Shown here: positions 1 through 64,000 of the stretch, piece by piece
How the letters are laid out: every line of letters begins with the position of its first letter
Position numbering within the stretch: the stretch's first letter is position 1
Source of the DNA: Scilla litardierei
Taxonomy: Eukaryota > Streptophyta > Magnoliopsida > Asparagales > Asparagaceae
NCBI GenBank assembly: GCA_030789695.1
Contig: CM061142.1
Location: forward strand, 155,964,714 to 156,028,713
Reading direction: 5' to 3'
DNA length: 64,000 bases
The notes under the pieces: model-generated
Seen by the model: only the letters and a program-made list of their open reading frames with translations
Databases searched by the model: none
What the model was told of the DNA's origin: nothing
Program-made: the position numbers and the translations under genes

Positions 1-622
1 ATGAAAGATCTTAGGTTGGGCTGCACCTGAAGCTCCCAAGGTGAGTAAGTGACTAAGATGGGATTCGTCACTTCCATTAAAGGGAAGTTAGTGTTACAGG
101 CTCAGTACGGTCTTTATGTTAATCCTCGGTCGGGGTACGTTGTAAGTAGTACAACGTGTATACAATAAAGACCGCTGTATACTGACTAATGTTGTCTAAT
201 AGGGTTGACAGAAAACCATACCCTAGGCCAACAAAAACACAGTCTTGACGAAGGGATTTTAGCTAACGGAATTCATCACTGACACAGCCAATGCAAACCC
301 TATGATACTTTTGTCAAGGGTCGATCACGTTATGATGACTCTGAAACAGGGACGACAGCTACTGCTCGTAGTGACCGTCGTCTAGGGGTTTCGAGCCCCA
401 ACCTGTAGTAAGGTCAGGCTGTAGGGTCTCACACCGAGTAGTGTTCGTGTCTTAGTAATAGGAATATAGAAAAGAGAGAAATATCATTTGATGATATTAA
501 ACATTCACAAAACGGTTGTGAATATTAGTCGCATTAGCAATAGGGACACAACGTTGCATTAGATGCTAACTTTGACTAAACGTGTTGTAAATTAGTTACG
601 ACGAATTTAGTAGGAACAAACT
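1..622 (+). other. Unassigned left edge, possibly the 3' end of a Copia element
   Basis: No convincing coding region. The first 30 bases read M-K-D-L-R-L-G-C-T-stop and could be the last codons of a pol gene entering from the left, which would make 31-622 a 3' untranslated stretch in front of the LTR at 623. An inverted pair, ACGGTCTTTAT near 108 and ATAAAGACCG near 165, could form a hairpin. No purine tract is obvious before 623, so the link to the LTR is weak. Confidence 0.25.
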
Positions 623-779
623 TGTTGGAAAGGGTTACCTGGATGACAGGATCGTCCCGGTCTAAACACAGGTTTAAACCGCGTCCAAATCGGAGCTCAA
701 ACGAGTCTAGAAACGCAGAAATAGTTCAAGGAGAAGTGGGTTAGACCCACTGGGCCAAAAGGCCCATGTGCAAAGGCAA

Positions 780-968
780 AACGGGCACCGCCCGCTGGCT
801 GCAACGGGCGCACGCCCGCTGCACAGCGGGCACGGCCCGCTGTGTGCAGCGGGCGGGCGCCCGCTGCATCAGCGGGCGCGGGCGCGGCCCGCTGCACGCA
901 GCGGGCGCGGCCCGCCCTTGCTCCCTTGGTCGGGCGCGCCCGCTAAGCCTAGCGGGCGCGCCCGCAAC
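780..968 (+). repeat. GC-rich palindrome array in the Copia-type U3
   Basis: About a dozen alternating copies of CAGCGGGC and GCCCGCTG, often head to head (for example GCCCGCTG followed by CAGCGGGC), inside an otherwise AT-rich LTR and upstream of its TATA box. It could form extended hairpins or be a cluster of binding sites. Confidence 0.7.
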
Positions 969-1293
969 TTAAGTCAAATTAGGGTTTTTTGAAACCCCTA
1001 ATGACGGCTACGAAATTTGAGAAATTGCTAAACTTTGAGCAATTGTTTGAGGGGTCAAACGAAGTCGAAATTCGTCGCCGTCAGTTCCTACGCGTTCACC
1101 ATTCCAAGCTCTTCTGATTGATAGCTTGTTTGGTGTCTGAAGTTTAGTATGCGAGGAGAATTAATTCGTTAAAGTTTGACTTTGTGAAAGGCTAACTTTA
1201 AAGTTGAAATTAAGCCAAATGGCTTAATTGAATTTTTCTCTTCATGGGAATTGTCCCACATTGCCCGCAACAAGAGGTTGAGTGCTCACTCCC

Positions 1294-1303
1294 TATATAA
1301 ATA
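1294..1303 (+). promoter_or_regulatory. TATA box of the Copia-type LTR
   Basis: TATATAAATA in the context CTCCCTATATAAATAGG; would place transcription start about 30 bases downstream, near 1330, inside the LTR. Confidence 0.6.
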
Positions 1304-1907
1304 GGGGTGCACTCTCCTCGTTGAAATAGACACCAGTCAACGATCGAGTAGCTCCAGAATTTTAGAGCAAGCTCGATCCGTGACTAAACTCTCTCTCTAT
1401 TTTCCTGTTCTCCGGAGTAGTCCTAGCACGACTACAAAGGGGGTTTGGATCTGATCCGGACGTCTAAGACGCGGGTTTCTTCTCAAGTGAAAATTTCTAC
1501 CGCGTGTGATCGGCTCGGAGGCGAAAGCAGCTCGGGCGGATCGGTGCGAGGGTGCGAGGCGGCTTAGGCAGATCGAGTCAACGCGGCTCGGCTACGAGGA
1601 GCTTCTCAAGACGGTGCGGTACATCTTGCCTGCTCCAGGGCCAAGATTCCGGGTATGTGGTTAAGCATTTTTAGTGTAGATTTTATTAGTCGCTTTAGTG
1701 TAGATCCTTCTTGGGGTGGTCAGATCCACCCCAAGTTGGCATAGATCGGGCTAGGTTCTGGCTCCCCAGAGCCTTGCTAAATAGTTTAGCTAATGTAGAA
1801 ATTTGATTTCTGGTTTTTTTCCGCTGCGCTTTTGTGCCTCCGTGGTCCGTCCGACTTAGGACGGATACGGATCCGAGCTCTGGGGGTCCGCCAAAAACCC
1901 AACAGTT

Positions 1908-2941
1908 ATGGCCCGGATGAGGATGCTGCGTCCTCACGGTCGTCAGCACTGGGTGTGGCTCCACTGTCCTTTCGCTGCTGATTACATGATCTCCCAAGCC
2001 TTGCTCGGACTCATATAGGACCCGTGGGCGGAGATTGGATTCCAGCGATGGATCTCCTCATCCCCGCCCCTTACGTACTAGAGCTCGAGGGTGCTCAGCA
2101 GGAGCCCCTCATTCCACCCCAGGACCCCGTGATCCCTCAGCCTGCACATGACCCGTCTGCACCTCCCGACACCTCTGTCCACACTTCTGTTAGTGTTGGA
2201 AGCACTTTTGCTGAGTCCTCGTCCACCACCGCCACCATCTCTGTGCCCATTTCTGTCGATCCCATTTCCGCTGCCAGCCCTGAGCATCCCACCACCATTT
2301 TAGAGAGCAAAAAGTCCTCCTTTACCGCCGCAGTGGCGGCCCTGTCCTCACTTTTGTTCTCGACCCATGGGGAGTCGCTTTCTGTGCCCTTCACGGCCAC
2401 CCCAGCCGTTGACCCGTCTGTCCCCACTGCTGCTATTTTCTCTGAGAGCGTCGTGACGTCTGTCCCCACTTCTGTGTCACTAACCCCTCTGCCTGCCTCG
2501 TCATCCGTTTTCACTTCAGCTTCTGCTGCTGCTCCTTCCTCGTCTTCCTTGCCTGCGTCTCAGCCTCACACAGAGGCTGAGCGACACTTAGCGAGCACAG
2601 CACCTGAGCACCACCGCATAGCTACACCCATCCGTTACGGCAGCCGTGTGAGACAGCCCCGTTCTTCACCTGTTCGACCCTCTGCTCCACCTCCCACCGA
2701 CACCGTAGTTCAAAGCATTCGTGCCCTTGAGGGGGCAGTTAGTGAACTCAGAGAAGACTTTAGGGCTCTCTCCACCACCGTCAGTGCAGTCCAGACCCGC
2801 GTCGCCATACTTCCTAATATTCAGGCTTGCCTGAATCAGATTCTTGCGCGTCTACCTCTGCCACCCACACCCACCCAGCAGCCACCACGACCGCCACCAC
2901 CTCTGCCACAGGACGGTGCTGGTACACCCCCACCCCCCTAG
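1908..2941 (+). pseudogene. C-terminal part of the ATHILA-type 3' ORF in F
   Basis: Starts in the ATHILA ORF (MARMRMLRPHG, matching A) and is open in a shifted frame from 2024 to the stop at 2939-2941. The frame changes near 2003 by comparison with A. The translated product is Ser/Thr/Pro/Ala-rich, followed by a short region predicted to be helical (residues near 230-265 of the 305-residue ORF, DTVVQSIRALEGAVSELRED) and a Pro-rich tail. The same order is found in A at 8495-9698, so this is a real, once-coding domain and not chance. The N-terminal ATHILA domain is missing because of the Copia-type insertion. Function of this tail is unknown. Confidence 0.65.
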
Positions 2942-4785
2942 GCACACAAAGGATGCCTTCCACATTTTTACTGTCGATACGCTGGATACTTTTTGTGAGC
3001 CTGCTGGTTTTGCACCCCTGCTCCACACACTGTTTTGTTCACCTTATGGTCCTATCTGCATATATCTGTTTGGGAGAGAGGGAGTACTTTTTGAGGACAC
3101 TCATATTTGCACTATTTTGATCTATGCATGCATCACCCGCATTCTCATATCATTTTCTTTCTTTTTTCCCATCATGCATGCATCCTCACCCACCCCACCC
3201 ATTTTTGGTCTCTCGGTGTGCCACACTTTGCACATTGAGGACACTGTGCAATTTAGCTTAGGGGAGTGAGTTCTCACACTTTTCATTTTTTTTGTCGCCT
3301 TTTATTTTATTTTTCTCACATTTCTTCGTTTTTACACCCATTTTCACCCACTATTTCCTTTATTATCATGCATCAAGTTTTTTCTATTTCTTGAGTGTGC
3401 TGCATTGTACAGTAGTAGTTTTCATTTCCTTTTTAGCCTTATTTCTTTCATCTTTTTGCTAGAGATGAATTTTCTGTGATGATGATGACGTGGTGTTAGC
3501 TTATCTCTATATGCATATTACTTTGTCATGCCATAGTTTTTATTTCAGATATCATATGTTGTGTCTTGTTATGCATTTGAGATAGTAACCCGCACTTTCA
3601 TGCATGAATATGGATGAAATTCTTTTATTAGCTGAGCCTGATGATTTTCACTATATACTCTTCGTAGAAAACACACCAAGCTTCACGCATTGATTACTTA
3701 TATCTGGAGTACTGCTTTCTTTTCTTATATCACTTCTTATTGCATGAAAATTGTACGCTTCACTTTCAGGTTGAATAAATGTTTGTTAGGTTGATATAAC
3801 TGGATTAGTTTACTTTCTAAGATTAAACTGAGTAGATTACATTACTTTACTCAAAGTTGTCGTGCACGTCATATAGAGTGAACCGAGAGTTACATATATT
3901 TCTTTCTCCACATATCTTGAGCATTATTTCTATACTTATATTTATTGGTGAATCTCCCTTTAGCGATTCTATCATTGGCAATTCCCCCGCCTTTAAATTC
4001 CATGCTCCAATTCCCCAAAATCAATAAGAAAAAATATATATAAGTATATCTTTCTAGCTTTTGATTTGGGATCTCAGATGTATTTATGCTATTAAAAAAG
4101 AAGAAAAAAGAAAAAGAAGAAGAAGAAAAGAAAAGAAAAGAGGAAAGAAGCTTATACATGATCCCATATCATACTCTTTCTCTCTTTCTTCTCTCTTTTG
4201 TTTTTATTTTTATTGGAGCTCCAAAAATGGGGAATGTACTTATTGATTTACTTATGCCACCACGCTTATAGATAAGGGAGAGGATTCAATGATGTGTGAG
4301 GGAGTGACTACTTGACTGTGCATGACAACCTAAGCTGGGTAATTTTCTATACTCGGTGAGATTACTGAAAGTTTTACGAAATCCAGGAATTGAAACTTAG
4401 CATGCATTTCGCGAAAACCATACCTTTCTATTCTTAGTGATCCATGATGTGTGATATCTCTTATACTCCAAATAGAAAACATTCAATAGAAAAGTGTGTG
4501 GTCTATGATTATGTATACCGCTTTAGATGCTTCAGACGATGTTAATTCTAGAACGATTCCATATTTCATGTTGCTTTGACATTCTCGGGTTTTCTATTTT
4601 GAATGCATCCGTATGACTGTGATATCGAGATGAAAATCTTTGGCATGTGTTTTATATTCGTCGCATGCTATATTAGTAAGCAAGGCCCACGTCCTGAGAA
4701 AATGATCTAGCACCTCTCTCTTTGCTTTATTTCTTTATTTTCTATCTCTTCCGTTTTTTTTCTTTTCATTATTTTTGTCGTCGCG
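2942..4785 (+). other. 3' untranslated region of F
   Basis: AT-rich, no plausible gene. It aligns piecewise with the 3' untranslated region of A on the other strand and contains one polypurine-tract-like motif, AGCTTAGGGGAG, at about 3256-3267, equivalent to AGCTTGGGGGAG in A at 8210-8221. A purine-rich run (AAGAAAAAGA type) lies at 4095-4150. Confidence 0.7.
4781..4785. repeat. Target-site duplication left of array A
   Basis: TCGCG directly before the first LTR base; the partner after the third LTR is TCGTG (28711-28715), one mismatch in five. Confidence 0.6.
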
Positions 4786-5105
4786 TGATCGCTCTGGAAT
4801 GTAACCCAAAGAACGGTTGTAGTTTTACCGCAAGCGCACGGTATAGCGGCGAGCGGGTTATCGAACACAGGGAGGACGAATGACCGTGCTTGTTCTAATC
4901 AAACTGGCTTTTTAAGAAGAGAGAAATTTGCCTTTGGCGATCCTGTCACAATCGTCAGACAAAGTACGGAAATATCAAATCAAATAAAGAACGTCTAGGG
5001 AATGGGGAATTCCCGCTACTCACCGTATCTCGTCAATGTGGTTCATCTGTATCAAAATTGCTAGAATAAGATTTTGGATGAACTAGTTGCAACTGAATGT
5101 AGAAC

Positions 5106-5443
5106 CAAGCTCACGCTCTCGCGCTGTTGCCGGTCTATAGCTATCCTAGGTTCGGGTCCAATCTCTTGCAAACCCTAGCCTAGGGAAGCTAGCATTAGGA
5201 TCAACATCATCGTTCAATCGCGCACCGAGCCCAATCTCTTGCAAACTCGGCCCACGACCTAGGTTGGGATAGTTCCTACCCGTCCAATCTCTTGCAAACG
5301 GGTATCGACACGGAATTGCAACTGGGAACCTTAGTATCGGTCCAATCTCTTGCAAACCGATACTTCGGAAATTCGATTACAACCCAATTCGGATTTCTAG
5401 GGTTTCCTATCGAATTGGGATCCAATCTCTTGCAAATCCCAAT
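5106..5443 (-). promoter_or_regulatory. GNRA hairpin array in LTR1 leader
   Basis: On the minus strand, six hairpins in a row. Five share the core TTTG-CAA-GAGA-TTG-GA, each enclosed by a different perfectly complementary stem: ATTGGGA/TCCCAAT (5414-5443), TATCGG/CCGATA (5335-5362), TACCCG/CGGGTA (5277-5304), CCGAG/CTCGG (5225-5250), and an imperfect one at 5145-5180. The sixth (5106-5129) has the core CGC-GAGA-GCG. The inner three-base stem changes but stays paired while GAGA is constant. Confidence 0.75.
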
Positions 5444-5832
5444 CGGTATGAACTCCTAGCTATCCGTAGTAAATCGCTCCCAAACTAATCCCTAATAACA
5501 ATTCTAGCAAAATTTCTACCAATTCATCACAAATATGAAATTGGCTTGTAGGGTTCATCCACACGCCCCAAGACGTGGAGACTACTCACAATTCATAGCG
5601 CAAACACAAAAATAATCAATGAAATAAACAAGAGAATTCATCACAATATTGAGATAAGCAATAAAAATAGAATTTTTAGAGAAGAGAGAGACAAACCAAT
5701 TGAGTTCTTCAAATAATCCAACAAAAATCAACTTTTGTCTCCTCTTTAATCACAAGAATAAAGCTAAAAGTTAATCTTAAAAGCTGCAAAAAATCTAAGA
5801 GAAAAACTCTCAAAACTAGGGTAAAAACAGGG

Positions 5833-5840
5833 GTTAAATA
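5833..5840 (-). promoter_or_regulatory. TATA-like box of LTR1
   Basis: Minus strand GGGGTATTTAACCCC; the same position in LTR C reads GGGTATTTAAACCC. It lies between the palindrome array (upstream) and the hairpin array (downstream). Confidence 0.55.
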
Positions 5841-5923
5841 CCCCCCAAAATCGTCCAAAAACTGTGACCAAAATACCCCTGCGCAGCCTGAAATCCGTAA
5901 TTTTCGCTACAGGCAGCGCGTCG

Positions 5924-6307
5924 CACTCGGCCGAGTGACAAAAGTCGCTCGGCCGAGTGAGAAACCCTGTAAATTTCCAGTAAGTCTTGATCTTCATGGG
6001 TCTTCACTTTGGGGGCGTCTCGGCCGAGTGAGTTGTCGTCACTCGGCCGATGGCTTCTTGGTACTCGGGCGGTCGGGATTATCCACTCGGCCGAGTGGGT
6101 CTTCTGAAGCTCAGGCAGCCGAAAAACAGTAAGTTGGCGATTTTTGAATGGCTTCGTCTGGGCGCCACTCGGACGGACGGGATCTCGTCACTCGGCCGAT
6201 GTGGTCTCCGTCGCTCGGCCGAGTGCACGTATGAAACGTATCCGATCTGGTCGGCCGAGCGGTGTCTCGCTGGTCGGCCGAGTGACTCCTCCACTCGGCC
6301 GAGTGGG
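5924..6307 (-). repeat. CTCGGCCGAG palindrome array in U3 of LTR1
   Basis: About twelve full or partial copies of CACTCGGCCGAGTG spaced irregularly by 5-60 bases, immediately upstream of the TATA-like box. The same palindrome recurs inside the element at 11125-11462. Confidence 0.85.
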
Positions 6308-6600
6308 ACTCCAAAAATGCCCAAACAGCTTGTTTTGGCCTCCTCGTCGCTCCTGCGACGTCCTTTCTTCTTCCGCTCCTCTCCAACAGCAAAATACCCC
6401 TTGGGGAGGTCGTCGGTGACCCTCTGGAGTAAGCGCATCTCGAGATCACTCCAAATCGCTCCAAATCACCTGAAATGCGACAAAAACAACAAATCGTGAA
6501 AAGCATCGCAATATCGTCGATATATCGTGAAAAACATGATTTGGGCGATCTAAATGGCATGCAAACATGCGGGAAAAAAGTGTAAAATAAGGAGTGGTCA

Positions 6601-6614
6601 AAATCCCCCAAGCT
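6601..6614 (-). promoter_or_regulatory. Polypurine tract of unit 1
   Basis: Minus strand AAGCTTGGGGGATTT directly before the 3' LTR; primes plus-strand DNA synthesis in LTR retrotransposons. Confidence 0.85.
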
Positions 6615-8494
6615 TACCTCTTACTCGTCCTCGAGGAAGATAAGTAAAAGGCGAACCCGGTGGATTCGGAAAACGAAAACGGCGAAAGATGCAAAATGAA
6701 AAGAGGAGAAGAATGAAAAACGAAATAAAAACAAAGAAGAAAGAAAGAAGAGAAGAGGTAAGCTGCTAGATCATTTTCTCAGGACGTGGGTTCCGCTTAC
6801 TCATATAGCATGCATTGAATGAAAAATACATGTCAAAGAGTTTTATTTTGATATCATAGTATAATAGTGCAAATAGAAATAGAAAACCCACGAACAACGA
6901 TATAATCATGAAAAACGGAATAATTTTAGAATTAACATCGTCTGAATCATTTAAAGCGGTATACACATCGCAGATCACACACTTTTCAATTGAATGCTTC
7001 CTATGAGGAGTATAAGAGTATCACACAATAGAATAGAGAGAATAGAAAAGTGTGGATTTCATGATATGAATGCTAGGCTTAGATTTCTGGATTTCGTAAA
7101 GCTAGAAATAATCACACCGAGTATAGAATATTACTTAGCCTAGGTTGTCGTGCAACGTCTAGTAGTCACTCTCTCACACATCAATGGATTCCCTCCCCCA
7201 AGCTTATCTATGAGCATGGTGGCAAAAAAAATATTCACATCCCTATTTTTATAAAGCTCCAAAAGTAATAAAAATGAACACGAAAAGAGAGAAGAAAGAA
7301 AGAAAGTGAGATGGGATCTTTTATTGAGGATTTTTCCTCTTTTCTTTTTCTTTTCCCTTTTTTTTCTTTTGTTTTTTTTATTTTTTTTATTTTTTTTATA
7401 TAGCATATATACACAACGATCCCAACTCAAAGAGAGATAACGATATACAAGAATATTTTCTCTTTTTTCTGAATTCGGGAAAAGAAATGCCATATAATAG
7501 AATCGCTAAGGGGAGATTCACCAATGATTTTAAAAGTAGAGAAATGATGTTCAAGATTTGTGGAGAAAGAAATAAATATATCTCTCGGTTCACTCTATAA
7601 GACATGCACGACAACTTCAGCAGGGTAATCTAATCTACTCAGTTTCGATCACAAAAAAGCTAACTAATCCAGATTTATCATAGCTAACATCATTCAATCA
7701 TCCTGAAGTGAAATGTACAATTCATGCATATAGAAGTGATATAGGAAAAGAAATCGGTACTCCAGATATAAGCATTCAATGCGTGAATCTTGGTGTGTTT
7801 TCTGTGATAGCATTCATATGAATATTCAGACTCAGCTAATAATAAAATTTCATCCATTTTCATGTGAAAGAAAGTGTGGGTTACTATCTCTAGATGCAAG
7901 GCAAGTCATAGCATATGATATCAGAAATAAAGTCTAAGACATGACAAATATAGCATGCATATAGAGTAAGCTAACTCCACGTCATCATCATCATAGAAAA
8001 GTCATCTCTAGCATGAGATGAAAAGAAAAAAAAGGAAATAAAGATAAAGGGAAAATAAAACTATTTACAATGCGGCACACAGAAAAATAAGAAAAACGTG
8101 ATGCATGGTAAAATAAAAAGAAAAATGATGAAAATAAGTGCAAAAGCGGAAAATGGTGTTAAAAACTAAAAATAAAGGTGGCAAATCGAAAAAGAACGTG
8201 AGAACTCACTCCCCCAAGCTAAATGGCACAGTGTCCTCAATGTGCAAAGTGTGGCACAACGAGAGACAAGTAATGGGAGGGGCAAGTGAGGATGCATGCA
8301 GAAATAGGAGTGATACAGATATAAAGATGTGACACCAAAAACTCTCCCTCTCTCCCAAAAAAAGATATATGAAGATATATATAGAAAATGCATACCAGAG
8401 AAACAGTGAGGGGAGGGGGGTGGACAAAAGTGCATCAGGACCCAGCAGAGACGGGCAGCACAACGGCAAAAAGAAGCGATGGCATCAAGAGTGC
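6615..8494 (-). other. 3' untranslated region of A unit 1
   Basis: No gene. AT-rich, with poly-T/A runs near 7320-7400. Extra polypurine-like motifs AGCTTGGGGGAG occur at 8210-8221 and about 7192-7205 besides the terminal one. Short ORFs here (for example 7690-7899) are not conserved in F, where the frame is lost. Confidence 0.75.
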
Positions 8495-9698
8495 CTAAGA
8501 AGGTGGTGCTGCGCCGTCTCCGTCCTGAGGCGGAAGTGGTGGTGGGAATGGGGCAGGCTGCTGAGTGGGTGTGGGTGTGGAAGTGGTAGCAGGCTGAGTG
8601 TGTGTGGAAGTGGCAGTGGGAACCTGCTGGGTGGGCGGGGGTACACGTGGGAGACGCTCCAGGACCTGGGTAAGACAGTAGTGAATGTGCGGGAGCAGGT
8701 CAAAGCGGCCAGCCATCGCAGTGACGGTGGCGGACAGGGTCCGAAGGTCGCCTCTGAGGCCACTCACCGCCCCCTCGAGATCACGAATGCTCTGAAGTAC
8801 AGTGTCAGGGGGAGGTGGTGCAGAGGGACGCACCGGTCGGGGCTGTGCAGGTCGGGGCTGGCGTACTCTGGTGGCGTAGGTGACGGGCTCAGCAGGCAAG
8901 GGAACAAAAGGGGCTGCGCTCGCAAGTGGGGGCCTGGCCTCAGTGCGAGGCTGGGCAGGACGGTGAGAAGTGGAGGCAGCCGCAGCGAAAGAAGAATACA
9001 AAAGTGGCAGCGAGGCGGCCAGAGAGGTCGGTGGAACAGAAGTGTGGACAGACGCCACGACACTCTCGGAAAATACAGCAGCGGTGGAGACAGAGGCGGA
9101 GACTATGGTCTCAACTATGGTCGGCGGGCGCTCGGGTGGGGCAGAGGAAACGGGCTCGGCAGACAGAGGGCCAGTGGTGGTGGTGACAGGCGTGGAAGCA
9201 GTGGAAGTGGGCTCAGCTAAGGTACTCCCGACACCAACAGCGGTGTGGACAGAGGTGTCGGGGCGGCAGGAATATCAGGGATAGGCTGAGGGGCCACGGG
9301 GTCAACAGGGGTAGTAGGCTCGGCAGGTGCAACAGGGTCTGCGGGGGCAGTGTGGGCCTGCTCGGCCTCCTCGGCCTCGAGCACGTAAGCTGCTGGGATG
9401 AGAACATCCATCGCGGGAGCCAGTCCACATGGGCCGGTGCAATCTGAGTCCGAGCTGGGCTCGGAAGAATCATGTAATCGGCACCGTAAGGGCCGTGCAG
9501 CCAGACCCAGTGTCGCTCACCGTGCGGACGAAGCATCTTCATCCGGGCCATAACATCAATCGACAGAGAAGTAGGGCCCGGTGCTCGTCGCAGGTCGTCA
9601 GGGAAGTCCTCACCGGTCATAAGGGCAAGCAAGGTGATCAGGCCGCCGCAACATATCGGTGAGCGAGCGCCCACCGATACAATGATGCGGTCCAAAAA
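8495..9698 (-). pseudogene. Broken downstream part of the ATHILA-type ORF, unit 1
   Basis: The frame of the ATHILA ORF continues past the TAG at 9699-9701 with FLDRIIVSVG... to about 9415, then shifts by one base near the codons for DWLP to enter MDVLIPAAYVLE (9217-9411), then shifts again near 9265 into the frame that is open to 8495. Comparison with F (1908-2941) shows the order DLLIPAPYVLE, a Ser/Thr/Pro-rich stretch, RVRQP, DTVVQSIRALEG, and a Pro-rich tail, all present here in pieces. So this is a once continuous C-terminal region now cut by one stop and two frameshifts. Unit 2 has the same breaks. Confidence 0.7.
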
Positions 9699-10559
9699 CT
9701 AAGCCACGACATCAATCACGACGGCGGGGACCAGCTCATCGCCATCCCTAGATAGAGCTCTGGGCCGTGTCATCGTGTAGAGCATGTAGAGCTCTGGCGT
9801 GGACATCGTGCCCGGCTTATATCTGGCCAAAAAGGTCGTCGCCATAAGGCGTTGAGCTATACGGAGGCATGGATGGACAATGGCCGAGGCCTTGGCCCTA
9901 CTAGGGTCAAAGGCAGCGTGAAGACCCGTAATCCGGGCCCAGAAGGCACCGGCGTCGAAGGAAGGTAGGGGGATATGGGTGGGGGCGTAACCTCGATCGG
10001 CCTCGGGGACATCGGGCCACGAGAAGAAGGCTCTCATCATACCGAGAGTGACATGGCACTCCCGGTCCATGAACCGAAACGAGCATCCCTCTTCGGTCCG
10101 GGCGATCGAACTAAGTACATCAAGTGTCGGGCGAATAAACGTGTCTGCCGACACCTGAAAGAAATCTCGCCAGCCCACGTTGTCGTACAACGTGAGCATC
10201 CCCTCTAGTACCCCCAGGCGTCCTAGGTCGGCAAGGTGTGCAAACCTGGAGGGTACGATCGAGCGCTGGGAAATACGCTCGAAAGTGACGTGGTGTGCGT
10301 CGTTCCGGAACGTGATCCCCAGCGGCCCGATAAGTGGAGCCAGAGGTGGTGGCTGTGGAGCGGCAGGGAGCGGCTGTGCGGGGTGTATAGGCTGTGCGGG
10401 CACTGCAGGCTGTGCGGAGTGTGTGGGGCCTGCAGGGTGAACGGGGTGTGGTGGAGAAGGCGGAGGAGAGCCCTCCAACTCGTGGGAGGGGCCGACATCA
10501 TCCGACCGCTTCCGCTTGGGGGAAGCTCTCCTCGACCGCGGCCGTGTCCGGGGCGGCAT
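9699..10559 (-). CDS. ATHILA ORF (putative env-like/3' ORF), unit 1, truncated at TAG
   Basis: 286 codons from ATG 10559; longer readings upstream start at GTG and are not favoured, since the related ORF in B also begins MPPRR. The N-terminal third is basic and Pro-rich (MPPRTRPRSRR, KRKR, which resemble nuclear-targeting signals), the rest matches the ATHILA ORF-1 domain that sits after pol in Athila elements (LGITFRND, RSIVPSRFAHLADLG, NVGWRDFF, FRFMDREC, LGMMRAFFSWP). The role of this protein is unknown; no signal peptide or clear membrane segment is visible. A TAG at 9699-9701 ends it while homology continues beyond, so the protein is shortened. A TATA box and palindrome array at 11104-11462 lie upstream. 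Confidence 0.75.
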   Translation of the reverse strand: MPPRTRPRSRRASPKRKRSDDVGPSHELEGSPPPSPPHPVHPAGPTHSAQPAVPAQPIHPAQPLPAAPQPPPLAPLIGPLGITFRNDAHHVTFERISQRSIVPSRFAHLADLGRLGVLEGMLTLYDNVGWRDFFQVSADTFIRPTLDVLSSIARTEEGCSFRFMDRECHVTLGMMRAFFSWPDVPEADRGYAPTHIPLPSFDAGAFWARITGLHAAFDPSRAKASAIVHPCLRIAQRLMATTFLARYKPGTMSTPELYMLYTMTRPRALSRDGDELVPAVVIDVVA

Positions 10560-11103
10560 ATGGGCCCCGAGCGCGCGTCGAAAAACGTGAAAAGTGCAGC
10601 GTGCGTAAAGTAAAGGAAAGAGTATACCACGACACGCCACAAGTGCAAAGCAATGGAAGTGTGCGAAGACAACGCCTCCACGAAGCCCAAATCAGTCCCT
10701 GGAAGCTCCCTGGGCTCCCCTAAGCTCCCAAAAACAACCTGCGCATGAAATGGAGATATCAGCGGGTAATATTCAAAACAAATGGAGCATTAGGGGTATA
10801 ATAGATAGATATAGAAATTAATTTGGGTTTGGGGTTCGTTTAACGCATGGATCCTCGAAAAATACACAAAAAGAGGAGAATTAGGCTAAATAGGCGATAC
10901 CGGAGGTGGCCGGAGACGTGGCCGCCGGTGGCGACTCGGGCGAGGCGCGGCGGGGCTCGGCCGGCGGTGGCTGGCCGAGCGGCGGCGCGAGGGTCGACGG
11001 TCGGGCGAGTGGGGGCGCGAGCGAGGGGAACGGGCGAGGGAGCTGAGGGGTCACGGGCGGTTCGTGAATTTTTTGTTTCGAAAAACGTGCCCCCCCTCGG
11101 CCC
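10560..11103 (-). other. Presumed 5' leader of the ATHILA ORF, unit 1
   Basis: Between the internal TATA box and ATG 10559. It is GC-rich at 10900-11090 (C-rich on the minus strand) then AT-rich, which resembles a plant 5' untranslated region. Open frames here lack ATG or begin upstream of the TATA box and are not called. Confidence 0.5.
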
Positions 11104-11111
11104 TTTATATA
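11104..11111 (-). promoter_or_regulatory. Internal TATA box of A unit 1
   Basis: Minus strand TATATAAA in GCTATATAAAGGGCC, directly downstream of the internal palindrome array and about 545 bases before the ATHILA ORF start. A better TATA match than the one in the LTR. Confidence 0.65.
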
Positions 11112-11124
11112 GCAAAAAGTTACG

Positions 11125-11462
11125 ACTCGGCCGAGTGACTAGGTCACTCGGTCGAGGGAACTCAACGGAAAATGTTTGGGAAATTTTCCCCCGCTAATGA
11201 CTCGGCCGATTGGCCTTGCCAACCTCGGCTGAGTGGAGTAAGTCCATTCGGCCGAGTGGCTCAAGCTACTCGGCAAGACTCGCCCTAGGAGTGTATCAGT
11301 TCTACTCGGCCGAGTGAATTTCTATACTCGGCCGCGTGGCAATTGTACTGAAATCGGAAAAATAAACAAAGAGTTGGGTACAGCAGACTTCCCTCGTTCG
11401 TGAGCGGCTCGGCCGGACGAACTTGTGTACTCGGCCGAGTGACTAGTATACTCGGCCGAGTG
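11125..11462 (-). repeat. Internal CTCGGCCGAG palindrome array, unit 1
   Basis: About eleven full or degenerate copies of ACTCGGCCGAGTGA between pol and the ATHILA ORF. The motif, its spacing and its place just upstream of a TATA box match U3 of the same element. Confidence 0.85.
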
Positions 11463-11727
11463 AGCCTTGTGTTCTGCAGTTTGTCTTCGTTTTGGCTCTA
11501 AACTCCGTCTTTCTTCCTCCAGTCGATTTCATCTTCCTTCTAAGCATCGAGCGCCTTCCTGGGGCGCTCCTTATCACCTCGTTCATCCTCCTCATGATGG
11601 ATTTACCTATCTCCTCTCCTGTCAAGAAAAATAGGACCAGTTATCTCAAAATTTTTGGGCGAACGACTCAAAACACTAAAAATTTCTAAAACAAAAATAA
11701 AGAAAAAGTAAAAATAAAGCAATAACC

Positions 11728-11745
11728 GTCGGGTTGCCTCCTGAC
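11728..11745 (-). promoter_or_regulatory. Hairpin after the pol stop codon, unit 1
   Basis: Minus strand GTCAGG-AGGCAA-CCCGAC, 41 bases beyond the pol stop. The equivalent in B is CATGGG-AGACAA-CCCATG with a different but fully paired stem. Confidence 0.55.
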
Positions 11746-11786
11746 AATCGCTCGTTTAAGGTCGTGAGCTCGACCCCCTATGATTT

Positions 11787-14700
11787 TCAATTAATGCGGG
11801 ATGTTTGGTGCATATGAGATGCACCCATCAAACTTTCCGGGGAGAACGCTTGGATTCGGAAGTTGCGGCGGCGTGTTCTCCCTCGGTGGTCTCCCGTCTC
11901 GAATAGTGTTGGGGGAGGCTCCCCCAAGCTAGCGTTTGCTCCGGTCAACGGCTTCACCGGTGACGCCGATTTCCGTATCGGCGGAGCTTTCTTCGGAGAC
12001 TTCAATTTCGAGAGCTTGCAGAGCTCTCGAATCCTTGCGACATCAGTGTCGCCTTCATCATTTTCAGCGGAGAGGCCGGGGGAATCAATTTTCTTCTCAT
12101 CTTGGCCTAAATCCGGGCCTTCCTCGAAATCCTCATCGAATAGAGCGCCGATTGAGTGAGGGATTGCCTCTTCAATTACCTCATCAATGAGGTCCGAAAG
12201 ATCATCCGGCCGTCCCATAAGCAAATATATTCTATTGGTTTCGCCCGTCGGGACTCCCTCGGAATAGTGTTTGAGCCTCTGACCATTTACTTTGAATGTG
12301 GAACCGTCCTTGCTTTCCAACTCGAAAGCTCCTCCCGGTTGTATGTGCTTGATGGTGAAAGGTCCGGACCAACGTGACCTCAACTTACCGGGAAATAGTC
12401 GGAGCCGTGAATTATAGAGCAAGACCTTGTCTCCCACCTTGAAGTCTGTGACGGTTATGCGGGCATCGTGGAGAATCTTGGTCCTTTCTTTGTAAATTCT
12501 CGAGCTCTCGTAGGCGTCTCTTCTTATCTCATCAAGCTCGTTGATGTCTAAGAGTCGCCTTACCGCCGCACTCTTGTAATCATAATTAAAGGTCTTAATG
12601 GCCCAATATGCGCGGTGTTCCAATTCTACCGGCAAGTGGCAAGCTTTCCCATAAACAAGTCGGAACGGTGTGGTGCCGATGGGAGTGCGAAAGGCCGTGC
12701 GATATGCCCATAGAGCATCGTTTAGCTTCATTGACCAATCCTTTCTAGATCGATCCACAGTCTTCTCAAGAATTTGCTTGATCTCTCTATTTGAGACTTC
12801 CACTTGGCCGCTTGTCTGGGGGTGATATGCCATGCCAACTCTATGGTTTACCCCGTACTTCTTTAGCATGGCTTCAAACTTGTTTTCTATGAAATGGCTC
12901 CCCCCGTCGCTTATCAAGGTGCGAGGCACTCCGAAACGCGGGAAGATATTCTGCTTGAAGAACTTAGAGACAACCCTTGCATCATTAGTAGGGGTGGCGA
13001 TTGCTTCCACCCATTTGGAGACATAGTCAACGGCCAATAGGATGTATTTGTTACCATTACTCGACGGAAATGGTCCCATGAAGTCTACTCCCCAACAATC
13101 AAAAAGCTCAATTTCTTGGATGGACCTCATTGGCATCTCATTGCGTTTGGAGATATTCCCGGTCCGTTGGCATCTATCGCACCCCTTTACGAAAGCGTGG
13201 GTGTCTCTAAACATTGTTGGCCAGAAGAATCCGCTCTGCAAGATCTTAGCGGTTGTTTTAGAGGCGGCATGATGTCCTCCGCATGGTAGACCGTGGCAAT
13301 GCAGAATGATAGACGTTGCCTCCTCTTTAGAAACACACCTACGAATGACACTATCTTTGCATATCTTGAAAAGGTATGGATCTTCCCAAAAATAGCTACG
13401 GACCTCATGCAGAAATCTCCTCTTTTGATGCGTGGGCATCCCATGCGGTTTGATTCCACAAGCCAAGTAGTTGACGAAGTCCGCGTACCAAGGAACTGCA
13501 CCGGTCCTTATGGCATATAGCCTCTCATCCACGAATGTGTCGTCGATAGGCAAACTCTCATCCTCCTTATCGCGAATGAGCCTAGACAAATGATCCGCCA
13601 CGACATTGTCCGTACCTTTCTTGTCTCTGATCTCCAAATCAAATTCTTGCAACAAGAGTATCCACCTAATCAACCGAGGTTTGGCTTCCTTCTTGTTCAA
13701 AAGATACTTCAACGCCGCATGGTCGGTGTGGACAATCACCTTGGAACCTAGGAGGTAGGAGCGAAACTTCTCGATGGAATAGACGACCGCTAGAAGCTCT
13801 TTTTCGGTAGTTGTGTAGTTTTTCTGCGCGTCATCCAATGTCTTGCTCGCGTAGTATATCGCATGAAGCTTCCTATCTTTTCTTTGTCCCAATACCGCTC
13901 CAATGGCTTGGTCACTAGCATCACACATTAGCTCAAAGGGAAGGCTCCAATCCGGTGGTTGTATGATGTGCACGGAAACTAGTGCTTCCTTCAAGGTGTT
14001 GAAGGCTTGTAAGCATTCCCCTGAAAAAATAAAAGGAGTATCTTTAGCGAGCAAGGAAGTAAGTGGCCGGGCAATTGAGGCGAAATCCTTGATGAAGCGG
14101 CGGTAAAACCCCGCATGACCAAGGAAGCCTCTAATGCCCTTGACATTAATAGGAGGAGGAAGTTTTTCGATTACCTCAATCTTTGCTTTATCTACCTCAA
14201 TTCCTCTCGAGGAAACAAGATGCCCGAGAACTATACCTTCTGTGACCATGAAGTGACACTTCTCCCAATTCAGAGTGAGATTGTTTTGTTGGTACCTTTT
14301 AAGGACTTTAGTGAGATTGGCCAAACAAGAGTCAAACTCACTTCCATAAACCGAAAAATCATCCATGAAAACTTCCATAATATTTTCAATGTAATCGGAA
14401 AATATGGATGTCATACACCTCTGAAAAGTGGCGGGGGCATTACAAAGACCAAACGGCATCCTACGGTAGGCATAGGTGCCGTAGGGACAAGTAAAAGTGG
14501 TCTTTTCTTGGTCGTCTTCGTGCAAAGGGATTTGGAAGAATCCCGAATACCCATCTAGATAGCAAAAGTATTTATGCTTTGCTAGGCGTTCAAGCATTTG
14601 ATCAATGAAGGGCAATGGGTAATGGTCCTTTCGGGTGGCTTTATTGAGTTTCCTATAGTCAATGCACATTCGCCATCCCGTGACGGTGCGCGTAGATATG

Positions 14701-15668
14701 GGCTCACCTTTTTCATTTTTTATGACTGTCATCCCCCCTTTCTTGGGGACGACGTGAACGGGGCTAACCCACCTACTGTCGGAGATAGGATAAATAATAC
14801 CGGCGTCTAGAAATTTTAGGATTTCCTTTTTAACCACCTCCTTCATGTTCGGGTTTAACCGCCTTTGAGGCTCTACGGAGGTGGCGTCGGTATCCTCCAA
14901 ATGGATCCTATGCGTGCAAAGCCTAGGGCTTATCCCTTTTAGATCGGAGATAGTGTAGCCCAGGACATCTTTGTGGCTCCTAAAAACGTCTAGGAGTTTT
15001 TCAAGTTGATCTTGTGTGAGGTGGGAATTGACTATCACCGGGAAAGTTAATTTATTACCCAAAAAGGCATACCTTAGATTCGGAGGTAATTGTTTAAGTT
15101 CTACCTCAAGAGGCGCTGCTCCTTCCACTTCATCAGCTCGCATGAGTTTGGCTTTTTCCTTGTCATCCGGGTTTAGCTCATGTTCAGGTGGTGCGCTCTC
15201 TTGTGACGAGTCAGACTCACTACTTAGTGAGGACGAGGCATCGAAATGGGCGCTCTCCGATTCTGTGCTAGCATCGCCAAAACCTTCACTATGCTCTGGT
15301 TCGTGCCTGGAATCAAGAAACACATCAGACGATTCATAAAAGCAAGAGTGAGCGTCATAGAGTGTAACTCCCTGAATGTCGGTTTGCTCGAAGGATTCTT
15401 CGGGAGTATAGTGTTCTTCGACACTTGTTCTACCGTCTTCGAAATATAATTTGTCTTCGATCACATCAACTCTGACATTGCCTCCGATAGTCCCATCCGG
15501 GGAGACTTGGTCCATCACAAAACTAGCAAACAGTTGTTCGTCGGGGTCCTTGATCTCGATAGCAAAAGCTCCGGTAGCATGGACCTCGTCGACAAGCTCC
15601 TTAAGGAGGCCTGCGAAGGAGTCATAGTCTTCCTGACTGAGTTCTATTGTTGACATTGCATCCTCCAT
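11787..15668 (-). CDS. pol: Gag-less Athila pol (RT, RNase H, integrase), unit 1
   Basis: 1293 codons, uninterrupted. The open frame reaches 15692, but that first codon is TTG; the first ATG is 15668 in a good initiation context (AGAATGG). Residues 1-190 are an acidic, Ser-rich region with no gag, zinc knuckle or protease motif. RT occupies about 260-470 with FMDD at 434-437, RNase H about 575-695 ([19 protein letters not shown]), integrase about 785-1060 with a zinc-binding motif ([11 protein letters not shown] ... CDRC) and the catalytic triad D862, D921, E957 with 35 residues between the last two. The C-terminal 200 residues are charged. The gene follows the primer site by 148 bases, where gag would normally stand. 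It should act in reverse transcription and integration, but needs a capsid and protease from elsewhere. Confidence 0.92.
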
Positions 15669-15839
15669 TCTCCCTGTTAAGATCTTATGCAAAACACGGG
15701 GAGAATATGCAAATAGGGATGCGAACAGGGTTAGAACAAGATATAGAAGAAAGTAACGGAAGAAGGAAAGAAGAAATAACCGGGTGGTCGATGCCGAACA
15801 CCGTCAAAACGACGCTCCCCGGCAACGGCGCCAAAAACT
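15669..15839 (-). promoter_or_regulatory. PBS and short leader of unit 1
   Basis: The plus strand at 15817-15833 is the exact 3' end of plant tRNA-Asp (CCCCGGCAACGGCG plus CCA), so the minus strand carries a tRNA-Asp primer site, 6 bases from the LTR. Only 148 bases separate it from the pol ATG, so there is no room for gag. Confidence 0.9.
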
Positions 15840-16159
15840 TGATCGCTCTGGAATGTAACCCAAAGAACGGTTGTAGTTTTACCGCAAGCGCATGGTATAG
15901 CGGTGAGCGGGTTATCGAACACAGGGAGGACGAATGACCGTGCTTGTTCTAATCAACCTGGCTATTTAAGAAGAGAGAAATTTTCCTTTGGCGATCCTGT
16001 CACAATCGTCAGACAAAGTACGGAAATATCAAATCAAATAAAGAACGTCTAGGGAATGGGGAATTCCCGCTACTCACCGTATCTCGTCAATGTGGTTCAT
16101 CGGTATCAAAATTGCTAGAATAAGATTTTGGATGAACTAGTTGCAACTGAATGTAGAAC

Positions 16160-16497
16160 CAAGCTCACGCTCTCGCGCTGTTGCCGGTCTATAGCTATCC
16201 TAGGTTCGGGTCCAATCTCTTGCAAACCCTAGCCTAGGGAAGCTAGCATTAGGATCAACATCATCGTTCAATCGCGCACCGAGCCCAATCTCTTGCAAAC
16301 TCGGCCCACGACCTAGGTTGGAATAGTTACTACCCGTCCAATCTCTTGCAAACGGGTATCGGCACGGAATTGCAACCGGGAACCCTAGTATCGGTCCAAT
16401 CTCTTGCAAACCGATACTTCGGAAATTCGATTCCAACCCAATTCGGATTTCTATGGTCTCCTATCGAATTGGGATCCAATCTCTTGCAAATCCCAAT
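16160..16497 (-). promoter_or_regulatory. GNRA hairpin array in LTR2 leader
   Basis: Same six hairpins as LTR1 at 5106-5443. Substitutions relative to LTR1 fall outside the paired positions of the four perfect stems. Confidence 0.75.
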
Positions 16498-16887
16498 CAG
16501 TATGAACTCCTAGCTATCCGTAGTAAATCGCTCCCAAACTAATCCCGAATAACAATTCTAGCAAAATTTCTACCAATTCATCACAAATATGAAATTGGGC
16601 TTGTAGGGTTCATCCCCACGCCCCAAGACGTGGAGACTACTCACAATTCATAGCGCAAACACAAAAATAATCAATGAAATAAACAAGAGAATTCATCACA
16701 ATATTGAGATAAGCAATAAAAATAGAATTTTTAGAGAAGAGAGAGACAAACCAATTGAGTTCTTCAAATAATCCAACAAAAATCAACTTTTGTCTCCTCT
16801 CCAATCACAAGAATAAAGCTAAAAGTTAATCTAAAAAGCTGCAAAAAATCTAAGAGAAAAACTCTCAAAACTAGGGTAAAAACAGGG

Positions 16888-16895
16888 GTTAAATA
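16888..16895 (-). promoter_or_regulatory. TATA-like box of LTR2
   Basis: TATTTAAC on the minus strand, as in LTR1. Confidence 0.55.
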
Positions 16896-16978
16896 CCCCC
16901 CAAAATCGTCCAAAAACTGTGACCAAAATACCCCTGCGCAGCCTGAAATCCGCAATTTTCGCTACAGGCAGCGCGTCG

Positions 16979-17362
16979 CACTCGGTCGAGTGACAAAAGT
17001 CGCTCGGCCGAGTGAGAAACCCTGTAAATTTCCAGTAAGTCTTGATCTTCAGGGGTCTTCACTTCGGGGGCGGCTCGGCCGAGTGAGTTGTCGTCACTCG
17101 GCCGATGGCTTCTTGGTACTCGGGCGGTCGGGATTATCCACTCGGCCGAGTGGGTCTTCTGAAGCTCAGGCAGCCGAAAAACAGTAAGTTGGCGATTTTT
17201 GAATGGCTTCGTCTGGGCGCCACTCGGGCGGACGGGATCTCGTCACTCGGCCGATGTGCTCTCCGTCGCTCGGCCGAGTGCACGTATGAAACGTATCCGA
17301 TCTGGTCGGCCGAGCGGTGTCTCGCTGGTCGGCCGAGTGACTCCTCCACTCGGCCGAGTGGG
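16979..17362 (-). repeat. CTCGGCCGAG palindrome array in U3 of LTR2
   Basis: As in LTR1, with scattered base changes (for example CTCGGTCGAG at the first site). Confidence 0.85.
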
Positions 17363-17655
17363 ACACCAAAAATGCCCAAACAGCTTGTTTTGGCCTCCTC
17401 GTCGCTCCTGCGACGTCCTTTCTTCTTCCGCTCCTCTCCAACAGCAAAATACCCCTTGGGGAGGTCGTCGGTGACCCTCTGGAGTAAGCGCATCTCGAGA
17501 TCACTCCAAATCGCTCCAAATCACCTGAAATGCGACAAAAACAACAAATCGTGAAAAGCATCGCAATATCGTCGATATATCGTGAAAAACATGATTTGGG
17601 CGATCTAAATGGCATGCAAACATGCGGGAAAAAAGTGTAAAATAAGGAGTGGTCA

Positions 17656-17669
17656 AAATCCCCCAAGCT
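17656..17669 (-). promoter_or_regulatory. Polypurine tract of unit 2
   Basis: Same sequence as at 6601-6614, beside LTR2. Confidence 0.85.
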
Positions 17670-19549
17670 TACCTCTTACTCGTCCTCGAGGAAGATAAGT
17701 AAAAGGCGAACCCGGTGGATTCGGAAAACGAAAACGGCGAAAGATGCAAAATGAAAAGAGGAGAAGAATGAAAAACGAAATAAAAACAAAGAAGAAAGAA
17801 AGAAGAGAAGAGGTAAGCTGCTAGATCATTTTCTCAGGACGTGGGTTCCGCTTACTCATATAGCATGCACTGAATGAAAAATACATGTCAAAGAGTTTTA
17901 TTTTGATATCATAGTATAATAGTGCAAATAGAAATAGAAAACCCACGAACAACGATATAATCATGAAAAACGGAATAATTTTAGAATTAACATCGTCTGA
18001 ATCATTTAAAGCGGTATACACATCGCAGATCACACACTTTTCAATTGAATGCTTCCTATGAGGAGTATAAGAGTATCACACAATAGAATAGAGAGAATAG
18101 AAAAGTGTGGATTTCATGATATGAATGCTAGGCTTAGATTTCTGGATTTCGTAAAGCTAGAAATAATCACACCGAGTATAGAATATTACTTAGCCTAGGT
18201 TGTCGTGCAACGTCTAGTAGTCACTCTCTCACACATCAATGGATTCCCTCCCCCAAGCTTATCTATGAGCATGGTGGCAAAAAAAATATTCACATCCCTA
18301 TTTTTATAAAGCTCCAAAAGTAATAAAAATGAACACGAAAAGAGAGAAGAAAGAAAGAAAGTGAGATGGGATCTTTTATTGAGGATTTTTCCTCTTTTCT
18401 TTTTCTTTTCCCTTTTTTTCTTTTGTTTTTTTTATTTTTTTTATTTTTTTTTATATAGCATATATACACAACGATCCCAACTCAAAGAGAGATAACGATA
18501 TACAAGAATATTTTCTCTTTTTTCTGAATTCGGGAAAAGAAATGCCATATAATAGAATCGCTAAGGGGAGATTCACCAATGATTTTAAAAGTAGAGAAAT
18601 GATGTTCAAGATTTGTGGAGAAAGAAATAAATATATCTCTCGGTTCACTCTATAAGACATGCACGACAACTTCAGCAGGGTAATCTAATCTACTCAGTTT
18701 CGATCACAAAAAAGCTAACTAATCCAGATTTATCATAGCTAACATCATTCAATCATCCTGAAGTGAAATGTACAATTCATGCATATAGAAGTGATATAGG
18801 AAAAGAAATCGGTACTCCAGATATAAGCATTCAATGCGTGAATCTTGGTGTGTTTTCTGTGATAGCATTCATATGAATATTCAGACTCAGCTAATAATAA
18901 AATTTCATCCATTTTCATGTGAAAGAAAGTGTGGGTTACTATCTCTAGATGCAAGGCAAGTCATAGCATATGATATCAGAAATAAAGTCTAAGACATGAC
19001 AAATATAGCATGCATATAGAGTAAGCTAACTCCACGTCATCATCATCATAGAAAAGTCATCTCTAGCATGAGATGAAAAGAAAAAAAAGGAAATAAAGAT
19101 AAAGGGAAAATAAAACTATTTACAATGCGGCACACAGAAAAATAAGAAAAACGTGATGCATGGTAAAATAAAAAGAAAAATGATGAAAATAAGTGCAAAA
19201 GCGGAAAATGGTGTTAAAAACTAAAAATAAAGGTGGCAAATCGAAAAAGAACGTGAGAACTCACTCCCCCAAGCTAAATGGCACAGTGTCCTCAATGTGC
19301 AAAGTGTGGCACAACGAGAGACAAGTAATGGGAGGGGCAAGTGAGGATGCATGCAGAAATAGGAGTGATACAGATATAAAGATGTGACACCAAAAACTCT
19401 CCCTCTCTCCCAAAAAAAGATATATGAAGATATATATAGAAAATGCATACCAGAGAAACAGTGAGGGGAGGGGGGTGGACAAAAGTGCATCAGGACCCAG
19501 CAGAGACGGGCAGCACAACGGCAAAAAGAAGCGATGGCATCAAGAGTGC
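17670..19549 (-). other. 3' untranslated region of A unit 2
   Basis: No gene. Same content as 6615-8494, including the two extra polypurine-like motifs (about 18247-18260 and 19265-19276). Confidence 0.75.
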
Positions 19550-20753
19550 CTAAGAAGGTGGTGCTGCGCCGTCTCCGTCCTGAGGCGGAAGTGGTGGTGG
19601 GAATGGGGCAGGCTGCTGAGTGGGTGTGGGTGTGGAAGTGGTAGCAGGCTGAGTGTGTGTGGAAGTGGCAGTGGGAACCTGCTGGGTGGGCGGGGGTACA
19701 CGTGGGAGACGCTCCAGGACCTGGGTAAGACAGTAGTGAATGTGCGGGAGCAGGTCAAAGCGGCCAGCCATCGCAGTGACGGTGGCGGACAGGGTCCGAA
19801 GGTCGCCTCTGAGGCCACTCACCGCCCCCTCGAGATCACGAATGCTCTGAAGTACAGTGTCAGGGGGAGGTGGTGCAGAGGGACGCACCGGTCGGGGCTG
19901 TGCAGGTCGGGGCTGGCGTACTCTGGTGGCGTAGGTGACGGGCTCAGCAGGCAAGGGAACAAAAGGGGCTGCGCTCGCAAGTGGGGGCCTGGCCTCAGTG
20001 CGAGGCTGGGCAGGACGGTGAGAAGTGGAGGCAGCCGCAGCGAAAGAAGAATACAAAAGTGGCAGCGAGGCGGCCAGAGAGGTCGGTGGCACAGAAGTGT
20101 GGACAGACGCCACGACACTCTCGGAAAATACAGCAGCGGTGGAGACAGAGGCGGAGACTATGGTCTCAACTATGGTCGGCGGGCGCTCGGGTGGGGCAGA
20201 GGAAACGGGCTCGGCAGACAGAGGGCCAGTGGTGGTGGTGACAGGCGTGGAAGCAGTGGAAGTGGGCTCAGCTAAGGTACTCCCGACACCGACAGCGGTG
20301 TGGACAGAGGTGTCGGGGCGGCAGGAATATCAGGGATAGGCTGAGGGGCCACGGGGTCAACAGGGGTAGTAGGCTCGGCAGGTGCAACAGGGTCTGCGGG
20401 GGCAGTGTGGGCCTGCTCGGCCTCCTCGGCCTCGAGCACGTAAGCTGCTGGGATGAGAACATCCATCGCGGGAGCCAGTCCACATGGGCCGGTGCAATCT
20501 GAGTCCGAGCTGGGCTCGGAAGAATCATGTAATCGGCACCGTAAGGGCCGTGCAGCCAGACCCAGTGTCGCTCACCGTGCGGACGAAGCATCTTCATCCG
20601 GGCCATAACATCAATCGACAGAGAAGTAGGGCCCGGTGCTCGTCGCAGGTCGTCAGGGAAGTCCTCACCGGTCATAAGGGCAAGCAAGGTGATCAGGCCG
20701 CCGCAACATATCGGTGAGCGAGCGCCCACCGATACAATGATGCGGTCCAAAAA
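19550..20753 (-). pseudogene. Broken downstream part of the ATHILA-type ORF, unit 2
   Basis: Same stop and same two frameshifts as unit 1 at 8495-9698, so the damage predates the duplication. A few base substitutions distinguish the copies. Confidence 0.7.
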
Positions 20754-21614
20754 CTAAGCCGCGACATCAATCACGACGGCGGGGACCAGCTCATCGCCAT
20801 CCCTAGATAGAGCTCTGGGCCGTGTCATCGTGTAGAGCATGTAGAGCTCTGGCGTGGACATCGTGCCCGGCTTATATCTGGCCAAAAAGGTCGTCGCCAT
20901 AAGGCGTTGAGCTATACGGAGGCATGGATGGACAATGGCCGAGGCCTTGGCCCTACTAGGGTCAAAGGCAGCGTGAAGACCCGTAATCCGGGCCCAGAAG
21001 GCACCGGCGTCGAAGGAAGGTAGGGGGATATGGGTGGGGGCGTAACCTCGATCGGCCTCGGGGACATCGGGCCACGAGAAGAAGGCTCTCATCATACCGA
21101 GAGTGACATGGCACTCCCGGTCCATGAACCGAAACGAGCATCCCTCTTCGGTCCGGGCGATCGAACTAAGTACATCAAGTGTCGGGCGAATAAACGTGTC
21201 TGCCGACACCTGAAAGAAATCTCGCCAGCCCACGTTGTCGTACAACGTGAGCATCCCCTCTAGTACCCCCAGGCGTCCTAGGTCGGCAAGGTGTGAAAAC
21301 CTGGAGGGTACGATCGAGCGCTGGGAAATACGCTCGAAAGTGACGTGGTGTGCGTCGTTCCGGAACGTGATCCCCAGCGGCCCGATAAGTGGAGCCAGAG
21401 GTGGTGGCTGTGGAGCGGCAGGGAGCGGCTGTGCGGGGTGTATAGGCTGTGCGGGCACTGCAGGCTGTGCGGAGTGTGTGGGGCCTGCAGGGTGAACGGG
21501 GTGTGGTGGAGAAGGCGGAGGAGAGCCCTCCAACTCGTGGGAGGGGCCGACATCATCCGACCGCTTCCGCTTGGGGGAAGCTCTCCTCGACCGCGGCCGT
21601 GTCCGGGGCGGCAT
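20754..21614 (-). CDS. ATHILA ORF, unit 2, truncated at the same TAG
   Basis: 286 codons from ATG 21614. It differs from unit 1 by two visible residues (Ala to Ser in PSRFAHL, Val to Ala next to the stop). Domain content and upstream promoter-like array are as in unit 1. Role unknown. Confidence 0.75.
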   Translation of the reverse strand: MPPRTRPRSRRASPKRKRSDDVGPSHELEGSPPPSPPHPVHPAGPTHSAQPAVPAQPIHPAQPLPAAPQPPPLAPLIGPLGITFRNDAHHVTFERISQRSIVPSRFSHLADLGRLGVLEGMLTLYDNVGWRDFFQVSADTFIRPTLDVLSSIARTEEGCSFRFMDRECHVTLGMMRAFFSWPDVPEADRGYAPTHIPLPSFDAGAFWARITGLHAAFDPSRAKASAIVHPCLRIAQRLMATTFLARYKPGTMSTPELYMLYTMTRPRALSRDGDELVPAVVIDVAA

Positions 21615-22158
21615 ATGGGCCCCGAGCGCGCGTCGAAAAACGTGAAAAGTGCGGCGTGCGTAAAGTAAAGGAAAGAGTATACCACGACACGCCACAAGTG
21701 CAAAGCAATGGAAGTGTGCGAAGACAACGCCTCCACGAAGCCCAAATCAGTCCCTGGAAGCTCCCTGGGCTCCCCTAAGCTCCCAAAAACAACCTGCGCA
21801 TGAAATGGAGATATCAGCGGGTAATATTCAAAACAAATGGAGCATTAGGGGTATAATAGATAGATATAGAAATTAATTTGGGTTTGGGGTTCGTTTAACG
21901 CATGGATCCTCGAAAAATACACAAAAAGAGGAGAATTAGGCTAAATAGGCGATACCGGAGGTGGCCGGAGACGTGGCCGCCGGCGGCGACTCGGGCGAGG
22001 CGCGGCGGGGCTCGGCCGGTGGTGGCTGGCCGAGCGGCGGCGCGAGGGTCGACGGTCGGGCGAGTGGGGGCGCGAGCGAGGGGAACGGGCGAGGGAGCTG
22101 AGGGGTCACGGGCGGTTCGTGAATTTTTTGTTTCGAAAAACGTGCCCCCCCTCGGCCC
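21615..22158 (-). other. Presumed 5' leader of the ATHILA ORF, unit 2
   Basis: Copy of 10560-11103. No gene called. Confidence 0.5.
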
Positions 22159-22166
22159 TTTATATA
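22159..22166 (-). promoter_or_regulatory. Internal TATA box of A unit 2
   Basis: TATATAAA on the minus strand, identical to 11104-11111. Confidence 0.65.
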
Positions 22167-22179
22167 GCAAAAAGTTACG

Positions 22180-22517
22180 ACTCGGCCGAGTGACTAGGTC
22201 ACTCGGTCGAGGGAACTCAACGGAAAATGTTTGGGAAATTTTCCCCCGCTAATGACTCGGCCGATTGGCCTTGCCAACCTCGGCTGAGTGGAGTAAGTCC
22301 ATTCGGCCGAGTGGCTCAAGCTACTCGGCAAGACTCGCCCTAGGAGTGTATCAGTTCTACTCGGCCGAGTGAATTTCTATACTCGGCCGCGTGGCAATTG
22401 TACTGAAATCGGAAAAATAAACAAAGAGTTGGGTACAGCAGACTTCCCTCGTTCGTGAGCGGCTCGGCCGGACGAACTTGTGTACTCGGCCGAGTGACTA
22501 GTATACTCGGCCGAGTG
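22180..22517 (-). repeat. Internal CTCGGCCGAG palindrome array, unit 2
   Basis: Copy of the array at 11125-11462; I see no difference between the two. Confidence 0.85.
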
Positions 22518-22782
22518 AGCCTTGTGTTCTGCAGTTTGTCTTCGTTTTGGCTCTAAACTCCGTCTTTCTTCCTCCAGTCGATTTCATCTTCCTTCTAAGC
22601 ATCGAGCGCCTTCCTGGGGCGCTCCTTATCACCTCGTTCATCCTCCTCATGATGGATTTACCTATCTCCTCTCCTGTCAAGAAAAATAGGACCAGTTATC
22701 TCAAAATTTTTGGGCGAACGACTCAAAACACTAAAAATTTCTAAAACAAAAATAAAGAAAAAGTAAAAATAAAGCAATAACC

Positions 22783-22800
22783 GTCGGGTTGCCTCCTGAC
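22783..22800 (-). promoter_or_regulatory. Hairpin after the pol stop codon, unit 2
   Basis: Same as 11728-11745. Confidence 0.55.
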
Positions 22801-22841
22801 AATCGCTCGTTTAAGGTCGTGAGCTCGACCCCCTATGATTT

Positions 22842-25800
22842 TCAATTAATGCGGGATGTTTGGTGCATATGAGATGCACCCATCAAACTTTCCGGGGAGA
22901 ACGCTTGGATTCGGAAGTTGCGGCGGCGTGTTCTCCCTCGGTGGTCTCCCGTCTCGAATAGTGTTGGGGGAGGCTCCCCCAAGCTAGCGTTTGCTCCGGT
23001 CAACGGCTTCACCGGTGACGCCGATTTCCGTATCGGCGGAGCTTTCTTCGGAGACTTCAATTTCGAGAGCTTGCAGAGCTCTCGAATCCTTGCGACATCA
23101 GTGTCGCCTTCATCATTTTCAGCGGAGAGGCCGGGGGAATCAATTTTCTTCTCATCTTGGCCTAAATCCGGGCCTTCCTCGAAATCCTCATCGAATAGAG
23201 CGCCGATTGAGTGAGGGATTGCCTCTTCAATTACCTCATCAATGAGGTCCGAAAGATCATCCGGCCGTCCCATAAGCAAATATATTCTATTGGTTTCGCC
23301 CGTCGGGACTCCCTCGGAATAGTGTTTGAGCCTCTGACCATTTACTTTGAATGTGGAACCGTCCTTGCTTTCCAACTCGAAAGCTCCTCCCGGTTGTATG
23401 TGCTTGATGGTGAAAGGTCCGGACCAACGTGACCTCAACTTACCGGGAAATAGTCGGAGCCGTGAATTATAGAGCAAGACCTTGTCTCCCACCTTGAAGT
23501 CTGTGACGGTTATGCGGGCATCGTGGAGAATCTTGGTCCTTTCTTTGTAAATTCTCGAGCTCTCGTAGGCGTCTCTTCTTATCTCATCAAGCTCGTTGAT
23601 GTCTAAGAGTCGCCTTACCGCCGCACTCTTGTAATCATAATTAAAGGTCTTAATGGCCCAATATGCGCGGTGTTCCAATTCTACCGGCAAGTGGCAAGCT
23701 TTCCCATAAACAAGTCGGAACGGTGTGGTGCCGATGGGAGTGCGAAAGGCCGTGCGATATGCCCATAGAGCATCGTTTAGCTTCATTGACCAATCCTTTC
23801 TAGATCGATCCACAGTCTTCTCAAGAATTTGCTTGATCTCTCTATTTGAGACTTCCACTTGGCCGCTTGTCTGGGGGTGATATGCCATGCCAACTCTATG
23901 GTTTACCCCGTACTTCTTTAGCATGGCTTCAAACTTGTTTTCTATGAAATGGCTCCCCCCGTCGCTTATCAAGGTGCGAGGCACTCCGAAACGCGGGAAG
24001 ATATTCTGCTTGAAGAACTTAGAGACAACCCTTGCATCATTAGTAGGGGTGGCGATTGCTTCCACCCATTTGGAGACATAGTCAACGGCCAATAGGATGT
24101 ATTTGTTACCATTACTCGACGGAAATGGTCCCATGAAGTCTACTCCCCAACAATCAAAAAGCTCAATTTCTTGGATGGACCTCATTGGCATCTCATTGCG
24201 TTTGGAGATATTCCCGGTCCGTTGGCATCTATCGCACCCCTTTACGAAAGCGTGGGTGTCTCTAAACATTGTTGGCCAGAAGAATCCGCTCTGCAAGATC
24301 TTAGCGGTTGTTTTAGAGGCGGCATGATGTCCTCCGCATGGTAGACCGTGGCAATGCAGAATGATAGACGTTGCCTCCTCTTTAGAAACACACCTACGAA
24401 TGACACTATCTTTGCATATCTTGAAAAGGTATGGATCTTCCCAAAAATAGCTACGGACCTCATGCAGAAATCTCCTCTTTTGATGCGTGGGCATCCCATG
24501 CGGTTTGATTCCACAAGCCAAGTAGTTGACGAAGTCCGCGTACCAAGGAACTGCACCGGTCCTTATGGCATATAGCCTCTCATCCACGAATGTGTCGTCG
24601 ATAGGCAAACTCTCATCCTCCTTATCGCGAATGAGCCTAGACAAATGATCCGCCACGACATTGTCCGTACCTTTCTTGTCTCTGATCTCCAAATCAAATT
24701 CTTGCAACAAGAGTATCCACCTAATCAACCGAGGTTTGGCTTCCTTCTTGTTCAAAAGATACTTCAACGCCGCATGGTCGGTGTGGACAATCACCTTGGA
24801 ACCTAGGAGGTAGGAGCGAAACTTCTCGATGGAATAGACGACCGCTAGAAGCTCTTTTTCGGTAGTTGTGTAGTTTTTCTGCGCGTCATCCAATGTCTTG
24901 CTCGCGTAGTATATCGCATGAAGCTTCCTATCTTTTCTTTGTCCCAATACCGCTCCAATGGCTTGGTCACTAGCATCACACATTAGCTCAAAGGGAAGGC
25001 TCCAATCCGGTGGTTGTATGATGTGCACGGAAACTAGTGCTTCCTTCAAGGTGTTGAAGGCTTGTAAGCATTCCCCTGAAAAAATAAAAGGAGTATCTTT
25101 AGCGAGCAAGGAAGTAAGTGGCCGGGCAATTGAGGCGAAATCCTTGATGAAGCGGCGGTAAAACCCCGCATGACCAAGGAAGCCTCTAATGCCCTTGACA
25201 TTAATAGGAGGAGGAAGTTTTTCGATTACCTCAATCTTTGCTTTATCTACCTCAATTTCTCTCGAGGAAACAAGATGCCCGAGAACTATACCTTCTGTGA
25301 CCATGAAGTGACACTTCTCCCAATTCAGAGTGAGATTGTTTTGTTGGTACCTTTTAAGGACTTTAGTGAGATTGGCCAAACAAGAGTCAAACTCACTTCC
25401 ATAAACCGAAAAATCATCCATGAAAACTTCCATAATATTTTCAATGTAATCGGAAAATATGGATGTCATACACCTCTGAAAAGTGGCGGGGGCATTACAA
25501 AGACCAAACGGCATCCTACGGTAGGCATAGGTGCCGTAGGGACAAGTAAAAGTGGTCTTTTCTTGGTCGTCTTCGTGCAAAGGGATTTGGAAGAATCCCG
25601 AATACCCATCTAGATAGCAAAAGTATTTATGCTTTGCTAGGCGTTCAAGCATTTGATCAATGAAGGGCAATGGGTAATGGTCCTTTCGGGTGGCTTTATT
25701 GAGTTTCCTATAGTCAATGCACATTCGCCATCCCGTGACGGTGCGCGTAGATATGGGCTCACCTTTTTCATTTTTTATGACTGTCATCCCCCCTTTCTTG

Positions 25801-26723
25801 GGGACGACGTGAACGGGGCTAACCCACCTACTGTCGGAGATAGGATAAATAATACCGGCGTCTAGAAATTTTAGGATTTCCTTTTTAACCACCTCCTTCA
25901 TGTTCGGGTTTAACCGCCTTTGAGGCTCTACGGAGGTGGCGTCGGTATCCTCCAAATGGATCCTATGCGTGCAAAGCCTAGGGCTTATCCCTTTTAGATC
26001 GGAGATAGTGTAGCCCAGGACATCTTTGTGGCTCCTAAAAACGTCTAGGAGTTTTTCAAGTTGATCTTGTGTGAGGTGGGAATTGACTATCACCGGGAAA
26101 GTTAATTTATTACCCAAAAAGGCATACCTTAGATTCGGAGGTAATTGTTTAAGTTCTACCTCAAGAGGCGCTGCTCCTTCCACTTCATCAGCTCGCATGA
26201 GTTTGGCTTTTTCCTTGTCATCCGGGTTTAGCTCATGTTCAGGTGGTGCGCTCTCTTGTGACGAGTCAGACTCACTACTTAGTGAGGACGAGGCATCGAA
26301 ATGGGCGCTCTCCGATTCTGTGCTAGCATCGCCAAAACCTTCACTATGCTCTGGTTCGTGCCTGGAATCAAGAAACACATCAGACGATTCATAAAAGCAA
26401 GAGTGAGCGTCATAGAGTGTAACTCCCTGAATGTCGGTTTGCTCGAAGGATTCTTCGGGAGTATAGTGTTCTTCGACACTTGTTCTACCGTCTTCGAAAT
26501 ATAATTTGTCTTCGATCACATCAACTCTGACATTGCCTCCGATAGTCCCATCCGGGGAGACTTGGTCCATCACAAAACTAGCAAACAGTTGTTCGTCGGG
26601 GTCCTTGATCTCGATAGCAAAAGCTCCGGTAGCATGGACCTCGTCGACAAGCTCCTTAAGGAGGCCTGCGAAGGAGTCATAGTCTTCCTGACTGAGTTCT
26701 ATTGTTGACATTGCATCCTCCAT
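22842..26723 (-). CDS. pol: Gag-less Athila pol (RT, RNase H, integrase), unit 2
   Basis: 1293 codons from ATG 26723, intact. The only amino-acid difference from unit 1 that I see is Gly to Glu at residue 489 (SSRGIEV to SSREIEV), between RT and RNase H and away from catalytic residues. FMDD, the RNase H motifs and the integrase D-D-35-E triad are all present. Preserved by recent duplication rather than by proven selection. Confidence 0.92.
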
Positions 26724-26894
26724 TCTCCCTGTTAAGATCTTATGCAAAACACGGGGAGAATATGCAAATAGGGCTGCGAACAGGGTTAGAACAAGATATA
26801 GAAGAAAGTAACGGAAGAAGGAAAGAAGAAATAACCGGGTGGTCGATGCCGAACACCGTCAAAACGACGCTCCCCGGCAACGGCGCCAAAAACT
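26724..26894 (-). promoter_or_regulatory. PBS and short leader of unit 2
   Basis: tRNA-Asp primer site at 26872-26888 on the minus strand, 6 bases from LTR3, followed by the pol ATG without gag. Confidence 0.9.
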
Positions 26895-28710
26895 TGATCG
26901 CTCTGGAATGTAACCCAAAGAACGGTTGTAGTTTTACCGCAAGCGCATGGTATAGCGGTGAGCGGGTTATCGAACACAGGGAGGACGAATGACCGTGCTT
27001 GTTCTAATCAACCTGGCTATTTAAGAAGAGAGAAATTTTCCTTTGGCGATCCTGTCACAATCGTCAGACAAAGTACGGAAATATCAAATCAAATAAAGAA
27101 CGTCTAGGGAATGGGGAATTCCCGCTACTCACCGTATCTCGTCAATGTGGTTCATCGGTATCAAAATTGCTAGAATAAGATTTTGGATGAACTAGTTGCA
27201 ACTGAATGTAGAACCAAGCTCACGCTCTCGCGCTGTTGCCGGTCTATAGCTATCCTAGGTTCGGGTCCAATCTCTTGCAAACCCTAGCCTAGGGAAGCTA
27301 GCATTAGGATCAACATCATCGTTCAATCGCGCACCGAGCCCAATCTCTTGCAAACTCGGCCCACGACCTAGGTTGGAATAGTTACTACCCGTCCAATCTC
27401 TTGCAAACGGGTATCGGCACGGAATTGCAACCGGGAACCCTAGTATCGGTCCAATCTCTTGCAAACCGATACTTCGGAAATTCGATTTCAACCCAATTCG
27501 GATTTCTATGGTCTCCTATCGAATTGGGATCCAATCTCTTGCAAATCCCAATCAGTATGAACTCCTAGCTATCCTTAGTAAATCGCTCCCAAACTAATCC
27601 CGAATAACAATTCTAGCAAAATTTCTACCAATTCATCACAAATATGAAATTGGGCTTGTAGGGTTCATCCCCACGCCCCAAGACGTGGAGACTACTCACA
27701 ATTCATAGCGCAAACACAAAAATAATCAATGAAATAAACAAGAGAATTCATCACAATATTGAGATAAGCAATAAAAATAGAATTTTTAGAGAAGAGAGAG
27801 ACAAACCAATTGAGTTCTTCAAATAATCCAACAAAAATCAACTTTTGTCTCCTCTCCAATCACAAGAATAAAGCTAAAAGTTAATCTAAAAAGCTGCAAA
27901 AAATCTAAGAGAAAAACTCTCAAAACTAGGGTAAAAACAGGGGTTAAATACCCCCCAAAATCGTCCAAAAACTGTGACCAAAATACCCCTGCGCAGCCTG
28001 AAATCCGCAATTTTCGCTACAGGCAGCGCGTCGCACTCGGTCGAGTGACAAAAGTCGCTCGGCCGAGTGAGAAACCCTGTAAATTTCCAGTAAGTCTTGA
28101 TCTTCAGGGGTCTTCACTTCGGGGGCGGCTCGGCCGAGTGAGTTGTCGTCACTCGGCCGATGGCTTCTTGGTACTCGGGCGGTCGGGATTATCCACTCGG
28201 CCGAGTGGGTCTTCTGAAGCTCAGGCAGCCGAAAAACAGTAAGTTGGCGATTTTTGAATGGCTTCGTCTGGGCGCCACTCGGGCGGACGGGATCTCGTCA
28301 CTCGGCCGATGTGCTCTCCGTCGCTCGGCCGAGTGCACGTATGAAACGTATCCGATCTGGTCGGCCGAGCGGTGTCTCGCTGGTCGGCCGAGTGACTCCT
28401 CCACTCGGCCGAGTGGGACACCAAAAATGCCCAAACAGCTTGTTTTGGCCTCCTCGTCGCTCCTGCGACGTCCTTTCTTCTTCCGCTCCTCTCCAACAGC
28501 AAAATACCCCTTGGGGAGGTCGTCGGTGACCCTCTGGAGTAAGCGCATCTCGAGATCACTCCAAATCGCTCCAAATCACCTGAAATGCGACAAAAACAAC
28601 AAATCGTGAAAAGCATCGCAATATCGTCGATATATCGTGAAAAAAATGATTTGGTTGATCTAAATGGCATGCAAACATGCGGGAAAAAAGTGTAAAATAA
28701 GGAGTGATCA
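26895..28710 (-). mobile_element. Athila-type LTR3 of array A (outer 5' LTR, 1816 bp)
   Basis: Starts TGATCGCTC and ends AGTGATCA. About six differences from LTR2, four of them near its right end. Followed by the presumed target-site copy TCGTG and then by F sequence. Confidence 0.92.
27215..27552 (-). promoter_or_regulatory. GNRA hairpin array in LTR3 leader
   Basis: Same six hairpins as in LTR1 and LTR2; the palindrome array at 28034-28417 and the TATA-like box at 27943-27950 are also as in LTR2. Confidence 0.75.
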
Positions 28711-28742
28711 TCGTGTTCTCCTTTTACTTATCTTCCTCGAGG
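28711..28742 (+). mobile_element. Athila-type copy F, right scrap
   Basis: TCGTG, then a stretch matching (CTTTTACTTATCTTCCTCGAGG) the sequence just before the polypurine tract of A, but on the plus strand. This places F on both sides of array A. It stops a few bases before the expected polypurine tract, where E begins. Confidence 0.75.
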
Positions 28743-28935
28743 TCCTTACATTTGCGTATCAGAACAACCAGAAAACATTTCAAAAGGTAAAAGCCACATC
28801 CAGAGATATAATGTTCATACACTAAATTAAACAACAAGCCACCGCTGGGCTAAAGTAGCAACAAGGAAGTAACGTACACAAGCAATAACAACAAAGTCTG
28901 AAAGTAAACTAAAAGGCAGCAACGGTACGAGTCTT

Positions 28936-29040
28936 CTAGTCCTCTGTGAGGAGAGACTCAACGTCTGGGGCGAACTCCTGGCTCTCCAAGTCAGGCGTCA
29001 CGAATGGGTCCTCTGGGTACTCAAGCTCAGAATCTGACAT
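28936..29040 (-). CDS. Conserved 34-aa ORF in LTR of E (left copy)
   Basis: Complete ATG-to-TAG ORF for a small acidic peptide (starts MSDSELEYPEDP, then TPDLESQEFAPD, ends ED). I do not recognise a family. The same 105-base ORF, without indels, is found at 45362-45466, 55979-56083 and 63392-63496. Compared with the G copies, 9 codons differ silently and 6 or 7 change the residue. It lies downstream of the LTR TATA box, hence in the transcribed leader, and just after a conserved CTTCTTGCAG acceptor-like site. Translation is not proven; another ATG in a different frame lies 4 bases upstream. Confidence 0.55.
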   Translation of the reverse strand: MSDSELEYPEDPFVTPDLESQEFAPDVESLLTED

Positions 29041-29489
29041 ACATCCACAAACATGAATGTATGTCAGCAAGGGCTGCAAGAAGAGGTTAGCAACCTAAAA
29101 CAAGATATACAAATGATATGAATTTTAAAAGACATTAAAGAATTAAGAGCGACAACTGCAACAAAAATTAACATGATAATTATAATGAACGAAGGAAGGA
29201 CATTCCTGGCATGCAGTTCTAAGCAGTTTCAAGAAGTAAGGTAAGTTTTGTTTGAGTTCGTTAGCATGTCAATTTTCATGAGATCAAGTTAGCATTGCAA
29301 GTTTCATGTCAATACTTCACATCCATCATAGGGATCTCACCTTTAGGTCGTGATGAGTAATTCATTCTTCTCACAGGGGCTTACCGTGATTGACGCTAAC
29401 CTACCGCATGCGGGTGGTGCTCTTGAAGAGAGGACCCTTTCATACGCCTAGTGACCGCTCAACCCTAACCCCACCACAATTTTGTATTG

Positions 29490-29494
29490 GAGCA
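29490..29494. repeat. Target-site duplication left of B
   Basis: GAGCA, repeated exactly at 38857-38861. Removing B and one copy restores the LTR of E. Confidence 0.95.
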
Positions 29495-29740
29495 TGACGT
29501 GCGTTTATATTTCAAATATTTAAGCACGTTTTCTTCCGTGTTTTTCCGTATTTTACCGCCGTCTTATATTCGTTTTCTCGTGTTTTCTTGTTTTCTTTCA
29601 CTTTTCCGTGTTTTCCGTGTTTTGCAGGAGTTTACTGGCATTTGGGGCATAAAACGATGATATCATGTGTCCCCGGAGCAACGAGAGGAGTCACGCGTGA
29701 TCCAGGGGGTCAAACGACAAAGATTGCATCTTTCAGCCCC

Positions 29741-30133
29741 TCACCCGGTCGGTTGGTCATCTCCAACCGATCGGGTGATGCACGCGTGCACCACCCGGGT
29801 GCAGCTTGGAGCTCACGAGAAGTCACCCGGTCGGTTCAGTGACCGGGTCAAAAGCTCAAAGTCTCTGGAAATTTGGAGATGATTGCCAACCGATCGGGTG
29901 ACCTTCACCCGATCGGTTCACCTGTGGCTGAATTCCAACAGCCAAGATCCGATGATCCAACTGGTCTCCTCACCCGGTCAGCACCAAGATCCAACCGGTC
30001 GGCACCAAGATCCAACCGACCGCACCCAAGCTCCAACCGACCGGTTCATCCTGACCGGGTGAAACCCCGCATTGCGCTGTAATTTTGTGAAGCGGTTCAC
30101 CCGATCGGTTGACTTGTCAACCGATCGGGTGAT
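29741..30133 (+). repeat. CCGATCGG/ACCGGGTGA palindrome array in U3 of B
   Basis: Many copies of AACCGATCGGGTGA, CACCCGATCGGTT and half sites such as ACCGGTC, in both orientations, ending 9 bases before the TATA box. The same motif set recurs inside B at 34264-34613. Confidence 0.85.
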
Positions 30134-30142
30134 GTCGTTTTC

Positions 30143-30150
30143 TATAAATA
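30143..30150 (+). promoter_or_regulatory. TATA box of B 5' LTR
   Basis: TATAAATA in TTTTCTATAAATAG, directly downstream of the palindrome array. Confidence 0.8.
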
Positions 30151-30577
30151 GAACCATAGGTTTCCCAGATTCGGGAGGTCGGTTATTTTTGCTGTTTTCT
30201 TCATTTTGTGACGGCTGTAATTTTCCAGTTTTTGTAAGTTTTCGGATCTTTGTAAAACTTTAGTATTATCTTAATTGCTTTACTACCATCGCATTTCTAT
30301 TGTCTGATCATGATTTTTACGGTTCATTTTCGTTTAGATCGCTTTTTACTAAATATGTGTGAGTAGTTCCCAAATCTGGGATTTTGGCGGAAACCCCTTC
30401 GTGGGCTCTTCCCGATGCGTCCATAGGGTTAGGAAATCGATAGGGATTAGGAATCTAACGGTTACACGAGGTGTTTTATTGTCATCGGTGGGAAAAAGAC
30501 CGCCTTTGACCGTCGGGCCAAGGGGGAATAAACTTGGCGGTTGACTCCCTAGCCATAGCTCGCGCCCTTAGCGTAGA

Positions 30578-30836
30578 CGTCGAATCCTAGCACGCGGGAG
30601 CGGCAGGATGAGACGTTGGGAGTTATCGTTGCGAGCTTAGTGCTCCCGGAGTCGATCAGTGTTAATGGACACGGGAGTGCCCACTGATCGAACCCGGGAA
30701 GTCCGGCGTATCATCCTGGGCACCGACCGGAATATCGGGCCCATGGGATGCCGGTACTACTTTCAGAGGCAACGTCTCACCTTTAGACCCTAATTCCGAT
30801 CGCTATCCTACCCGTAGGCCGTATCGGCGAGAGTCG
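30578..30836 (+). promoter_or_regulatory. GNRA hairpin array in B leader
   Basis: Three clear hairpins. At 30578-30615: CGTC/GACG and ATCCT/AGGAT outer stems, inner CGC-GGGA-GCG. At 30652-30691: a perfect 10-bp outer stem (TCGATCAGTG/CACTGATCGA) with inner CAC-GGGA-GTG. At 30825-30836: CGGC-GAGA-GTCG. A further stem-loop, CATCC and TGGGC pairing with GCCCA and GGATG, lies at 30712-30750. The 3' LTR keeps the first one unchanged and has mismatches in the second. Confidence 0.7.
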
Positions 30837-31124
30837 CTCGTTGGGGTGAAAACCAAAGTCCCGGGTTTTTCCCTTCATATTGTCTATACCTTGCATTCCT
30901 TTACCGTGACAACCCATCATTCGATCTGGGCTAGCGCGCCCATGGGGTGATTTTGATCCTCTTTGACACAAGCACATCCTCGCCTCCCTGAGTTCGACCC
31001 CCAAGCCACACTACGACACCGTGCGCTTGCGGTTACAAATATTTAAATTCGCACGCCCCCATTCACATCATTATGCAACATCCGGCGCGGATTAGACGCG
31101 CCCGGCGGGGGCCGGTCAAGTTTA

Positions 31125-31140
31125 TGGCGCCGTTGCCGGG
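31125..31140 (+). promoter_or_regulatory. PBS of B (tRNA-Asp)
   Basis: TGGCGCCGTTGCCGGG, 16 bases complementary to the 3' end of plant tRNA-Asp, 6 bases after the LTR. Confidence 0.9.
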
Positions 31141-31329
31141 AGGCAACGTGCTTGCTATTTTAGGATTTCATGAACCCTAGTGTCTAGCTCTCATCCCTAC
31201 CTCGCGATAATTTTCGCATTCTTCTTTTTCCTTTTTATTTTCTTATTTTTATTTTTATTTTTATTTTTATTTCTTATCTTATCTGTTCCTTTCCCACTTT
31301 TCTCTTCACGGGTGTTTGTTGTTTTTCAT
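31141..31329 (+). other. Leader between PBS and gag of B
   Basis: No gene. A (TTTTTA)n run at about 31237-31273 and an acceptor-like CATGCGCAG just before the gag reading begins. Confidence 0.5.
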
Positions 31330-32740
31330 GCGCAGGAGTTCAAGAAGTCTCGACGACTTGATCCCCGTTGATCTAGAGATAAATGCCACCCTAAGGCGTT
31401 TGGCCGCCGAGAAGCAAAGAAGAGAGGATCCTGAAGCCATGGGGGAGAACACCCCGCCTCACAAGTCCCCTGTTGGAGTACTCGATGCCATCTATCGAGT
31501 CCACCTCCGCCATCCGTCCTCCAGCTATTACGGCCCAAAGCTTCGAGCTTAAGCCATCTTTGGTGACGTGGATCCAGCAGGACCAATTTTCGGGTGCACC
31601 CATGGAGAGCCCGATTGAGCATCTAGACTCCTTCTTGGAGAAATGTGACACCTTCCGGATAAATGGTGTCACAACTGAGGCGATCTGACTGAAGCTGTTC
31701 CCCTTCTCCTTGCGAGATAAGGCCAAGCTGTGGCTTAGGGGGAAGGACCCAAATACATTCAACACCTGGGAGAAGCTCTCAAATTCTTTCCTGACGAAGT
31801 TCTTTCCCCCGGGGAAGACCATGAAGCTGAGGAGTGAGATCTCCTCCTTCTCCCAGGCCAGCCACGAGTCCTTGCATGAGGCTTGGACAAGATACAAGGA
31901 GATGCAGAGAAGATGTCCCCACCATGAGCTCCCCAAGTGGCAGATCATAAATCTGTTTTATAATGGGTTGAGGGATGATTTAAAATCTTCCATGGACGCC
32001 GCGGCTGGAGGGTCCTTCATGTCAAGAAGCGAAGAAGATGCCATGCAAATTTTGGAAAATATGGCATCCAACAATGAACGATGGTATGACGAGAGAGCCA
32101 CACCTAGATCTGGCGGCATCCATAGAGTCGAAGACGTCGACAAATTGTCAAGCAAGTTTGACTTGCTGTCAACCCAAATCTCCGCATTGATGGTAGGCAT
32201 CGGTGGCGCCGGTACACAACAGGTTGATGCGGTGGAGTCCGAAGCTTTTGGAGAGTTCGACGGTGGTGCCATCTCACCACCGTTGGATCAGGCAAGCGCA
32301 TTATTTTACAATCCTACTGGGAATGCACTCTTTCCACCACTGACCAACTCCAACCCGGCCTACTCTCCCAACAACCGGAATCATCCCAACCTTAGCTACC
32401 GAGCGCCTTATCAGCAGCCGGCTCAGTAACAACAGCAGATATATCAGCCGGCTAGGCCCCAGCAGCAGTTTCAGCAGTAGCAATTTCAGCAGCAACAACC
32501 TCCGCCCCAGTATCAACAGTATGCTCCTAGGAATCAGCAGCCCACCCAGCAGCAATACGGCCAGCAGAGGGCCATTTCTCCGGTTGAGTCCCTCTTGACT
32601 CAATACATCGCCAATCAGGAGAAGATAAATCGGAAGTTGGAGATGGGACAAAGAGTCCTCACTGATCAGGTGACCCAGCTGGGGTTGCAAGTGGCGAACC
32701 TTCAGAGACCAAGAATCTTTTACCGCCACAGCCTGAGGTG
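31330..32740 (+). pseudogene. gag: Athila gag, degraded
   Basis: Pieces in order: SLDDLIPVDLEINATLRRL (31340s), QSFELKPSLVTWIQ to GVTTEAI, then LKLFPFSLRDKAKLWL and FFPPGKTMKLRSEI (31710-32429), then a Gln/Pro-rich tail. This is the retrotransposon gag domain of Athila. Breaks: a frameshift near 31470, TGA at 31687-31689 where an Arg codon CGA is expected, TAA at 32427-32429 and TAG at about 32477 inside the Gln repeats, and another shift before 32740. No start codon is certain. Its product cannot be made in one piece. Confidence 0.8.
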
Positions 32741-32871
32741 AACCCTAGGGGGGTAAATCGGACCTTGGCGCTCACACATGAGCATGAGAACGTGTCCGCC
32801 ATCGTCTTGAGGAGCGGAACGCAAATACCTACGAGAGAGAGCCCCCCAAAGGACCGAAAGCACCGTTTGTC

Positions 32872-34065
32872 GTGGAACGACCAATTGAGAAACTAAATGA
32901 CGACGGTGCTTCATCACCAAAGCCAACTACTCCGGAGGGAGTTCATAGAGAGGAGAAGAAGAAAGATGAGGAAGGGAACCTAACAGTGTTCAAGCCCGTT
33001 GTGCCTTTCCCACAACGGCTTGCCAAAGCCAAAATCGATGAGAAGTATGGCAAATTCTTTGTCATGGTGAAAGATATGAGCTTACAAATCCCCTTCCTCG
33101 AGGCCATCGAGACAATTCCCTCATATGCCAAATTTCTGAAAGACTTGGTGACACGGGGATCTAGAAAAGAGAAGGTCGTGTTAACGGCGGAGTGCAGCGC
33201 ACTCATTCAGCGCACAAATCCGCCCAATCTCAAGGACCCCGGAAGTTTCTCCATCCATTGCTCTATTGGGGAAGTGCAAATCCAGAGGGCACTCGTCGAT
33301 CTAGGAGCGAGCGTCAGCTTAATGCCCCTATCGCTGTACAAGAGAATCGGGATAGGAGACTTAGAGCCCACCTGCATGACATTACAACTTGCTGACCGTT
33401 CGGTCAAATACCCGGTGGGAGTAGTGGACGACCTCCCCGTCGATGTGAAAGGAGTACATGTACCGGTTGATTTTGTGGTGATGGACATGTCGGAAGACAA
33501 GCACACCCCAATTATTCTTGGACGACCCTTTATGGCAACCGCCGGAGTTTTGATAGACGTGAAGAATGGGAAGCTTTCCCTCAATGTGGGCCAAGAAAGA
33601 GTCGAATTTGACTTAGGCTTGTCGATGAAGCATCCAAATCCCCCAGACGATCCTAGTATCAGTATGCTGGAGAACGAAGAAGATAGAGCTGTTGAAACAA
33701 GTGCATGGGAAGCACTCTCGAGGAATCCCCCCGATAGCTTAGGGGACCTTGGAGAGCAAGTTGGCTCCCTAAAGAATGAAGTTGCTAATGAGGCGGTCGC
33801 GCAACATGTGATCCCTCCCGGATTTCCAAAGTCTCCTCCTACGAGGAGGAAAGGGAAAGAACCCATGGACCTCACCGGTGATGAGGTCCGGATCCTGAAA
33901 AAGATGGCGGTAGACGCCAATTTGAGGGAGAAGCCCCCGGATCCTGTAGACAAAGGGAGGGTAGTCGATCAAATCTTTTTACAGCCGCCGACTACACCAA
34001 TAGCCACGACCTCTGGAGCTGAAGAGATGCCGAATTTTGGGCATCACCCGTATCGCCCACCATGA
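32872..34065 (+). CDS. Athila gag tail and aspartic protease ORF of B
   Basis: 397 codons open from 32872 (a GTG; first ATG 33064), ending TGA. It contains the aspartic protease motif VDLGASVSLMP with the catalytic Asp codon at 33298-33300 and the second conserved block IILGRPFMATAGVLIDV, as in Athila proteases. The 5' side is linked to gag by a frame shift in a C run near 32845. Right after the stop comes the post-pol linker seen in A beyond integrase, so RT, RNase H and integrase were lost as a block. Would mature Gag if expressed. Confidence 0.75.
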   Translation: MERPIEKLNDDGASSPKPTTPEGVHREEKKKDEEGNLTVFKPVVPFPQRLAKAKIDEKYGKFFVMVKDMSLQIPFLEAIETIPSYAKFLKDLVTRGSRKEKVVLTAECSALIQRTNPPNLKDPGSFSIHCSIGEVQIQRALVDLGASVSLMPLSLYKRIGIGDLEPTCMTLQLADRSVKYPVGVVDDLPVDVKGVHVPVDFVVMDMSEDKHTPIILGRPFMATAGVLIDVKNGKLSLNVGQERVEFDLGLSMKHPNPPDDPSISMLENEEDRAVETSAWEALSRNPPDSLGDLGEQVGSLKNEVANEAVAQHVIPPGFPKSPPTRRKGKEPMDLTGDEVRILKKMAVDANLREKPPDPVDKGRVVDQIFLQPPTTPIATTSGAEEMPNFGHHPYRPP

Positions 34066-34112
34066 ACATCATCAACAGGCGTCGAGTTAAACGACGTTAA
34101 ACAAAAGTGCTT

Positions 34113-34130
34113 CATGGGAGACAACCCATG
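34113..34130 (+). promoter_or_regulatory. Hairpin in post-pol linker of B
   Basis: CATGGG-AGACAA-CCCATG, a perfect 6-bp stem, 47 bases after the ORF stop. Homologous to A 11728-11745 with a changed, still paired stem. Confidence 0.6.
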
Positions 34131-34263
34131 CTCTAAACTTTTATTTCTGCTTTTTAGGACTTTTTCTTAACTTTATTTTATCTATTTTTATAAATAAATC
34201 CAGCCGCAAGAACTTCCGTCGGGGAACTTAGGCAATTTTTGGGTTTTTGCAGAAAACAAGGCC

Positions 34264-34613
34264 CCAACCGATCGGGTGATAACTCACCCGATCGGTTGGG
34301 ATGTATCAGCTAAACAGCAGTATCAGTAACTAAATGAACCGACCGGGTGGAGAAAGAAGAGACCGGGTGAGCAGACCGGGTGACCTGGGGAAACTCTCGG
34401 GAAAATTTCAGAATTCATCAACCGACTGGGTGACAAGATGCGAGACCGGTTGAGGGACCGGGTGAGAAACCATAAACTTTCGGGAAAATGTGTGGAGCGA
34501 TCAACCGATCGGGTGATAACTCACCCGACCGGTTCACCTGTAGCAACTCTTCAGCCAAACTTTTCGACCACGAAGTCAACCGATCGGGTGACAACTCACC
34601 CGACCGGGTCGAC
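34264..34613 (+). repeat. Internal CCGATCGG/ACCGGGTGA palindrome array of B
   Basis: About a dozen motif copies (ACCGATCGGGTGA, TCACCCGATCGGTT, ACCGGGTGA) in both orientations, ending 9 bases before an internal TATA box, the same layout as in the LTR of B. Confidence 0.85.
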
Positions 34614-34622
34614 TTAAATCCC

Positions 34623-34630
34623 TATAAATG
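34623..34630 (+). promoter_or_regulatory. Internal TATA box of B
   Basis: TATAAATG in CCCTATAAATGGCTGCC, followed by a pyrimidine-rich stretch that resembles a plant 5' untranslated region and by an ATG at 35057. Confidence 0.75.
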
Positions 34631-35056
34631 GCTGCCCCCGCCCGTTTGATCCGCCCTCGCCCATTTTCGAAATTCCTATTGAAGTTTTGCCTTCTCCTCT
34701 TGCGCCTGACCTCGTTCTTCCCCTAAATCAACCCCAATCGATCCCCCCCCTCTCCCTATCCATCTCTCCATCGATTTATCTCCATCTTCCTCGATACCAC
34801 CCGCACATAAAACCCTAACTTTCACTCATTCTCCCCCAATTCGAAACTTGCTGAAGAGATTGTCGCGGCTTCACACGTGCTCCTATCGAGTAGCATTGGG
34901 GCGTCTATGAGCAACGATCTTCATCTCATTTGGGTAAACTCGCTCCTTAGCTCAATTTTTTATTTTGCCCCAAATATTCCATTTTGCTCGTTGGTCGTGT
35001 TTGTGTTTATTCATTGTATTTTGCATACACTCACACACACACACGACTCCTGCACA
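34631..35056 (+). other. Presumed leader of the 3' ORF of B
   Basis: C/T-rich, few ATGs. GGGTAAACTC near 34931 could be a donor for a leader intron, but this is weak. Confidence 0.4.
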
Positions 35057-35412
35057 ATGCCTCCCCGCCGTGCTAAGCCCACCAACGTCAGCTCTTCCAA
35101 CCCCAGGCCCACCCGTCGCGCTCGTCGCACACAACCACCCGCTCAATCCACCACCACCAATTCATCTACCACCCCACGCACCACTCCCCCCCTTACGTTG
35201 ACGATCCTGAATACCGGATGTCATTCCAAGACGACGACCAAGCCGACCGATTCACGGCCATGATCCTCCTAGCTGGACAGGGTGGTCGGATAACTCAAGA
35301 GTCCATCGACCGAGACCTGCCCTTTCTTCAAAGCTTCGTTCGCCACATTCGCACTGACCCACCCAGTGTCTCCGAGCTTCACATCCCACCCCCCACCACT
35401 ACTGGTCCCTAG
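35057..35412 (+). pseudogene. Short remnant of the ATHILA-type 3' ORF in B
   Basis: Starts MPPRRAKPTNVSSS, like the ATHILA ORF of A (MPPRTRPRSRR). After about 50 residues a one-base loss in a C run near 35190 separates it from a second frame that reads DDPEYRMSFQDDDQADRF ... TTTGP and ends TAG at 35410-35412. The ATHILA domain proper is absent, so the ORF is an N-terminal remnant joined to a short tail of about 70 residues that I do not recognise. Confidence 0.5.
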
Positions 35413-37218
35413 CACAGGCCCCCATCACCACCCCCTAGTGGGTGGTGCCTCTGCTTGATATTTTCCCATCCCGCTTTTGTCCCCCCTATTTCTAGTGCCC
35501 ATCTGTCTTTGCGGGGCCCTGCTTTATCACTGCTAGGGGAGGACTCATTCACGTGTCGAACCGCTTCCTTTTTTTATTTTTATTTTTATATCCTTTCACT
35601 TTGTTTTTTGACATCCCCCTTGCATATCTCTGCACTTTCACGATCATATCTCATTGCTAGCACTGTCACGTCTAGCTTGGGGGAAGTCTATTTTGCTGTG
35701 TTGTCGTGTTTTATTTTCTTCATGTGTGTGTGCTTGTTTTATTTTTGTGTGTCATGTCATTTTCTTTCTTTCTTTTTCTATTTTTCTGTCGTGTGGTTTG
35801 ATTTTGAATTTTCTTTATTTTCATTTTTTCGTATCTGTGTTTTCATTGTTTTTAATTTCTTTTTGTGTCAGTGCGTATTCCCCCCCATTTTCATTGCCCT
35901 CCCGTACTCACTCTTATTGCATTGAGGGCAATACAAGCTTCAGCTTGGGGGAGTCGCACTTTGTGCGTCATTTGAGTCCTTCTTTCTCATTTTTGTGTTG
36001 TTTTATCGTGTTTTTAATTTTCCTTTTCTCCCTTTTTATCTCATTCTCCTAGAGATGAACCCTATGATGAATTGTCACAAAATCACACACACCTAGCATA
36101 GCATCGATAATCACACTCACTGACCCTAGGATATCGAGTTATCTTGCATTTCACGCATCGTGGGTCCACTTAGCTTTTTTGTGAGTCGTGTGTCGTGACT
36201 AGCATTTGGTGTGCTTCTACCTTGTGATTATGTTTTATATTCATATCCTTGATTGACCCCTAGATTATCATGCTTCGATTTAAATATGCGGTATTTGCTT
36301 CTACTGTCTGCTTCTATATGCATGCTATATTTATATCGTATATTTCAATTCGCATGTGTCGGGATTCCACAAACAAGGACTAGGATAACCCATTTAGCCT
36401 ATGCTCTGATTAGCGAGAAATATCTCCTTTGCCCAAGTGTTTAGAATCCGATTTCATTTTTATTTTACTTGGTGCAAATCCCCTCGTCGTGTACCGTTCT
36501 CCCACTTGGGAGAGTACACATGTAAATATCCCAATATCCAAAAATCCAAAAAAAAGGAGAAAAGAAAAACCCAAAAAGGGAATAGAAAAAAAAATTTGTA
36601 TAACCAAAAATCCAAAAAAATATATACGAATACCCAAAACCCAAAGAAATTCCAGTGTGAATACTTTCCTACTTGCCGAGAATAAAGGGAAGGCGAGAAT
36701 TTGCACCGAGTGTTCTACTCCACATCTTCTCAACCTCCATCGTTTTCGAAAACACTTGGCATAGGGACCTTCTTGCGATTATCTAGTCTATAGTGTGGTG
36801 AATTCTTTGTCCCTAGCTGTGGAGTCCCTGACGCATGATATGTTTCGATTCTTGCTCTATTTTTATGCATGCTTGAGCTATATATTCACCGCTTTATTCG
36901 AATCGAATCGATATTTGGGTCATATCTTGGATTTGTGTATATCGAGCTTTATTGCACATCGTAGATAGGGACACCGTCTGCTAGCACACGACCGCACTCA
37001 CTCGCGCTTCACCGCGTGGGCCCACGGCACTTGCCTGGACTCGTACTCCTTGGTTTAGTGATGTGATTTGACGATTGCTGGCTTGGTGTGTCGTTTTCGA
37101 TTTTGTTGGCCCTGATGGGCGATCTAGGATATAGAGTTCTCTTTTTCTCTCTTTCTCTCTATTTTTCCCCTCCGAGCTCCTACTCTCACTCGTCTTCCTT
37201 GAGGACGATGAAGGGTTC
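35413..37218 (+). other. 3' untranslated region of B
   Basis: AT-rich, no gene. Two extra polypurine-like motifs, AGCTTGGGGGAAG at 35674-35686 and AGCTTGGGGGAG at 35943-35954. A conserved small stem TCGTCTTCCTTGAGGACGA lies at about 37189-37207, before the terminal polypurine tract. Confidence 0.7.
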
Positions 37219-37232
37219 AGCTTGGGGGATTT
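37219..37232 (+). promoter_or_regulatory. Polypurine tract of B
   Basis: AGCTTGGGGGATTT directly before the 3' LTR. Confidence 0.85.
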
Positions 37233-38856
37233 TAACGTGTGTTTATATTTCATATATTTACGCACGTTTTCTTCCGTGTTTTTCCGTGTTTTACCGCCGT
37301 CTTATATTCATTTTCTCGTGTTTTCTTGTTTTCTTTCACTTTTCCGTGTTTTTCGTGTTTTGCCGGAGTTTACTGGCATTTGGGGCATAAAACGATGATA
37401 TCATGTGTCCCCGGAGCAACGGGAGGAGTCACGCGTGATCCAGGGGGTCAAACGACGAAGATTCCATCTTTCAGCCCCTCACCCAGTCAGTTGGTCATCT
37501 CCAACCGATCAGGTGATGCACGCGTGCACCACCCGGGCGCAGCTTAGAGCTCACGAGAAGTCACCCGGTCGGTTCAGTGACCGGGTCAAAAGCTCAAAGT
37601 CTCTGGAAATTCGGAGCTGATTGCCAACCGATCGGGTGACCTTCACCCGATCGGTTCACCTGTAGCTGAATTCCAACAGCCAAGATCCAATGATCCAACC
37701 GGTCTCCTCACCCGGTCGGCACCAAGATCCAACCGGTCGACACCAAGATCCAACCGACCGCACCCAAGCTCCAACCGACCGGTTCATCCTGACCGGGTGA
37801 AACCCCGCATTGCACTGTAATTTTGTGAAGCGGTTCACCCAATCGGTTGACTTGTCAACTGATCGGGTGATGTCGTTTTCTATAAATAGAAATCTAGGTT
37901 TCCCAGATTCGGGATGTGGGTTATTTTTGCTGTTTTCTTCATTTTGTGACGGCTGTAATTTTCCAGTTTTTGTAAGTTTTCGGATCTTTGTAAAACGTTA
38001 GTATTATCTTAATTGCTTTACTACCATCGTATTTCTATTGTCTGATCATGATTTTTACGGTTCATTTTCGTTTAGATCTCTTTTTACTAAATATGTGTGA
38101 GTAGTTCCCAAATCTGGGATTTTGGCGGAAACCCCTTCATGGGCTCTTCCCGATGCGTCCATAGGGTTAGGAAATCGATAGGGATTAGGAATCTAACGGT
38201 TACACGGGGTGTTTTATTGTCATCGGTGGGAAAAAGACCGCCTTTGACCGTCGGTCCAAGGGGGAATAAACTTGGCGGTTGACTCCCTAGCCATAGCTCG
38301 TGCCCTTAGCGTAGACGTCGAATCCTAGCGCGCGGGAGCGGCAGGATGAGACGTTGGGAGTTATCGTTGTGAACTTAGTGCTCCCGGAGTTGATCACTGT
38401 TAATGGACACGGGATTGCCCACTGATCGAACCCGGGAAGTCCGGCGTATCATCCTGGGCACCGACCGGAATATCGGGCCCATGGGATGCCGGTACCACTT
38501 TCAGAGGCAACGTCTCACCTTTAGACCCTAATTCCGATCGCTATCCTACCTGTAGGCCGTATCGCCGAGAGTCGCTCGTTGGGGTGGAAACCAAAGTCCC
38601 GGGTTTTTCCCTTCATATTGTCTATACCTTGCATTCCTTTACCGTGACAACCCATCATTCGATCTGGGCTAGCGCGCCCATGGGGTGATTTTGATCCTCT
38701 TTGACATAAGCACATCCTCGCCTCCCTGAGTTCGACCCCCAAGCCACACTACGACACCGTGCGCTTGCGGTTACAAATATTTAAATTCACACGCCCCCAT
38801 TCGCATCATTGAGTAACATCCGGTGTGGATTAGACGCGCCCGACGGGGGCCGGTCA
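37233..38856 (+). mobile_element. 3' LTR of B (1624 bp)
   Basis: Same length as the 5' LTR; first bases TAACGTGTG (the TG end mutated to TA). It has the palindrome array at 37479-37871, TATA box at 37881-37888 and the hairpins from 38316. Confidence 0.93.
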
Positions 38857-38861
38857 GAGCA
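38857..38861. repeat. Target-site duplication right of B
   Basis: GAGCA, partner of 29490-29494. Confidence 0.95.
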
Positions 38862-39816
38862 CGAGCCAGCCTAGTCGACTCACATGACATCACGAATTCA
38901 CGATTCCGCCTTCGAGGCGCACGATTTTCACATGTCTCAACTTGTTAAACATTTCAAGACTTGCAGAAATTTAATGTTATCGATATTAATTTGTTATTAC
39001 AACATTTCCAATACGCAAAAGTGGGTTGAATAACATTTACAACAATTTTAACATAACGTTGAACATGAGATATACCGAACAAGCTACAGAAACAATTTTT
39101 CTTCATTATTGTTTAAAATTAAAGTATATCGTGTGATATACCGTTGGATCATAAATTTCGTCCAGATTATCATGGCATCGTTTTCATGCGTCATTTCACG
39201 TGTGGTTTTCAAGTTATACAGCAATAAGTAAAAGTGACACAAAAACTATTAGACTTCAAAAATTCATGTCAATTTGCATACTTGCATGTTATTGGCGTTC
39301 TTGGTGTCGTCGGAAACGTTTCAACGGGTACTATGCTACGGTGATGACGGTTCGCTGGTTTGACAAGACGTAAAATCAGATTAAGAATTTTTCGATCATA
39401 ACAGATTTATAAAGAGCTTATACGACGTCTAATCATAGTTTTTATTAAGTCTTCTAATTTACGGTGTGGGTTATAAGTTGTTTAAGGGTAGATCTACTAA
39501 CCGAAAGTGCAGTGAAGGATCGGAATGCAGCGATGGATAGCGACGATGCGTACTGCTCCAAAACAGCGACGTTGAGCATCAGGAGTGGAGGAAGAGGCCG
39601 CTCGGGTTGAGGATGATGATCGATGTGGCTACGTGCAGGTCCATGTAGCTGTCAGATCTCTGGACGCGGGTCGAAGGAGCTCCTGGGCACGCGTCGGATC
39701 TGGGCGTGGTGTTTGCATGCGTGGAGGGGCAGTAGCTCGCGGCCTCGATGCGTGTTGGTGTTTCTGGGTGTGGGGATGAGCGATAGGGCGAGGGGAGATT
39801 GTGCGGGGGATGATGG
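38862..39816 (-). mobile_element. Element E, left LTR, part 2
   Basis: Continues the left LTR of E after B; matches about 45920-46873 of the right LTR. No gene; small ORFs are not kept between the two LTRs. Confidence 0.8.
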
Positions 39817-40122
39817 TGATCACTCCATATTTTATACCTTTTTTCTGCATGTTTACATGCCGTTTTGATCGCCCATATCGCGTTTTTCATTATTATTCGA
39901 CAATATTGCGATGCTTTTCACTATTTCTTGTTTTTGTCGTATTTCAGGAAATATGGATCGATTTGGAGCCAATTTGAGATCAAGGGATTTACAAGCGCTT
40001 AGGAGTGATACCCACGGCTCATTTAAGGGCTTATCAGCGATGGAGGATGAGCGGAAGAAGAAGGAAATCAATAGGAGCGATGAGGAGGCAAAAAGAAGAA
40101 GAAACATGCATTTCAGCACATT

Positions 40123-40487
40123 ACTCGACCGAGTATAACAGCCACTCGGCCGAACAAGAAGTCCCACTCGGCCGACAAGAACGGATACTCACACGGAGTT
40201 TTCAGCGTATACTCAGCCAAACGAAGAAAGCCAACTCGGCCGAGTGAGAAAGCTCACTCGCCCGAGTGGTACAGGGAAATTGTCCAGAGAAAGGCCAGAG
40301 ATACTGGAATTTTCAGAGATCCTGATGAAGCCCCACTCGGCCGAACGATATAGCTACTCGACCGAATGAATAAGTCTACTCAGCCGAGCCATCCCCTGAA
40401 GACAGACCCTGAAACATCCGAAGTTACAGTTTTTTTTACAGGGTTTGTCACTCGGCCGAGTGACAAGGGTCACTCGGCCGAGTGACC
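40123..40487 (+). repeat. CTCGGCCGAG palindrome array in U3 of C
   Basis: About ten full or degenerate CACTCGGCCGAGTG sites upstream of the TATA-like box. Confidence 0.8.
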
Positions 40488-40568
40488 CGCTTCGCCTGCT
40501 GCTAGGGTTGCGATTTCTGGGCTGCGCAGGGGCAGTTTGGTCACGATTTTCTGGACGATTTTAGAGGG

Positions 40569-40576
40569 TATTTAAA
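40569..40576 (+). promoter_or_regulatory. TATA-like box of C
   Basis: TATTTAAA in GGGTATTTAAACCC, as in LTR A. Confidence 0.6.
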
Positions 40577-40944
40577 CCCAATTTTTGCCCTAGTTTGGAG
40601 AGCTTTTTGAACAATTAATTTTTAGATTTCCTTTTAGGATTTTGAAGGCTACTCTTTGTGAAATCTCAGCTGGAGATCGTCGGCGATTACATTGGTTTGT
40701 CTATTTCTATTAAAAACTTGATTTTTATGCATTATTTCTCTTTTGCAATGAAATGTGCCGAGATTATTGTTGATTTTTCTGAGATTTGCATGATGTCTAG
40801 TGAGAAGTGCCGTCGTCCTAGGGCGTAGGGATGAACCCTTTGGACCCTATTTCTAAATTGTGATGAATTTGTAGAATTGTTGCTAGAATTGATTAAGGTT
40901 AGGTTGTGATCAATAGATTACGGATAGCTAGGAATTTCATATCG

Positions 40945-41280
40945 ATTGGGATTTGCAAGAGATTGGATCCCAATTAATAGGAAGTCCTAGATATTCGATT
41001 TAGATTGACAATTGGATTTCTCTAGATTTGGTTTGCAAGAGATTGGACCAAAGTTAGGATTTTTAATTGTGTTTCTATACTAATATCCGTTTGCAAGAGA
41101 TTGGACGGATAGGAACTACCATAACCTATGTTGTAGCTCGAGTTTGCACGAGAGTGTGCTCGAGATACAGTTGAACAATGATGTCGTTCTTCACGCTAGC
41201 GGCTTAGGCTAGGGTTTGCACGAGAGTGGGCTCTATCCTAGGTTTGCTATAGACCGGCAATAGCGCGAGAGCGTGAGCTA
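40945..41280 (+). promoter_or_regulatory. GNRA hairpin array in C leader
   Basis: Six hairpins. Outer stems: ATTGGGA/TCCCAAT (40945-40974), TTTGG/CCAAA (41027-41052), TATCCG/CGGATA (41084-41111), CTCGAG/CTCGAG (41137-41164), an imperfect one at 41207-41242, and TAG/CTA (41261-41280). Inner stems: CAA/TTG three times, CAC/GTG twice, CGC/GCG once, always closed by GAGA. The third outer stem is the partner of TACCCG/CGGGTA in A, so one base pair has changed on both sides. Confidence 0.8.
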
Positions 41281-41603
41281 GGTTCTACATTAAGTTGCGA
41301 CTAGTTCACCTATATTCAAGCTTAGCAACAATGAAACTTATGAATCACAAGGATGAGAGACGGTCCGTAGTGGGGATTCCCTATCCCTAGACGTTTTATT
41401 ATATTGATATTTCTCTTGATACTTGAACGATTGTGACTGTTATACCCAGAAATATTCTTGATTCTCTTGATAGCTAGGTGATCGGAAAAAATACACAGTC
41501 ATTTGTCCTCCCTGAGTTCGATACCCGCTCGCTGCTACACCGTGTGCTTGCGGTAAAACTACAAGTCGTTTTTCGGGTGTACACTCAGACGCGATCAAGT
41601 TTT

Positions 41604-41620
41604 TGGCGCCGTTGCTGGGG
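41604..41620 (+). promoter_or_regulatory. PBS of C (tRNA-Asp)
   Basis: TGGCGCCGTTGCTGGGG, one mismatch to the tRNA-Asp complement. Confidence 0.85.
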
Positions 41621-41683
41621 ATTCATCTCCGTGTAAATTGTGCCATACTTGGTTGTTCTAGGAGTTACATTTTGGATAGATCA

Positions 41684-42199
41684 GCTGGGCGAGAGATGGG
41701 GTGTGGGCAATGCGTGGAGGTGGGTTAAGCGTGAGCTGGGCGTGGGGGAGTTGCTGTCGCCGGTAGTTTGGGCAGAGGGTGACAGTCCAAGGCGAAGGGG
41801 AGATGAGGAAGGGGTGGCGGCGTTTTGGAGCTCGGAGGGGGAGATGAGGATTAATTGAGTTTTAATGGGTAAATTAATATAGGTTTAAAGGGGTTTTTAA
41901 TAGGAAAGTTTTCATTTGGCAATTAAAAGTTTAAAAAGATTTTGAAAGTTGAATTTGAATTTAAAATTTGAAATTTGAGTTTTGAAAAGTTAAACTAATT
42001 ATATAGAGATATTTGAAAATACCTATTAAAGGATTTATCTAAGTTAGTTTAAAATAATGATGATAATAACAATATGTATAAGCTTGAAGTGGAAACGGGT
42101 ACGGGGAAACAGGGACATATACGCCTAACTACGAATACGAAGAAGAAAAAGCACACTTAAGAATACGGATAAAACGCATCGTGAAAACTGGTCGTTACA
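41684..42199 (-). mobile_element. Element E, left LTR, part 3
   Basis: End of the left LTR of E; the right end GGTCGTTACA is TGTAACGACC on the minus strand, the U3 start. It matches about 46871-48014 with a deletion of several hundred bases (roughly 47000-47640 of the right LTR, TATA box included, is not represented). Confidence 0.8.
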
Positions 42200-45054
42200 T
42201 CCTACCCACCTTAAAAATGATTCCGTACTCGGAATCATATCGGCTAAGGTACCGGGAAAACATAAGGGCAATGCTCGCACCTCCTCTTCTAACGCATACA
42301 CCATAATAGCCATCATGTCATATCCAAATAGTATTTCTAATACCAACATTAACCCCAATAGTATCACCACTGATAACACTAATCAACGTCCATGCTAATA
42401 GTAGTGACAATACGCATACACAATCTATAATGATATAGTACCACACGTCACATTAAACATACCACTAATAAAAATAAAATCATTCTTTGTCAATTAACAC
42501 TCCAATCATACAATCACTTTTACATACCACATAATACCATATACACATTATAATACATATCACTACGCGTGTATACATGCACGTATTAACTTACACCATA
42601 CATAGATTTATATACGCCTTACTCATAGCACTAGGGTCATCGTAACCTACCCACCTTAGGATCAAGTCCCTCCTCAAACTTCCTTAAATTGGCCGACCTA
42701 GGGGTAAGCGGACTTAGACACTAAGGTCATCTATCCCAGTCATACATACATTATAATGAAACGATATACATCCATATGCGTATACCTACTTATATATCAC
42801 ACATTTTCAAATACTTATACATACGTTCACTTTACATACATATACACACTTATACTACTACACGCCTATCTCGTATCCATATAGGACAGATATATACACA
42901 CGCCAGTATACACAACAAAAATTTACATAGGGCTAGTATACTATTACATACATCTATATATACGTAGTCACAAACATACGACTAGGCATACTTCCTGGTA
43001 TACACATGCTCATACATTATCCCGTATGGGTAATACGATATTATAATTCTACTATACATAAAACACACTTATTCATCCAATATATATACCTATAACTAAC
43101 CACATACATATATACACACGAGCACACGCCTGACATGCTAACATATAGATCACATAATAAATCTGCACACATCACTATATGTACACCTATTATCATTACA
43201 CCTAACATGCATATCACTGTACTAGCATACAATTATAGTCAATAACAAGTACGACTAAGGTATATATATACTCCTAGTAACTAGCCAAAACTAAATCAAT
43301 CACGCTCAGGTATTCCTATAGTGATATAGCTAATCGCTCGCCTAAGTATAAATATAACACTTACTACTCTATACTCGACTATATACATATATGTCACATA
43401 TTACCATACACGTACATACGACATGATAGATAATCACACTATACTAATATACTCAGGGTAAGCACACTCATACATGGGTGGCATATAGAGATTCGCACAC
43501 ACGGGTCTACACTCACTGTCTATATACATGCACCTCAACAACACCACAATCAATGCTAATGGTCCCAATATACTTATACTAAAGCTGACATAAGTAAAGA
43601 TAAACACTAATGTGATAACTAAGCAATAGTGTAGGATTCAGAGTTGAATGAGGCAGCGAGTTAATGTTGTGATGAACAGTTTCGAATGTGGCATGGAAAG
43701 AGATTAGCTTGGTGGTGGTGACCTAAAATATTTATGAATAATTAAATAATTAAGAAGATACGGATATGTGTGAAAAATGATAACATCGTTACAATTACAT
43801 AAAATAGAGAGCATACGGTAGGAGTTAAAACGTAAAATGTGATCAGTCAAATAATATGTGAATAGTAATATGGACATAGTGATGTAGTGCTTGTTTGGTA
43901 AATTGAAATAGGGTTGTAAAAGGATTTTTTTTAATAAAAAAAATACGAAGACAACGATTATAAGACTGACACGCAAGATTTTGAAATTTTATTTAACCCA
44001 GGGAAGTATTTTAAAAGTATGTACGAATGACTGTTTTGAAATATGTTAGTAAGAAAAAGAGATGATATTTTGAACTAGCAAAATAGAAATAAAGTTTTTT
44101 TAAGAAGTTCATTACATGAGGCAAATAGAGTAGATATACGAGGATATGTGAAATAGAAGTGCGGAAGATGTAAGTTAGAAAATCGTTATAAGAGAATAAC
44201 TAAAGATCGCGTCAGAAGAGTTTCATAATCAAGATTGGGTTTAAGTCGACTGAAGTGTAGAAATTCTAAGTAAGATTTTTCGAAAGAATTTTAAACTTAG
44301 CAAATAATTCAATAAATGAAATATCGAAAATATTTTTTTAGAAGACCCCGGATTTGCAATGTGGAGGTTCAAGATTAAAGATGGCGGATCTGAAGAGTTT
44401 ACGTGAATCAGGGATAAGGAATAGGTTCGACGATTGAAACGTAAGGACGACTAAGAAATAACTCAGTGAATACTCTACGATGGCTTTCTACGATCATTAA
44501 CATGGAAGTGTAATAATTAGGAATTAGTAAAATCAGGGGGGAAATAATCATTGGGTCGACCAAGGTTTAGCACTAAGGTTCATCAACGAACAGACTGCGA
44601 TAGGGAAGCCGAGGTGAGGGCTCGTTGATGGTCGAGATCGAGATCTTATCTATAAATCTGGAATATCTAACGCTTCGAAGTCTACTCCTTGCAGGCGTCT
44701 CGGGTTCGACTTGCATGGCGATGATCGCTATGTTCGGTTGGGCCCTAGATTCGATAAATTTAAGCGAATGACAATCGAAACTCAAAAGTCTAATATGGTC
44801 AGAGCTGGATGATCAATCGCTAGGGTGACTCCCAAGAAGATAATACTAAGTCGTGGCAAGGGTGTCTAACTAACGAGCTCGAGCGTCTAACTAACTCTTC
44901 CGATTATCCTGGCATTGGGTTTCCTATCGTGCTGAGACAAGGTATTCGAGTAATTTTGTGTACGAACTAATTCTGGATGTTTTGGCTAATGAAAAGTGTT
45001 CTCATTGTTCTGAATTTTGTAGTTGCAGGACCTACATTGGCCACCACTAAAACC
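42200..45054 (-). mobile_element. Non-coding interior of E (2855 bp)
   Basis: Bounded by a polypurine tract on the minus strand next to the left LTR (AAGGTGGGTAGGA, 42200-42215) and by a conserved post-LTR sequence next to the right LTR (GGTTTTAGTGGTGGCC on the minus strand). No gag or pol motif in any frame. 42420-43560 is low-complexity TA/CA-rich sequence with many TACATA-like words; 43700-44560 is AT-rich; 44573-44785 holds a 70-codon ORF without recognisable similarity. E fits a large retrotransposon derivative that needs proteins from another element, or a very decayed copy. Confidence 0.65.
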
Positions 45055-45361
45055 TGTAACGTCCCGCTTCCCAAAAGACACTGGAAGCGAGAACGTTACA
45101 CGGTCCGCTTGAACTGGAGCGGTGAAGCTCGAGTTCAATAAGCGTCTGTGATAAAACCACAGAGCAGGTCCTTGCATTTGCGTATCAGAACAACCAAAAA
45201 ACATTTCAAAAGGTAAAAGCCACATCCAGAGATATATTGTTCATACACGAAATTAAACAACAAGCCACCGCTGGGCTAAAGTAGCAACAAGGAAGTAACG
45301 TACACAAGCAATAACAACAAAGTCTGAAAGTAAACTAAAAGGCAGCAACGGTATGAGTCTA

Positions 45362-45466
45362 CTAGTCCTCTGCGGGGAGAGGCTCAACGTCTGGGGCAAA
45401 CTCATGGCTCTCCAAGTCAGGCGTCACGAATGGGTCCTCTGGGTACTCAAGCTCAGAATCTGACAT
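45362..45466 (-). CDS. Conserved 34-aa ORF in LTR of E (right copy)
   Basis: Same small acidic ORF as at 28936-29040, with four residue differences from it (Gln to His, Ser to Pro, Leu to Pro, Thr to Ala). Three of the four make it more like the G copies. Confidence 0.55.
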   Translation of the reverse strand: MSDSELEYPEDPFVTPDLESHEFAPDVEPLPAED

Positions 45467-45499
45467 ACATCCACAAACATGAATGTATGTTAGCAAGGG

Positions 45500-46561
45500 C
45501 TGCAAGAAGAGGTTAGCAACATAAAACAAGATATACAAATGATATGAATTTTAAAAGACATTAAAGAATTAAGAGCGACAACTGCAACAAAAATTAACAT
45601 GATAATTATAATGAACGAAGGCAGTACATTCCTGGCATGCAGTTCTAAGCAGTTTCAAGAAGTAAGGTAAGCTTTGTTTGAGTTCGTTAGCATGTCAACT
45701 TTCATGAGATCAAGTTAGCATTGCAAGTTTCATGTCAATAGTTCACATCTATCATCGGGATCTCGCCTTTAGGTCGTGATGAGTAAGTCATTCTTCTCAC
45801 GGGGGCTTATCGTGATTGACGCTAACCCACCACATGCGGGTGGTGCTCTTGAAGAGAGGAACCTTTCATACGCCTAGTGGCTGCTCAACCCTAACCCCAC
45901 CCCAATTTTGTACTGGAACACGAGCCAACCTAGTCGACTAACACGAAATCACGAATTCACGATTTCGCATTCGAGGCGCACGATTTTCACGATGTCTCAA
46001 CTTGTTAAACATTTCAAGACTTGCAGAAATTTAATGTTATCGATATTAATTTGTTATTACAACATTTTCAATGCGCAAAAGTGGGTTGAATAACATTTAC
46101 AACAATTTTAACATAACGTTGAACATGAGATTTACCGAACAAGCTATAGAAACAATTTTTCTTCATTATTATTTAAAATTAAAGTATATCGTGTGATATG
46201 CCATTGGATCACAAATTTCGTCCAGATTATCATGGCATCGTGTTCATGCGTCATTTCACGTTTGGTTTTCAAGTTATAAAACAATAAGTAAAAGTGACAC
46301 AAAAACTCTTAGACTTCAAAAATTCATATCAATTTGCATACTTGCCTGTTATTGGCGTTCTTGGTGTCGTCGGAAATGTCTCAATGGGTACTACACTACG
46401 ATGATGATGGTTCACTAGTTTGACAAAACGTAAAATCAGATTAAGCATTTTTCGATCATAACAGATTTATAAAGAGCTCCTACGACGTCTAATCATCATT
46501 TTTATTAAGTCTTCTAATTTACGGTGTGGGTTATAAGTTGTTTAAGGGTAGATCTACTAAC
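45500..46561 (-). other. Possible leader intron in LTR of E
   Basis: Minus-strand donor-like GTTAGT (starting 46561) and acceptor-like CTTCTTGCAG (ending 45500), 1062 bases apart. The same two sites in G are 1064 bases apart (54880-55943). The small ORF follows 34 bases after the acceptor. Confidence 0.4.
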
Positions 46562-48043
46562 TGAAAGTGCAGTGAAGGATTGGAATGCAGCGATGGGTAG
46601 CGACGATGCGTACGGCTCCAAAATAGCGACGTTGAGCGTCGGGAGTGGAGGAAGGGGCCGCTCGGGTTGAGGATGATGATCGATGTGGCTGCGCGCGGGT
46701 ACGTGTGGTTGTAAGATCTCTAGAGGTGGGTCGAAGGAGCTCCTGGGCATGCGTCGGATCTGGGCGTGGCGTTTGCATGCGTGGAGGGGCAGTAGCCCGC
46801 GGCCTCGGCGCGTGTTGGTGTTTCTAGGCATGGGGAAGAGCGATAGGGCAAGGGGAGATTGTTTGGGGGTTGCTGGGCGATAGATGGGGTGTGGGCGAGG
46901 CATGTGGGCGAGGCGTGGAGGTGGGTTAAGCGCGAGCTGGGCATGGGGGAGTTACTGTCGTCGGCGGTTTGGGCAGAGGGTGACAGTCCGATGGAAGTGG
47001 GAGATGAGGAAGGGGTGGCGATGTTTTGGAGCTCGGAGGGGAGGCGTGACCTGTGGATTTACGACGAGGATGGGAGGAGCTCACGTGAAGATGAGCTGGG
47101 TGATCGCAGCTGCCGACGGGGCTCCAGGTTGTGCGAGTTTCGTGTATGGAAGAGGAGAAGAGAGAGGCACCGTGGGTGTTTGGGCGGGCTGGGCGGCGAC
47201 TAGAGGGGATGCCGGCATCGGGACGTGGAGAAGTCGGGCTGTGGCTCGGTTGCATGGAGGAAGGAGGAAGGGGGTCTGCGAGATGCGTCGATGGCGAGGA
47301 GGCCGCGCGTTCAGCTCTTTCGCGTGGAGAAGATGAGATAGAGAGGGGCGGCGCGTGTTGTAGGGTTGAAAGCAGACCTTGGGTTATATATAATGGAAAA
47401 GTAGGGTGAGGCACTAAGGCTGCTGTGTCCTAGGGTTAAAAAAATATTTAGCTTAAGGGTTAAAAATTGAGTTGTGTAAAGGACACGTGAATAGGTTTCC
47501 TCTTTTTTTTGGGTTAGGTCAGCTGTATGAGCTAATAGCCTAGGGTTATATCATGTAAGTTTGGGTGTGGGGCTGTGAAGAGCACGTGAAGGGTTGCTTA
47601 ATTTCAGCCACAGGGTTTTAACCAAAAATTATAGTTATAATAGGAAGTTTGAGTAATAAGAAGGATTGATTGAGTTTTAATGGGTAAATTAATATAGGTT
47701 TAAAGGGGGTTTTAATAGGAAAGTTTTCATTTGGCAAATAAAAGTTTAAAAAGATTTTGAAAGTTGAATTTGAATTTAAAATTTGAAATTTGAGTTTTGA
47801 AAAGTTAAACTAATTATATAGAGATATTTGAAAATACCTATTAAAGGATTTATCTAAGTTAGTTTAAAATAATGATGATAATAACAATATGTAGAAGCTT
47901 GAAGTGGAAACGGGTATGGGGAAACAGGGACATATACGCCTAACTACGGATACAAAGAAAAAAAAGCACACGGAAGAATACGGATAAAACGCATCGTGAA
48001 AACTGGTCGTTACACCAAATCGCTTGACCAAGCGAGTGTCTCG

Positions 48044-48433
48044 CTCGGCCGAGCGACCAAGCCGCTCGCCCGAGCCAGCAGTTAGTAGAGCCCAATTCTT
48101 CAATGCAAATTTTTTGGAAATTTTTGGGGTTTCATAATTCGGTCGAGTGACTTGTCACTTGGCCGAGCGGCCCAAGCACTCGGTCGAGCGGAGTAGAAAT
48201 GGCCAGCAAAGTGTAGATTTTAGGACAGCCCTTCACTTTTTGAAGATCTGCTATCACTTGGGATTTTTCAGTATCTTTCTCATATTTTTCCCAGATAGTA
48301 GACTTCAAAAAAATTCCAACGCCATCAAAAACGCACCAAACAGAGGTCGGATGAGCCCTAGAGAATTTTTGCAAGTTGGCAAATTTATGCTTGAATCTGT
48401 GCTCGGGCAGACACGTGTCTGCGCTCGGCCGAG
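48044..48433 (+). repeat. GCTCGGCCGAGC palindrome sites in U3 of D
   Basis: About eight sites of the CTCGGCCGAG type (several as GCTCGGCCGAGC or TCGGTCGAG), upstream of the TATA box. Confidence 0.7.
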
Positions 48434-48508
48434 CCTCCTGCAGCAGCCAGCCCGATCTACCTGGGCAGTAGGCACATGTCCAACTCAATTTAGAGTTATT
48501 TTGGTGGA

Positions 48509-48516
48509 TATATAAG
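48509..48516 (+). promoter_or_regulatory. TATA box of D
   Basis: TATATAAG in GTGGATATATAAGGGG. Confidence 0.75.
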
Positions 48517-48916
48517 GGGAATGAGCAGCCACTGTTAGGGGATCTTCTCTTAGGTTGGGAGAGCTAGTTTATATGGTTTGGAGACTCTTTTCGGAGGCTA
48601 GGCCATGCCCTAGCACCCCCCTCCCCGATTTTGTTTCGGATCTTTTATGAGCTAAGTATTCTTCATTAATCTTCATTCTATTGCTTTGCTTGTTTGTTTT
48701 TGGTGTTGAATCTTCTATTGCTCTTCTCCTACATGCTTGTGATGTTAATCCCTATCGTTTCTGTATCTTTTCCCATGACTGAGTAGATTTATTGCTAGGA
48801 TTAGGGAAGAACCCTAGGATTATAGGGGTTGGACGATGGGTTAACCATAGTTGGATGAATTCAGGGTCTCCCTATGGTAGTTTGAATAAGGGTTTTAGGG
48901 GATTAGCCTCAGGATC

Positions 48917-49221
48917 GGAGTATTGCGAAGGCGACTCCATATCTTAGGGAGAATCACCACGAATCTGATTTGGGGTTAGTGGCCATTTCCAGGACTCGTG
49001 ATCATGAGAGTGACTCGAGATCTAGGGCGACCACCAATCCTCGATCCGCTAGTCGGTGACTACGAGAGTAGCTCGATTGCTAGAACCAATCATAGCATGG
49101 CGTCGTAATCCGTAAATCACGAGAGTGGATACAGAATTGCGAGGCGGGACCAAGTGTCAAGCTTAATGCATGCATTCCTATGCAAAGTTGACTGCGAGAG
49201 CATGGCTTCACATAGGGATGC
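48917..49221 (+). promoter_or_regulatory. GNRA hairpin array in D leader
   Basis: GGAGT/ACTCC (48917-48938, loop GCGAAGGC type); CTCG/CGAG with inner CAT-GAGA-GTG (48995-49019); CTAG..TCG/CGA..CTAG with inner CTAC-GAGA-GTAG (49049-49082); inner CAC-GAGA-GTG (49105-49132); and GCATTCCTATG/CATAGGGATGC with inner TGC-GAGA-GCA (49172-49221). The sequence differs from A, C and B but the inner stem and loop pattern is kept. Confidence 0.7.
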
Positions 49222-49653
49222 GTTAGACAAGCAGGAATAACGAACGTTAAGTACTCGTTCTCATATACAGATGTAAAACTCCTACCCTCATCCATCTTCT
49301 AACGAAGGGACCCTTAACCTGTTATCTAAACACGAAAGTCCTAACGGGGATTCCCGACACCCTAGTGATATTTTCCTCATTCGTTCTCTTTGTTGTCTTT
49401 GTTTTTCTTTCCTGTTTTGATGTGCATTGTTGACAGTGACACCCTCGCATTCCACATCCACCACCATTATGCCACTCCATAATCTATCTCCACTTAATAA
49501 AACATATTCAAAGCTTAACCTAGCCTAGGATCGATAGGTAGTGTGACACCGCCTCCATGTGGATACGATACTTGCTCGCTGATATTTACACATACCGTGC
49601 GCTTGCGGTAAAATGACATTCGTACTTCTGGGTGCAAACCCGAGGACCGAACA

Positions 49654-50272
49654 CTCACTGCTTTGTACACTACATTCTGCTATGCTCATACGTTTTCTAA
49701 CACCGTTACAGCTTTCGTAACCATGCTCATGTTATGTTTCCTCGCTTTTAAAAGCTTTGCAACTTATATTATTATCTTCCCGAGGGTCCATTTTTTTAAA
49801 CGTTTTAAAACTTACTGAGCGACCCTCGTTGACGTATATTTCCATGTTGTCTATCTTGTGAAATATACGTCAGGTTTTGAGATAGATTTTGCAGAGGAGC
49901 ATACCCTGAGGCTAAGTTAGTTGACTAATGATACCAAGACGCTGAGATCCACTGCTGGATAACAACGTACTTTTGTAGCGCTGCAATAAATTAATATTTG
50001 TGTTGTATTCCATTCAGGGTATTTCCTTCTGTGTAACTATTGTAATGGCCAAGCTAGGCCTTATTTATGTACTTGTAATCTGGACTTGAAGGTGTAATAA
50101 TAATATTTGTGTTGTTCTGATATTCACAAGCAAGAATCTGCCAGGCTTTTACACAGACACTTATTGTGCTTAAGTCAAAGAAGAAAGAAAAAAGTACTTC
50201 TTCTTTGCTTTAAGCATATGCGGACTCGCTCGCATCATCGCTCCCAAGTATAATAGGAAGCAGGGCATGACA
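49654..50272 (+). mobile_element. Chromovirus-type LTR fragment I
   Basis: Ends AGCAGGGCATGACA, similar to the LTR ends GAAGCGGGGCGTTACA of G. It contains ACTGAGCGACCCTCG and two TAATAATATTTGTG-like blocks. No coding region. The left end is not visible; it abuts D. Confidence 0.5.
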
Positions 50273-51699
50273 CACCCATAGACGGCACCCGAGGAGGTTA
50301 AAAGTCTAACGATATGTCTTTTAAACTGATTTTTAAACTAATATTATAAACTCATTTCAACAACACTTATTTTATAAAGCTAATATATTGATATTAACTA
50401 ATCTCATTATCAAAACTAACATATTAAACTAAACTACTGTGATACAAGATAATATATATGCTTTAAAAGAACTAATATTATCAGTTAACATTACTAAACT
50501 AATATTACATTATCATTACTATTAATACTAACTATTATACTAAAAACTGATTTAAAGGAACTAACATACCGGTATATTACATGCTAACAGAATTTATATA
50601 TACTAGTATATATTAACTTATTAGCCAACTAACATTTACTTTATAATTAGCTAACATTAACTTTATAATTAATAACTATTAACTTTTTAATATAAATAAC
50701 CCTCAATCCTCTCTTACCTCTAACTCTTCCTCTTCCTCTTCTCTGTTCTATCTTCTTTATCTTTCTTCTTTATTCTTTCTCTTCTTCTTTAGTTCTGTCT
50801 GCATGGGTAGCTTGGAATGGCAAGGGGTGGCAGCGGTAGTGGCTTTGGCGACTGGGCATTGGCACGTGGCCTGGGCGTGCGGTGGTGCCCGCGCGGCAGC
50901 AAGCGGCGGCACAGTGCGACGGCACATGCGGATGGGCTGCATGCGGCGTGGGGCAGGCGCTGTGCAGCAACAAGGAGGTGGGTAGCTGCTGCAGGGGATG
51001 GCACCGGGGGTGATTGGGGAGGCAGCGGCGGTCAACAGGTGGGGGTTCGTCCACGGCAGCGGAGGAGAAGGGAGGGCTGAGGGAGATGATGAAATTGGGT
51101 TGTATAGAGAATGAATTTCTGATTTCAACCTCAAATTATCCCTGTTTTTCTCTTCAATTTCAGATTTCTGAATTCAATTGATGATTTTAGTTTTGATTTG
51201 GTTGTTTGATTTTTTTAGAAGAAGGAATTTGGGTTTGATTGATTTTGGGTTGTGGTTTGTTTGCTATTTGGTTGAAGGAGGGGGGAGATGATGACGGTGG
51301 TGGTGGATGAAATTGGTGTCGACGAGGAGGAGGGGATTTGCTGATTGATGAAGTTGGCTTGGGGATTTGTAGATGGATGTGCCTCATGGGATTATAATGC
51401 AGGGAAACTAAACATTTAGAGGGTGAGGTTTTGATTTAAAGATGATGTTAGATCTCATCTGCCAAATGAGGTGATTAAAGGGGGTGGGCTGATTAATTAA
51501 ATTGGGGTTAAGGTAATTAGTTTAATGGTAATAGTTAGGGTTAATGATAATTATTTAAACTATGGTAAAATTTCTAAAAACAGAGACGTGCTCACGTCGA
51601 TGCGTAGAAATAGAACTCACGAAAGAAAAACATCCGGACGATCGAAATAAAATACAGGCATACAACAATCAAACACGACTAAAAATACAGGTCGTTACA
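50273..51699 (-). mobile_element. 3' LTR of Tekay copy H (left end uncertain)
   Basis: The right end GGTCGTTACA (TGTAACGACC on the minus strand) directly follows the polypurine tract of H, so this is its 3' LTR. 50290-50700 is very AT-rich; 50810-51090 is GC-rich and encodes only Pro/Ala-rich chance ORFs. No conserved small ORF found here. Confidence 0.6.
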
Positions 51700-51717
51700 T
51701 TCTACACACCTTAAGAA
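51700..51717 (-). promoter_or_regulatory. Polypurine tract of H
   Basis: Minus strand TTAAGGTGTGTAGAA before TGTAACG; equivalents in G (61168-61183) and E (42200-42215). Confidence 0.75.
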
Positions 51718-53765
51718 AAATTCCTGCCCTAGGATTTCTTATCAACTAAGGAGTAGTGAACAAATATGGATAACGCTCTCGCATTTCATCTTTCCACTCC
51801 TAGATGGATTCTCCCGACGAGTCATGACACCGCATCACTCTTACGAGCTTAACGACCTTGTTCCTGAGTGCCTTCTGATGTCGATCTAAGATCTGCACTG
51901 GTCGTTGCTCATAGGTCAGGTCTAGTCGAACCGTAATCTTCGAGTAATTAACAGTATGAGAAGGATCGCTAATGTAATGACGCAGCTGAGACACATGAAA
52001 AACATCATGTGCTCCCTCTAATAAAGGCGGCAGTGCTAGACGATAAGCCACCTCTCCAACTCGCTCTAGCACGTCAAAAGGTCCAATGAATCTCGGACTA
52101 AGCTTGCCTCTCCTTCCAAAATGGATCACTCCTCTGTTTGGGGATATCTTCAGGAAAACATGATCTCCTGGTTGAAACTCCAAGTGTTGACGCTTAGCAT
52201 CATCCCAATGCTTGTATCGGTCTTATGTAATGCGTAACTTGTCTCTGATATTATGCACTACATCTACTGTTTCAAAAATCATCTCGTGTCCCAATAATTC
52301 TCGATCACCAATGTCATTCCAACTCAATGGAGATCGACACTTCCTTCTGTAGAGTGCTGCAAACGGGGCCATGCCAATGCTGGCTTGGTAGCTATTATTG
52401 TAGGAAAACTCTACCAGGTGTAGATGATCTTCCCACAAGCCTTTGAAATCCAGCATACTAGCTCGTAACATGTCCTCTAATATCTGGATAGTATGCTCTG
52501 ACTGTCCATCAGTCTGCGGGTGATACGCAGTGCTGAAGCTCAAACCGGTAACCATGTTCGTCTGCAGACTCTTCTAGAATTGAGACATGAATCTTGTGTC
52601 CCGGTCGGAGACGATACTCACTAGAACTCCATGTAATCGCACAATCTCCTGCACGATTATCGATCACATCACGACGTAAACTAGAAAGAAGTTATAAAGG
52701 TATAAGAAAGATAATTACCTCCATATACTTCTTTGCAAGTATCTCCATAGATTGTCCTACTCGGAAGGGTATGAAATGCATAGACTTGGTTAATCGGTCA
52801 ACGATAACCCAAACCGTGTCATTTTGCTTGTTATTCCGAGGTAGTCTAGTTATGAAGTCCATGGTGATGTGCTACCACTTCCACTCTAGAATCGACAGTG
52901 GTTGAAGTAATCCAGCAATGCGATGATAGTCAGCCTTCACTTGCTGACACACAAGGCACTTGGCAACACTTTGAGCCATGCTTCTCTTCATTCCATGTCA
53001 CCAAAAGTTCAGACGAATGTCCTTGTACATCTTGATACTGCCAGGATGAATGGAGTAGGAAGAGCTATGAGCTTCTTCATTCATTCACTCCTCTCTGATA
53101 TCACCTAAAGGTACGCAGATCCTACTATCGTATCTCAGGGAACCATCCTCGTGAATAAGAAAATCCGTTCGAAGTCCAGCTTCAACTTGCTCTCTGATCT
53201 TCTGTAGCTTTACATCTCCAGACTGAGCAATTTTAATCCGATCCACAATTATCGACTGAATCTGCATATTCATCAATGATGATGTGACTCCAGATAAATC
53301 GACTTCCATACCCATCTCCTACAGATCTTGTTGTAGCCCCCACTAAACTATAAGAGTCATGACAGCTGGAAGTCTACTCAAAACATCGGGTACGACATTA
53401 ACCTTCCCTGGGTGATACTGGAGATCGATGTCGTAATCGGCCATCAGTTCTAACCATCTGCAATGCCTCATATTCAACTCTTTCTGGGTGAAAATTTATT
53501 TCAGAATTTTGTGATCAGTGAAGATTTTCACTTTCTCACTCAGTAAGAAATGTCTCCAAATCTTTAGGGCAAAGATGACATTGGCTAGCTCCAAGTCGTG
53601 AGTCGGATAATTCTTCTTATGAATATTTAACTGCCGAGAAGCATATGCAACCACATGACCATACTGGTGTAGAACACATCTAAGGCCCTTACCAGATGCG
53701 ACATAGAAAACTTCAAATCCTCCAGTTCTATCTGGTATAGCTAACACTGGTGCAGTCGTCACCTT
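51718..53765 (-). pseudogene. pol: Tekay pol of H: RNase H, integrase, chromodomain (broken)
   Basis: Reading on the minus strand: RNase H (53496-53765: [30 protein letters not shown]), linker (53085-53315), integrase zinc region, integrase core split by an intron (52649-52718), integrase C-terminus (52223-52555: STAYHPQTDGQSE, ALYRRKCRSPLSW) and chromodomain (51800-52183: ERVGEVAYRLALPP, VQILDRHQKALRNKVVKLVRV). Stops and frameshifts separate the pieces. The right side is interrupted by G at 53766. Confidence 0.85.
52649..52718 (-). other. Probable intron in integrase of H (70 bp)
   Basis: Minus-strand exon ends TATATGGAG, then GTAATTATC ... TCGTGCAG, then GAGATTGTGCG. Removing it joins KYME to EIVRLHGV in phase 0, the normal integrase reading. 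The same position in G has a 68-bp GT...AG segment of different sequence. Confidence 0.75.
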
Positions 53766-53919
53766 TGTAAAGGCCGGTCTTTATCGATGATATTATCTGT
53801 ATTTCTCTAGTATAATATTTCGTCTGTATCCGTTGATAGGCGTATCTGTTCCCGTGCACGTGCCAACTTTTCCCATGTTAATTATTTATATTATTGTTTT
53901 ATGATACAAAGTTAAATTC

Positions 53920-53957
<38 letters not shown>
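53920..53957. repeat. (TTA)n microsatellite
   Basis: About 12 TTA units in the 5' LTR of G; the 3' LTR has a similar run at 61334-61369. Confidence 0.9.
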
Positions 53958-54429
53958 TTGGGCTCCTTACGTTATTAATTTCAAATTTCGGTTTTAAATT
54001 GTTAAAATTCAAATTTCAATCTTCCTTTTATTAAAACCCTTTTTAAAGCAAATTGATTAGCTATTAACCCTTTCATTAGCATGCCATTTATATTTTTTTC
54101 CACCCTAAAATTATTTTCCAAAATGGGTCCCCCTTTAACCTAGACACCACATAACTCACGCACACGTCACACCCACGCACACAGCCTGTGCACTTTCATT
54201 TGAACCTAGGCCTAAGTTTATAAAAACCCTATAGAGACTAAACCCCAGGCTAGCCACGTGATGCCATACCCATCACCCATAGCTCTTATATTATAGCCCA
54301 AGTACATCACCTAACCTATTAAGTCCCTAGCTAGTATTATATAAACCCTAAACAAATATTGTGAAACCTAGGCTAACAAACTAAAATAAACCCTAGGCCC
54401 TTACCCACGTGCTCCTACACCCAACTCCC

Positions 54430-54437
54430 TATATATT
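54430..54437 (+). promoter_or_regulatory. TATA box of G 5' LTR
   Basis: TATATATT in CTCCCTATATATTTAAAACC; in the 3' LTR at 61844-61851. Confidence 0.65.
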
Positions 54438-54879
54438 TAAAACCTAGGTTATTGTGTTTTCTAAACCCTATCATTCACAGCCGCCTCTTCTTCCTGCTCA
54501 CGGCAAACCCGCAAGAACCCACGCCACCCCCGACTTCTTCTTCCCCAGCGGTAACCCCCACATGCCACGGCTCCTCCTCACAGTCGCCCTCAACCCTCAC
54601 GGCCCCCTCCTGTCCTCTCTCCATTTTTCTGCAACTCCCCCTCGCGCATGTGGACGCCGGGAGGCTCTCAGACACGCACACAGATCCACACACGCCCAGG
54701 AGCTCCTCTTCACACTCGTGACGTCGCAGCTCGCCGTCGACTCCTTCCCCTTGTCGCTAATAGCCACGCGAGGGCCGCGGGTAGCTTCCTCCCTTCTCCC
54801 GAAGCTTTTACGCCGCTGTTCCGGGACCCGACGCGTCGCCGCTACCATCGAGACGTTCCGATCCTCCTCTGCACTTACG

Positions 54880-55943
54880 GTTAGTAGATCTACCCCTTTA
54901 ACAACTCTTAACCCCCATCATAGGACAGAAAACCTAATAAAAACGAATCGCTAGACGTCGTAGGGGCTTTTTATAAATCTGTCATGAACAAGAAACACAT
55001 TTTTTGATTTTATGTTCTGCCAAAACAGTGAACCAGACCCTCCACAGCGTAGTACACGTCGAGACGATTCCAACGACACCAAGAACGTCGAAAACAGGCG
55101 AGTATTTGATTTTATATGAATTTCTGAAGTTTTGACACCGTTGCGCCATCTTTATGTATTACTGTGTAACTCAAAAACTAAGCGTGAAATGACGTACAAA
55201 ATTGACACCATAATGATCAGGACGAAATTTGGTATCCAACGGTATATCACATGATATATCTCAATTTAAAAAAATTATGAGAAAAAATGTTTTCTGTAGC
55301 AAGTCTAGTGAAACCGTAATCGTCACTATTTTTGAGTTTGCCATAAAAAAATCGTTTAACCCACTTTGTGGTGTAGAACTATCACCAAAATGTAATAATG
55401 TTGATTACACCAAATTTCTGCGAATTCGGACATGTTTAACAAATTTTGACATCGTGACTATCGTGCGCCTCGAAGGCGGTATCGTGATATGGTGATGTCG
55501 TGTGAGTCGACTAGGCCGGCTCGTGTTCCGGCAAACTTTTGGGTGGGGTTAGGGTTAAGCAGCCACTGGGCGTATGAAAGGTACTCTCCTCAAGAGCACC
55601 ACCCGCACGCGGTGGGTTAGCGTCCATCACGGTAAGCCCCCGTGAGAGGAACGACCTTCTCATCACGACCTAAAGGCGAGAATCCTAGATTAGATGTGAA
55701 CTCTTGACATGAAAACTTGAAATGCTAACTTGGTCATCTTGATAATCGAAATGCTAATGAACTCAGAGAAATCCCAACTTTAATCTTACAAACGTCTAGA
55801 ACTGCATGTTAGGAATGCTTGTCATGCTTCAACAAAATTGTTCAATATTAATTTGCTGCAGTCGCTTTCTTAAATTATTAATGCTTCTAAAATTCATATA
55901 TATATCAGATATCTTGTCTTGGGATGCTAACACCTTCTTGCAG
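54880..55943 (+). other. Possible leader intron in LTR of G
   Basis: Donor-like ACG|GTTAGT and acceptor-like CACCTTCTTGCAG, kept in E at nearly the same distance. No coding consequence is known. Confidence 0.4.
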
Positions 55944-55978
55944 ACCTTAGCTGACATACATTCATTGTTTGTGGATGT

Positions 55979-56083
55979 ATGTCAGATCCAGCGCTTGAGT
56001 ACCCGGAGGACCCGTACGAGACGCCAGACATAGAGAGTCAGGAGTTCGCACCTGACGCAGTGCCTCTTCCAGCTGAGGACTAG
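55979..56083 (+). CDS. Conserved 34-aa ORF in 5' LTR of G
   Basis: Starts MSDPALEYPEDP, then TPDIESQEFAPD, ends PAED. Acidic, no membrane segment, family unknown. It lies in the transcribed leader, 435 bases before the gag ATG. See 28936-29040 for the comparison. Confidence 0.55.
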   Translation: MSDPALEYPEDPYETPDIESQEFAPDAVPLPAED

Positions 56084-56388
56084 AGGACCCCGCACTTCCA
56101 GTTTTCTTAGTTTACTTTCAGTCACTTGTTGTAGTTGTGTACGTTTCTTTGTTGCTACTTTAAGCCCAGCTGTGGCTGTTTAATTTCGTGTACAAACTTT
56201 TTAATCTCTGGATGTGGATTTTATCTTTATATCATTGTTGTGTTCTGATTGTTATGATACACAAATGCAAGGACCCTTTTCTGTGCTTTCATTACAGACG
56301 ATGATTGAACTCGAGCTTCACCGCTCCTGTTCAAGCGGACCGCGTAACGTTCTCGCTTCCGGTGCCTTTTGGGAAGCGGGGCGTTACA

Positions 56389-56518
56389 GGTTTTGTTGGT
56401 GGCCCATGCAGGTCGTTGAAACTGTGAAATTCAGAACAATGAGAACACTTTCTTAAGCCGAACATCCGGAGTAATCGTATACACGAGATTAAATCGGGCT
56501 TTCTTTCTCTTTTGCAGG
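56389..56518 (+). promoter_or_regulatory. Post-LTR leader of G with unidentified primer site
   Basis: GGTTTTGTTGGTGGCC follows the LTR and is kept in E as GGTTTTAGTGGTGGCC, so it probably contains the primer binding site. It does not match the usual initiator-Met PBS or the tRNA-Asp PBS. TCTCTTTTGCAG right before the gag ATG looks like a splice acceptor. Confidence 0.45.
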
Positions 56519-57656
56519 ATGGTCGGAAGACGCATCACCCGACACGGAGCCGGAACCGGAATCGGAGCTGCTGGAGGCGAAGACGACGACATCCGCCAGA
56601 TGCTGGGAGTTATGCAAGATATGCTGGAGGTTCAGCATCATCAAGTCCAGCAAGGACGCCAGGCTGCGCCAGCCGCACCAGTTGCACCAGCCCCGTGAGC
56701 AAAGCAGTTTCGAGAGATGCGTCCGAAGAGTTTCTCCAGACGAGAGGGCCCGCTAGCGACCGAAGAATGGCGTCAGAGCACTGAGGATGATTTGGGCCTT
56801 GCCCGAATCAATAAAGATGAATGGGTAGAGCTTGCCAGGAAGCAATTGACAGATAATGCCCGCAACTGGTGGACTGCGGAAGAGGCCAGGCTGACCAAGC
56901 CGATTTCATGGGATACCTTCTGCAAGAGGTTTGACGCCCAGTATTTTCCCAAGTCTGCGAAGCGAATGATGGAGAGTCGCTTCATTAACCTGGAGCAGGG
57001 TACTATGACTGTTGACGAGTACGAGGCAGAGTTCACTATGCTGAGCCGATATGCTCCTGCCATGGTGAAAGAACCTGAGGACTGTGCACATCGTTTCCTA
57101 CAGGGCTTGGATCTGGACATCCAGAGTGTGCTGTCCGGGAATACTTTTTCCACTCATGAGGATGTTCTAGTAGCGACGAAGAATCAGGAGCACATCGCCA
57201 ATCTGAAGAAGGCCCGTTTGGCGGGCAAGCGCCTGATGGAGATGCTGAGGAGTGCACCTATGCCTAGTGTACGTCCAGTTCAGACCACCCAGTTCAAGAG
57301 GCCAGCTGCACCTGTTCCCAACCGAGCCGAGCTGACTTGTCATTTTTGTGGCAAGCTTGGCCATGTGAAGAAGGACTGCAGAAGGATGCTGAATTAGTGT
57401 TTGGTTTGTTGATCTTCTACCCATGTTGCGAGGGACTGCCCCACATGCACTTGACCTATGCCTCCTGGAGCATCTGGACCTGCTCAGAGGACATTACCTG
57501 CACCTGGACCCACTTAGAGACCAGTGCCTGCACCTGGACAGCGAGGCCCACCTCTGGTACCACAGAAGTAGGCCTTTCAGCAGGCCAACCCCCCGGTGCG
57601 TCGAGCTTACACTATGACAACCGTTGAGGCTGAGGCCGTTGACGACGTGATTGCAG
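56519..57656 (+). pseudogene. gag: Tekay gag of G
   Basis: ATG 56519 (MVGRRITRHGAG) opens a frame that runs to the intron at 57657 with in-frame stops only: TGA at 56696-56698, TAG at 57395-57397 and four more up to 57575. It holds the retrotransposon gag domain (LARKQLTDNARNWW, WDTFCKRFDAQYFP), a complete CCHC knuckle (CHFCGKLGHVKKDC) and a second CCHC knuckle with a stop inside it (CLVC, then SSTHVARDC). No frameshift is needed across this whole region. Gag forms the particle and binds RNA; this copy cannot make the full protein. Confidence 0.85.
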
Positions 57657-57741
57657 GTAACTCCTAAACTAATCTTTCCTTTTCTACATTTATGTTTGAT
57701 TAGTTAGTTTCTTTGTTGATATAGTTGCATGATTCCCTTAG
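57657..57741 (+). other. Probable intron between gag and protease of G (85 bp)
   Basis: GCAG|GTAACTCC ... GATTCCCTTAG|GTGTTATCC, AT/T-rich with candidate branch points (CTAAT, TTGAT). Its removal joins gag frame VIAG to VILVSSHPALTLFDSGAS in phase 1, the normal Tekay junction; left in place the frame is lost and a stop (TAA) follows. Confidence 0.7.
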
Positions 57742-58193
57742 GTGTTATCCTAGTTTCTTCTCACCCAGCCTTGACCCTGTTCGACTCTGGAGCTTCAATA
57801 TGCATCCTGTCACGGAAGTTCGTAGTCGAACACTCGATACCCACCTACACACTTCCCAAGTGTTGGAACATCACGACTTGGAATGGTGTAGTGAAGGTTG
57901 CCCTTGGTTGTCGACCTTGCCCATTGGTGGTTAGTGGACACGAATTGTATGCTGATTTCATCGTCCACGACCTACCCAATTTCGATGCAATACTCGGCAT
58001 TGACTGGTTAGGAGCCTTCTATGCCACGATCGACTGTCACCGAAAGAAAGTGGTGTTTGAAATTCCTGACCACCCAGTGTTTGAGTTCGTCAACAGAGGA
58101 TGTTCGCTTGGACCTGTCAAGTTCCGGGCCCAGCCGTACAGTTTGACTGTCGCATCTATGATAGCAGAGCCGGAGAAGCCAGCAGTAGTGTGA
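57742..58193 (+). CDS. Protease part of G pol
   Basis: Open from the intron acceptor to a TGA at 58191-58193. It has the aspartic protease motif LFDSGAS and the downstream block FDAILGIDWLGAF as in Tekay. The TGA stands where an Arg codon CGA is expected (AVV-R-DFEDVF), so it is likely a single C to T change. The RT frame continues directly behind it. It would cleave Gag-Pol. Confidence 0.75.
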
Positions 58194-59941
58194 GACTTCG
58201 AAGATGTCTTCCCTGAGGACATTTGCGGTTTGCCGCCTGATCGAGCATTGGAGTTCGGCATTGACCTGATACCAGGAGCTCAACCGATTTCTAAGGCGCC
58301 GTACCGTATGGCTCCCGCTGAGCTAGAGGAGCTGAGGAAGCAGTTGGAGGAGCTGCTACAGAAAGGTTTTATTCATCCCAGCGTATCTCCCTGGGGTACG
58401 CCCGTCTTGCTGGTGAAGAAGAAAGACGGATCGAGGATGATGTGTATCGACTATCGGGAGCTGAATCTGATCACTGTGAAGAACAAGACCAGCTGCCCCG
58501 TATTGATGATATCTTCGATCAGCTTGGTGGATCGAAGGTGTTCACGAAGTTGGATCTTCGGAGCGGATACCATCAGATCAGAGTCAAGAAGGATGATGTG
58601 CCCAAGTCAGCTTTCCGGACCAAGTACGGGCATTATGAGTTTGTTGTCATGCCGTTCGGTGTGACCAACGCTCCTGCTATATTCATGAATCTCATGAACC
58701 TCATCTTCTACGACTTCCTGGACAAGTTCATAGTGATGTTTATAGATGACATCTTGGTGTACTCGAGGAGCGAGGAAGAGCATGCAGAGCACTTGAGATT
58801 GGTATTGGAGACGCTCCGCCATCATCGACTATATGCCAAGTATAGCAAATGCGAATTCTGGCTGGACAGAGTTGCATTTCTTGGACATGTAGTATCAAGA
58901 GCCGGCATCTCAGTGGATCCGGAGAAGGTCAGAGCAGTCAGTGAATGGCCTACACCGCGATTGGCTTCGGACATCAGGAGTTTCCTCAGATTGGCTGGCT
59001 ACTACCGCAGATTTATCAAGGACTTCTCGAGGATAGCTGAGCCGATGACGAGATTGACGCGGAAGGATGTCAAGTTCAGTTGGTCAGAATCTTATGAGCA
59101 GGCTTTTTCTACTTTGAAGGAGAGACTGACGACTGCACCAGTCTTGGCTATTCCGAACAGAAGCGGAGGCTTTGAGATTTTCTGCGATGCATCGGGGAAG
59201 GGACTTGGTTATGTTCTGCACCAGCACAACCATGTAGTCGCTTATGCTTTGCGACAGTTGAAAGTCCATGAGAAGAACTATCCGACCCACGATTTGGAGC
59301 TCGCCGCTGTCATATTTGCGCTGAAGATTTGGCGTCATGTCTTACTGAGTGAGAAAGTGAATATATTCACTGATCACAAAAGTTTGAAATACATATTTAC
59401 TCAGAAGGAACTGAATATGAGACAGCGCAGATGGTTGGAGTTGATGGCGGACTACGACATCGATCTTCAGTATCACCCATGGAAGGTGAATGTCATACCG
59501 GACGCTTTGAGCCGACTGCCAGAGGTGATGATTCTTACAGCTCAGTGGAGATTACAGCAGGATCTGCGAGAGATGGATGTTGAAGCTGTTCTTCCGGGAG
59601 TCACTGCGTCATTGATGAACATGCAGATTCATTCGACGATTGTTGATCGGATCAAGAGTGCTCAAGCTGGTGATGCTAAGTTGATTAAGATCAGAGAGCA
59701 AGTCGAAGCCGGACTCCGGATAGATTTTCTGACTCACGAGGATGGATCTTTGAGGTATGGCAGTAGAATCTGCATGCCTGCGGGAGATATCAGAGAAGAG
59801 TTGATGAATGAGGCTCACAGTTCGCCCTATTCCATTCATCCTGGAGGTATGAAGATGTACAAGGATCTTCGTCAGAATTTCTGGTGGCACGGGATGAAGA
59901 GAAGTGTGTCACGGAGTGTTGCCAAATGCCTGGTGTGCTAG
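58194..59941 (+). pseudogene. pol: RT and RNase H of G pol, with N-terminal integrase part
   Basis: RT begins after [17 protein letters not shown]. One base is missing near 58488 (VKNK then PRIDD), after which the frame is open to 59941. RT has [15 protein letters not shown] and FIDDILVYS (YxDD-type box with Phe), RNase [14 protein letters not shown] and [10 protein letters not shown], then the integrase zinc region ([21 protein letters not shown]). Ends in two tandem TAG codons (59939-59944) where Gln-Gln (CAG CAG) is expected. Confidence 0.85.
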
Positions 59942-61138
59942 TAGGTGAAGGCTGAACATCATCACACCGCCGGACTACTACAGCCCCTGCCTATCCCGTA
60001 GTGGAAATGGCAGCACATCACGATGGACTTCGGGACTGGCTTACCTCGGAGCACCAAACAAAATGACGCAATTTGGGTCATCGTCGATCGACTGACCAAG
60101 TCTGCGCACTTCATACCGTTCCGAGTAGGACAATCCACGGAGATACTGGCAAGGAAATATATGGAGGTAATGATCCAACTCATCCTTTCATATTTCTTTC
60201 TAGTACGAGTTGTGACGTGAAATATGTTGTGTAGGAAATTGTGTGTCTGCATGGAGTCCTTGTGATCATCATGTCCGATCGTGAAACGAGGTTCACATCT
60301 CAGTTTTGGAATAGTCTGCAGACCAATCTTGGTACCAGTCTGAAGTTCAGTACTGCGTATCACCCGCAGACAGATGGCCAGTCAGAGCGGACCATTCAGA
60401 TCTTGGAGGACATGCTAAGAGCTTGCATGCTAGATTTCAAGGGTTCGTGGGACGATCATCTACACCTGGTGGAGTTCTCCTGCAACAACAGTTATCAGGC
60501 GAGCATTAGCATGGCGCCATTCGCTGCTCTCTACGGGAGGAAGTGTCGTTCGCCCCTGAGCTGGGACGACATTGGAGATAGAGATTTATTGGGACCGGAG
60601 TTGATAGTCGAAGCGATGGACGTTGTTCGAGATATCAGGGGACAAGCTTCAGATTGCTCAGGACCGTTATAAGCATTAGGCTGATGCTAAACGGCGACCT
60701 CTGGAGTTTCAGCCGGGAGACCACGTCTTCCTGAAGATTTCCCCAAATCGTGGAGTGATTCGCTTTGGGAAACGTGGCAAGCTCAACCCGAGATACATTG
60801 GACCCTTCGATGTTCTGGAGAGAGTTGGCGAGGTAGCCTACCGCTTAGCCTTGCCACCATCTTTGGAGGGTGTTCACGATGTCTTCCATGTGTCTCAGCT
60901 CAGTCGGTACATCAGCGATCCTTCTCACGCTGTTGACTACTCTGAGATCACCGTCTGTCCAGATCTGACGTATGACCAGCAGCCAGTGCAGATTCTTGAC
61001 AGACGTCAGAAGACACTCCGGAACAAGACCGTCGATCTTGTTAGAGTGATGTGGCGACACGGCTCGCCAGGAGAGTCCACCTGGGAGAGGGAAGATGAGA
61101 TGAGAGAGCGTTACCCACTTCTGTTCCATGTTAAGTGA
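59942..61138 (+). pseudogene. pol: Integrase and chromodomain of G pol
   Basis: The frame continues past the TAG pair and a third CAG-to-TAG at 59999-60001 through the first catalytic Asp (MDFGTGLP) to an intron at 60167-60234, then MSDRETRFTSQFW (second Asp) and STAYHPQTDGQSER with the catalytic Glu. An extra G near 60640 shifts the frame, a TAG follows in the KH-ADAKRR segment, then the C-terminal region with PGDHVFLK, ERVGEVAYRLALPP and a chromodomain (VQILDRRQKTLRNKTVDLVRVMW, split here as 20 plus 3 residues of the same run, ending REDEMRERYP). Chromodomains direct insertion to heterochromatin in this lineage. Confidence 0.85.
60167..60234 (+). other. Probable intron in integrase of G (68 bp)
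   Basis: ATGGAG|GTAATGATC ... TTGTGTAG|GAAATTGTG. The length is not a multiple of three and it holds an in-frame TGA. Removal restores KYME-EIVCLHGV. H has an intron of 70 bp at the same codon boundary with different interior sequence. Confidence 0.8.
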
Positions 61139-61167
61139 TTGTTTGGAAATCCGAGGGCGGAATTTTC

Positions 61168-61183
61168 TTTAAGGTGGGTATGA
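61168..61183 (+). promoter_or_regulatory. Polypurine tract of G
   Basis: TTAAGGTGGGTATGA before the 3' LTR; same core in E and H. Confidence 0.75.
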
Positions 61184-61333
61184 TGTAACGGCCGGTCTTT
61201 ATCGATGATATTATCTGTATTTCTCTAGTATAATTTTTCGTCCGTATCCGTTGAGAGGCGTATCCGTTCCCGTGCACGTGCCAACTTTTCCCATGTTAAT
61301 TATTTCTATTATTGTTTTATGATACAAAGTTAA

Positions 61334-61369
<36 letters not shown>

Positions 61370-63801
61370 TTTGGGCTCCTTACGTTATTAATTTCGAATT
61401 TCGGTTTTAAATTGTTAAAATTCAAATTTCAATCTTCCTTTTATTAAAACCCTTTTTAAAGCAAATTGATTAGCTATTAACCCTTTCATTCGCATGCCAT
61501 TTATAGTTTTTTTTCACCCTAAAATTATTTTCCAAAATGGGTCCCGCTTTAACCTAGGCACCACATAACTCACGCACACGTCACACCCACACACACAGCC
61601 TGTGCACTTTCATTTGAACCTAGGCCTAAGTTTATAAAAACCCTATAAAGACTAAACCCCAGGCTAGCCACGTGATGCCCTACCCATCACCCATAGCTCT
61701 TATATTATAGCCCAAGTACATCACCTAACCTATTAAGTCCCTAGCTAGTATTATATAAACCCTAAACAAATACTGTGAAACCTAGGCTAACAAACTAAAA
61801 TAAACCCTAGGCCCTTACCCACGTGCTCCTACACCCTACTCCCTATATATTTGAAACCTAGGTTATTGTGTTTTCTAAACCCTATCATTCACAGCCGCCT
61901 CTTCTTCCTGCTCACGGCAAACCCGCAAGAACCCACGCCACCCCCGACTTCTTCTTCCCCAGCGGCAACCCCCACAGGCCACGGCTCCTCCTCACAGCTG
62001 CCCTCAACCCTCACGGCCCCCTCCTGTCCTCTCTCCATTTTTCTGCAACTCCCCCTCGTGCACGCGGATGCCAGGAGGCTCTCGGACACGCACACAGATC
62101 CACGCACGCCCAGGAGCTCCTCTTCACACTCGTGACGCTGCAGCTCGTCGTCGCCTCCTTCCCCTTGTCGCTGATAGGCACACGAGGGCCGCGGGCAGCT
62201 TCCTCCCTTCTCCCGAAGCTTTTACGCCGCTTTTCCAGGACCCGACGCGTCGCCGCTACCATCGAGACGTTCCGATCCTCCTCTGCACTTACGGTTAGTA
62301 GATCTACCCCTTTAACAACTCTTAACCCCCATCATAGGACAGAAAACCTAATAAAAACGAATCGCTAAACGTCGTAGGGGCTTTTTGTAAATCTGTCCCG
62401 AACAAGAAACGCATTTTATGATTTTATGTTCTGCCAAAACAGCGAACCAAACCGTCCACAGTGTAGTACACATCGAGACGATTCCAACGACACCAAGAAC
62501 GTCGAAAAGAGGCGAATATTTGATTTTATATGAATTTCTGAAGTTTTGACACCGTTGCGCCATCTTTATGTATTGCTGTGTAACTCAAAAACTAGGAGTG
62601 AAATGAAGTACAAAATTGACACCATAATGATCAGGACGAAATTTGGGATCCAACGGTATATCACATGATATACCTCAATTTAAAACAATTATGAGAAAAA
62701 ATGTTTTCTGTAGCAAGTCTAGTGAAACCGTAATCGTCACTATTTTTGAGTTTGCCATAAAAAATCGTTTAACCCACTTTATGGTGTAGAACTGTCACCA
62801 AAATGTAATAATGTTGATTACACCAAATTTCTTCGAATTCGGACAAGTTTAACAAATTTTGACATCGTGACTATCAAGCGCCTCGAAGGTGGTATCGTGA
62901 TATCGTGATGTCGTGTGAGTCGACTAGGCCGGCTCGTGTTCCAGCAAAATTTTGGGTGGGGTTAGGGTTGAGCGGTCACTGGGCATATGAAAGGTACTCT
63001 CCTCAAGAGCACCACCCGCACGCGGTGGGTTAGCGTCAATCACGGTAAGCCCCCGTGAGTGGAACGACCTTCTCATCACGACCTAAAAGCAAGAACCCTA
63101 GATTAGATGTGAACTCTTGACATGAAAACTTGAAATGCTAACTTGGTCATCTTGATAATCGAAATGCTAATGAACTCAGAGAAATCCCAACTTTAATCTT
63201 ACAAACGTCTAGAACTGCATGTTAGGAATGCTTGTCATGCTTCAACAAAATTGTTCAATATTAATTTGATGCAGTCGCTTTCTTAAATTATTAATGCTTC
63301 TAAAATTCATATATATATCAGATATCTTGTCTTGGGATGCTAACACCTTCTTGCAGACCTTAGCTGACATGCATTCATTGTTTGTGGATGTATGTCAGAT
63401 CCAGCGCTTGAGTACCCGGAGGACCCGTACGAGACGCCAGACTTGGAGAGTCAGGAGTTCGCACCTGACGCAGTGCCTCTTCCAACTGAGGACTAGAGGA
63501 CCCCGCACTTCCAGTTTTCTTAGTTTACTTTCAGTCACTTGTTGTAGTTGTGTACGTTTCTTTGTTGCTACTTTAAGCCCAGCTGTGGCTGTTTAATTTC
63601 GTGTACAAACTTTTTAATCTCTGGATGTGGCTTTTATCTTTATATCATTGTTGTGTTCTGATTGTTCTGATACGCAAATGCAAGGACCCTTTTCTGTGCT
63701 TTCATCACAGACGATGATTGAACTCGAGCTTCACCGCTCCAGTTCAAGCGGACCGCGTAACATTCTCGCTTCCGGTGCCTTTTGGGAAGCGGGGCGTTAC
63801 A
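61184..63801 (+). mobile_element. 3' LTR of G (2618 bp)
   Basis: TGTAACGGCCGG...GGGGCGTTACA. Few percent different from the 5' LTR. It carries the (TTA)n run, TATA box and the small ORF. Confidence 0.9.
63392..63496 (+). CDS. Conserved 34-aa ORF in 3' LTR of G
   Basis: As at 55979-56083, with Leu for Ile at residue 18 (which matches E) and Thr for Ala at residue 32. Confidence 0.5.
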   Translation: MSDPALEYPEDPYETPDLESQEFAPDAVPLPTED

Positions 63802-64000
63802 AACATCGTCTTCAATTCTTCAAACACTTGCTCACAAGCCCCAGACTAGATGTACTTGATATCATTCTTCGTCAGGTGAGTCATATGCTCGGTAATCTTC
63901 GAGAAGTCATTGATGAATCGATGGTAATAGCCAGCCAATCCAAGAAAACTTCGGATGTCAGAAGCTAATCGAGGAGCCGGTCAATTCTTGACTGAAATGA
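63802..64000 (-). pseudogene. pol: Tekay RT of H, part beyond G
   Basis: Minus strand reads the end of RT and the connection to RNase H (DIRSF-like region, YHRFINDFSKI-like, FEELK), with stops. It joins the H sequence left of G at 53765 and runs off the window. Confidence 0.75.

Follow-up and report, generated by a model that had tools for sequence, protein, structure and literature searches.

Repeated GNRA-capped hairpins in the predicted leader RNA of Athila-type LTR retrotransposons of Scilla litardierei

Several Athila lineages in the genome of Scilla litardierei carry a conserved, repeated RNA module in the predicted untranslated leader (R/U5), composed of short hairpins closed by GNRA tetraloops. 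In the LTR families designated A and C, the compensatory changes counted on a tree exceed those of slid pairings, and the array is by this measure a conserved structured RNA. The reading favoured here, although tentatively, is that it may act as a packaging signal recognised by Gag, offering multivalent binding sites in the leader. The array is new to the open-licence PMC literature that was searched, where no description of it was found (one published elsewhere could be missed), and we infer its function from the sequence.

The window, meaning the whole stretch of 64,000 nucleotides that was analysed (contig CM061142.1, positions 155,964,714 to 156,028,713), contains three LTRs A, all of them on the minus strand, and, on the plus strand, LTR C and two LTRs B. 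In its A and C LTRs five hairpins share the core TTTG-NNN-GAGA-N'N'N'-NN, the sixth being a GAGA hairpin in another setting. The six lie about 370 to 740 nt 3' of the TATA box in A3 and C, with the end of the array about 310 nt before the LTR end.

39817..41597, plus strand: LTR C (TGATCA...GCGATCA), 1781 bp, then the primer-binding site (PBS); 70% identical to LTR A from end to end
40569..40575, plus strand: TATA box of LTR C, TATTTAA, about 375 nt 5' of the array
40944..40975, plus strand: hairpin 1 of LTR C, GATTGGGATT-TG-CAA[GAGA]TTG-GATCCCAATT
41027..41052, plus strand: hairpin 2 of LTR C, TTTGGTT-TG-CAA[GAGA]TTG-GACCAAA
41084..41111, plus strand: hairpin 3 of LTR C, TATCCGTT-TG-CAA[GAGA]TTG-GACGGATA
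41137..41164, plus strand: hairpin 4 of LTR C, CTCGAGT-TT-GCAC[GAGA]GTGT-GCTCGAG
41203..41242, plus strand: hairpin 5 of LTR C, CTTAGGCTAGGG-TTTG-CAC[GAGA]GTG-GG-CTCTATCCTAGG; the energy fold favours a shifted register with a 6-base loop
41249..41287, plus strand: hairpin 6 of LTR C, CGC[GAGA]GCG, without TTTG and with an irregular outer stem; overlapping register AGC[GTGA]GCT
26895..28710, minus strand: LTR A3 (TGATCA...TGATCA), PBS 26872-26888 behind it
27209..27553, minus strand: six-hairpin array of LTR A3
15840-17655, minus strand: LTR A2, PBS 15817-15833 behind it
16154..16498, minus strand: six-hairpin array of LTR A2
4786-6600, minus strand: LTR A1, no PBS behind it
5100..5444, minus strand: six-hairpin array of LTR A1

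An earlier note on this DNA had placed the array in LTR C and the A LTRs at coordinates that proved correct on re-reading. It had given all six hairpins the TTTG core, which is true of five, the sixth (CGC-GAGA-GCG) being without TTTG, and had spoken of about 30 hairpins, where those of A and C in the window number 24. Its description of outer stems that differ and are nonetheless complementary is borne out in LTR C and the three A LTRs, where these stems are unrelated to each other and each complementary, save that the outer stem of hairpin 5 of A is interrupted by mismatches. The cores sit in differing frames (offsets modulo 3 of 1,0,1,0,1 in A3 and 1,0,1,0,0 in C), which rules out a coding repeat.

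The PBS TGGCGCCGTTGCCGGGG, which we take to be a match to tRNA-Asp, lies at 26872 and 15817 and, with one mismatch, at 31125 (first LTR B) and 41604 (LTR C, 41604-41620). A tRNA-Asp PBS a few bases after the LTR is reported for the Diaspora/Calypso/Athila lineage in the available part of one paper (PMC1142308). The element of LTR A matched PF03078 (ATHILA) with an E value of 3e-8, along with reverse transcriptase (RT), RNase H and integrase in Pfam, and is assigned to the Athila type because of these matches; that of LTR B gave matches to Retrotrans_gag and protease only. Pfam recognised no Gag domain in the scanned pieces of A or in the ORFs of two short elements described below. As far as their sequences tell, the hosts of the array can be classed as Athila-type Ty3/gypsy elements, the protein scans covering A and B, and the PBS being found in A, B and C. 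The A element is a tandem of LTR-internal-LTR-internal-LTR at 4786-28710, in which a 12.9-kb stretch is repeated with 99.6% identity.

Hairpins of this kind exceed what chance would provide. Where 0.70 occurrences of the core pattern TTTGNNNGAGANNNG would be expected in the window, 19 are present, a count reached by none of 100 shuffles, and perfect 3-bp GAGA hairpins number 32, against a shuffled mean of 9.5 and a largest value of 17. These cluster to six within 330 bases, the maximum in any of 200 shuffled windows being two. A stricter scan of both strands, in which hairpins 5 and 6 as well as B hairpin 2 went undetected, returned 28 hairpins, with 18 in arrays (12 in A, four in C, two in B) and 10 elsewhere. 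Throughout the 3.68-Gb genome the exact 16-base core is present 139,488 times (70,207 + 69,281), while the reversed control gave 0. Rfam returned no family at gathering score over the whole window, and none at E up to 1 in 40900-41320, so that a known Rfam RNA was rejected. Two core-pattern scans of viral contigs gave no match and a protein scan gave one, unconfirmed; the lone match in other genome contigs (L001, an Alistipes MAG) is low-complexity, purine-rich and unrelated.

Leaders were also sampled by their primer site. The PBS 17-mer has 28,545 occurrences in the genome (reversed control, 2), and 70 of the first 73 listed sites along one contig were taken in order, not chosen by hairpin; the three omitted were 2314373 and 2364140, both next to A/C arrays that had been listed before, and 4730829, which is 88 bp away from a sampled site. 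The upstream 1.1 kb of these sites clustered into A/C (34), B (20), G (7), F (6), E (2) and one single leader. At least three A/C cores were present in 33 of the 70, L086 being an A/C leader without them. Across 37 A/C leaders, of which three are window LTRs, the GNRA loop of every one of the six hairpins is present, with its 3-bp stem paired, in 32 to 35, that of hairpin 6 in 33 (its AGC[GTGA]GCT register in 31). The loop, first described as invariant, is GAGA in 31 to 35 of the 37, and single copies elsewhere have broken loops or stems. The inner stem, thought to be always CAA/TTG, CAC/GTG or CGC/GCG, can also be CAT/GTG, TAA/TTG, TAC/GTG, TAT/GTG or CAG/TTG in other copies. A TATA-like box 360-441 nt 5' of the first core found was located in 14 of 16 A/C leaders; for the second B hairpin such a box lies 5' in five of nine B leaders, two of which are without the hairpin by the pattern used.

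The sample also shows on which strand the hairpins lie. Perfect 3-bp GAGA/GGGA hairpins per leader average 5.03 in sense and 0.12 in antisense for A/C (n=34), 1.80 and 0.00 for B (n=20), and 1.67 and 0.00 for F (n=6), and are absent from both strands in G (seven leaders) and E (two leaders). Family F has a CAY[GAGA]GTG hairpin in 6/6 leaders and family E has GCGA hairpins in 2/2. In G a weak GAGA site with G-U pairs occurs far upstream in 6/7 leaders and GAT[GTGA]ATC in 3/7; because this cluster (7/70) is without a comparable hairpin, the array is not obligatory for every element with this primer site. The singleton L088 has no perfect GNRA hairpin. Pair-probability folds of ten non-A/C leaders gave a GNRA loop above 0.4 in L039, L042, L044, L047, L048 and L056, and none above that value in L038, L040, L045 and L058. 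L048 and L096 form a small family sharing the PBS, in which two GCGA-capped hairpins precede the PBS end by about 480 and 540 nt, one of them an uninterrupted 8-bp stem.

The array had been described for LTRs A and C, and it is present in both, but related arrays occur in LTRs B and D of the window as well.

29497..31118, plus strand: LTR B, first copy, PBS 31125-31141 with one mismatch
37235-38856, plus strand: LTR B, second copy
30584..30609, plus strand: B hairpin 1, ATCCT-AGCA-CGC[GGGA]GCG-GC-AGGAT; second copy 38322-38347
30652..30691, plus strand: B hairpin 2, TCGATCAGTG-TTAATGGA-CAC[GGGA]GTG-CC-CACTGATCGA; second copy 38390-38429, with mismatches
48995..49019, plus strand: D hairpin CTCG-TGAT-CAT[GAGA]GTG-ACT-CGAG, forming in the long fold, not the short one
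49049..49083, plus strand: D hairpin TAC[GAGA]GTA inside CTAG.TCG/CGA.CTAG, energy not unusual (z -0.47)
49104..49141, plus strand: D hairpin CAC[GAGA]GTG inside CGTAAT/ATTGCG (z -2.2)
49172..49221, plus strand: D hairpin TGC[GAGA]GCA inside a long outer stem (z -3.6)

The two B hairpins sit at the place corresponding to the A/C array. Hairpin 1 has its GNRA loop and a paired 3-bp stem in 18 of 21 B leaders (one window LTR included; GGGA in 17), hairpin 2 in 19 (GGGA in 18), and both are missing from L040, a member of cluster B. Compensatory variants, compiled as a list, occur in the outer stem (TCGATCAGTG/CACTGATCGA, TCGGTCAGTG/CACTGACCGA and CGGAAGGTG/CACCTTCCG) and in the inner stem (CAC/GTG and CAT/ATG); by this count, the outer stem has just 2 to 4 pairs in L033, L039 and L103. 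Other GNRA columns of family B are shared by just 10 to 13 of the 21 leaders. LTR D, a single copy, has a TATA box at 48509, a U5-like motif GCGCTTGCGGTAAAA at 49599 and four GAGA hairpins, whose loops fall within 49006-49199 and of which three, with perfect 3-bp stems, lie within 142 bases; by energy, two of the four hairpin segments are unstable (z -0.47 and -0.31).

Since many copies descend from few subfamilies, covariation in the A/C LTRs was assessed by parsimony, with changes counted on a tree built from spacers and flanks only. A first set of 27 LTRs combined four of the window, 20 further leaders and three loci, the genomic ones being picked by the exact core; selection of L002-L029 in this way guarantees at least one intact hairpin in each LTR. 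The unused loci were L001 (unrelated) and L003, L004, L006, L007 and L009 (overlaps). A set of 48 LTRs drew 21 from the PBS sample with a locator that required the loops and TTTG, not the stems, and left out 12 PBS loci identical to earlier LTRs as well as L086 (score 32.6, cut 45).

Among the 27 LTRs, unpaired intermediates between one base pair and its replacement are few or absent. In hairpin 2, 14 LTRs have C-G at pair -3/18 and 13 have T-A; in hairpin 3 this pair is C-G in 16 and T-A in 11, and pair -4/19 is C-G in 13, T-A in 12 and unpaired in two. For hairpin 4, pair -5/20 is C-G in 13, T-A in 13 and T-G in one. The third inner pair is C-G in 18, A-T in seven and T-G in two for hairpin 4, and A-T in 19, C-G in seven and T-G in one for hairpin 5. 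The compensatory change noticed between C and A in hairpin 3 (TATCCG/CGGATA against TACCCG/CGGGTA) is indeed present, and hairpins 2 and 4 show more. Over 66 pairs, 93.9% of cells are paired against 12.9-52.0% with slid partners, and nine two-sided pair-keeping branch changes were counted against zero to one in slid controls.

With 48 LTRs the inner stems, once said to be always paired, are so in 97.5% of cells, with four two-sided pair-keeping changes against 0 for slid pairings, and their breaks number 0 on internal branches and 18 on tips; tip breaks would fit the decay of dead copies. In the outer stems 90.9% of cells are paired, seven two-sided changes compare with 0-3 per slid control, and internal branches hold 14 breaks against 20 kept changes. 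The outer stems are thus under looser constraint than the inner ones. Both stems together give 11 two-sided pair-keeping changes against 0-3 in each slid control.

These results bear on a reading at the level of DNA, which we regard as scarcely probable, whereby dyad-symmetric protein sites or recombination products would mimic RNA hairpins. The same LTRs do carry palindromic repeats in U3, and in the available text on Sireviruses such U3 repeats are read as transcription sites (PMC2829016). The array, however, lies 3' of the TATA box, its loop is asymmetric, its outer stems change yet stay complementary, and GAGA/GGGA hairpins occur almost only on the sense strand. That the leader RNA is structured, as originally proposed, is well supported by the covariation in 48 LTRs, the B version, the sense bias and the conserved upstream TATA box.

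The registers of the hairpins were examined by folding. In the minimum-energy fold the 5' TTTG forms a bulge of two bases, UG except in hairpin 4 of C, where it is UU, and its other two U pair with GA. A register in which two U of TTTG pair with GA/GG is compatible with 98.3% of cells, and is neither supported nor excluded by covariation because it shows no two-sided change and the -1 slid control is equally good (98.5% of cells). An overlapping GNRA register, TTT[GCAA]GAG, with G-U pairs, is found in 25 to 36 of 37 leaders at four of the five cores. Minimum-energy folds of whole leaders closed 21 of 24 loops as drawn (6/6 in A1 and 5/6 each in A2, A3 and C), those lost being hairpin 1 of A2 and A3, which pairs elsewhere, and hairpin 5 of C (6-base loop); local 50-nt folds closed 23 of 24. 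Folding-energy z-scores in 120-nt windows over the array range from +0.1 to -2.0 in A3, from -0.3 to -5.1 in C and from +0.7 to -3.0 in D; B is at about -4 to -5, and values as low as -6.4 (sense) occur in the U3 palindromes. Folding energy does not single out the array and is not diagnostic.

Stability is what would matter most if the array, as a rigid row of hairpins, controlled translation of the long leader by internal entry, shunting or polysome exclusion. About 1 kb of the leader belongs to the LTR, with nine (A3) or 13 (C) ATGs from the inferred start to the LTR end, and strong stems would impede scanning. A block or shunt, however, needs stability and not a near-invariant 16-base core in each of five hairpins, and stability is unexceptional in A3 and D, so that we hold this explanation to be quite unlikely. 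Tertiary contact or dimerisation, with the loops docking on the same or a second RNA, seems less likely again. GNRA loops commonly dock in receptors, and a compact fold would suit the near-fixed spacing of the cores (80 and 53 in 48/48 LTRs, 57-59 and 71-73 for the other two). Dimerisation by plain loop-loop kissing, in contrast, is out, GAGA not being self-complementary (reverse complement TCTC), and this part of the original suggestion is disfavoured.

The near-same 16-base core in five hairpins whose outer stems are unrelated but complementary favours a shared ligand over plain duplication. In the packaging model, transcription would run across the array, and each unit of bulge or internal loop, 3-bp stem and GNRA loop could be the binding site for one protein. 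Such a ligand would read the bulge, the 3-bp stem and the loop, ignore the sequence of the outer stem, which could vary freely while only propping the hairpin up, and gain from several sites, several copies loading on one leader. The protein may be the element's own Gag or its nucleocapsid part, and the array would then mark genomic RNA for packaging into virus-like particles. Counted against packaging are the three of 24 loops open in whole-leader folds, the unremarkable z-scores, the 14 outer-stem breaks on internal branches and cluster G without the array. Retroviral nucleocapsid contacts exposed loop guanosines, and Rous sarcoma virus SL-C with a non-native GAGA loop had lowered infectivity, according to the accessible part of PMC7599994; for these reasons, if Gag binds here, the motif must be read differently.

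A pol-less element with a well-kept RNA signal is what packaging or export would lead one to expect. In four such elements the arrays are separated by 5.7-5.9 kb and the internal part spans about 3.7-3.8 kb, a length taken from the PBS in two cases and estimated in the other two, with 3' LTRs starting at 3443 (L060), 3260 (L061), 3458 (L062) and 3287 (L063). At E 1e-5 they gave no match to the RNase H/integrase pieces or the RT domain of A, or to another RT of the window, the sole match being to residues 1-103 of the A ORF, and Pfam found no domain above cutoff in the ORFs scanned from L060 and L063. Their 5' LTRs (L010, L024, L028 and L025) carry five hairpins, with one inner-stem mismatch each in L024 and L028. 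The internal parts of these short Athila relatives (L060-L063 with L010, L024, L028 and L025) are 87-92% alike where aligned. All four were found through the hairpin core itself, and because of this they show that pol-less carriers exist, not how often the array is kept, which slightly lowered our confidence in packaging. On the packaging reading they would use the same sites and be packaged by proteins supplied in trans.

Alternatively, the array may serve nuclear export or RNA stability by bringing a host RNA-binding protein to the full-length RNA, a role comparable to that of CTE and Rev-response elements. This is unlikely in our estimate, although repeated near-identical sites, present also in some short pol-less elements, would serve it, and the family differences (GAGA with a UG bulge, GGGA with a bulged A) would suit a variant-tolerant host protein. 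One conserved host protein, however, should have kept the bulge type more constant between families. Gag packaging would consequently come first among the functional readings, followed by export, translation control and tertiary contacts.

A more specific form of the packaging reading, which we consider doubtful, is a lineage-specific hairpin code in which each Athila lineage would have its own bulge and tetraloop unit, read in multiple copies by its own Gag. The units would be a UG/UU bulge, 3 bp and GAGA in A/C, a bulged A, 3 bp and GGGA in B, and a third form in D. If true, this code would set which RNAs get packaged, short defective elements would parasitise matching full-length ones, and plant LTR retrotransposons would have a defined multi-hairpin packaging code. 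To our knowledge, how these elements select their own RNA is little understood. The array offers a concrete sequence for tests of packaging, export or translation, with its 139,488 exact cores in one genome and versions by lineage, and a means of studying how defective elements come to be mobilised. Its sense-strand hairpin signature could also locate leaders of the Athila lineage in genomes and transcriptomes.

Among known systems, the coat-protein hairpins of RNA phages (MS2 type) combine a stem of free sequence and a four-base loop with a base that bulges out a few pairs beneath the loop; the B hairpins, with their bulged A, 3 bp and GGGA, are the nearest to them. There is no sequence relation, however, the Athila hairpins form an array at set distances, and binding here is only proposed. 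The packaging signal of murine leukaemia virus is reportedly a pair of GACG hairpins. Retroviral psi resembles the array in that an LTR element carries several short hairpins with tetraloops in its 5' leader, those of HIV-1 having GGAG and GNRA-type loops (PMC7599994, in the text available). In contrast to psi, the Athila array has five to six near-identical units at near-fixed spacing, with unrelated outer stems and GAGA/GGGA loops, and lies 5' of the PBS, inside the LTR; Gag binding is here a proposal. The nearest design found is the alphavirus nsP1 packaging signal, described in the accessible part of PMC8233893 as four to six stem-loops with a conserved GGG motif, which likewise joins multiple stem-loops with a conserved loop motif; it belongs, however, to an unrelated virus, lies within coding sequence and has GGG, not GNRA with a bulge.

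Within LTR elements, conservation of the retroviral R region has been linked to stem-loops in a paper whose available text has no mention of Athila (PMC3601003). The Sirevirus LTR motifs are similarly repeated dyads in non-coding parts of plant LTR elements, but are given in the consulted portion of PMC2829016 as palindromes, mostly with a CGG-CCG signature, 5' of the TATA box, whereas the Athila array is 3' of it, asymmetric and GNRA-capped. The Diaspora/Calypso/Athila paper concerns the same lineage, with its tRNA-Asp primer site, and notes a long leader for Diaspora; the words 'hairpin' and 'palindrom' do not occur in its main text as available (PMC1142308). In the part of PMC2577118 at hand, 'hairpin' concerns a protease, and the main text of PMC3735527 has no DIS, packaging signal or stem-loop wording.

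The LTRs have further features apart from the array. A 15-base motif, GCGCTTGCGGTAAAA, possibly a second conserved U5 element, lies close to the 3' terminus of LTRs A and D (4823, 15877, 26932 and 49599), with one mismatch in C (41544) and two in B (31023 and 38761). A 353-bp repeat with 97% identity joins 41847-42199, in the internal part of C, to 47662-48014, just before LTR D. In all four LTR families, dispersed palindromes of the CACTCGGCCGAGTG or ACCCGATCGGTTG kind occupy U3, 5' of the TATA box, in the following regions.

About 28010-28390, minus strand: U3 palindromes of LTR A3
29742-30135: U3 palindromes of LTR B
40150-40490: U3 palindromes of LTR C
48030-48440: U3 palindromes of LTR D

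Those of A3 and B give the lowest sense-strand folding z-scores of their LTR, and the U3 palindromes are probably DNA-level sites.
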